Assembly (NCBI GenBank): GCA_025449645.1
Contig: JANWIY010000071.1
Location: 1 to 34,636, forward strand
Reading direction: 5' to 3'
Length of the DNA: 34,636 nt
Source of the DNA: Chitinophagaceae bacterium
Lineage (GTDB): Bacteria; Bacteroidota; Bacteroidia; Chitinophagales; Chitinophagaceae
In this document: positions 1 through 34,636 of the stretch, in pieces
Position numbering within the stretch: the first letter of the stretch is position 1
How the letters are laid out: each line of letters opens with the position of its first letter
Program-made: the position numbers and the translations under genes
The notes under the pieces: generated by a model
The model's database searches: none
What the model was told of the DNA's origin: nothing
Seen by the model: only the letters and a program-made list of their open reading frames with translations

Positions 1-227
1 CCATTCCGACAGAAACTGAATGGACTATTATCCTGAATTCTGAAACCGGGCAATGGGGAATTAAAAGGACTGGTGAAGCCAACAGGGATCCGGCCAAAGA
101 TGTACTGACTGTAAAAGTTAAGCCTCGCAGTGCTTCAGGAATGCAGGAACATCTTACTTATGAAGTTACCAAACCGGGTTTTGTACTTAGCTGGGAAAAA
201 GTGGAAGTACCTGTAAGTATCGAATAA
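1..227 (+). CDS. DUF2911 domain protein, C-terminal part (partial)
   Basis: The reading frame is open from the window edge (first full codon at base 3) to the TAA at 225-227, giving about 74 residues of the end of a larger protein. It reads IPTETEWTIILNSETGQWG near its start and ends LSWEKVEVPVSIE. The pattern of a TEWTI strand, a GQWG turn, a lysine-rich VKVKP strand, an LTYE strand and a final SWEK strand is typical of the C-terminus of DUF2911 proteins, which are exported beta-rich proteins common in Bacteroidota. Their function is not known. The N-terminus lies outside the window, so a signal peptide cannot be checked. A strong bidirectional terminator follows. Confidence 0.75.
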   Translation, partial: IPTETEWTIILNSETGQWGIKRTGEANRDPAKDVLTVKVKPRSASGMQEHLTYEVTKPGFVLSWEKVEVPVSIE

Positions 228-240
228 AAGAACATATTTT

Positions 241-280
241 AAAAAAAGCCTGCATAGACGGATCATTGCAGGCTTTTTTA
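241..280. terminator. Bidirectional rho-independent terminator
   Basis: A 7-bp perfect stem (GCCTGCA at 248-254 with TGCAGGC at 267-273) encloses a 12-base loop. It is flanked by seven A on the left and a T run on the right, so it works in both directions. It lies between the convergent DUF2911 gene and the minus-strand SRPBCC gene and probably ends both transcripts. Confidence 0.85.
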
Positions 281-288
281 TGCGTTTT

Positions 289-723
289 CTATTCGCCCTC
301 CAGAAAGCTTTTGAGCGATATTCCCAGAATAGCATTCCAGCCTTTCGTAAAATTTTCCACCGAAAAATCTGAATTGTGCCGGGGAAAAGTTTCGAGGCCT
401 TCATGAGTAAGCCTGAGTTTTGTTTGCTTCCCTTCTGGAAATAGCTCAAAGCTCACCTGTGAATTGCCAGGATAATCTTTGTACGCCCAGCTGTGCTTAA
501 GTTTTCGCACCGGAATCAATTCAATCACCTTGCAAAGATGTAAATATTTTTTGTCGTCTTTTGAACCGTAAAACTGAAATTCAAATCCCGGTTCGGGTTT
601 GAATGCAGGCATATCAAAATACCATTGTTTCATTTTTCGGTTGTCAGTAATTGCCTGCCACACCTGGTCGGCCGATACATGGAATGTCCTTTCCACAATA
701 ACTGGTTTTGTTTTTGTTTCCAT
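289..723 (-). CDS. SRPBCC / AHSA1-family protein
   Basis: This 144-residue protein begins METKTKPVIVERTFHVSADQ. It shows the SRPBCC (START-like) pattern: an early basic strand with the VERTF/VWQAITD segment, the MKQWYFDMP segment, KYLHLCKVIELIPVRKLKHSW strand pairs, a TKLRLTHEGLE strand, and a C-terminal FTKGWNAILGISLKSFLEGE helix. Members of the AHSA1 (activator of Hsp90 ATPase-like) branch bind hydrophobic ligands in a helix-grip pocket; the ligand here is unknown. It has no signal peptide, so it is cytoplasmic. Its ATG shares one base with the stop codon of the upstream flavin reductase gene (TGATG), so the two are almost certainly co-transcribed and translationally coupled. Confidence 0.85.
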   Translation of the reverse strand: METKTKPVIVERTFHVSADQVWQAITDNRKMKQWYFDMPAFKPEPGFEFQFYGSKDDKKYLHLCKVIELIPVRKLKHSWAYKDYPGNSQVSFELFPEGKQTKLRLTHEGLETFPRHNSDFSVENFTKGWNAILGISLKSFLEGE

Positions 724-1394
724 CAGAATTGTTCAATCACAACCTTTGATTTGTCCGCACCAAGCTTCAAAAGCAAATCATGAATGCCTTCTACCATCGG
801 GTCCGGGCCGCAGACATAAAAGTATTGGGAAAAATCCCGGATCTGCTTCTTCAGGTATGTTTCATCTATCCTGGCATGATCGTACAGATCTGTCTTTTCA
901 TCCGTAATCGTATTGACAAATCGCTTGCCAAGCATTTGCGTCAGTTCATCTTTTAAAATGATATCCTTTTCGGTTCTATTTGAAAAAATCAATCGGTTAT
1001 TACCCAGCTTATTATCCTTTTGCAACTGCCTCAATATGGCCAGAAACGGCGTAACACCAGCGCCTCCGGCGATAAATGTTCCTTCCCCATGGTAATTGAT
1101 GGCTCCAAAAATATCGTGCAGCACAAGCTCATCTCCAATACTCAATTTCCCCAACTGCCTGGTTACTCCCGGATGGTCGTCGTAAATCTTAATGGTGAAT
1201 TCCAAATGATCCCAGTCGTTAAGACTCGTAAAAGTAAATGGCCGTCTTTCATCCTTCCAGCCCGGTTTATTGATACAGATTTCGGTCGCCTGCCCGGGTA
1301 TGTATTTATAAGACGGCGGCTTTTCCAGAACAAATCGATTTACATTATGTGTAACGCGCTCAGTCTTCAGAATTTTTACAATATGCTCTTCCAT
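723..1394 (-). CDS. FAD-dependent oxidoreductase, ferredoxin-NADP reductase-like
   Basis: This 223-residue protein has the two-domain architecture of the ferredoxin-NADP reductase superfamily. The N-terminal beta-barrel carries the flavin-binding RPFTFTS motif (residues 51-57), a variant of RxYS. The NAD(P)-binding domain has AGGAGVTPF (109-117) and the CGPDPM motif (195-200) near the C-terminus. There is no plant-type ferredoxin domain and no membrane segment, so it is a stand-alone cytoplasmic reductase whose electron acceptor cannot be named from sequence. It is the first gene of a two-gene minus-strand unit with the SRPBCC protein. The 236-bp spacer upstream is shared with the divergent acidic-protein gene. 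Confidence 0.88.
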   Translation of the reverse strand: MEEHIVKILKTERVTHNVNRFVLEKPPSYKYIPGQATEICINKPGWKDERRPFTFTSLNDWDHLEFTIKIYDDHPGVTRQLGKLSIGDELVLHDIFGAINYHGEGTFIAGGAGVTPFLAILRQLQKDNKLGNNRLIFSNRTEKDIILKDELTQMLGKRFVNTITDEKTDLYDHARIDETYLKKQIRDFSQYFYVCGPDPMVEGIHDLLLKLGADKSKVVIEQF

Positions 1395-1630
1395 GATTAG
1401 ATCTGATTTAAAATAATGTTGATAAGACTGTTGTATTCCTACCTAAAACTACAAAACATCTTAAGAAATTGGAGTTTTAAGTAACCAGTCGCCTTTTATT
1501 CGGGCATTCTTTTTGAATACATGCGCAGGAGGGTTTAATGACGTATAAATACATTAAATTGTGTAATGTGATATTTGTCTGTTCAGATTCCAATTGAATT
1601 TTTTTATTTTGAAGAAATTAATCATCTGTC

Positions 1631-1921
1631 ATGAATAAGAAAGCAAATAAAACAGCGCAGGCTGAACCGGAAAATGAAAAATTTCCGCTTCCCGTTTACC
1701 CTGCAAAAGAAGATATTTACAATGTGGAAAAAGAGGAATCCTTTGATGAACAGGGTGCTTTGAAACAAAAGCTGAAAGCGGAAATGGACGAAAACCTGGA
1801 CGTACCCGGCGCTGATCTCGATGATGCGGACGAAGCCATCGGGGAAGAGGATGAAGAAAATAATTATTATAGCCTGGGTGGAGAAGAGCACAACGACCTG
1901 GAAGAAGATAAAGGAGAATAA
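1631..1921 (+). CDS. Small acidic conserved hypothetical protein
   Basis: This 96-residue protein is very rich in Asp and Glu, especially after residue 48. It has a PLPVYPAKEDIYN segment at about 24-36, a KQKLKAEMDENLDVPGADLDD stretch, and a C-terminal EEDEENNYYSLGGEEHNDLEE tail. From memory, similar short acidic proteins with NNYYSLGG tails occur widely in Bacteroidota; I know of no assigned function. It is predicted to be soluble and largely disordered, with no signal peptide. The start codon is the first ATG after an in-frame stop and sits in an A/T-rich leader. It lies 14 bases upstream of the HdeD-like gene and is probably co-transcribed with it. Confidence 0.75.
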   Translation: MNKKANKTAQAEPENEKFPLPVYPAKEDIYNVEKEESFDEQGALKQKLKAEMDENLDVPGADLDDADEAIGEEDEENNYYSLGGEEHNDLEEDKGE

Positions 1922-1935
1922 TATCAAGCAGAAAA

Positions 1936-2493
1936 ATGATCCCTAAAAAAAGAATTCCGACCGGTTGGTTATTGATCGTGATCGGCTTTATTTTTATAGG
2001 CATTGGCATATTTGTATTTCTATATCCCTGGCACGCATATTACCGGTTGACAAAATACGCCGGCATTTTGCTCCTGATGAATGCGGCATTACTGCTTTAT
2101 ATCGCAGCAAACAGAACAAGGGGTGCACGCGAGCGAAACTGGATCCTTGTCGAAAGCACTGTTGATTTCCTTTTCGTTCTGATATTCCTTTTCAATGCAC
2201 TACTTTCCCTGATCGTGCTGCCTTTTTTCATCGCAACCTGGATGGGGCTGATGGGCGGCCTGAAAATTGCAGCTTCAATCGCCTTGAAAACCAAAATCAC
2301 CGGATGGGGATTTATACTTACTGAAGGAATTATATCTGTTCTTTTTTCTATTTGGGTATTCAACGCTCCTTCACATAAGGCTGTAAGCGTTACGATTCCT
2401 ATAGGATTATTCGCATTGTTAATGGGCACCATAAACATCATTGAAGCGCTGCGGTTCAAAAAAAAGGAAAACACGCTGGATATGATGCTCTGA
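1936..2493 (+). CDS. HdeD-like (DUF308) membrane protein
   Basis: This 185-residue protein is mostly hydrophobic. It has about six transmembrane segments arranged as three hairpin-like pairs, which is the internal repeat pattern of the HdeD/DUF308 family. Segments visible include GWLLIVIGFIFIGIGIFVF (10-28), AGILLLMNAALLLYIA, VDFLFVLIFLFNALLSLIVLPFF, WMGLMGGLKIAASIAL, WGFILTEGIISVLFSIWVF, and IPIGLFALLMGTINIIEAL. E. coli HdeD is linked to acid resistance at high cell density, but function in Bacteroidota is not established. A basic KKKEN tail is predicted to face the cytoplasm. It lies in a tight cluster between the acidic protein and the carboxylesterase. Confidence 0.72.
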   Translation: MIPKKRIPTGWLLIVIGFIFIGIGIFVFLYPWHAYYRLTKYAGILLLMNAALLLYIAANRTRGARERNWILVESTVDFLFVLIFLFNALLSLIVLPFFIATWMGLMGGLKIAASIALKTKITGWGFILTEGIISVLFSIWVFNAPSHKAVSVTIPIGLFALLMGTINIIEALRFKKKENTLDMML

Positions 2494-2517
2494 ATTTTAT
2501 ACCCTAAAAAAAGTTAG

Positions 2518-4092
2518 ATGAAAAGAATGATCAGCGTTATGGCTATTGGCTTTATTTCCCTGGCCTTTTTTTCAAATGCTCCAAATGGACTTTGCATTGT
2601 CCAAATTTCATCTGGAAAAATTTCGGGCATTACGGATGAAACGGGCGCAATCTCTGTTTATAAAGGCATCCCCTTTGCAGCGCCGCCAGTTGGTGATTTC
2701 AGGTGGAAAGCTCCACAACCTGTGCGGCCCTGGGATGGTATTAAGGAATGCTGGTCATTCGGTCCAAGCCCTATGCAGAATAAGCCGGTCCCATTCAGCA
2801 TGTGGACAGAAGAATTCCTCATTGCCAAAGAACCTATAAGCGAAGATTGCCTTTACCTGAATGTATGGACTCCTGTAAAATCCGCAGGTGAAAAAAAGCC
2901 GGTGCTGGTTTGGATCTATGGCGGTGGCTTTTCCAGCGGTGGAACTTCCGTCCCGATCTATGATGGTGAAGCTATGGCGAAAAAAGGGATAGTATTTGTT
3001 AGCGTAAATTACCGGGTCGGCGTGTTTGGATTTCTGGCTCATCCTGAACTGACAAAGGAATCGAATCATCATGCTTCAGGCAACTACGGACTAATGGATC
3101 AGATTGCCGCCCTACAGTGGGTGCAAAAGAATATCGCTGTATTCGGTGGGGATCCGGGTAATGTAACTATCGCAGGACAATCAGCAGGTTCGATGAGCGT
3201 AAACTGCCTGGTTGCTTCTCCCCTGGCCAAAGGTTTGTTTATTAGAGCCATTGGGGAAAGTGGCGCCGAAACGGTTGAGAATCCTATGCTGGGTGGATCA
3301 TCTCTCGCACGAGCTGAGCAGCAGGGCAGAAAAATTGCAGGGGCATTTGAGGATTCTTCTCTTACGGCGCTTAGAAGGATATCCGCGTCCGAATTATTGA
3401 AAAAAGCCGGAGGGAATTTCTATCCCATAGTGGATGGTTATGTTTTGCCTGCTTCAGTTGCAAATATTTACGCTTCAGGAAATGAAAATAGGGTTGATTT
3501 GCTTACCGGATGGAACCAGGATGAAGGATTTTTATTTAACGGCGTAAAGAATGTCGCTGAATACCGAAAGGATGCGGAAGAAAAGTATGGTAAGGATGCA
3601 AGCCGGTTCTTGTCCCTTTATCCAGGTCAGACGGACTCAGAAGCCACTGCGTCGCAATTAAAGGTTTCGCGCGACATGATTTTTGGCGTGGAAAACTATA
3701 CCTGGGCCAACCTCCAAAGTAAACTGGCGGGATCCAGGATCTGGGTCTATAGGTTTACCCGCAAACTACCTGCAACAGGTAAGTATGTACAATTTGGTGC
3801 GTTCCATACCGGAGAGGTGCCCTATGCTTATGACAATCTGAAATTCGTGAACCGTCCCTGGCAGGCTGTGGACTATAAACTCGCTGATATCATGTCATCT
3901 TATTGGGCAAATTTTGCGGCCAATGGAAACCCGAACGGACCCGGACTTCCGGAATGGCTTGCTTACAATACTATAGCAAAGTCAATCATGATGCTGGGAG
4001 AAAATTCTTTTTCAACTGCATTGCCGGATTATCAGGGCCTTGACTTTATGTATGGGCAAATGACCGGGCCTCTTCAAAATAAGCTTCATTGA
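2518..4092 (+). CDS. Secreted type-B carboxylesterase (alpha/beta hydrolase)
   Basis: This 524-residue protein starts with a signal peptide (MKRMISVMAIGFISLAFF, then a cleavage region before about residue 27), so it is exported to the periplasm or outside. It carries all hallmarks of the carboxylesterase/para-nitrobenzyl esterase family: YKGIPFAAPPVG (48-59), EDCLYLNVW (110-118), the oxyanion-hole GGGF (135-138), and the nucleophile elbow GQSAG with Ser222. The acidic residue is probably Glu336 in GWNQDEG, and the catalytic His is His430 in FHTGE. The family hydrolyses ester bonds in a wide range of substrates, and the natural substrate cannot be inferred. Full length for the family. It lies 24 bases after the HdeD-like gene in the same direction. 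Confidence 0.92.
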   Translation: MKRMISVMAIGFISLAFFSNAPNGLCIVQISSGKISGITDETGAISVYKGIPFAAPPVGDFRWKAPQPVRPWDGIKECWSFGPSPMQNKPVPFSMWTEEFLIAKEPISEDCLYLNVWTPVKSAGEKKPVLVWIYGGGFSSGGTSVPIYDGEAMAKKGIVFVSVNYRVGVFGFLAHPELTKESNHHASGNYGLMDQIAALQWVQKNIAVFGGDPGNVTIAGQSAGSMSVNCLVASPLAKGLFIRAIGESGAETVENPMLGGSSLARAEQQGRKIAGAFEDSSLTALRRISASELLKKAGGNFYPIVDGYVLPASVANIYASGNENRVDLLTGWNQDEGFLFNGVKNVAEYRKDAEEKYGKDASRFLSLYPGQTDSEATASQLKVSRDMIFGVENYTWANLQSKLAGSRIWVYRFTRKLPATGKYVQFGAFHTGEVPYAYDNLKFVNRPWQAVDYKLADIMSSYWANFAANGNPNGPGLPEWLAYNTIAKSIMMLGENSFSTALPDYQGLDFMYGQMTGPLQNKLH

Positions 4093-4167
4093 TTACCTTT
4101 ATGCGTCAGAATAAACCGGTTTTCTGCAGCTTAGCCAATTTTGATTAAAACCGGATAACCTCTCTTT

Positions 4168-5295
4168 ATGCACCCAGATACTTTATCCGTTCATGCAGGC
4201 AATATGGAGGATTTGATTGGTTCGATAGTTCCTCCCATAAATTTGTCAACCACATTTGAACGGAACAAGGATGGCGTTATAGGCGGCAAAGGTTTCATTT
4301 ATAGCCGGATGGATAACCCCAACAGAAGGAGCCTGGAAATAAAACTCGCCCTGCTCGAAGGCGGTGAAGAAGCCTTTGCATTTCCCTCTGGTAATTCAGC
4401 TGCGCTGGCCATTGCTGAGACCGTGCTGGAACCAGGAACACATCTGATCATGCCTGACGATTGTTATCATGGCATTGCCGCCATGATCAGAAATTTGCTG
4501 CCCAGATGGAAAGTGTCGCATACAGAAGTGAATATGTCGGACGCTCATAATCTAGAAAATGCCATTCAGAAAAATACACGACTGGTGCTGCTTGAAACGC
4601 CTTCGAATCCTCTTTTAAAGATTACGGACATCTCTGCGGTCGCTAGTATAGCAAAGGCAAATGGCATCCTCCTTGCGTGCGACAATACATGGGCAACCCC
4701 CCTGATCCAGAGACCTCTTGAGATGGGGATTGACCTGGTTTTCCATTCTTCCACTAAATTTTTCGGCGGCCATTCGGATATTCTGGGAGGTGTGGTGATT
4801 GTAAAAAAGAGAAATGAAATATCACAACGTATCCGCGAATTCCAGGTAGTCGGCGGGGTTGTTCCATCTCCATTTGACTGCTGGCTACTGAACAGAAGTC
4901 TGTCTACACTTTCGATCCGCCTCGAAAGACAGGTAAAAAATGCATTACAAATCGTTGAATTCCTGAAAACCCATCCGAAAGTTGAAAAAGTTTACTATCC
5001 CGGTCTGCCGGATCATCCGAATCATCTCATTGCAAAGAAACAAATGAATGGAAATTTTGGATCTATGATTTCCATTCAGGTAAAGGGTGGCGAAAAAGAA
5101 GCGATGAGGTTTGCTGCCAATCTCGAAATATTTAAACATGCAACCAGTCTTGGCGGTGTTGAAAGCCTGGTTGAGCACAGAAGAACTGCAGAGGGTATGG
5201 TTCCAAAAAGCCCAGATAACCTGTTGCGCATTTCCGTAGGCATTGAATACATCGACGATCTCATCGACGATTTGAAAAAAGGATTTTCCGGCTAA
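4168..5295 (+). CDS. PLP-dependent Cys/Met metabolism enzyme (cystathionine gamma-synthase/lyase family)
   Basis: This 375-residue cytoplasmic enzyme shows the full Cys/Met-metabolism PLP fold-type I signature. YSRMDNPN (45-52) holds the Tyr/Arg that contact phosphate across the dimer. Also visible are SGNSAAL, ETPSNP (143-148), Asp172 in CDNTWATP, and the Schiff-base lysine Lys197 in SSTKFFGGHSD. The C-terminal LGGVESLVEHRR segment and the final LLRISVGIEYIDDLIDDL helix are also family features. Members carry out gamma-synthase, beta-lyase or gamma-lyase reactions on sulfur amino acids. The exact reaction cannot be assigned from sequence alone, although length and motifs fit cystathionine gamma-synthase or gamma-lyase. 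It ends 11 bases from the convergent histidine kinase gene. Confidence 0.9.
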   Translation: MHPDTLSVHAGNMEDLIGSIVPPINLSTTFERNKDGVIGGKGFIYSRMDNPNRRSLEIKLALLEGGEEAFAFPSGNSAALAIAETVLEPGTHLIMPDDCYHGIAAMIRNLLPRWKVSHTEVNMSDAHNLENAIQKNTRLVLLETPSNPLLKITDISAVASIAKANGILLACDNTWATPLIQRPLEMGIDLVFHSSTKFFGGHSDILGGVVIVKKRNEISQRIREFQVVGGVVPSPFDCWLLNRSLSTLSIRLERQVKNALQIVEFLKTHPKVEKVYYPGLPDHPNHLIAKKQMNGNFGSMISIQVKGGEKEAMRFAANLEIFKHATSLGGVESLVEHRRTAEGMVPKSPDNLLRISVGIEYIDDLIDDLKKGFSG

Positions 5296-5306
5296 TCTGC
5301 TTTCAT

Positions 5307-6476
5307 TTATTGTTCCACAGGCAAATAAACGCTGAATATGGCGCCATTTCCGGCTTCAGAAGAAGCTTTGATAAAACCGTGATGGTTTTCCACAATCTTT
5401 TTGCATAGAGCCAGTCCGATTCCTGTGCCCGGGTAATTCTGACCTGTATGAAGACGTCTGAACATAGTAAATATCTGGCTTACACACTGGTCGTCGAAGC
5501 CAATGCCATTGTCCTCAAATTTCAACTCTACAAATGGAACTAATTGATCAGGTATATCAAACGCGATGCTTTTACCTGGAGAAAGAAAACTGGAGGAGAT
5601 CCTGATTACAGGAGCCTCTGCTGAAAATTTTAGCGAATTGCCGATCAGGTTTGAGAAAAGCTGATGCATCTGAATGCTGATGCTTTTTATTACGGGTAAA
5701 TGATCACTGGTTATTTCGGCTGCCTTCTCCTTCAACACCAGTTCCAAATCAATTTTAACCAGTTCAAGCACCTCGTTCAAATCTGTTATTACATATTCTT
5801 CCTCATAGCTGGTCACACGGCTATAGTTGAGGATCGCCTTGATCATCGACCCCATCCTGTGAGCAGAAGAATTTATTTTATCCAGATATTTTTTTGCCAT
5901 ATCCGGATCATCTGCGCTCTTCTCATATAATTGAATGAAAGTCTGAATTTTTCGCATCGGCTCCTGCAAATCGTGAGAAGCGATATAGACAAACTGTTCG
6001 AGCTCCCTGTTGCGGACTTCCAGATCTGCGGCATATTGTTTGACCTTTTCTTCTGCAAGTTTTTTATCAGACAGGTCACGGGTAACCTTAACAAATCCTA
6101 TAATTTGCCTCTCGTCATCATGCAATGCCGTAATTGTTATACTACCCCAAAATCTTGTTCCATCTTTGCGCACCCTCCATCCTTCATGCGTGGCCCTTCC
6201 AGAGTCAACAGCTTCCTTAATTAATTTTTCCGGTAATTTATTGTCCTGGTCATTTTGGAGATAAAATATCCGGAAATTTTTCCCAATGATCTCACCCTCT
6301 TTATACCCTTTTATTTTTTCAGCACCCAGATTCCAACTGATGATTGTTCCTTCTTTATTCAATAAAATGATGGCATAGTCCTGAATTTCCTCCATCATTT
6401 TATGATAGATATTGATTCCCAAGGTTTCGCTGGCTCCGGGGGTATTGTTTGTTTCTTCAACTGTTTTAGATTCCAT
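5307..6476 (-). CDS. Cytoplasmic PAS-domain sensor histidine kinase
   Basis: From the ATG at 6476 this is a 389-residue protein with no membrane segment. A PAS domain spans about residues 27-140 and includes the typical YKEGEIIGKNF and GFVKVTRDLSDKKLAEE (PAC-like) segments. A short coiled coil leads into a HisKA domain with phosphorylatable His168 (SHDLQEPMRK). The HATPase domain has N-box Asn276/Asn280, DNGIG (322-326) and GTGIGLAL (350-357). It resembles phytochrome-like kinases of Bacteroidota that end at the kinase, with no receiver domain. The frame stays open upstream to a TTG at 6536 that would add 20 residues. I prefer the ATG because the upstream residues are not PAS-like. No response regulator is adjacent. 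Confidence 0.88.
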   Translation of the reverse strand: MESKTVEETNNTPGASETLGINIYHKMMEEIQDYAIILLNKEGTIISWNLGAEKIKGYKEGEIIGKNFRIFYLQNDQDNKLPEKLIKEAVDSGRATHEGWRVRKDGTRFWGSITITALHDDERQIIGFVKVTRDLSDKKLAEEKVKQYAADLEVRNRELEQFVYIASHDLQEPMRKIQTFIQLYEKSADDPDMAKKYLDKINSSAHRMGSMIKAILNYSRVTSYEEEYVITDLNEVLELVKIDLELVLKEKAAEITSDHLPVIKSISIQMHQLFSNLIGNSLKFSAEAPVIRISSSFLSPGKSIAFDIPDQLVPFVELKFEDNGIGFDDQCVSQIFTMFRRLHTGQNYPGTGIGLALCKKIVENHHGFIKASSEAGNGAIFSVYLPVEQ

Positions 6477-6563
6477 TTCTCTGTCTCTTTTGAAATCTTC
6501 GGCGTTTTTTAAAAATCCGGACCTATGGTGTACCAATTGGGAAATTTATTCCTTTTTTTAGAA

Positions 6564-7934
6564 TCATTTCCGGCCTGTATGAAAACCCTTTGCAGATAAT
6601 TCCTGCCTGTTTACCATCCGGATAAAGCGGAAAACCAGTAAAAATGATGCCATGGTAAGCCCTGCTATAAAGCCAAGCCAGATCCCGGGAGCGCGCAAGC
6701 CAAAATGAAAAGCCAACAGGTAACCAACCGGCAATCCGATTACCCAATAGGCTATAGTTACGAATACTGTAGGAGTTTTCACATCTTTTATTCCCCGCAA
6801 AAGTCCTGCCCCTACTGCCTGTGTACTGTCTGATATCTGGAAAACCGCCGCAAATAATAATAAGATGCCTGTTAAATGCATTACTTCCGGATCCTTGTTA
6901 AAGAGGCCCGGAAGTTGCCCCCTGAATATGATGAAACAAAGCGCACAAACGCTGCCGTAAATAAGGGCCGTGATCAGCGTACTCCTGCCGATTATTCTGA
7001 TCCTGTACCAGTCAGAACGGCCAAAGGCATTGCTTACTCTTATTGAACAGGCCTGGGACAAGCCCATGGAAACCATAAAAGTAAATGAGGCACAGCTCAA
7101 AGCGATCTGATGCGCCGCCTGTGCAAGTGCACTGATGGTTCCGATAATTATTCCTGATACCGCAAATGCGCTTACTTCCATACCCAGTTGTAAACTGCTG
7201 GGAACGCCAATGTGCAGTAGTTTTAGCATGGTATGGCGGTTGAATATCCATTGCCTCCGGCCGGCGACTGTATATTTCCGAAAAGTACCGTGCTTAAAAA
7301 TGACCAATACCAGTACAAGAAAAATCAGGGTCCGGGTAATGAGGGTAGCCCATCCGGCTCCTGCGAGCTCAAGCCTCGGAAATCCCCAGTTGCCATAAAT
7401 CAACAACCAGTTCAGGAAAATATTTACCGGCAGGGCACCCAGGGAAAGTACCATGGCCGTGCGCGTATACTCAAGCCCGTCAGTAAATTGCTTCAGGGTC
7501 ATGAACAGCAGCATGGGAATAATGGAAAGGCCAACCAGCCTCATAAATGGATAAGCCAGTTGCGCTACTTCAGGGTCCTGACCAAGATGAAATAAGATTC
7601 CCCTTCCGGCAACAAGACCCAGGGAAATCATAATTGCAAATACTGTACAAAGGAGGAATCCATTGAAGAGGTAATGTGAAACCTGCTCGGAATCATGACG
7701 ACCGTTTGCCATGGAAACCAGCTGGGATACGGAAATGGTCATCCCCATGCCGATTACAAAAGGAATATTCACTGCATTCATTACCAGAGCGGCTGCCGCC
7801 AGATGTTTATAGCTGATTGCTCCGACCATAGCCGTATCAATGAGATGAAGCGACATCTGCGCCAACTCCCCGATTATCACGGGCACAGCAAGCCGGATGG
7901 TTTTATATGCTTCAGCCTCTTTCCAGTCGTTCAT
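6564..7934 (-). CDS. MATE family multidrug/cation antiporter
   Basis: This 456-residue inner-membrane protein has about twelve hydrophobic segments arranged as two six-helix halves. The N-terminal LAVPVIIGELAQMSLHLIDTAMVG segment and the repeated SLHLIDTAMVG/ISDSTQAVGAGLLRGIKDVKTP pattern in the second half are typical of the MATE (NorM-type) family. Members export organic cations or drugs in exchange for Na+ or H+. Family length is normal. It lies upstream of the PAS kinase in the same direction (about 90 bases apart). It is divergent from the Gfo/Idh/MocA gene, with 103 bp between the starts. The substrate is unknown. Confidence 0.92.
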   Translation of the reverse strand: MNDWKEAEAYKTIRLAVPVIIGELAQMSLHLIDTAMVGAISYKHLAAAALVMNAVNIPFVIGMGMTISVSQLVSMANGRHDSEQVSHYLFNGFLLCTVFAIMISLGLVAGRGILFHLGQDPEVAQLAYPFMRLVGLSIIPMLLFMTLKQFTDGLEYTRTAMVLSLGALPVNIFLNWLLIYGNWGFPRLELAGAGWATLITRTLIFLVLVLVIFKHGTFRKYTVAGRRQWIFNRHTMLKLLHIGVPSSLQLGMEVSAFAVSGIIIGTISALAQAAHQIALSCASFTFMVSMGLSQACSIRVSNAFGRSDWYRIRIIGRSTLITALIYGSVCALCFIIFRGQLPGLFNKDPEVMHLTGILLLFAAVFQISDSTQAVGAGLLRGIKDVKTPTVFVTIAYWVIGLPVGYLLAFHFGLRAPGIWLGFIAGLTMASFLLVFRFIRMVNRQELSAKGFHTGRK

Positions 7935-8037
7935 AATGGATAAATCTAATGAAGTTGAACAGGGACTCCGGGCCGTTAAGATCTGAAGAAATTGATTGAA
8001 ATCACATTATCCGTTAACTTGTTAAGAAATTAAAACG

Positions 8038-9030
8038 ATGGCGCCTATCCGATGGGGTATTTTAGGGTGCGGACGCATTGCCCGGAAATTTGCTTCCGAC
8101 CTTCAGTATGTCCCAGATGCCTGCCTGATGGCTGTCGGATCCCGTCAGCAATCGACTGCTGACGCATTTGCTGCTGAATTTCCCGCGCCCTACAGGCATA
8201 ACAACTATGAGGACCTGGCCGGAAATCCGGAAGTTGACGTGATCTATATTGCTTCTCCCCACGCCATGCATCATGAACATACGCTGATGTGCCTGGAAAG
8301 AAAAAAGGCGGTGCTCTGTGAAAAAGCTTTGGCACTGAACTCGGGACAGGTAAGAGAAATGATCGACAAAGCGCGGAAAGAAAAGGTTTTTTTGATGGAG
8401 GCCCTATGGACAAAATTTCTGCCCCATTATCAAAAGCTGCGCGCGCTTATTGCTGCCGGTGAATTAGGCGAAATCCGCAGCGTACTGGTTAATTTTGGAT
8501 TTATTCCACAAGCTCCGGTTCCCCAGCGTCTGTTGGACCCTGCACTAGGCGGGGGCACCATGCTCGATATCGGAATTTATAATGTGTTCATGACACTTTC
8601 CGTACTGGGCAGGCCCGATGAAATAGAAGCGACAATGGATCCTGCCAAATCCGGAATTGATGAACAATGCGCTGTGCTATTTAAATATAAGAATGGAGCC
8701 ATGGCACAGCTCTTTTCCAGTTTTTCTTCCAATCTTGCCACCGAAGCAGATATCAATGGCAACAAGGGCCGAATCCACCTGACGCATCGGTTTTATGAAC
8801 CCGGCACAACGATAGAATTTTTCCCGGGCCGGTTTGAGAGTAAACAAATCATACCCTTTCATAAGGAGCCCGGATCCGGCTATCAGTATGAGACCCGTCA
8901 TGTAGGCGAATGCCTGAAAAAGGGTTTAACGGAAAGTCCGACAATGTGTTTTGCAGATAGTCTCCTGCTAATGGAAACGCTGGACAGGGTTCGTGCAGTT
9001 GCGGGTATATGGTATAAGGCGGACAATTGA
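8038..9030 (+). CDS. Gfo/Idh/MocA family NAD(P)-dependent oxidoreductase (cytoplasmic)
   Basis: This 330-residue protein has an N-terminal Rossmann fold with the dinucleotide motif GILGCGRIA (7-15). The family-signature CEKALAL (94-100) carries the catalytic-type lysine. GGGTMLDIGIY (171-181) in the substrate domain holds the conserved Asp177. The order and spacing fit the dimeric dihydrodiol-dehydrogenase-like branch, which oxidises or reduces sugars and related cyclic alcohols. There is no signal peptide. The second member of this superfamily in the window (20771-22111) is exported and belongs to a different branch. The substrate is not inferable; no sugar-pathway gene is directly adjacent. 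Confidence 0.88.
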   Translation: MAPIRWGILGCGRIARKFASDLQYVPDACLMAVGSRQQSTADAFAAEFPAPYRHNNYEDLAGNPEVDVIYIASPHAMHHEHTLMCLERKKAVLCEKALALNSGQVREMIDKARKEKVFLMEALWTKFLPHYQKLRALIAAGELGEIRSVLVNFGFIPQAPVPQRLLDPALGGGTMLDIGIYNVFMTLSVLGRPDEIEATMDPAKSGIDEQCAVLFKYKNGAMAQLFSSFSSNLATEADINGNKGRIHLTHRFYEPGTTIEFFPGRFESKQIIPFHKEPGSGYQYETRHVGECLKKGLTESPTMCFADSLLLMETLDRVRAVAGIWYKADN

Positions 9031-9126
9031 ATCAAGGGCGTTTTAATTTCCAGTGTTTTGTAACCTTTCGATTCATTTAAACTCTAATGTTCCAAAGCAT
9101 CCGAAAATCATCACAAAATTTTAAAC

Positions 9127-9501
9127 ATGGCGACCCTTAACCAATTACAAAAAACCCTGCATATAACTTATTCTGTGGTACCTATTGTCGCTGGAATCGA
9201 CAAATTCACCAACCTGCTGACCAACTGGTCAAACTATCTGGGCAGCAATATGAAGTCTGTGCTGCCGATGGAGCCCATGGCTTTCATGAAAGTGGTTGGA
9301 ATAATTGAAATTGTAGCCGGCCTTCTTGTGATTCTCAAACCTGTTTTCGGGGCATACCTGGTGATGGTATGGCTGATCGCGATTGCCCTTGTTTTAATCG
9401 TCGGTGGAAATTATTTTGACGTGGCGGTCCGGGATCTTGTTATGGCCGTAGGCGCCTATACCTTCGCACAACTTACAATCATAACCAGGAAGACACTGTA
9501 G
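9127..9501 (+). CDS. Small DoxX-like membrane protein
   Basis: This 124-residue protein has four hydrophobic segments: HITYSVVPIVAGIDKF (about 13-28), FMKVVGIIEIVAGLLVIL, FGAYLVMVWLIAIALVLIVGG, and DLVMAVGAYTFAQLTI. The GIDKFTNLLTNW and VGIIEIVAGLLVILKP segments resemble the DoxX/DoxD-like fold of small four-helix membrane proteins. The match is by pattern only. The function of such proteins in Bacteroidota is mostly unknown. The start ATG follows an A-rich leader. Its stop codon is only 4 bases from that of the convergent PEP-mutase family gene. Confidence 0.62.
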   Translation: MATLNQLQKTLHITYSVVPIVAGIDKFTNLLTNWSNYLGSNMKSVLPMEPMAFMKVVGIIEIVAGLLVILKPVFGAYLVMVWLIAIALVLIVGGNYFDVAVRDLVMAVGAYTFAQLTIITRKTL

Positions 9502-9505
9502 AATC

Positions 9506-10357
9506 CTAAAGAATATGTGTGATCAGTTTCTTTAGAAAATCACTGCTGATCTCATTTTCCGTTACACCGGAAAGTCCTTCGCCGTTTTTCAATTGCAAAG
9601 CCGTGTTTTTCATAGCCCGAACGGCCACTTTCAGGAAGCCAGGCCCGAGACTAAGCCTCGCAACGCCGATCTCTTTCAATGTTTTTAAATCCGGAATTCC
9701 GGGAATTGCCAGAATATTAACAGGCGCTGAAAGCGATGAGACGAATTGTGCAATTTCCTGCTTATCAGTCATCGTGATCGGATAGATTCCGTCGGCACCT
9801 GAATTCAGATAAGCTCTCCCTCTTTTAAGCGATTCTTCCCATTTTTCCTCGCTGCTTTTCCATTCCGTGCCCTTCACATATACATCAGTTCTTGCATTGA
9901 TATAAAGCGGAATGCCCATTTCATCTCCGGCCTTTCGCACTGACTGCAATCTTCTGCATTGGGCTTCTATCGCAAAAAGTGTTTTATTTTTTAAATCATA
10001 GTCTTCTATGTTGATCCCCACCGCTCCCGTGTCGAGCAATCTTTTAATATTTTCCCGCAGCCCATCCTCCGTTTGTGCATATCCACTCTCCATGTCCACC
10101 GTTACAGGAATGCTTACGCCTCCGGTAATTTTCTTTATTAAGATCAGCAAATCACTGAATTGAATGTTTTCACCGTCAGGAACACCCTGGGTGTACGCAA
10201 TGGACGCACTCGCTGTAGCAATGGCGGGATAGCCAAGCTCTTCCAACAATGCAGCGCCTAAAGGGTCCCATATATTTGGTAAGACCAACAATGATTTATC
10301 AAAATGCAGGTCACGAAATATTTTTGCCTTCTGTTGCTGAGAAGCCATATTTGTCAT
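9506..10357 (-). CDS. Isocitrate lyase / PEP mutase family protein
   Basis: This 283-residue cytoplasmic enzyme has the TIM-barrel motifs of the PEP mutase/isocitrate lyase superfamily: LPNIWDPLGAALLEELGYPAIATASASIA early in the chain, metal-site VDMESGY (87-93), GINIED (114-119), and INARTDVYV later. The KKCGH-type loop of true isocitrate lyases is not seen. Length and motifs fit the large uncharacterised branch that includes oxaloacetate decarboxylases and carboxyphosphonoenolpyruvate-like enzymes. The reaction probably breaks or forms a C-C or C-P bond of a 2-oxo-acid, but the substrate cannot be named. It is the last gene of a minus-strand run after the dicarboxylate symporter, 38 bases downstream, which fits organic-acid metabolism. 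Confidence 0.85.
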   Translation of the reverse strand: MTNMASQQQKAKIFRDLHFDKSLLVLPNIWDPLGAALLEELGYPAIATASASIAYTQGVPDGENIQFSDLLILIKKITGGVSIPVTVDMESGYAQTEDGLRENIKRLLDTGAVGINIEDYDLKNKTLFAIEAQCRRLQSVRKAGDEMGIPLYINARTDVYVKGTEWKSSEEKWEESLKRGRAYLNSGADGIYPITMTDKQEIAQFVSSLSAPVNILAIPGIPDLKTLKEIGVARLSLGPGFLKVAVRAMKNTALQLKNGEGLSGVTENEISSDFLKKLITHIL

Positions 10358-10395
10358 ATGTAGTTTTGTCTATTAAATAAGGTCCCCCGATTCCG

Positions 10396-11637
10396 CTATT
10401 TTTTCTCTACCACCCGCTGGTAAATATCTTCATTTATTTGTTTTTCGCTTTTAGCAATGATCACAGTGGCAACCGAATTGCCTATGAAATTTATGATTGC
10501 CCTGCCCTCGCTCATGAAACGGTCCACGCCGATCAGCAAGGCGAGGCCTTCCAGCGGAATTACTTTTAGCGCAGTGAGTGTGCTGGCCAGCACAATAAAC
10601 CCGCTACCGGTCACACCCGCCGCACCTTTGCTTGTTACCAGCAGGATGCCTATGATCATCAGTTGTTGCGCAAGACTAAGGTCAATCAGGAAAACCTGGG
10701 CCAGGAAAATCACACTCATGCTGAGGTAAATGGTGGTACCGTCCAAATTAAAACTATATCCGGTCGGTATGAGCAACCCGACAACTTCTTTTTCGCAGCC
10801 TGCTTCCTCCAGTTTTTGCATGACAGAAGGAAACACGGCCTCACTACTGCTGGCTCCAAGTACAATCAGAATTTCTTCTTTAATGTATAAAAGCAGTTTC
10901 CATAAACTGAATTTATAATAGCGGCAAATGGCATTCAAAACCAGAAAAATGAAGAGCAGACCCGTCAGGTAAAAACAAAGCATTAATTTCCCCAGAAGGA
11001 ATATGCTGCCGAATCCGAACTTCCCGATGGTGTAAGCCATTCCGCCAAAAGCCCCGAAGGGGCTTAGTTTCATAATCATTCCGAGAATATTGAAGATCAC
11101 TTTATTGATCTTTTCAATTCCTGACAAAACCGGTTTACCGGGATCACCCAATTGCTTGAGGGCAACTGCAAATAGTATACTGAAAAAAAGGATCTGCAGA
11201 ATATCACCCTTGGCAAAAGCATCCACAATACTGGATGGAACAATATGCGTTAAGAAATCTCCCCAGTTAAATTGACTGGCTTGTTTGGCAATATCCGTGA
11301 CGGCTGCTGGCTGAACCTGTCCATGAGCGACTCCGGCCCCTGGTCTTATGATATTGGCAACCGCCAGCCCGATGATCAGGGCCAGAGAAGAAACAACCTC
11401 AAAATAAATCAGGGCTTTTATCCCAAGTCTTCCAACTTTTTTCATGCTGCCCGCACCTGCAATGCCGATCACGATACTGCAGAAGATCACCGGTGCAATG
11501 ATCATGCGGATCATGTTGATGAAAGTATCCGCAATGGCTTTTGCCGCCGTAGCAAACCCTGGAAACAGCCAGCCGGCAATTATGCCAAGAACGATGGCGA
11601 TAAGGACCTGGATGTAGAGTACTTTGAGGATCTTCAT
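10396..11637 (-). CDS. dctA: C4-dicarboxylate:cation symporter (DAACS family)
   Basis: This 413-residue inner-membrane protein has eight transmembrane helices and two re-entrant hairpins. It shows the family signatures GASSSEAVFPSVMQKLEEAG (hairpin 1 serine-rich motif), LIPTGYSFNLDGTTIYLSM, TSKGAAGVTGSGFIVLA, and the substrate-site GVDRFMSEGRAIINFIGNSVATVI. The PTGYSFNLDGT plus SKGAAGVTGSGFIV combination is closest to bacterial DctA-type importers of succinate, fumarate and malate, rather than to glutamate transporters. Substrate assignment is inferred. The initiation region is unusual: the degenerate 7-base repeat array described at 11638-11825 runs right up to its ATG. Downstream lies the PEP-mutase family gene. 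Confidence 0.88.
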   Translation of the reverse strand: MKILKVLYIQVLIAIVLGIIAGWLFPGFATAAKAIADTFINMIRMIIAPVIFCSIVIGIAGAGSMKKVGRLGIKALIYFEVVSSLALIIGLAVANIIRPGAGVAHGQVQPAAVTDIAKQASQFNWGDFLTHIVPSSIVDAFAKGDILQILFFSILFAVALKQLGDPGKPVLSGIEKINKVIFNILGMIMKLSPFGAFGGMAYTIGKFGFGSIFLLGKLMLCFYLTGLLFIFLVLNAICRYYKFSLWKLLLYIKEEILIVLGASSSEAVFPSVMQKLEEAGCEKEVVGLLIPTGYSFNLDGTTIYLSMSVIFLAQVFLIDLSLAQQLMIIGILLVTSKGAAGVTGSGFIVLASTLTALKVIPLEGLALLIGVDRFMSEGRAIINFIGNSVATVIIAKSEKQINEDIYQRVVEKK

Positions 11638-11825
11638 TTATGGGCTATGAGTCTTTCATTTATGGGTTGAGCGTGATGGGTTATGATTTATGAGTTATGC
11701 ACTTCATGAAGCAGGTAAAAATAATTTTGTGAAACCAAATTTCCCAGCCATTTCCAAAAATTTCTTTGTTACATATTTATATATATTCGAAATGGCGCCG
11801 CCAACCCATAACCCATAACCCATAA
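11638..11825. repeat. Inverted heptamer array between pgm and the symporter
   Basis: The spacer holds two facing arrays of a 7-base unit. The right arm is three perfect copies of AACCCAT at 11803-11823, meeting the TAG stop of pgm (read on the minus strand, TAG then TTATGGG repeats). The left arm at 11638-11699 is a longer, degenerate run of TATGGGT-type units, with matches such as TATGGGC, TATGAGT, TATGGGT and GATGGGT, ending at the symporter start codon. About 100 bases lie between the arms. In a pgm-to-symporter read-through RNA, the arms could pair and cover the symporter start. Confidence 0.7.
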
Positions 11826-13466
11826 CTACTGAATCGCCTTGTCCACAATCTCCTGCGCTTCTTCCAGCATTTTTCTCAAATAGTCTTTCCCTTTAAAGCT
11901 CTCCGCATAGATTTTATAAATGTCTTCCGTGCCCGAGGGTCGCGCTGCGAACCATCCATTCTCAGTGATCAGCTTGAGACCACCTATCGAAGCCCCATTG
12001 CCGGGTGCATTGGTGAGAATGGAAATAATCTTATCGCCGGCAAGTGTTTTTTGAGTAATCTGTCCGGGAGAAAGTTTTCCAAGCTTTTCTTTTTGTTGCG
12101 GGGTGGCTTTAGCTTCAATGCGGTCATATATTGACTCTCCGAGTTCCTGTGTTATATCCTGGTAAATTTCACCCGGATCGCGTTTAATGGTGGCCGTGAT
12201 TTCAGCTGCGAGCAGGGCGGGGACAAACCCGTCTTTATCAGTGGTCCAAACAGTTCCATCAAGCCTGGAGCATGTTGCTCCTGCACTTTCCTCCCCACCA
12301 AAACAAAGGGAGTCATCAAAAAGTCCGTCCACGAACCACTTGAAGCCGACGGGAGTTTCATATAATTTCCTGTTGAGTTTTTTTGTAACCCGGTCAATCA
12401 CCTGGCTGCTCACAACTGTTTTGCCCACCGCCTTGGAGTCTTTCCATAAGGGGCGGTGCTGCAAAAGAAAAAATACCATTGCAGACAAATAGTGATTTGC
12501 AGGCATTAAACCCGCACTCTTTGTGACAATTCCATGCCGGTCATGATCCGTATCACAGGCCACCGAGATATCGAAACGGTCCTTTAAACCGATCAGCTGC
12601 TGCATGGCATAAGGAGAAGACGGATCCATCCTGATCTTACCGTCCCAATCCACCGTCATGAAACGGAAAGTCGGATCAACGGTCTTATTCACGACAGTTA
12701 AATTCAATCCATATTTTGATGCTATCGGCTCCCAGTAATGGACACCCGCTCCGCCCAGCGGATCCACACCTATGCTGATTTGCGAATCGCGGATAATATC
12801 CAGGTTGATCACATTGCCAAGATCATTTATATAGTGATTCAGAAAATCATGCCTCTGCGTGCTGCGCACGCGAAGGGCTTTTTCATATGGCATTCTCAAA
12901 ACGCCTTTCATCTTATTCTCCAAAAATTCATTGGCTTTGGATTCTACCCAACTCGTGATGTCAGTGCCCGCAGGCCCCCCATTCGGGGGATTATATTTGA
13001 AACCGCCGTCGTCTGGCGGGTTGTGGGAAGGAGTTATTACAATACCATCGGCCATTCCGTTTTTGCGGTTACGGTTATATGTTAATATCGAGTGTGAAAC
13101 GGCGGGTGTAGGCGTATATTCATCTCCGTTAGCAATCATGAGCTCTACGCCGTTAGCGGCCAGCACTTCAATGGCCGTTGTATATGCCGGCATAGAGAGT
13201 GCATGCGTGTCTATACCAAGGAATAGGGGTCCTTCAATTTTCTGTAGTTTCCGGTAAAGACATATGGCCTGGCTGATCGCCAGTATATGCCATTCATTGA
13301 ATGAACAGATAAAAGAAGAGCCACGATGGCCGGATGTGCCAAATGAAACGCGCTGGGCAGGAACCGATGGATCGGGCCTGTTAGAATAATATGCCGTAAT
13401 CAGTTTGGGAACATTTACCAGGATGGAGGCATCTGCTAATTTACCGGCGGCCGCACTTATTTCCAT
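11826..13466 (-). CDS. pgm: Alpha-D-glucose-phosphate phosphoglucomutase
   Basis: This 546-residue cytoplasmic enzyme is the same length as E. coli Pgm and has its complete motif set. SFGTSGHRGS is at 41-50. The active-site phosphoserine loop is TPSHNP (145-150, Ser147). The metal-binding loop is DTDHDR (305-310), the sugar-binding loop is GGEESAGA (390-397), and the phosphate-binding loop is RPSGTE (509-514). It interconverts glucose 1-phosphate and glucose 6-phosphate, linking glycogen and nucleotide-sugar metabolism with glycolysis. Just upstream of its ATG, reading the minus strand, is a TAACTTTA box that misses the -7 consensus by one base. Its stop codon is fused to the repeat array that precedes the symporter. 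Confidence 0.95.
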   Translation of the reverse strand: MEISAAAGKLADASILVNVPKLITAYYSNRPDPSVPAQRVSFGTSGHRGSSFICSFNEWHILAISQAICLYRKLQKIEGPLFLGIDTHALSMPAYTTAIEVLAANGVELMIANGDEYTPTPAVSHSILTYNRNRKNGMADGIVITPSHNPPDDGGFKYNPPNGGPAGTDITSWVESKANEFLENKMKGVLRMPYEKALRVRSTQRHDFLNHYINDLGNVINLDIIRDSQISIGVDPLGGAGVHYWEPIASKYGLNLTVVNKTVDPTFRFMTVDWDGKIRMDPSSPYAMQQLIGLKDRFDISVACDTDHDRHGIVTKSAGLMPANHYLSAMVFFLLQHRPLWKDSKAVGKTVVSSQVIDRVTKKLNRKLYETPVGFKWFVDGLFDDSLCFGGEESAGATCSRLDGTVWTTDKDGFVPALLAAEITATIKRDPGEIYQDITQELGESIYDRIEAKATPQQKEKLGKLSPGQITQKTLAGDKIISILTNAPGNGASIGGLKLITENGWFAARPSGTEDIYKIYAESFKGKDYLRKMLEEAQEIVDKAIQ

Positions 13467-13503
13467 AGTTATTAAAGTTAGAACATAATTACTGTGGTCA
13501 GGG

Positions 13504-14133
13504 TCATTTTCGCCAGCGTTTTCCTATCCAGACAAATATCAGCGAAAGCAAAACAAAGGCAAAAGATAATATCAGGCAATTAATCAGCACGACCGGATAC
13601 CCGAGGTTGCTGACATTGACAAAAGGATAAGGATAGAATCCTGAGACCGATCCGCGGATCAGGATGAAGCTGATATATATTAAGGGATAAAGAAGCCAGA
13701 AGTAAACATTTTTCCATTTCAGTCGGGACTTGGGTACAAACAATATCCAGAACAAAAGGAACCATAACGGATTTACCACATGGAGCAATTCGTCCACCAG
13801 CTGTTGTGCACCCTGCGGGCTCCAGAGGAATCTCAGGATTCCGTTATATACCAGGCCAACAATCGTAATGTATACTGCAAGAGGCGTAAGAGTTGACGGG
13901 CGCGAGAAAAAACTTCCCATGGATGACAAGGGGCTGCATAGAAGGGCCGTAAAGCAAACGGTTATCAGGATATTCGTGAGGATGGTAAAAAAACTGAAAT
14001 ACCTGATTACCGTTTCTGGAATTGATGCTTCCCGGTTTAAGATAATAAGATAAAATTGTAGTAGAATAGAAAACCATCCCAAAAAAGCTCCGGTTGCTAC
14101 GAAGAATTGTCCGCTTTTTGAAGATGTATCCAT
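13504..14133 (-). CDS. Pr6Pr-family membrane protein
   Basis: This 209-residue protein has six hydrophobic segments, beginning FFVATGAFLGWFSILLQFYLII and RYFSFFTILTNILITVCFTALL. The SFFTILTN motif, the LVDELLHVVNPLWFLLFW segment, and the YPLIYISFILIRG and FYPYPFVNVSNLGY segments are characteristic of the Pr6Pr (AIG1/FAR-17a-like) family of six-helix membrane proteins. Bacterial members have no proven activity; eukaryotic relatives hydrolyse fatty-acid esters of hydroxy fatty acids. It lies 37 bases upstream of pgm in the same direction and may share its transcript. There is no signal peptide, and length is normal for the family. Confidence 0.8.
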   Translation of the reverse strand: MDTSSKSGQFFVATGAFLGWFSILLQFYLIILNREASIPETVIRYFSFFTILTNILITVCFTALLCSPLSSMGSFFSRPSTLTPLAVYITIVGLVYNGILRFLWSPQGAQQLVDELLHVVNPLWFLLFWILFVPKSRLKWKNVYFWLLYPLIYISFILIRGSVSGFYPYPFVNVSNLGYPVVLINCLILSFAFVLLSLIFVWIGKRWRK

Positions 14134-14191
14134 CCGCGTACATTATTAGATCAAGGGTTAACTAAATATACGGGAATAATTCCATGAGTTA

Positions 14192-14848
14192 TTATTTCCA
14201 GAACCATAGCCAGGCGGCAATCCAGATTACAAAACAAATGAGTGCGATCCATAAAATCCGTTTACCATGATGCCTGTCCTTTCCGCTGTAAACAAAATGC
14301 CGCTGACCGTCCGGGAGGGTCCTCTTCATATTAGCCATACTGAATCCGATGATCATTCCAAGCGGAGGCGCAATCAAAGCAAGGAGATAAGCCATATAAG
14401 TCCAGGATTTGTCTGCCGCATCCGGCCTGGAGAGCATTCTCAATTTCTCATCCTGAAATCGCTTCAATTCTTTTGAAGGAATGTGAATGCCATGTCCGGA
14501 TAAAATCTTTTGCGCCAGCGCATAATCCAGCCAACCCCATTCATCCGGGTTACGAATGATATCCACTAATTCGGAATCCGAAAATTGATACAGGTAATAG
14601 TCTTCTCCGACCCTGTTTGCCTGCTCACTGTACAAGGACCTCATGATCCCGTCGGCCTGTTCAAAGTCCTTAGCCCGCAATTTTACCCGGATATCCCGAT
14701 CCAAAAAATTTTTAGCAAAACTCGGGTCGAATAATTTTCCATTGTCCTCTAATTCAACCCGGATCTTGTGCTCTTTTAATTTAGCGGCCATTTCCGCTGC
14801 CATTTCCGAATCATTAAATCTTCTGAATGTGAGAAAAGGTTCATCCAT
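14192..14848 (-). CDS. Unknown protein with N-terminal soluble domain and two C-terminal TM helices
   Basis: This 218-residue protein is not recognised with confidence. The first about 75 residues (LTFRRFNDSEMAAEMAAKLKEHKIRVELEDN onward, then DFEQADGIMRSLYSEQA) resemble DUF2007-type putative signal-transducing domains, with a beta-alpha-beta pattern. A middle helical part (SDSELVDIIRNPDEWGWLDYALAQKIL) follows. Near the end are two membrane segments (YMAYLLALIAPPLGMIIGFSMA and ILWIALICFVIWIAAWLWFW) separated by a basic, Gly/His-rich linker. This is a tethered cytoplasmic domain plus anchor. Its start is only 32 bases from that of the divergent metallo-hydrolase gene. Confidence 0.7.
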   Translation of the reverse strand: MDEPFLTFRRFNDSEMAAEMAAKLKEHKIRVELEDNGKLFDPSFAKNFLDRDIRVKLRAKDFEQADGIMRSLYSEQANRVGEDYYLYQFSDSELVDIIRNPDEWGWLDYALAQKILSGHGIHIPSKELKRFQDEKLRMLSRPDAADKSWTYMAYLLALIAPPLGMIIGFSMANMKRTLPDGQRHFVYSGKDRHHGKRILWIALICFVIWIAAWLWFWK

Positions 14849-14880
14849 TTCAATAAACTTAGCATTAAATTCGCAAACAG

Positions 14881-15753
14881 ATGTCCATGTTCATAGCCTC
14901 ATTAAATTCCGGCAGCAATGGAAACTGTTACTATATCGGCAACAGTGAAGAAGCTATTTTCGTGGATGCCGGCCTCTCCTGCGCTGAAACCGAGCAAAGG
15001 ATGGCCCGCCTGGGACTGGATATGAATGCCGTGAAGGGAATCTTTATTTCCCATGAGCATAGCGATCATATCTTCGGCCTTTCCACCCTGGTGCAAAAAT
15101 ATAAAATGCCTGTATACGTAACTGCAGGAACCCTCAGGGAGATCAGAGGAAAAAGGCTGAGGGCTTTTGTCCGCTTGTTTGAAAGCCATCAGCCTGTAAG
15201 CATCGGCGGGCTCACCATAACTCCCTTTCCAAAAAAGCATGATGCCCGTGATCCGCACAGTTTTGTGGTGCGCTGCATGCAGACCACCGTGGGAATTTTT
15301 ACAGATATCGGTCAGATCTGCGAACAGGTTGTCTGTTATTTCCGCCAATGCCATGCAGCTTTTCTGGAGGCCAATTATGACGAAGAAATGTTGCAGCAGG
15401 GCAGATATCCTCATTTCCTGAAAAACAGGATCCGGGGCGGCCAGGGACATCTGTCCAATCACCAGGCCTTTGAACTTTTTACCAGCCACCGGCCCGATTT
15501 TATGACCCACCTGCTTTTGTCGCACCTCTCGAAAGAGAATAATTCACCCGAATTGTTAATGGCCCTGTTTAATCATCATAAGACCGATACTGAAGTAATT
15601 ATTGCTTCCCGCTATCAGGAGAGCCAGGTATATCCGGTTTCCTTCCAGCCCCCCACAAAAACTTTTTTGAGTCCCGGGGAAATAATCAATGAAATGCCTT
15701 TAAAGAAAAAAGCAAATGTAAAATCCGAACTCCGGCAATTGAGTTTGTTTTAA
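14881..15753 (+). CDS. MBL-fold metallo-hydrolase, WalJ/YycJ-like
   Basis: This 290-residue cytoplasmic protein has the metallo-beta-lactamase fold, with metal motif HxHxDH at His58, His60, Asp62 and His63 (ISHEHSDHIFGL). The N-terminal SLNSGSNGNCYYIG segment with VDAGLSC is the pattern of the WalJ/YycJ branch. These enzymes are usually phosphodiesterase or nuclease-like and are often linked to DNA metabolism in firmicutes. Later metal-ligand candidates are His and Asp in KKHDARDPHSFVV and HLLLSHLSKENN. The start ATG follows a CAGATG leader and lies 32 bases from the divergent gene start. The stop is 16 bases from the convergent CBU_0592-type gene. Confidence 0.87.
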   Translation: MSMFIASLNSGSNGNCYYIGNSEEAIFVDAGLSCAETEQRMARLGLDMNAVKGIFISHEHSDHIFGLSTLVQKYKMPVYVTAGTLREIRGKRLRAFVRLFESHQPVSIGGLTITPFPKKHDARDPHSFVVRCMQTTVGIFTDIGQICEQVVCYFRQCHAAFLEANYDEEMLQQGRYPHFLKNRIRGGQGHLSNHQAFELFTSHRPDFMTHLLLSHLSKENNSPELLMALFNHHKTDTEVIIASRYQESQVYPVSFQPPTKTFLSPGEIINEMPLKKKANVKSELRQLSLF

Positions 15754-15769
15754 CGGCTATGGATAGGGG

Positions 15770-16045
15770 CTAATCCGGCTCTTCCATTGGTTGGGAAATG
15801 GCCCTCTGCATACGGATAAGAATTTTCACGATAGCGACAACAGACAAGACCGTCCATACGCCCTCGAGAATAACGAAAGGAAAATAGGGAATCAGATAGC
15901 TGGCAATACAGGCGATACCGGCGCCTGCGAAATTCAGCAGGCCGTAAATCAGGCTGTCCGTCCGGATAATCTTCAGCAGGTTCAGAACAAAAGCAATCAG
16001 GAGAATGCTCACGCCAAAACTGCCAAGGGCTTCTGAAAAATTCAT
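15770..16045 (-). CDS. CBU_0592-type small membrane protein
   Basis: This 91-residue protein has three hydrophobic segments: FGVSILLIAFVLNLL (about 10-24), LIYGLLNFAGAGIACIASYLI, and FVILEGVWTVLSVVAIVKIL. The order, with the GLLNFAGAG core and the FPFVILEGVWT turn, matches the CBU_0592-like domain family of short membrane proteins. No function is established for the family. The C-terminal tail is polar (RAISQPMEEPD). It is convergent with the metallo-hydrolase gene. Upstream of its ATG lies a long inverted heptamer repeat. Confidence 0.68.
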   Translation of the reverse strand: MNFSEALGSFGVSILLIAFVLNLLKIIRTDSLIYGLLNFAGAGIACIASYLIPYFPFVILEGVWTVLSVVAIVKILIRMQRAISQPMEEPD

Positions 16046-16097
16046 GTAGAAAAATTGGAAAAGGTTTATGCCTGTTTACAGGAGGGTATGGAAAGTA

Positions 16098-16190
16098 GTG
16101 GTGGATGGTATATGGTGGATGGTAGATGGATTTCAGTTGTAAATTCGCACCTGCTGTCCATATACGATCCACCATATACCATCCACCATC
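16098..16190. repeat. Long inverted repeat with 7-base period
   Basis: The left arm at 16098-16130 and the right arm at 16157-16189 are 33 bases each and complementary at 30 of 33 positions, with a 26-base loop. Each arm is built from degenerate 7-base units (TGGTGGA, TGGTATA, TGGTGGA, TGGTAGA on the left). It lies in the spacer upstream of the minus-strand CBU_0592-type gene. The unit differs from those of the other arrays in the window, but the period and the facing-arm layout are the same. Confidence 0.85.
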
Positions 16191-16270
16191 AAAGGATCCC
16201 GGACCGACAAAAGTAGGGAAACTTGCCCTGGTTCCCGGCCTGCAGCTGATTTTTTTTCACTATCCCCAGG

Positions 16271-16300
16271 CAAACAAAGCCTCCCTGGGAACAGGGAGGC
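16271..16300 (-). terminator. Strong GC hairpin, terminator-like on the minus strand
   Basis: GCCTCCCTG (16279-16287) and CAGGGAGGC (16292-16300) form a perfect 9-bp stem closing a 4-base loop. On the minus strand it is followed by TTTGTTTG, a short T-rich tail. On the plus strand no T run follows. No recognised gene feeds it from the minus side; the only transcript it could end is an unannotated one from the 16301-16570 region. Confidence 0.5.
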
Positions 16301-16573
16301 CGTTAACGATTGCTAGTCCACGAGAAAATCAAATTAAACTGCTTTTTTACTTTCGAATCAATCAGGATAAGGTAATGGTCATGGTTCTGGGTGTAGGGCC
16401 TGAGAACAAACTTACGCTGTATGGAACACCCTCTACAAGGGGGGAAAGCTCGATTCTGACCCGGGTATTTTTCCCGGTGCCGGGGGGTAGAATGCCCCTT
16501 TCTCAGACCAAATAGTATACGGAAAGCCGATTCTCCGTATTTTAAAGTCATAATTAACTATTAAACTGATCAT
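16301..16573 (-). other. Gene-free region with hairpin potential; candidate structured RNA
   Basis: I find no convincing protein here. Read on the minus strand it has several local pairings: ATACGGA/TCCGTAT (16517-16523 with 16534-16540), a CCGGG/CCCGG hairpin, GGGG/CCCC around the 16490s, and GGGTGT/ACACCC. It ends at the strong hairpin plus T-rich tail at 16271-16300. A noncoding RNA of about 250 bases is possible, but I cannot match it to any known class. It could equally be the 5' leader region of the signalling operon that starts at 16574. An open frame at 16303-16551 (minus) has no recognisable features and I do not call it. Confidence 0.25.
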
Positions 16574-17170
16574 ATGCCTTACAAAACAAGCTATTTTTTC
16601 CTGTTCGTTGCTCTGTCTGCGGGCCTTGTATATGCATTCCGGGAATCTGACAGTGGCAACCAAAAAAACCAGAATCCATGGCAACTCCTCTCCCGCACCC
16701 TGAATACAAATCCCGCCAATAACACGGATACCGGCGGAAGGGTTGTTAGTATTGACTCCGCGCAGTTATGCATAGATAAATACGCCTCGGTCATGTTACA
16801 GCATGGGTTTTCAAGCGTCGCCGGCCAAAAAGTAAATATCCAGATCAAAAGGACCAGCATGATCACCACGGGTGAGGTTTTCAGGGGAAAAGGCTTGCTG
16901 GACTGGCTTACCCAGACCGCTGCCCAGTACAATGAAGCCGGTAAAACGCTTATGGTAAAAATACAGCTGGGCATTTACGACAGCACTTATCTGAATACCT
17001 ATCAGAGCAATGCTGAAATAAAAAACCGATACCGCAACCGGATAGCAATCTTTCTCATGCCTTACGATAGTGCCCAGGCAGTTCAGGGTGGAATCCATGC
17101 CAATGCTGTGCTTCCTCCCGGTTCAACAGGAGGTGGAACAGGGTACGACCTGGGTGGAATTCAACCTTAA
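16574..17170 (+). CDS. Secreted or membrane-anchored hypothetical protein, first gene of signalling operon
   Basis: This 198-residue protein begins with a hydrophobic segment (KTSYFFLFVALSAGLVYAF), which acts as a signal peptide or anchor. The mature part is soluble: a low-complexity, Asn-rich linker (NTNPANNTDTGG) leads to a domain with SAQLCIDKYASVMLQHGF, ITTGEVFRGKGLLDWL and KTLMVKIQLGIYDSTYL segments. The C-terminus is Gly/Pro-rich. I do not recognise the family. Its position directly before the membrane protein, kinase and regulator genes (5-base gap to the next) suggests it is an extracytoplasmic partner of the sensor. That role is inferred from context only. Confidence 0.65.
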   Translation: MPYKTSYFFLFVALSAGLVYAFRESDSGNQKNQNPWQLLSRTLNTNPANNTDTGGRVVSIDSAQLCIDKYASVMLQHGFSSVAGQKVNIQIKRTSMITTGEVFRGKGLLDWLTQTAAQYNEAGKTLMVKIQLGIYDSTYLNTYQSNAEIKNRYRNRIAIFLMPYDSAQAVQGGIHANAVLPPGSTGGGTGYDLGGIQP

Positions 17171-17175
17171 TCCAT

Positions 17176-17829
17176 ATGCATATTGCCTGGTTTGAATATT
17201 TTCAGATTGCCTGCCTGGTAGTTGCACTCTATTGTTTTCGAAGGCTCCGGGCATGCTCCCTGCTGGCATTTATTCCCCTGCTGCTCATCGTGAACGTAAC
17301 CGAATTTACAGGAACAAACTACCGGTTATTCGGATGGGAATCGAACTATCTCATTTATAATCTTTATCTGCTGGCATCCACTCCATTCTATTTTTACATA
17401 GCAGGCAAAATGTTATTTTTAACAGGCAAGGAAACATTTGTTTTTTATGCAGTATGTATCCTTTGCCTGATACTGATCTCGGTAAACTTTTTTTTCATTC
17501 AGAGCCCGTTTCGCTTTAATACCTATTCACTCATTCTATTTGATATCATGACCATTGTGTTTTCAAGTCTCAGTCTGGTCCGCCTGACAATCATGGATCA
17601 AAACGAATTGAATTTTACCAGGGAACCTTTTTTCTGGATCAATTCGGTAAATCTCTTATTCGGTCTTATCACATTGGTCGTACTCGGACTTCACGAATAC
17701 ATATTGATAAATCATATTGAGATCGCCCACAAGACCCTTTATAATGCCATCGTGCCTTCCGTAAACGCCATCGTTTACGCGGGGTACAGCTATGCTTTTA
17801 TTTTATGCAGGACACCAGGGATCAGGTAG
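17176..17829 (+). CDS. Polytopic membrane protein, putative sensor subunit
   Basis: This 217-residue protein is almost wholly hydrophobic. It has about seven segments, including YFQIACLVVALYCF, ACSLLAFIPLLLIVNV, LIYNLYLLASTPFYFYIAG, FVFYAVCILCLILISVNFFF, TYSLILFDIMTIVFSSLSLV, FFWINSVNLLFGLITLVVLGL, and AIVPSVNAIVYAGYSYAFIL. It has no enzymatic motif and no catalytic domain. Its end overlaps the start of the histidine kinase gene by 25 bases, so the two are translationally coupled. The layout resembles the 7TM sensing module found at the N-terminus of some kinases, but here on a separate chain. A sensory role is inferred from this coupling. Confidence 0.7.
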   Translation: MHIAWFEYFQIACLVVALYCFRRLRACSLLAFIPLLLIVNVTEFTGTNYRLFGWESNYLIYNLYLLASTPFYFYIAGKMLFLTGKETFVFYAVCILCLILISVNFFFIQSPFRFNTYSLILFDIMTIVFSSLSLVRLTIMDQNELNFTREPFFWINSVNLLFGLITLVVLGLHEYILINHIEIAHKTLYNAIVPSVNAIVYAGYSYAFILCRTPGIR

Positions 17830-18590
17830 TTTTCACCATTGTTGCAGTCATCATCATACTGCTTTTTCTGGGCGTATTGTTCCTGGTGATGCTGTTCTAT
17901 TATAACAATAAAAAAGGGCAAATGACTAAGGAACAGCAGCTCATGAAAGCAACTTTTGAGAAGCAATTACTCGAATCCAAGCTGGAAATACAGGAACAGA
18001 CTTTCGATATGATCAGCCAGGAGATCCACGACAATGTCGGCCAGATCCTGAGCCTTGCCAAAGTGCAACTCGGCATTATGGAGCAGCGTCATATTATTGA
18101 GGGGGATCTCGTAAGTAATGTAAAAGAAAGTATCAGTCTGGCGATGACCGAATTGCGCGATATTGCCAAGAGCCTGAGCAGCGAACGTCTTCAATTGCTC
18201 AGCCTGCCTGAAAGTATCGCCCAGGAAATCAAAAGGATCAACCGCAGTGGTATCCTTAAGGTAACGGCTAGTGTAGAGGGTGTGGAGAAAAATGTGCCCG
18301 ATCACCAAAAACTCATTGCTTTCCGGATGGTACAGGAGGGATTTCAAAATATCATCAAACATGCAGGTGCCTCCGAAGTGAAGGTTTCCATCCGTTATCT
18401 GGAAGAATGGATACATATATCGATCTTTGACAATGGAACCGGATTTAATCCCGAAAATGAATTGAAGAAAAGAGAAGGGCTGGGCCTGCAGAATATTCTC
18501 CGGCGTGCAAGTCTTATTGGTGGCAAAGCAAATATCATCAGCAAGCCCGGGGAAGGAACAACACTGGAAATACAAATTGCTTATGCGTGA
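17805..18590 (+). CDS. Sensor histidine kinase, HisKA_3 (NarX/LiaS type), single TM
   Basis: This 261-residue protein has one transmembrane helix (VVFTIVAVIIILLFLGVLFLVMLFYY, about 8-33) and no extracytoplasmic domain. A coiled coil (TKEQQLMKATFEKQLLESKLEIQ) leads to the HisKA_3 dimerisation domain, with phospho-acceptor His75 in QEIHDNVGQ. The HATPase domain has Asn182 in VQEGFQNIIKHA, DNGTGF (209-214) and GLGLQN (225-230). With hardly any residues outside the membrane, it must receive its signal from the membrane or a partner. Its start overlaps the membrane protein gene by 25 bases, and its end overlaps the response regulator gene by 8 bases. Confidence 0.9.
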   Translation: MQDTRDQVVFTIVAVIIILLFLGVLFLVMLFYYNNKKGQMTKEQQLMKATFEKQLLESKLEIQEQTFDMISQEIHDNVGQILSLAKVQLGIMEQRHIIEGDLVSNVKESISLAMTELRDIAKSLSSERLQLLSLPESIAQEIKRINRSGILKVTASVEGVEKNVPDHQKLIAFRMVQEGFQNIIKHAGASEVKVSIRYLEEWIHISIFDNGTGFNPENELKKREGLGLQNILRRASLIGGKANIISKPGEGTTLEIQIAYA

Positions 18591-19236
18591 AGAGCGCTCC
18601 ATAACGATAGTGGATGATCATACCATGTTCCGCAAAGGGCTAGCCGTGCTCATCAATTTATTTCCATCTTACCGCGTACTGATGGATGTTGGCAATGGCA
18701 GGGAGTTCATAGAACAGCTTGTTCCCGATCAGCTTCCCGACATTGTATTGCTGGATATCCATATGCCGGTGATGGACGGTTATGCAACTGCAGCGTGGCT
18801 CCGTAAGCATTATCCGCAGATCCGCGTGATGGCACTGAGCACGATGGACTCCGACGTAGCCATTATTAAAATGATCCATCAGGGGGCGCGGGGATATATT
18901 TTAAAGGATGCGGACCCCAAAGAGCTTCAGCTTGCCTTTGATGAAATTATTGACAAAGGATATTATTACAATGAAATCCTCACCCGCAAAGTAATGCAAT
19001 CCATCCACCAGGGCGGAAGTGAATCCATTTCAGGGTTTGCTAAACTCACTGACCGCGAACTGGAATTCCTGCAACACGCCTGCAGTGAAAAAAATTATCA
19101 GCAGATAGCAAGGGAAATGTTTCTCAGTGAACGAACCGTTGACGGATACCGCGAGTCCCTCTTCAAGAAATTCAACGTAAGCAATCGCGTGGGTTTGGTG
19201 CTTTATGCGATTAAGAATCAATTGGTGAATTTGTAA
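18583..19236 (+). CDS. LuxR/NarL-family response regulator
   Basis: From the ATG at 18583 this is a 217-residue protein (MREERSITIVDDHTMFRKG). The receiver domain has the acidic pair Asp11/Asp12, phospho-acceptor Asp58 in LLDIHMPVMDG, and the conserved Lys in YILKDADP. The C-terminal LuxR-type helix-turn-helix covers about 150-217 (LTDRELEFLQHAC, then IAREMFLSERTVDGYRESLFKKFNV). It is the natural partner of the overlapping HisKA_3 kinase. The frame also runs upstream to an ATG at 18505, but that would add 26 residues antisense to no known domain and overlap the kinase by 86 bases, so I reject it. The heptamer array starts at its TAA stop. Confidence 0.93.
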   Translation: MREERSITIVDDHTMFRKGLAVLINLFPSYRVLMDVGNGREFIEQLVPDQLPDIVLLDIHMPVMDGYATAAWLRKHYPQIRVMALSTMDSDVAIIKMIHQGARGYILKDADPKELQLAFDEIIDKGYYYNEILTRKVMQSIHQGGSESISGFAKLTDRELEFLQHACSEKNYQQIAREMFLSERTVDGYRESLFKKFNVSNRVGLVLYAIKNQLVNL

Positions 19237-19331
19237 AGAAAGTAAAAAGTAAAAAGTAAAAATGGATGCTGATATTGTATCCTTTTGAATGAAGAGCTCC
19301 ACTTTTTACTTTTTACTTTTTACTTTTTAAT
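19234..19331. repeat. Inverted heptamer array (TAAAAAG type) starting at a stop codon
   Basis: Directly from the response regulator TAA (19234-19236) runs AAGAAAG then TAAAAAG-type units to 19265. A matching inverted arm of ACTTTTT units runs at 19298-19330. The arms are nearly fully complementary over about 30 bases, including the inner TGGA/TCCA, and enclose about 32 bases. TAA triplets begin at 19234, 19243, 19250 and 19257. The last three fall in three different frames, so read-through in any frame would be stopped. The right arm ends about 20 bases before the aldehyde dehydrogenase ATG. Confidence 0.85.
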
Positions 19332-19351
19332 TTATTCGTTAAATTCACTCA

Positions 19352-20713
19352 ATGCCATCATTCAAATCTTACTTCCCCTGGAACCAGGAGTTGATTGCAA
19401 CATATCCTCTGTTCAGTGAGAAGGAATTGGAAGACCGGATTTCAGCCGCGTCATTTGCTTTTATTCAATGGAAAAATAAATCCTTTGCGCAGCGCGGGGA
19501 AATACTGAATAAAGTTGCCGCCATACTTCGCCGGGATCAGGAAATCCTGGGCGCCCTGATCAGCAGGGAAATGGGAAAGGTAATCGCCGAATCCAGAGCA
19601 GAAATTGAAAAGTGCGCCTGGGTCTGCGAATATTATGCAGAGCACGCAAGCGGTTTTCTTCTGGACGAAACCCAGGATGCCGGATACAGGAAGAGTTTAA
19701 TTTCTTATCAGCCCCTTGGGGCTATATTGGCCATCATGCCCTGGAATTTTCCCTTCTGGCAGGTATTTCGCTTTGCTGCTCCCACACTGATGGCAGGAAA
19801 TGTATGCCTCCTGAAACATGCACCCAATGTTTGCGGCTGTTCAATAGCAATAGAAAAACTTTTCACTGAAGCTGGTGCCGATATGGGCGTATTTGCAAGC
19901 CTGATCATTGATGTTGCAGATGTTGAAAAAATTGTATCCTCTCCGGTTGTTCAGGCTGTAACCCTTACCGGGAGTGAAAGGGCGGGGAGCTCACTCGCCG
20001 CCCTTGCTGGAAAACATATCCGCAAATCGGTTATGGAACTCGGCGGATCTGACTCCCTGCTGGTCTTGGCAGATGCAGATATAGATAAAGCTGCCAGGGT
20101 TGCAATTCAGTCACGTATGCAGAACGCAGGTCAGTCCTGTATCGCCGCGAAGCGTTTCATCGTTGTAAAAGATGTTGAAGATTTGTTCGTTGGCGCAATT
20201 CTCTCAGAGATAAAGAAACTGAAACAGGGAAATCCCTTTGAAGCAGGAATTACAACTGGTCCCGTCGCACGTCCGGATCTGGCTGAGCACATTCAAAAGC
20301 AAATGGAGTCTTCCATTCAAAAAGGAGCGAATCTTGTTTATGGCGGAAAAGCGGATGGATGCAATGTAATGCCTTCTCTGATTACCGGTGTTCAAAAAGG
20401 CATGCCGGCTTATGAAGAGGAAACTTTTGGCCCTCTTGCCGTTGTAATGACTGCAAAAAACGAAGAAGATGGCATCAGGCTGGCGAACGATTCAAAATTT
20501 GGTCTCGGTGGAAGCATCTGGACGCGTGACCTGGATAAGGGAATTGCACTGGCGAAGAAAATGGAATCGGGTGCGGTCTTTATAAACTCATTGGTGAAAT
20601 CCGATCCCCGCCTGCCTTTCGGAGGTGTTAAGCAATCGGGTTACGGAAGAGAACTTGGAGCTCAGGGTATTCACGAGTTTGTCAACATTAAAACGATTGC
20701 CGGAGATTCTTAA
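19352..20713 (+). CDS. NAD(P)-dependent aldehyde dehydrogenase, succinate-semialdehyde dehydrogenase-like
   Basis: This 453-residue cytoplasmic enzyme has all aldehyde dehydrogenase landmarks. PWNFPFW (130-136) is the oxyanion/substrate Asn region, and Lys155 and the LTGSERAG nucleotide loop (205-212) follow. The general base is Glu229 in VMELGGSDS, and the catalytic Cys is Cys263 in NAGQSC. The C-terminal PFGGVKQSGYGRELGAQGIHEFVN tail is typical of the short Sad/YneI-type succinate-semialdehyde dehydrogenases. It would oxidise a semialdehyde to its acid, here most likely succinate semialdehyde to succinate. The exact substrate is inferred. It is separated from the response regulator by the inverted heptamer array, and 57 bases precede the GH109-type gene. 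Confidence 0.9.
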   Translation: MPSFKSYFPWNQELIATYPLFSEKELEDRISAASFAFIQWKNKSFAQRGEILNKVAAILRRDQEILGALISREMGKVIAESRAEIEKCAWVCEYYAEHASGFLLDETQDAGYRKSLISYQPLGAILAIMPWNFPFWQVFRFAAPTLMAGNVCLLKHAPNVCGCSIAIEKLFTEAGADMGVFASLIIDVADVEKIVSSPVVQAVTLTGSERAGSSLAALAGKHIRKSVMELGGSDSLLVLADADIDKAARVAIQSRMQNAGQSCIAAKRFIVVKDVEDLFVGAILSEIKKLKQGNPFEAGITTGPVARPDLAEHIQKQMESSIQKGANLVYGGKADGCNVMPSLITGVQKGMPAYEEETFGPLAVVMTAKNEEDGIRLANDSKFGLGGSIWTRDLDKGIALAKKMESGAVFINSLVKSDPRLPFGGVKQSGYGRELGAQGIHEFVNIKTIAGDS

Positions 20714-20770
20714 GCAGCACTATGCTTTCCCTTTACAATATTAACCAATCACGTTTTTAAAATTCAACTC

Positions 20771-22111
20771 ATGAAAAGAAGAGATTTCGTAAGGGATATT
20801 TCCATGGCGGCGGCCGGCGTAAGCCTTTTCAGTCCTTCACGTCTTTTTGCTCAACAAGCGGCAACCAAAGTGAGGCTGGGCATTATCGGCGTAGGGTTGC
20901 GCGGTCAGAACCATTTGCACAACGCACTGGAAAGATCAGACGTGGATGTAGTTGCGATTTGTGATATTGACCCCTATATGCTGCAGTCCGCAAAAAATAT
21001 CATTACGAAATCCGGTAAGCCCATGCCGAAAATATTTATCGGGGATCCGCATGCCTACCGGGATTTGCTGAAAGAAAAAGATCTCGACGGCATACTCATC
21101 GCCACGCCCTGGGAATGGCATACGCCCATGGTGCTTGACGGATTATCCGCGGGCATAAAATATGTCGCGACGGAAGTGGTTCTAGGCATCACCCTCCAGG
21201 ATCATTGGGACGTAGTAAAAGCTGCCGAAGAACATCATGCCAATGTGATGATGCTGGAAAATGTATGCTACCGCCAGGATGTGATGGCCATCATGCAAAT
21301 GGTGAGACAGGGCATGTTCGGCGAACTCATTCATATGGAAGGTGGTTACCAGCACGATCTGCGGGGTATAAAATTGAATGACGGCAAGCCGGGCAATGGT
21401 GTCGGTGTTGAATTTGGCGAAAAGGCATTTTCAGAAGCACGCTGGCGCACCAACCACTCCGTGTACCGGAATGGAAATCTTTATCCGACGCATGGCATTG
21501 GCCCGATTGCAGAAATGCTGGGCATAAATTATGGGAACCGTTTTGTTTCTCTTACCTCCATGGCTTCAAAGTCACGCGGAATGCACGAATACATTATAAA
21601 ACATGGCGGGGAGGATCATCCCAACGCTAAAGTGCGATTCAAACTGGGGGATATGGTTACCACGATGATCAAAACATCCAATGAGGAAACCATTTTATTG
21701 CAGCTCGATACCAGCCTTCCCCGCCCCTATTCCCTCGGCTTCCGCGTGCAGGGTACAAAAGGAATATGGATGGACGTGAATCATTCTTTATACCTGGAAG
21801 GCCTGAGCGCAAAACCGGATGAATGGGAAGATGCAAAACCATACCTCGAAAAATATGACCATCCCTTATGGAAACAATACGCCAAAGAAGCAGAAGGCGC
21901 CGGCCATGGCGGGATGGACTTTTTCGTACTCCGTGCATTCATCGAGTCCATCAAACAACAGACTCCAACACCAATGGACGTTTACGATGCAGCCGCCTGG
22001 AGTGCCATCACACCCTTAAGCGAAATGAGCATTGAACTCGGCGGCCAGCCTGTTGAGTTTCCCGATTTCACAGGCGGGCAATGGATGTACAGGAAGACGA
22101 GGTTTGAATGA
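20771..22111 (+). CDS. GH109-type exported oxidoreductase-fold glycosidase (Gfo/Idh/MocA superfamily)
   Basis: This 446-residue protein starts with a Tat-type signal (KRRDFVRDISMAAAG, then an AQQA cleavage region near residue 28). The twin-arginine export fits a folded protein that carries bound NAD. The mature chain has the Rossmann motif GIIGVGLRGQNHL (38-50). It then has the GH109 family segments WEWHTPMVLDGL, ENVCYRQDVM, GYQHDLRG, ARWRTNHSVYRNG, GIGPIAEM, GHGGMDFFVLRAFIES and PPMDVYDAAAWSAITPL-like elements. GH109 enzymes cleave alpha-N-acetylgalactosamine by an NAD-dependent mechanism. That activity is likely but not certain here. It lies downstream of the semialdehyde dehydrogenase. Confidence 0.88.
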   Translation: MKRRDFVRDISMAAAGVSLFSPSRLFAQQAATKVRLGIIGVGLRGQNHLHNALERSDVDVVAICDIDPYMLQSAKNIITKSGKPMPKIFIGDPHAYRDLLKEKDLDGILIATPWEWHTPMVLDGLSAGIKYVATEVVLGITLQDHWDVVKAAEEHHANVMMLENVCYRQDVMAIMQMVRQGMFGELIHMEGGYQHDLRGIKLNDGKPGNGVGVEFGEKAFSEARWRTNHSVYRNGNLYPTHGIGPIAEMLGINYGNRFVSLTSMASKSRGMHEYIIKHGGEDHPNAKVRFKLGDMVTTMIKTSNEETILLQLDTSLPRPYSLGFRVQGTKGIWMDVNHSLYLEGLSAKPDEWEDAKPYLEKYDHPLWKQYAKEAEGAGHGGMDFFVLRAFIESIKQQTPTPMDVYDAAAWSAITPLSEMSIELGGQPVEFPDFTGGQWMYRKTRFE

Positions 22112-22163
22112 GAGCATGTGACAACAGTATTCACTCCAAACTTTCAGAATAATTTAATTCATA

Positions 22164-22200
22164 GATTATCACCTTCAATTAAAATTGATAATATTATTTT
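22164..22200 (+). terminator. Weak A/T-rich hairpin downstream of the GH109-type gene
   Basis: TCAATT and AATTGA (22175-22180 and 22183-22188) form a 6-bp stem with a 2-base loop, extended by ATTA/TAAT pairs around it. A T-rich stretch follows. It lies 50-80 bases past the GH109-type stop and may be an A/T-rich terminator, but the stem is weak. Confidence 0.25.
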
Positions 22201-22279
22201 ATCTTCCCGCCAATACAAACAATAAGTTCAAAGAACATTTTTATTCAGCATCGAAACAACACTTAACTGAAATATCTTT

Positions 22280-22287
22280 TAGTTTTG
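22280..22287 (+). promoter_or_regulatory. Bacteroidota -7 box
   Basis: TAGTTTTG matches the TAnnTTTG consensus exactly and lies 20 bases before the ATG at 22308. No clear TTG-type -33 box is seen upstream. Two other exact boxes in the window sit 19-20 bases from their ATG, which supports this as a real promoter. Confidence 0.55.
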
Positions 22288-22307
22288 TATAATCTAAAAT
22301 AATCAGA

Positions 22308-22976
22308 ATGGGATATAGAAAATTAATGTGGAGTATCTTATTTGCCCTAATGTCCTTTTTTTCTAATGCGCAATCACCTGGTTTGTCTGACTATGAGAAA
22401 AATTGTGAAGCGCTTTTTAAAAATCTCATAAATTTTATTTCGAATGATACAGCGCCATCTTACCTACCCAGATATGTCGACTCTGCTTCTCTTGCGAACC
22501 CTAAATGGGTTCATGATCAGGATTCTTTGACCGCCCAGATGAAGGCAAACGAAACAAATAAGATTAAACACATCATCGCGAATTATATTGTTATCAGAGA
22601 AAATGCCCTGAATAATCTACAGGAAGGAATACTAAAAAGTTTCTCGATAAACTATTACTCTTTTAGCTCTTTTCTGCGGGCTAGATTTAAAGGGAAATTT
22701 CTTAACATTAGCCTGCTGCCGTTGAGATTGTTCAATGATGAATTGATTCATAACAATATGGATCCTGAACTGCAGAAGAATTGCTTTGTTGTTGTTGACA
22801 AAAATAACCCTTCCAAGCCGATTTGGTTTTTATTATGTGCACCTGCAGGAACAATGTATAATGGTTCAAAAATTAGTATTATTTCGTGGAGCTTGGTATT
22901 TGACTATGGCCAATATCATTTCAGTGACGTTTATGGAGACTTGGGAACGGATATTTTGATACTGAAGGGGATCTAA
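22308..22976 (+). CDS. Secreted hypothetical protein
   Basis: This 222-residue protein begins with a signal peptide (MGYRKLMWSILFALMSFFSNAQ), probably cut after Ala21. The mature part has no motif I recognise. It holds a helical N-terminal half (DYEKNCEALFKNLINFI, LTAQMKANETNKIKHIIANYIVIRENALNNLQEGILK) and a beta-rich C-terminal half (LLPLRLFNDELIH, KNCFVVVDKNNPSKPIWFLLCAPAGTMYN, WSLVFDYGQYHF). The gene and its flanks look visibly more A/T-rich than its neighbours, a sign it may have been acquired separately. No partner gene is adjacent. Function unknown. Confidence 0.65.
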   Translation: MGYRKLMWSILFALMSFFSNAQSPGLSDYEKNCEALFKNLINFISNDTAPSYLPRYVDSASLANPKWVHDQDSLTAQMKANETNKIKHIIANYIVIRENALNNLQEGILKSFSINYYSFSSFLRARFKGKFLNISLLPLRLFNDELIHNNMDPELQKNCFVVVDKNNPSKPIWFLLCAPAGTMYNGSKISIISWSLVFDYGQYHFSDVYGDLGTDILILKGI

Positions 22977-23122
22977 ACGTTGCTATCTTAGTTCATGGGC
23001 GACCAAGCCATAATAATGAGTGACCAAAAAGTGCCTCATCAGGGTCAGGAAACAAACTAATCTCGACTATCAAAAATTGGCAGATATATTAACCGTAACG
23101 ATGGCTATGCTAATTAATACAT

Positions 23123-24421
23123 TTATCTGCCCTCGATATACATATCATCAAAATTAAAAATTATCTCGCCGAATTTACTTGTAAAATCCTGGCCCAGGTT
23201 TCCATAAAACCGTTCCTTGGGAAAAACTTTTTGTGTTAGCACATCCACACTATCAACCGCCACAACCTGGTCCCCAAGCGCAAGATGCAGCGCGGGAAGC
23301 ACATAAACGTCCTTTCTCTTTACCCCGCCGGCTCCCCCAAAATCAGCAGTTTTTTTGACGGCTTCCTTAAGTATTTTCAGTTTGAATTTCTCAAAATAGG
23401 CATCGTAAAGGACTGTATTGATCGCGCCCAGATCAAGATTGAAATTCAGCGTGTCACCATCTGATTTTAGCATGATAACCGGATCAAGGCCATCCAAGGC
23501 AAAATTTTTGTTTTCACTCGCCGATGCCTTCAGCGGAATAAACATCCGGCCATCCCGATAAAGATGTATCTCCCTGAGGTCTTCAATAATTGGAAAGCCG
23601 ATGATTATATTCAGAGAAAACTTCGCCGGACCGATTTCAAGTATGGAATCCGGCATAACCTGAAACACGGCATTGCGAATCAGAATATTTCCGATAAACA
23701 GACTGTCGGCCACACCCAGACCCGTTTTGAATTTTATCCCTGTAATCCCGCTACCTTCTTCATAAGTGACAGGAAGTATTTTCAATCCCAGCCGGGTCGC
23801 AAATGTTTTTGATATGGAGGAAATATTTGCCCTCGTGTCAAAGATGGCCCCATAATTTGTTCCATTGCATTTTACCGGTATTTCAATCAGACCCAGCAGG
23901 TCCTTCGTCCAATGAATTGTCGTGCTGTCCTGAATGCTTGTTTCCTGCGGAGAAATAAAGCGCAATGCATTGCGGATTAAAAGTTCATTCTTAGTATCGC
24001 TTATTTCGGTAGTATCTGATGCATGGGTCCCAAGATCCAATACCATACTGTCGCTCCTTGCAGATGCTGCATACCGGAACATTTTAAAATGACTGTCTGC
24101 CTGAAGCAGGAATAAATTAATTTTTAAAGAATCAGGCAATTCGGAACCGTAATTCTTCAAAAGACTGTCGACATCCTGAATGGTTTGATTGTTCCGGTTA
24201 AATGCATTGTCCAGAAATGCCTCAAAATATAATACTTCCTCATTGCCCATTCCCGTCCTGAGCAAATTCAATTGGTCTTTCAGGCGGAAATATTCTTTCT
24301 GATCCAGCAGATCCTGCAGCCTTTTATAATTGGCATTATGACCAAATATGCTTTCATTATTGCCGCAGCCCGAAAGGATTAAAGAAATCGCAGCAAAACA
24401 AACCAGAAAGAAATTTTTCAT
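23123..24421 (-). CDS. Retropepsin-like aspartyl protease lipoprotein with altered active-site motif
   Basis: This 432-residue protein has a lipoprotein signal (AISLILSGCG, lipid-bearing Cys19). A helical region rich in TPR-like helices (about 30-150) precedes two retropepsin-like domains. Each domain has the family pattern of a catalytic loop, a hydrophobic strand and a terminal glycine loop: FDTRANISS (194-202) with NIIIGFP (271-277), and LDLGAINT (329-336) with GNLGQDF (408-414). Active members have DTGA or DSGA at both sites. Here the first reads DTRA and the second DLGA, so Asp is kept but the flanking Gly/Thr are not. The AGG codon for Arg differs from the GGG Gly codon by one base. Activity is therefore uncertain. 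Confidence 0.78.
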   Translation of the reverse strand: MKNFFLVCFAAISLILSGCGNNESIFGHNANYKRLQDLLDQKEYFRLKDQLNLLRTGMGNEEVLYFEAFLDNAFNRNNQTIQDVDSLLKNYGSELPDSLKINLFLLQADSHFKMFRYAASARSDSMVLDLGTHASDTTEISDTKNELLIRNALRFISPQETSIQDSTTIHWTKDLLGLIEIPVKCNGTNYGAIFDTRANISSISKTFATRLGLKILPVTYEEGSGITGIKFKTGLGVADSLFIGNILIRNAVFQVMPDSILEIGPAKFSLNIIIGFPIIEDLREIHLYRDGRMFIPLKASASENKNFALDGLDPVIMLKSDGDTLNFNLDLGAINTVLYDAYFEKFKLKILKEAVKKTADFGGAGGVKRKDVYVLPALHLALGDQVVAVDSVDVLTQKVFPKERFYGNLGQDFTSKFGEIIFNFDDMYIEGR

Positions 24422-24470
24422 ATCAAGGATAAGTTTTTAAAAGATCCCCCCTTCGCTTCGGAGGACGAAG

Positions 24471-24494
24471 CCATAACTCATAACCCATAACCCC
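24471..24494. repeat. Single-armed CATAACC heptamer array after a stop codon
   Basis: CATAACT, CATAACC and CATAACC run in tandem next to the TGA of the ThuA/PQQ/cytochrome gene; on the minus strand this reads TGA then GGGTTAT-type units. The same unit as the array at 11803-11823 is used. Only one arm is visible; a short CTTCG/CGAAG inverted pair follows, before the next gene start at 24421. Confidence 0.6.
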
Positions 24495-26744
24495 TCACCG
24501 CCTCTCCTTACTCAGCGACATAATATAATGCACAATCTCCTTCAGATCATGCTTCGAAATATCAGGATGGGCGGACATATTCACATCTCCCCAGACTCCG
24601 CTCCCTCCTTTCATGATCTTCTGGCTCAGATAATCATCGGCCTTTTTATCCTTCGCATACTTTTCCGAAACACGCTCGAATGAAGGTCCGATGGAAACGG
24701 CATTTTCCTTATGGCAACTCTTGCAATCCATAACCTGGGTCAATCCATAGCCCGCTGCAAAGGGTCCGCGCGCAGAAGCTGAGGAGTCAGCGCCTGTGTA
24801 ACCAGATGGAGGGGTAACCGTCGCCACAGCAGCACTATAATCAACCCGGGATAACCCTGCGTCAGGATTCTTCGAAAACCAGGCCGTACCATATTCGAGC
24901 TCATATATTTTCCCGTCCGGCCCCACTTCCATGTCAATACAATTATGCAATGGAGTGTGCTCCATAAAGGGCTCCATGTATTCGAAATCTCCGTCAGGCT
25001 GCATGGTAACCGCTTTGATCCATCCGCGTATCCAATCGTAAATAAACAACTTGCCAGTAAAATAATCCGGGTAACGCGTGGCTTCCGGATACAGGTCCGG
25101 ATAGTAAACCGGCCCCGCCATCGCATTCCGCCCACCAGTGCCTAGATCAGGGAATTCAGGAGAATGTGCATAGGGATACCAGATAAATGCAGGTTGCGCC
25201 GGAGGAAGGTCTACAAGTCCCGTATTGTTCCTGGAATGATTCTCCGGTTTTTCCGGGTTAAATGCAGAACCATGTTCACCCGTTGCATAGTTATAAGCAT
25301 GATATGCATAATTGTCGCCGACAAAAAACGGCCATCCGAAAAAACCTGCTTTTCTTGCCTGATTTATTTCATCGTAACCCCGGGGACCGCGGGTATCCAG
25401 ACTGTCATTTACCGCATCGGGACCAACCTCGCCCCAGTATAAAAAACTGTTCTTTTGATCAACGGAAATCCGGTAGGGATTCCGGTTGCCCATCACGTAG
25501 ATTTCCGGCCTGGTTTTGGCCATGCCCGGAGGGAAAAGATTTCCTTTCGGAATTTCATAGGTCCCGTCCGCATGAACCCGGATGCGCATGATCTTTCCCC
25601 GAAGGTCATTGCTGTTTCCAGCTGATCTCTCTGCATCGTATTGCTGATGCCCGGGAACATCATTGAGTGGCGCATATCCGCTGCTGACATATTTCGCTCC
25701 CGGTTCGTCAAAGGGTGTGGAATTATCGCCCGCCGAGAAATAGAGTAAACTATCCGGACCAAAAGCAATTGAACCTCCGGTATGACAACAGATTTCCCGC
25801 TGTGCTTTAACTTCCAGAATTACTTTTTCCGAACTATTATCAATGGTATCGTTGTTGAATGTAAATCGAGATAAACGGTTGACGGAACTATCGGCAGGAC
25901 TATAATAAATATATACCCAGTGATTGTTGAGGAAGGAAGGGTCCTTTGAAAGCCCCAGCATACCTTCCTCTGCATTTACGCCCTTCACATGCGCCTTCCA
26001 GTAAACATTCAGGAAACCGGCCTGCTTTACTTTTCCCGTTTCGTTTTTATATAACATGATTTCGCCACGGCGTTGCAGGATCAGGATATCGAGATTCGGA
26101 AGAATGGTCATTTCCGTTGGCTCAAAAAAAGTTCCCTGAACCAACACATGCTTGGTAAAATGGTTTTCCGTAGGAGGATAAGCGACCCTTGCCTTGCTGT
26201 AATCGAGCGGCTGGTACTCCCCGATAGCATATTCAATGCCGTTCAATATTTTCTTCAAATATTCCTGGTCGTTAAGGCGTTGCTGATTGAGAGTGTCGGT
26301 GGTATAAAAGGCCCTTCCCCCTTCAAAATCATGAAAAAAAGCAGGAACTGTGGAATCAGAACCAATCAACCTGCCGTACCAGCGCCAGTCAAATGTTTCA
26401 ACAGGCTCATGGATCGCAGCAACGCCTCCGCCTGCCTGCACAAATCTTTCCAGTGCAATTCGTTCCAGGTATTGAAGGGGCATTCCGGAACAATTTAATA
26501 AAATAACAGCTGCATAATTCTGGAGGGAATCGTCGGTAAAAAGCAGGGTTGTATCCGTCAGACGCAGAGCAAAACCATTCTTCTCACCTAATTTTTCCAA
26601 TGCCTGTACGCGGCTGCCTGCATCGGGAGAAGAAAGATCCCGTGCATAGACAAGCACCTGCGGAATTCCGGCCCTCTTATGTTTACAGGAAACGGAAAAG
26701 AAAACGACCGATGCAAAAAATATCCGGGCAATCAGCTTCATCAT
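24495..26744 (-). CDS. ThuA-like / PQQ-dependent sugar dehydrogenase / cytochrome c fusion lipoprotein
   Basis: This 749-residue protein has a lipoprotein signal (MMKLIARIFFASVVFFSVSC, Cys20). A shortened ThuA-like domain (about 25-180) is followed by a glucose/sorbosone dehydrogenase beta-propeller (about 185-620) with REICCHTGGSIAFGPD, SAGDNSTPFDEP, NDLRGKIMRIRVH and VMGNRNPYRISVD segments. Last is a class I cytochrome c domain with the heme motif CKSCH (674-678) and a likely axial Met723 in VNMSAHP. The chain oxidises a sugar or related alcohol with PQQ and passes electrons to its own heme. The frame extends upstream to an ATG at 26786, but the exact -7 box at 26765-26772 lies downstream of that codon, so I chose 26744. 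It is co-directional with the retropepsin-like gene. Confidence 0.9.
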   Translation of the reverse strand: MMKLIARIFFASVVFFSVSCKHKRAGIPQVLVYARDLSSPDAGSRVQALEKLGEKNGFALRLTDTTLLFTDDSLQNYAAVILLNCSGMPLQYLERIALERFVQAGGGVAAIHEPVETFDWRWYGRLIGSDSTVPAFFHDFEGGRAFYTTDTLNQQRLNDQEYLKKILNGIEYAIGEYQPLDYSKARVAYPPTENHFTKHVLVQGTFFEPTEMTILPNLDILILQRRGEIMLYKNETGKVKQAGFLNVYWKAHVKGVNAEEGMLGLSKDPSFLNNHWVYIYYSPADSSVNRLSRFTFNNDTIDNSSEKVILEVKAQREICCHTGGSIAFGPDSLLYFSAGDNSTPFDEPGAKYVSSGYAPLNDVPGHQQYDAERSAGNSNDLRGKIMRIRVHADGTYEIPKGNLFPPGMAKTRPEIYVMGNRNPYRISVDQKNSFLYWGEVGPDAVNDSLDTRGPRGYDEINQARKAGFFGWPFFVGDNYAYHAYNYATGEHGSAFNPEKPENHSRNNTGLVDLPPAQPAFIWYPYAHSPEFPDLGTGGRNAMAGPVYYPDLYPEATRYPDYFTGKLFIYDWIRGWIKAVTMQPDGDFEYMEPFMEHTPLHNCIDMEVGPDGKIYELEYGTAWFSKNPDAGLSRVDYSAAVATVTPPSGYTGADSSASARGPFAAGYGLTQVMDCKSCHKENAVSIGPSFERVSEKYAKDKKADDYLSQKIMKGGSGVWGDVNMSAHPDISKHDLKEIVHYIMSLSKERR

Positions 26745-26764
26745 ACTAAAAGTTAAATAGGACG

Positions 26765-26772
26765 CAAACTTA
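26765..26772 (-). promoter_or_regulatory. Bacteroidota -7 box
   Basis: On the minus strand this reads TAAGTTTG, an exact TAnnTTTG match, 20 bases before the ATG at 26744. A TTG is nearby upstream, but at short spacing, so no good -33 box is called. Its position rules out the longer upstream ATG as the main start. Confidence 0.6.
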
Positions 26773-26803
26773 AGAACTAACGGCAAGGAATTATGCGCCT
26801 TTA

Positions 26804-26852
26804 CTATAAAAGGATGAATTAATCATTAAATCTTTTCAAATATCCTTTATAG
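26804..26852. repeat. Imperfect inverted repeat in spacer
   Basis: CTATAAAAGGAT (26804-26815) pairs with ATCCTTTATAG (26842-26852) with one bulged base, across a 26-base loop. It lies between the DUF486 stop and the promoter of the cytochrome fusion gene. It may end the minus-strand DUF486 transcript or stabilise the RNA; no T run is attached. Confidence 0.4.
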
Positions 26853-26868
26853 AAAATATTACCTAGGA

Positions 26869-27231
26869 TTACCATTTTTTAAAGATCACAAATACAGCCA
26901 CAACGATCAGCCCGAACCCGACTAGGTGATTCCAGGCAAGTTTTTCTTCCTTAAAAAAAATAATCGTAAATAACACAAAAACTGTAAGTGTGATGGCCTC
27001 CTGTATGGTTTTCAGCTGAACCAGGCTAAAGGGTCCCCCATTTTCTTTAAATCCTGCGCGGTTGGCGGGAACCTGAAAAAGGTATTCGAAAAAAGCCAGT
27101 GCCCAGCTGATCATTATTACTGAAAACAGACCCAGGCTCCGGCCCCATGAAAACTCTTTGAACTTAAGATGTCCGTACCAGGCTAATGTCATGAAAGTAT
27201 TCGAAATTAAAAGAAATATAATGGTCTTCAT
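26869..27231 (-). CDS. DMT-family protein (DUF486), small membrane protein
   Basis: This 120-residue protein starts MKTIIFLLISNTFMTLAWYGHLK, the typical DUF486 N-terminus, and has four transmembrane helices in the small drug/metabolite-transporter pattern. The FSWGRSLGLF, WALAFFEYLFQVPANRAG and QLKTIQEAITLTVFVLFTIIFFKEEKL segments are conserved family features. No transport substrate is known. The frame has an ATG three codons upstream (27240). The exact -7 box TATCTTTG ends only 4 bases before that ATG, so transcription probably begins near 27240 and MKTI at 27231 is the likely start. Confidence 0.85.
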   Translation of the reverse strand: MKTIIFLLISNTFMTLAWYGHLKFKEFSWGRSLGLFSVIMISWALAFFEYLFQVPANRAGFKENGGPFSLVQLKTIQEAITLTVFVLFTIIFFKEEKLAWNHLVGFGLIVVAVFVIFKKW

Positions 27232-27244
27232 TGCCCGCATTATA

Positions 27245-27252
27245 CAAAGATA
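27245..27252 (-). promoter_or_regulatory. Bacteroidota -7 box, adjoining the start codon
   Basis: On the minus strand TATCTTTG is an exact TAnnTTTG match, with a TTG 23 bases further upstream as a possible -33 element. It lies 4 bases before the first ATG and 13 before the preferred one of the DUF486 gene, leaving almost no leader. Confidence 0.55.
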
Positions 27253-27306
27253 AGCGCAGGTTTTTTCACAGATTTCAATTTCTCGCTTCAGGGTAAAAAT
27301 TTCGAA

Positions 27307-27819
27307 TCAGAACAGCCCCGAAACAAAAAAGAATAATCCAAAGCAGGAAATACCCAGGCCGGCAAACCAGAGGATTCTTTTTTTGGTGAGAATGGCAATG
27401 GCTGAAATGGCAATGGAGATCTGAAAAAGCGTTACTGCGCGGGCGAGGATCGCATGATGCTCCAAATGCCGGTGGGATTCCGCTTCGGCTGCTTCAGCTT
27501 CCTTTTTAATATCGGCCTGATCGCTTTTGTATTTGGCAATAGCTGCCGCTTTATCTGTATTGGATGAAAGGGATTGGATCTCGGCCTTAATCCCTTTTGC
27601 CTGATAATATGCCCACTGGTCAGATGCGTGGATCTGTTCAAGTAAAGCCTCATCGGAGTGATGGCCCGCAATCAGACTGGACAATGCAGCAAAAACCGCC
27701 ATCAGCGCAGTTGAAATGGCAATCCCCATCATACTTTTTTTCTCATTATGTTCTGCCTCTTCCACCTTCTCTCCGATCGTTTCGTGAAGATGTTCTGTAG
27801 GTACTTCTATTTCCTCCAT
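27307..27819 (-). CDS. DUF4337 membrane protein
   Basis: This 170-residue protein has an acidic, charged N-terminus (MEEIEVPTEHLHETIGEKVEEAEHNEKK). A transmembrane helix (MGIAISTALMAVFAALSSLIAG, about 31-52) leads to a helical region that contains ASDQWAYYQAKGIKAEIQ and an acidic coiled coil (ADIKKEAEAAEAESHRHLEHH). Two more helices follow near the C-terminus. The WAYYQAKGIK segment and overall plan are those of DUF4337 proteins. Function unknown. It starts 11 bases downstream of the DinB-like gene and is probably in the same transcript. Confidence 0.85.
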   Translation of the reverse strand: MEEIEVPTEHLHETIGEKVEEAEHNEKKSMMGIAISTALMAVFAALSSLIAGHHSDEALLEQIHASDQWAYYQAKGIKAEIQSLSSNTDKAAAIAKYKSDQADIKKEAEAAEAESHRHLEHHAILARAVTLFQISIAISAIAILTKKRILWFAGLGISCFGLFFFVSGLF

Positions 27820-27830
27820 AATCGCAGGTT

Positions 27831-28364
27831 TTATTTAACTCCCTTTTCCGGATTCCATGACCCTTGTACCTTTCGAATGTAAACAATTTGCCCGATATGA
27901 TATGCATTGTGGGCACTGATATGGCCGATCGTATCGTACCAGCTGGCCAGCTTGGCATCATCGGCTGATTCAATGGCATTTTCCCAGGCGGTTAAGAGGC
28001 TGTCAGCCTTCTTTACTACATCCGCCCAGTCCTCTATACTTACCGGTTTGAAAGTCTCATTATTATTTCCGGAATAAGCCGGACCAGGCTGGTTCAAAAA
28101 TTTGGCCAATTGATCGGCGTCCCAGAAAATGATATGGGTGGTCAGCTCGGCAATGGAATGATCCGCTTTTTTCTCTTTCCAGTTAGCCTGTTCAGGGGTC
28201 AGGCCCTGAATCGCAACATTTAAAGGCGCAAACCATTCTTCCAGGTTATGCGTTGTTTTCAGCTGTTTAAGCATTACCTGTTTTAAAGTCATGGGTTTTG
28301 AAGATTGTGCGTGAATGGAAAAAGATCCGGCAATCAGGATTAGGAAGCTGAATATTAGTTTCAT
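27831..28364 (-). CDS. Exported DinB-family protein
   Basis: This 177-residue protein begins with a signal peptide (MKLIFSFLILIAGSFSIHAQ, cleavage near residue 20). The rest is a DinB/YfiT-like four-helix bundle: QLKTTHNLEEWFAPLN carries the first metal His, SIAELTTHIIFWDADQLAKFL the second region, and GHISAHNAYHIGQIVYIRK the C-terminal HxxxH-type pair. The three histidines of this fold usually bind a divalent metal. Cytoplasmic relatives act in thiol transfer or damage response; the exported ones of Bacteroidota have no known role. First gene of a pair with the DUF4337 gene. Confidence 0.85.
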   Translation of the reverse strand: MKLIFSFLILIAGSFSIHAQSSKPMTLKQVMLKQLKTTHNLEEWFAPLNVAIQGLTPEQANWKEKKADHSIAELTTHIIFWDADQLAKFLNQPGPAYSGNNNETFKPVSIEDWADVVKKADSLLTAWENAIESADDAKLASWYDTIGHISAHNAYHIGQIVYIRKVQGSWNPEKGVK

Positions 28365-28516
28365 TGTCCGGTTTTTAAGGGTTTAATAAAAATAAACCAA
28401 ATTAGGAAAATCAGCATCACCCGGATAGTAGTTTGTGCTATATGGTCATACCGCCTTATATCCGGTACTGCTCCAGCCGGGTGCCTGCGCAATGAATTCT
28501 TAAAAAAATGGCCCGA

Positions 28517-29749
28517 TTAAATCCTTGTTTGCTGGTCCACCGGATTCTCAGCATTCACCTCTGCAAGTTTTGCGGAGGAACGCCGGTCGCAAAATATTCC
28601 GTAAACAACGATCAGGATAAAGCAAAAACAGGGAACGATATAAGAAACCTGCACGCCGGCAGCATCCGCGATCATGCCCTGAATAGGAGGAAAAACTGCC
28701 CCGCCCACAATGGCAATATTAAGCAGCGCCGATCCTTTTTCAGTAAAAGCCCCAATGCCTTCAATACCCAGCCCGAACAAAGTAGGAAACATGATGGATA
28801 TAAAAACACCCAGGAGAACCATATAATAAGGATTTAGCGATGAATGGGTAAATGCACAGAGGACAAGAGTGGTTACCATACCCACACCAAAAATGACGAC
28901 CATTCGTCCGGCAGAAAGAAATTTGAAAAAATAAATTGCGACAAAGCCCACAATGGTCGCGGCAACATAATAGTAAGTAAGGAATCGGGCAGCCTGGGCA
29001 GAATTAAACCCGACAATAGACTTATCCTGCAGGTAATTAATAAAGAACCCGGCCGTGGATGCTTCTGCGCCGACATAAAAAAACATGATAATTGCTCCCC
29101 AAAACAATTGTGGGAATTTTCTTGATTCCTTTACTATGGAAAGGAAAGAAAAACCTTTTACCATTGCGGGCCTGAACGATGGTAATTTCGAAAACCCGAT
29201 CATGATCGCCAGGAAGCAGGTCCCTATTCCTAAAAACAAATATGGCAGGTGAAAGGAAATATGCTTACGACCATTGTAGATTAAACGTGTTGCCAAAATC
29301 GGCGTTAAGGAATATCCTATCCTGGCAAATACCTGCACAAAATTTATCCGTACGTGCGATCCTTCGGGTTTTCCAAGCATGGCGGCCAATGGATTTGCCG
29401 CCACATTGATCAGGGTAACACCAATGGAAATGACAAACAGTGAAACCAGGGCAAGTAAAAAAGAAGAAGTAAAATAAGCCGGCACAAAAAGGCCGCATCC
29501 CAGGCTGCAGACACCCAACGCAGCAATCAATCCGATCTTATATCCATAAGAAGAAATAAAATATGCGATCGGAATGGGAAAGATCAGATAAACCAGATAA
29601 AATGATTGCTGCACGAATGTTGCCTGCACATAAGAAAGATGGAAAAAAGCCTTGAGCGAAGGCAGCAGAATATCATTCATGCAGATTATGGATCCTGCGA
29701 ATAAGAATATATAAGCAACGATCAATAAAGGCTTCCACTGGTGATTCAT
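28517..29749 (-). CDS. FucP-type sugar MFS permease (FHS family)
   Basis: This 410-residue inner-membrane protein has twelve transmembrane helices. The NDILLPSLKAFFHLSYVQATFVQQSFYLVYLIFPIPIAYFISSYGYKIGL region is the hallmark of the fucose:proton symporter family, with the FHLSY and PIPIA signatures. The NVAANPLAAMLGKPEG segment is also a family feature, and the FPTLFGLGIEGIG segment matches the second half. It probably imports a neutral sugar by proton symport. It is the last gene of the five-gene sugar operon (25 bases after the SDR gene), which fits uptake of the operon's substrate. The specific sugar is not known. Confidence 0.88.
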   Translation of the reverse strand: MNHQWKPLLIVAYIFLFAGSIICMNDILLPSLKAFFHLSYVQATFVQQSFYLVYLIFPIPIAYFISSYGYKIGLIAALGVCSLGCGLFVPAYFTSSFLLALVSLFVISIGVTLINVAANPLAAMLGKPEGSHVRINFVQVFARIGYSLTPILATRLIYNGRKHISFHLPYLFLGIGTCFLAIMIGFSKLPSFRPAMVKGFSFLSIVKESRKFPQLFWGAIIMFFYVGAEASTAGFFINYLQDKSIVGFNSAQAARFLTYYYVAATIVGFVAIYFFKFLSAGRMVVIFGVGMVTTLVLCAFTHSSLNPYYMVLLGVFISIMFPTLFGLGIEGIGAFTEKGSALLNIAIVGGAVFPPIQGMIADAAGVQVSYIVPCFCFILIVVYGIFCDRRSSAKLAEVNAENPVDQQTRI

Positions 29750-29774
29750 TTATGTGGTTTTACTTACCATCTGT

Positions 29775-30530
29775 TTAATAAGTTGCCCTTCCCCCTGAAA
29801 TATCATAAATGAATCCGGTGGAAAAACTATTTTCATCCGATACTATAAAGCAGCACATGGCAGCGACTTCTTCAACTGTCCCTAATCGCTGCATGGGAAT
29901 TTTGGACACCATATAAGCCAGTTGCTCCTTCGATGTATCTGCGTTCATGGGCGTTTCAATAACAGCGGGAGCAATTCCGTTCACCGTAATGCGCGTTGTT
30001 GCATATTCCTTGCCAACGGCTTTCACGAGACCGATCACTGCGGACTTAGTGGATGAGTAACCGACCATTCCCGGATTCCCTTCCTTGCCTCCAATGGAAG
30101 CAAAAAGTAATACCCGCCCGAAGCCGGCCTTCTCCATAAGTTTTATTATATGTTTCGTGATGAGGAATGTTCCTTTCAGATTAACACGGTATACCAGATC
30201 AAAATCTGCCGTAGAATATTCGGTTATTTTCGTACTTGTCGGTCCTACGATACCGGCCGCATGCACCAGGATATCAATTTTCCCCCATTGCTTTTCAACC
30301 TGCAATACAGATTCGATCACCTGCGCTTCATCACTGATATCTGTAATATATGATTCAACAATGAACCCCTTTTCCCTGAAATCATCAGTGGTCTTCTTCA
30401 AAAGGCCAGCATTCGAATCCAAAAGTGCAAGCATCGCGCCTTCTTTTGCCAGACGCTGAGCCACGGCTTTACCAATCCCCATGGCGGCTCCGGTCACCAG
30501 AGCAATCTTATTTTCAAATCGTCTATCCAT
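29775..30530 (-). CDS. SDR-family NAD(P)-dependent dehydrogenase (first of two in operon)
   Basis: This 251-residue cytoplasmic protein is a classical short-chain dehydrogenase. The nucleotide-binding motif is TGAAMGIG (13-20). Asp/Ser near the second strand (LLDSN, 37-40) suggest NAD preference. The catalytic set is Asn117, Ser145, Tyr158 and Lys162 (YSSTK). In the operon it would oxidise a sugar or a keto-deoxy-acid derivative. It is similar in plan to 2-keto-3-deoxy-L-fuconate dehydrogenase and to sugar 1-dehydrogenases; which of the two steps it does is not decidable from sequence. Gap to the permease gene is 25 bases. Confidence 0.9.
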   Translation of the reverse strand: MDRRFENKIALVTGAAMGIGKAVAQRLAKEGAMLALLDSNAGLLKKTTDDFREKGFIVESYITDISDEAQVIESVLQVEKQWGKIDILVHAAGIVGPTSTKITEYSTADFDLVYRVNLKGTFLITKHIIKLMEKAGFGRVLLFASIGGKEGNPGMVGYSSTKSAVIGLVKAVGKEYATTRITVNGIAPAVIETPMNADTSKEQLAYMVSKIPMQRLGTVEEVAAMCCFIVSDENSFSTGFIYDISGGRATY

Positions 30531-30571
30531 CTACGTGAATTTAACATCTAAAAAAGCGCTTTGCCCGATTC

Positions 30572-31747
30572 TTAGAATTCAGGCGTGTAATATATCCTTT
30601 CTCCCTTCACGCTGATTTCTACATCCACAAGATATTTTTTTAAAGCATTTGTGTTCACTTCAATGCCAAGACCGGGGTTTTCCGGAACATTTACATAACC
30701 CTGAGCATCCCGCGCGATTTCCACCAGGGCAATATCTTTTGCCAGCTTTTTGGATTCAACAGGATATTCGCACAGCCCGTCTTTTTCAATGCCTGCAAAA
30801 GGTTGTAAGGAGGCACTTAATGCAAGATGGGATGTGAATGTGTGATTAACATAGGTAATCCCGTTTTTTTCTGCAAGCAACGCCACCTTTTTTGCCACGG
30901 TGATACCACCGATCCTGCCGGCATCAATCTGGATAAATCTTAATCCTCCATATTGAATCATTGCCTGAGCCTGAACAAAACTATGGCAGCCCTCGCCCCC
31001 TGCCAAAGGAATTGCAGGCCTGGTGGCTGACAGTTCATTGTAAGCCCGTATGGCCCCATTGACGAATGGTTCTTCCAGCCAATACACTTTGGATTTATAA
31101 AGTGTTCCCAATCTTTCACGCGCTGAATTCAGATCCTCATTCCAGACTGTTCCCGCATCTATCATTAAAAGACTCTCTTCTCCCGCTCCTTCACGTGCGG
31201 CCAATACCTGGGCCGCGTCTTCTTTCGGACTCTTGATTCCAAAACCGCCCCAGCCAAATTTGACAGCCCTGAATCCGGATGACCTGGTGCTGCGCGCTTT
31301 TTCAAATGTTTCTTCCGGCGTGCGGCCAAATAATTGCGAGGCATAAGGCAATTTGGGATAAGCCTTTTTATATCCCAGCAATTTGTAAACAGGTTCCTGC
31401 AAATGTTTCCCCAAAAGATCCCATAAGGCGATATCAATTCCTGAAAGCGTATGGTCAGCCTGGAGCAGATCGGAGGAATTTTCATGTACGGCAAGAGATA
31501 TGCGATGAATATCATCAACCCCGTTTATCGGCATGCCTTCCACGGATTGCTTTAACGGTTTACAGGCGCTGTGGGACATTGGGCATACATAGCTGGCAAT
31601 ACTGGTAAGCGGAGAAGCTTCGCACTCTCCCCATCCCTGCTTTCCGCCGGCGCCGATCCTTACCAGCAAAGCATCCTGGCTTCCGTCGCCGATATCCAGT
31701 ATGGCCGGCATGCTCAGATAAAAAAAATCAACGGAATCAATTTTCAT
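30572..31747 (-). CDS. Enolase-superfamily dehydratase (mandelate racemase/muconate lactonizing group)
   Basis: From the ATG at 31747 this is a 391-residue cytoplasmic enzyme. The N-terminal capping domain covers about 1-125. The barrel has catalytic-type Lys163 (AVKFGWGGFG), metal ligands Asp197 (MIDAGT), Glu225 or Glu226 (WLEEPF) and Glu252 (GGEG), then the Asp275/His302 dyad (QIDAGRIGG, NHTFTSH). This residue set suits acid-sugar dehydratases, which remove water from an aldonate to give a 2-keto-3-deoxy acid. The frame extends to 31789, but that ATG overlaps the end of the upstream SDR gene. The chosen start leaves a 16-base gap to that stop. Confidence 0.88.
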   Translation of the reverse strand: MKIDSVDFFYLSMPAILDIGDGSQDALLVRIGAGGKQGWGECEASPLTSIASYVCPMSHSACKPLKQSVEGMPINGVDDIHRISLAVHENSSDLLQADHTLSGIDIALWDLLGKHLQEPVYKLLGYKKAYPKLPYASQLFGRTPEETFEKARSTRSSGFRAVKFGWGGFGIKSPKEDAAQVLAAREGAGEESLLMIDAGTVWNEDLNSARERLGTLYKSKVYWLEEPFVNGAIRAYNELSATRPAIPLAGGEGCHSFVQAQAMIQYGGLRFIQIDAGRIGGITVAKKVALLAEKNGITYVNHTFTSHLALSASLQPFAGIEKDGLCEYPVESKKLAKDIALVEIARDAQGYVNVPENPGLGIEVNTNALKKYLVDVEISVKGERIYYTPEF

Positions 31748-31763
31748 TATGACCGGTTGTATC

Positions 31764-32516
31764 CTAAAATGTAATCGTAAGGCCGCCATCCACAGTTATC
31801 ACCTGGCCGGTAATGTAAGAAGCGTCCTCTCCGGCGAGAAACAAAGCAACCCCGGCTATTTCCTCTGGATCCGCTGCCCTCCGCAATGGCAGGTGCTGCC
31901 CGATGACATAATTATCCCTGAACCAGGGGCTGTCGAGTTCATTTTCTCCATCAACGACTGACATCGGTGTTCGCACAAACCCCGGCGCTATCGCATTTAT
32001 CAAAATATGCTGGTCCGCAAGCTCAACAGCCATTGCCCGGCAATATTGATTTATCGCAGCCTTTGCCATGGAATAACTGCTAGCGTATTTTTCTGCCCTC
32101 GTGCCGTGGATGGAAGTAATATGCACGATCCTGCCTTCTTTCTCCATTAATTTTACCGCGAGTTTTGTCATTATCATGCATCCGTTCAGCATGATGTCGA
32201 ATACTCTTCGCCAGCGCCCGATTTCCATTTCGATCGGATCCGTTTTTTCAGATAATCCTGCACAATTGATAAGAGCGTCCAGGCTTCCCCAGTTTCGCTT
32301 TATTATTTCATCGCCCATTATCACCGAATTTTCGTCAGCATAACTTCCGGGGAATAATAAATGTTTCCCTTCCGGAAGCTCCTTCATAAATGCCGCTAAC
32401 TTTTCTTCCTGAATATCATTCAGGCAAACATCATATCCTTCATTGGCAAAGCGGATCGCCGTTGCCCTGCCAATCCCGGATGCGGCGCCTGTAATCAATA
32501 CTTTCCTTTTATTCAT
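31764..32516 (-). CDS. SDR-family dehydrogenase (second SDR in operon)
   Basis: This 250-residue cytoplasmic enzyme has the SDR motif TGAASGIG (9-16), Asp34 after the second strand (LNDIQ), which favours NAD, and catalytic Ser135, Tyr148 and Lys152 (YSMAK). It ends ITGQVITVDGG, a typical SDR substrate-loop end. Its ATG overlaps the epimerase stop by 8 bases, so translation is coupled. A likely role is oxidation of an aldose at C1 to its lactone, as the gene directly follows the mutarotase-like gene. That role is inferred from operon order. Confidence 0.9.
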   Translation of the reverse strand: MNKRKVLITGAASGIGRATAIRFANEGYDVCLNDIQEEKLAAFMKELPEGKHLLFPGSYADENSVIMGDEIIKRNWGSLDALINCAGLSEKTDPIEMEIGRWRRVFDIMLNGCMIMTKLAVKLMEKEGRIVHITSIHGTRAEKYASSYSMAKAAINQYCRAMAVELADQHILINAIAPGFVRTPMSVVDGENELDSPWFRDNYVIGQHLPLRRAADPEEIAGVALFLAGEDASYITGQVITVDGGLTITF

Positions 32517-33438
32517 TTAAAAAATAATTCGATTTTTCTCCAGCGTAAACGGATACCCTTGTGTTAATCTCCTCACCGGGAGCCAGCACCATGCATTGTT
32601 TTAACGCGATCGCCTCGTTTACGCTCAGGGGCATTCCGGTGGCCGGTTCCAGGATAGCCGTATAATGTTTTAGAAACCCTCCATAGGATGCAAAGTACCA
32701 TTGATAAGGGAATATCTCCCTGTCGTACCGGTAGCTGAATAAATATTTGCCATTCCTGCTGATCATTTGCATTTCGGGCTCCGGAATTTCATAGAGGTAA
32801 AAAAAATCCATGCTGTTATGATCATGAGGAACGACAGATGCATCCCTTTTTTCGATCGATGGCCACTGAAATTCCTCCGTGGTTCTAAATCTGGAATACG
32901 CCGGGTCCACTACTTTGCCTCTGCGGGCGGAAGTCATGAGCCGGTCACCGGGTTCCATAGCCAGGGCTGCATGGAGCTTCCACAAAAAATGCCGCTTTTC
33001 GCCAGATTCATTTTTTATTTTGTAATCCATATGCATAAAGGCTGCATCATCCCGGAGACTGATTGTTTTTCTGTAGGAAATTCCGCTGAGTTGCAATTTA
33101 CCATGCAGTGATATTTTATCCTTCTCCAATTCTTGTTGCAGCCGGGAAGTCCACAGTTCGCCATGATCCGGATATTCGATGCCATCCAGGATCTCGGGTA
33201 TATCATTGGGCAGCAATTCATCAATTCCGCCGTAAAAGTTAGGATCATATTCTGATCCAGGAACAAGATACCGCAGCTTAAGGGCCTCGTTACGCCACAA
33301 AAATTCATGATTGAGGCGCTTATTATACAACCTTGAGATCTTTCCACCAAGATCCGGAACTATTTCGGCGGTTAACCAATCGTTCTCTATGCGGATCAGG
33401 TTAAGTTCATCAGAAACCAGATTTGTTATTTTCTGCAC
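32509..33438 (-). CDS. Aldose 1-epimerase-like (mutarotase) protein
   Basis: This 309-residue protein has the galactose-mutarotase fold pattern: AEIVPDLGGKISRLYN (about 25-40), a YPDHGELW segment with the likely catalytic His, HFLWKLHAAL with another conserved His, and EPATGMPLS with the likely catalytic Glu near the C-terminus. It has no signal peptide. It is the first gene of the five-gene sugar operon, so it would present the right anomer of the imported sugar to the SDR dehydrogenase that follows. An exact -7 box lies 56 bases upstream. Distant aldose-epimerase-like families share this pattern, so the sugar cannot be named. Confidence 0.78.
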   Translation of the reverse strand: MQKITNLVSDELNLIRIENDWLTAEIVPDLGGKISRLYNKRLNHEFLWRNEALKLRYLVPGSEYDPNFYGGIDELLPNDIPEILDGIEYPDHGELWTSRLQQELEKDKISLHGKLQLSGISYRKTISLRDDAAFMHMDYKIKNESGEKRHFLWKLHAALAMEPGDRLMTSARRGKVVDPAYSRFRTTEEFQWPSIEKRDASVVPHDHNSMDFFYLYEIPEPEMQMISRNGKYLFSYRYDREIFPYQWYFASYGGFLKHYTAILEPATGMPLSVNEAIALKQCMVLAPGEEINTRVSVYAGEKSNYFLNE

Positions 33439-33494
33439 CTAAAGAAGTTTAGGATATTCACTTTTGCATTGTGGATTCAAAAAGCCCGGTCAGG

Positions 33495-33520
33495 CAAAGT
33501 TATGAAACACCTGAATCAGG
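33495..33520 (-). promoter_or_regulatory. Sugar-operon promoter with adjacent palindrome
   Basis: On the minus strand TAACTTTG (33502-33495) is an exact -7 box, 56 bases before the epimerase ATG. Immediately upstream of it is the palindrome CCTGAATCAGG (33510-33520), 5-bp arms around one base, in the spacer where an operator would sit. No regulator gene is in the operon as seen. Confidence 0.55.
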
Positions 33521-33521
33521 A

Positions 33522-33555
33522 ATAAAAAAATCCCTCCGTGGAGAACGGAGGGATT
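33522..33555 (-). terminator. Rho-independent terminator of the PepSY-like gene
   Basis: An 11-bp perfect stem (AATCCCTCCGT at 33529-33539, ACGGAGGGATT at 33545-33555) with a 5-base loop is followed on the minus strand by a run of T. It lies 25 bases past the stop of the minus-strand 33581-34048 gene and just upstream of the sugar-operon promoter. Confidence 0.88.
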
Positions 33556-33580
33556 AAACTTAAACTCAAAAGATACACTG

Positions 33581-34048
33581 CTAAAGAGATGTTGATTTTT
33601 TTCCGGAGGCATTCGCTACATTAAATGTTTGCCAGCCTTCTCCACCATCGGAACTCAGCGCAATGGTTTCTGTTCCATTTTCCAGGCGGATATAATAGGA
33701 TGAATCCTGGTCAGTATCCATTCTGAAAAGTTCAGAAACCCAATAGGATCCGAAATCTCTTTTTATGGCACGACTGAGATTATTTGGCAGGCCAGTGGTA
33801 AGAATATTTTGGATCACGCCGATAAAGCTTCCATCATGATTGTAATAGGCGAACAGTATTTTATTATTGAGACTGAATTTTGCCATCACATATTTTGGAG
33901 ATTCGACCCAGCTGACATTTTTCGCATGATTGAATTCAGATTGAAATGCGGCGGATACCCTTTTACCTACGTAAACAGGATCATTCGCTGAGGCGCTGCT
34001 TAGGCCGGCTATCAGGATCACTGCCAGAGCGAGAACTAACTTTTTCAT
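33581..34048 (-). CDS. Secreted PepSY-like small protein
   Basis: From the ATG at 34048 this is a 155-residue protein with a signal peptide (MKKLVLALAVILIAGLSSASA, cut near residue 21). The mature part has FQSEFNHAKNVSWVESPKYVMAKF, an FAYYNHDGSFIGVIQNI strand pair, LPNNLSRAIKRDFGSYWVSELF and a TDQDSSYYIRLENGTETIALSSDG segment. This is a PepSY-like fold pattern seen in secreted Bacteroidota proteins. No function is known. The frame is open 55 codons further upstream, but that part is low-complexity and the signal peptide fixes the start. It has its own terminator. Confidence 0.78.
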   Translation of the reverse strand: MKKLVLALAVILIAGLSSASANDPVYVGKRVSAAFQSEFNHAKNVSWVESPKYVMAKFSLNNKILFAYYNHDGSFIGVIQNILTTGLPNNLSRAIKRDFGSYWVSELFRMDTDQDSSYYIRLENGTETIALSSDGGEGWQTFNVANASGKKSTSL

Positions 34049-34426
34049 TTTTCGATGTTTTGTTGTGGTTATTGTTTTTTTTACTGTTAATAAGACGCAG
34101 GCTTTTACAAGATGTTGCAACCTGCAACTTGTTTTTTTTATTATTTTTTCTTGTACGTATAAACTTTTCGTTTGTATTTTCTTCAATTCTGATAGTCTAC
34201 AACACCATGCCAATTCATCAATCTGTTGTAAATCAGTATGGATAGGTTTTCTTTAACAATTCGGACTGTACGATAACGGACAATCCCGGTTCGAAAACAA
34301 CCAATAATGCCTTTTGGATTCAGAAATATTGTAAATAGGCAATTCCGAGGGTCTGTTGCCGGTAGACGGGATGATTACACATTAGATTAAACCGGGTGAA
34401 GTATATATACAAAATGAGTATTTCCT
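34049..34426. other. Spacer with inverted repeat
   Basis: This gene-free stretch holds an inverted repeat, GTTGCA (34114-34119) and TGCAAC (34123-34128) with a 3-base loop, extended by ACAA/TTGT with a small bulge. It is followed on the plus strand by a long T-rich run. It lies about 65 bases upstream of the PepSY-like start and could be an operator or terminator. I see nothing else recognisable apart from A/T-rich sequence. Confidence 0.35.
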
Positions 34427-34434
34427 TAACTTTG
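34427..34434 (+). promoter_or_regulatory. Bacteroidota -7 box
   Basis: TAACTTTG is an exact TAnnTTTG match, 19 bases before the ATG at 34454. The spacing equals that of the boxes at 22280 and 26765, so it is probably the promoter of the 53-residue protein gene. Confidence 0.55.
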
Positions 34435-34453
34435 CACCCAAATCTCAGGAAAT

Positions 34454-34615
34454 ATGTCATTGATACCGAATAAGAAAAACAAAAAAGATAACCGTCCCGG
34501 CGGAGGTGGCCTTTCCAAAGCCAAGCCAAACCTTCCCTTACAAAAAGGTAAAACAAATACGAAGGGTGTTGCGAGAAATACGAAGTTGACGGGGGGATCT
34601 CAGCGGGGGTCTTAA
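34454..34615 (+). CDS. Small basic Gly/Lys-rich protein, 53 residues
   Basis: The frame runs MSLIPNKKNKKDNRPGGGG and on to a TAA at 34613-34615, ending TGGSQRGS. It is highly basic (about one Lys or Arg in four), rich in Gly and Asn, and without hydrophobic segments, so it is probably disordered and may bind nucleic acid or ribosomes. From memory, similar short MSLIP-type proteins ending in a TGG..RGS tail occur in related Bacteroidota; I cannot confirm this here. An exact -7 box 19 bases upstream and a heptamer array directly after the stop support a real gene. It is too short for a standard minimum-length ORF screen. Confidence 0.65.
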   Translation: MSLIPNKKNKKDNRPGGGGLSKAKPNLPLQKGKTNTKGVARNTKLTGGSQRGS

Positions 34616-34636
34616 TTAAAAAGTAAAAATTAAAAA
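34613..34636. repeat. Start of a TAAAAAG-type heptamer array
   Basis: From the TAA stop of the 53-residue gene, TAATTAAAAAGTAAAAATTAA runs to the window end. TAA triplets start at 34613, 34617, 34624 and 34631; the last three are 7 bases apart and cover all three frames. The unit matches the array at 19234. The facing arm, if any, is beyond the window. Confidence 0.6.

Follow-up and report, generated by a model that had tools for sequence, protein, structure and literature searches.

What kind of element places a stop codon in every reading frame behind one gene and then returns as its own complement before the next gene begins? The question is raised by a spacer in the window analyzed here, a stretch of 34,636 nucleotides that constitutes contig C71 of a Chitinophagaceae draft genome (G000; 3.59 Mb, 86% complete, 190 contigs). 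The spacer is flanked by a response regulator gene upstream and an aldehyde dehydrogenase gene (PF00171; start 19352) downstream, and holds the following features:

19234-19236, plus strand: stop codon TAA of the response regulator gene (ORF 18505-19236), read directly; the product carries PF00072 and PF00196
19239-19262, plus strand: 5' arm, (AAAAAGT)n, with TAA in three frames (direct reading, Tandem Repeats Finder, inverted-repeat search)
19263-19302, no strand: loop or core of 40 bases (inverted-repeat search, RNA fold)
19303-19326, plus strand: 3' arm, perfect complement of the 5' arm (Tandem Repeats Finder, inverted-repeat search)

Tandem Repeats Finder described the 5' arm as (AAAGTAA)3.4 at 19239-19262 (100% match) and the 3' side as (ACTTTTT)4.7 at 19301-19333 (96% match), the tandem array on that side exceeding the paired arm. 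The best ungapped inverted repeat joined 19239-19262 to 19303-19326, with 24 bases paired and a loop of 40, and because the core starts with TGGA and finishes with TCCAC, the stem continues inward. RNA spanning 19234-19351 folded at -36.1 kcal/mol compared with -14.8 ± 2.6 for shuffles (z -8.2), a value equaled by none of 200 shuffles, which bears out the long RNA hairpin proposed in the first-pass annotation. TAA was also found in each frame, as claimed there, with triplets at 19243, 19250, and 19257 lying at offsets 9, 16, and 23 from the gene stop. The same annotation took the gene stop to be the first of the heptad row; this is incorrect, as the response regulator's own stop lies 9, not 7, bases ahead of the first array TAA and is two bases out of register. 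A known RNA family was rejected, since an Rfam scan of the window at the gathering score gave no family match.

The inverted heptamer array was thus correctly recognized, with arms that pair perfectly, but it is not a one-off: the 19-mer AAAAAGTAAAAAGTAAAAA occurs 91 times in the G000 genome and its reversed control 0 times. We fetched 36 stretches around 19-mer matches and, with the window, counted 38 AAAAAGT array loci. The co-occurrence of a far inverted arm, which had been suggested as a check, was partial, with the arm detected at 24 of the 38 loci and undetected at 14. By context, 20 loci were codirectional, 6 convergent, and 4 divergent, 4 lay inside a predicted ORF and 4 at an edge, a distribution similar to the spacer background (108 codirectional, 29 convergent, 41 divergent). 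That background derives from a G000 sample of 420 kb (the window plus 20 stretches) with 178 spacers, in which a simple script took long ORFs as genes. A spacer was scored as occupied when the script found in it an array or palindrome of the 7- or 8-base type. On contigs chosen from those already known to carry AAAAAGT arrays, this held for 30 of 178 spacers (21 with mirrored tandem units, 8 with tandem units alone, 1 with an inverted repeat alone), compared with 0.4 in shuffles. Only 5 of 2394 gene-body tiles were occupied. As in heptameric intergenic SSRs, units run head to tail in spacers and are rare inside genes, 8-base units being counted too. Inverted repeats scoring at least 16 numbered 22 in the 420 kb and 0 in one shuffled copy per stretch; of these, 10 reached the period score set by the script, and on inspection by eye each of the 22 consists of more or less degenerate 7- or 8-base units. 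Four spellings recur in G000, namely AAAAAGT, GTTGAYG (variants GTAGATG and GTGGATG), TTATGRR, and the octad ARTNTGRR. The array behind the response regulator gene is one member of a class of hairpins scattered among spacers, with arms of mirrored tandem 7- or 8-base units.

The window itself holds two further arrays:

16099-16188, no strand: second mirrored heptad hairpin, units GGTGGAT/GGTATAT/GGTAGAT, core TTTCAGTTGTAAATTCGCACCTGCTG (repeat search, fold)
11676-11823, no strand: third, weaker array, an ATGGGTT/ATGAGTT arm plus an (AACCCAT)3.4 arm (inverted score 12)

The hairpin at 16099-16188 (RNA fold z -9.5) overlaps short predicted ORFs at 15750-16175 (minus strand) and 16126-16512 (plus strand; no match in a Pfam search) and was therefore left out of the spacer counts. 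The third array sits in the spacer after a phosphoglucomutase-family gene (11826-13466, minus strand) and, its inverted score of 12 being below the cut of 13, was treated as tandem only in the ortholog test. CCATAAC heptads at 24471-24493, in the 24422-24494 spacer, had no detected inverted arm, and the counterpart of that spacer in the relative G007 carries an unrelated 14-bp palindrome. Heptad arrays seem to break assemblies: the contig end at 34617-34636 of the window falls inside another TAAAAAG array, and contigs C173 of G000 and C87 of the relative G019 begin inside a TAAAAAG-type array.

The 19-mer AAAAAGTAAAAAGTAAAAA was present in 8 of 58 genomes including G000, all within the genus, with 61 occurrences in G019, 29 in G025, and 1 to 5 in each of five others; two further genomes of the 58 each gave a single match to the reversed control. 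Spacer arrays were found neither in 40-kb samples of G002, G006, G010, and G028 nor in the G003 sample. Spacer samples of G007 and G017 include stretches fetched by orthology.

For comparison across species, 48 spacers of five G000 regions were examined, of which 37 had at least one counterpart and 11 had none in the relatives. Occupied spacers were 14/48 in G000, 7/26 in G019, 11/34 in G007, 4/17 in G005, 2/23 in G015, 6/22 in G017, 0/6 in G003 (searched in three of the five regions only), and 2/10 in G025; the four regions other than the window each had at least one known element beforehand, and G000 occupancy there is consequently raised. Occupancy was permuted within species, keeping each species' own rate, over 137 gap-species cells after exclusion of spacers longer than 620 or shorter than 40 bases; G019, being too close, and G003, whose 6 spacers were all empty, did not enter the permutation, and six species remained. 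Co-occupied species pairs numbered 32 compared with 14.4 expected (p <= 0.0005), 15 of the 32 coming from one spacer. With spacers of at least 70 bases there were 31 pairs compared with 15.5 expected (p <= 0.0002). Removal of the richest spacer left 17 pairs compared with 9.6 (p <= 0.014), or 16 compared with 10.3 (p <= 0.034) for spacers of at least 70 bases, and the two last-added regions alone gave 4 compared with 1.6 (p <= 0.07). The repeat period was identical in 31 of the 32 co-occupied pairs compared with 17.6 expected (p 0.0002), a figure to be read with the caveats that 15 pairs are one spacer and that pairs with one inherited unit share the period regardless. In the first three regions, 19 of 27 co-occupied pairs had no exact 7-mer common to their arms, some of these being near variants (e.g., GTTGATG in G000 and GTTGACG in G007). 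At the level of sequence, these comparisons show that site, period, and mirror pairing recur between species and that the unit sequence often differs.

The gap between the response regulator and aldehyde dehydrogenase genes carries AAAAAGT in G000 and GTTGACC units (GTTGACCGTTGGCGGTTGAC and its complement) in G007. In the phosphoglucomutase-family spacer at 11.6 kb the units are ATGGGTT in G000, GGTTGAC in G007, AAAGCCC in G005, and AATTATT in G017; by eye, G015 retains AAAGCCT remnants, G025 has a plain palindrome without heptads, and G003 has nothing similar. Gap 8 of locus L097 likewise holds AAAAAGT and GGATATG at one site. In six species, gap 0 of L097 holds octads in mirror order, written as AATTTGAA, AGTCTGGA, AATTTGGG, or AGTATGGG, with octads lacking a second arm in G019 and none in G003; since these octads all fit ARTNTGRR, gradual divergence from a single ancestral unit and replacement are equally likely there. 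In one G015 spacer (L156, G015:C182; orthologous to L097 8230-8328), TTATGAG units abut GCGTTAA units directly, a junction that could be an intermediate of unit replacement. Among the matches listed, the GTTGAYG spelling by eye has mainly T in G019 and mainly C in G015. An unusually long palindrome with 51-base arms, a score of 45, and irregular units was found in G005 (L168, G005:C89; orthologous to L092 4118-4189).

Anchoring to the stop codon, as proposed in the first-pass annotation, proved weak. In G000 codirectional spacers (n = 20), elements lay a median of 15.5 bases from the upstream stop and 32 from the downstream start, 15 of them nearer the stop, but in relatives (n = 18) the medians were 5.5 and 11, with 9 nearer the stop and 1 tie, i.e., 9 of 17 untied. 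Pooled, 24 of 37 untied codirectional elements were closer to the stop than to the start (p 0.10; Wilcoxon p 0.19). Attraction to stop codons was rejected on this nonsignificant pooled result and on the likeness of AAAAAGT contexts to the spacer background; "spacer element" is the safer label. Divergent spacers were depleted of elements in G000 (2/41 compared with 28/137 elsewhere, p 0.018), a depletion not visible in relatives, where 4 of 11 were occupied in G007 and 3 of 12 in G017.

Within hairpins, the two arms agree with each other better than neighboring units do. Across 42 G000 hairpins with unlike units, arm complementarity was 0.940 compared with a neighboring-unit identity of 0.838, and was the higher of the two in 34 of 42 (p 4e-6); permuting unit order lowered arm pairing from 0.935 to 0.866, although the element search takes the best register and part of this cross-arm complementarity is therefore selection. 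Where a unit is altered in one arm, the matching change thus tends to appear in the other, the outcome that fold-back copying or compensation would give. The unit strand in the 5' arm was the same in all 53 periodic hairpins of G000; 27 of these are purposely fetched AAAAAGT hairpins and the whole set represents four unit families, hence not 53 independent cases.

Three mechanisms may be considered: a kept structure, a mobile palindrome, and a mutational by-product. Our preferred reading, quite possible if short of probable, is that slippage and fold-back copying generate a spacer hairpin that is maintained as a barrier in the RNA at transcript ends, whatever its sequence. Arrays would lengthen and shorten by replication slippage, and fold-back (template-switch) copying would remake one arm on the template of the other, preserving arm complementarity while units drift. 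Less surely, any long intergenic stem might be useful and the hairpin might then be retained irrespective of its letters, with termination, shielding from 3' exonucleases, and insulation from the neighboring gene as proposed roles. The AAAAAGT flavor, with its U-rich 3' arm, could give a two-way terminator. Its T runs lie within the 3' arm itself, and the other flavors have no T run after the stem (mean T in the 10 nt after the stem: AAAAAGT 3.9, GTTGAYG 3.2, octamers 2.4). A canonical intrinsic terminator inside AAAAAGT hairpins was not supported, as the cores of 27 such elements folded only slightly more stably than their shuffles (mean z -0.47, with 6 under -1). The elements at 16.1 kb and in gap 4 of locus L105 appear dispensable, given that G019 lacks both.

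Alternatively, the unit groups might be small nonautonomous elements, copied by a transposase as REP- or MITE-like mobile palindromes; spacers would then be occupied because insertions elsewhere were lost, and co-occupancy would mark favored landing places. REP/REPIN sequences are dispersed intergenic palindromes with RAYT transposases. The 16.1 kb element had dozens of matches of ~73-87% in G019 and G007 among the matches listed (a palindrome matches on both strands) and is absent from its orthologous place in both genomes. The core CAGGTGCGAATTC, with at most one mismatch, occurred 30 times in G000, 23 in G019, and 35 in G007, compared with 1, 0, and 3 occurrences of its reversed control. 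At L105 gap 4, G019 is without ~200 bases of G000, which are flanked on both sides by GTGA, with one ATGA in G019. Together, the 16.1 kb matches and L105 gap 4 favor some copying to new sites, as judged from sequence comparison. Against a mobile origin, G000 differs from REP/REPIN carriers in having arms of tandem heptads or octads and no Y1 (RAYT) transposase match, nor was one found in G007, G019, G005, G015, G017, or G003. RAYT mobilization was rejected for G000 on this basis; PF01797 matches were 0 in both G000 (86% complete) and G007 (99% complete), and 3 of 10 genomes searched were positive, two matches occurring in G025, where arrays are present, and some in G002 and G028. Related loops were few: 10 of 47 grouped, into clusters of 5, 3, and 2 (the one of 3 being partly repeat units), and loop homology was set aside as proof of copying. 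Target duplication was limited to the possible GTGA at one site, with none clear at others among the few sites examined. The single arm at L087 gap 1 in G019, where G000 has a full hairpin, and the approximately one unit that G019 holds at L097 gap 6 also fit in-place growth or decay. On balance, we consider a mobile origin possible but doubtful. In G028, 60-residue open frames on contigs C2, C7, and C18 (L186, L188, and L190) match positions 1-46 of the Y1 transposase model.

It is rather unlikely, on present evidence, that these are sequence-free conserved elements, in which selection or dedicated copying would preserve where the hairpins sit, their period of 7 or 8 bases, and their mirror pairing, and units would be rewritten into species dialects across many loci, with a fixed strand order and a tendency to all-frame stops on the 5' arm.

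We also regard as unlikely a purely mutational product, in which slippage and fold-back copying act in tolerant spacers and the result is functionless. Unit turnover, lineage restriction, and the occurrence of elements in divergent spacers of relatives are consistent with such an origin, and slippage has been hypothesized to cause the bacterial heptamer excess in the sections of PMC4692102 drawn on here. However, co-occupied spacers would require mutational hot spots or old inheritance, and neither the depletion of divergent spacers in G000 nor the single strand order of all 53 hairpins is readily accommodated.

The frame-proof translational stop of the first-pass annotation survives as a pattern and not as a probable role. 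Stops in all frames occurred in 35 of 53 5' arms (24 of 27 with AAAAAGT, 11 of 26 with other units) compared with 4 of 53 3' arms and 21% of shuffled 5' arms, which, with the fixed strand order and the 15 of 20 G000 codirectional elements nearer the stop, would suit a stop array that keeps ribosomes out of the stem. Such a putative role is nevertheless highly improbable, as four unit families underlie the counts, the gene already owns a stop, the AGTATGGG octads of G017 contain no stop codon, pooled stop attraction is nonsignificant, and divergent spacers of relatives are occupied.

The first-pass annotation knew of no named repeat family with this design, a statement that was half right. Heptamer arrays with inverted partners have been published for Xanthomonas, and heptad-built stems for the trnL gene of Nostoc. 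According to the sections of PMC4692102 used here, GGGAATC in Xanthomonas and GGGGA(C/T)T in Nostoc are 7-base tandem units dispersed in spacers; the Xanthomonas repeats lie nearer the upstream gene, are under-represented between divergent genes, and form inverted pairs (70 in one genome, 75 in another), most of which lie between the same genes in two species and vary in length and sequence. Being dispersed spacer heptamers with inverted partners, as in G000, these are the nearest genome-wide precedent. In contrast to G000, which has several units per genome, that paper follows a single G-rich, quadruplex-forming unit, and neither unit replacement nor octads are reported in those sections. By reading alone, GGG is absent from AAAAAGT and GTTGAYG and present in the TTATGGG variant, up to three in a row on the minus strand at 11803-11826.

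The nearest precedent for unit swapping under a kept structure is the P6b stem of the Nostoc trnL(UAA) group I intron, which is always built on a 7-base repeat of one of two motif classes; replacement of one class by the other has happened repeatedly, with little change in structure (PMC4476775, in part). P6b is one locus inside an intron, whereas the G000 elements occupy many spacers, and no Rfam family, group I introns included, was matched in the window at the gathering score. Direct repeats of the heptamer TAACTGA are known from Beggiatoaceae, Cyanobacteria, and five Bacteroidetes and likewise form dispersed intergenic arrays; some Bacteroidetes have other heptamers as well (PMC4679880, in part). 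In the portion of that paper used here, they are direct arrays, with 169 sets plus one indirect repeat in the main genome, most of them just before start codons, whereas G000 has other units, mirror order, and 24 of 37 pooled elements nearer the upstream stop. The BrickBuilt MITE of Porphyromonas gingivalis is an intergenic tandem repeat inside an inverted-repeat element and differs, as far as the relevant part of PMC4596501 describes it, in its 23-base unit, its one direct array between leader and tail parts, and its 19 copies.

Among the results listed in a search of the open-access literature, there was no description of mirrored heptad arrays in Chitinophagaceae, and within those results the combination of many spacers, several units, retained mirror pairing, and a unit differing between species appears to be new. 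Conservation is usually sought in sequence, while here site, period, and pairing recur with differing letters; because the letters often differ between species, alignment-based annotation would miss these hairpins. Should they act at transcript ends, a structure invisible to motif searches would set a considerable fraction of the group's 3' ends. If they have no such role, they would be a natural record of slippage and fold-back copying.

To gauge how far the design extends, the exact mirrored AAAAAGT pattern was sought in 84,980 named genomes, a scan that near relatives of G000 may lie outside of, and 12 stretches were recovered. By title, 5 belonged to Chitinophagaceae bacterium isolate palsa_953, 5 to an uncultured Acidobacteria MAG, 1 to a Saprospiraceae MAG, and 1 to the cyanobacterium Trichocoleus sp. 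FACHB-40; 9 of the 12 were read. Seven stretches with Acidobacteria, Saprospiraceae, or Trichocoleus titles had no blastn match longer than 150 bases to other fetched DNA. As far as titles can be trusted, the mirrored AAAAAGT design thus occurs in distant lineages, at loci L047, L048, L051, L052, and L055 (Acidobacteria-titled MAG), L054 (Trichocoleus), and L056 (Saprospiraceae). By eye, the core of L048 resembles a plain hairpin-plus-T-run terminator.
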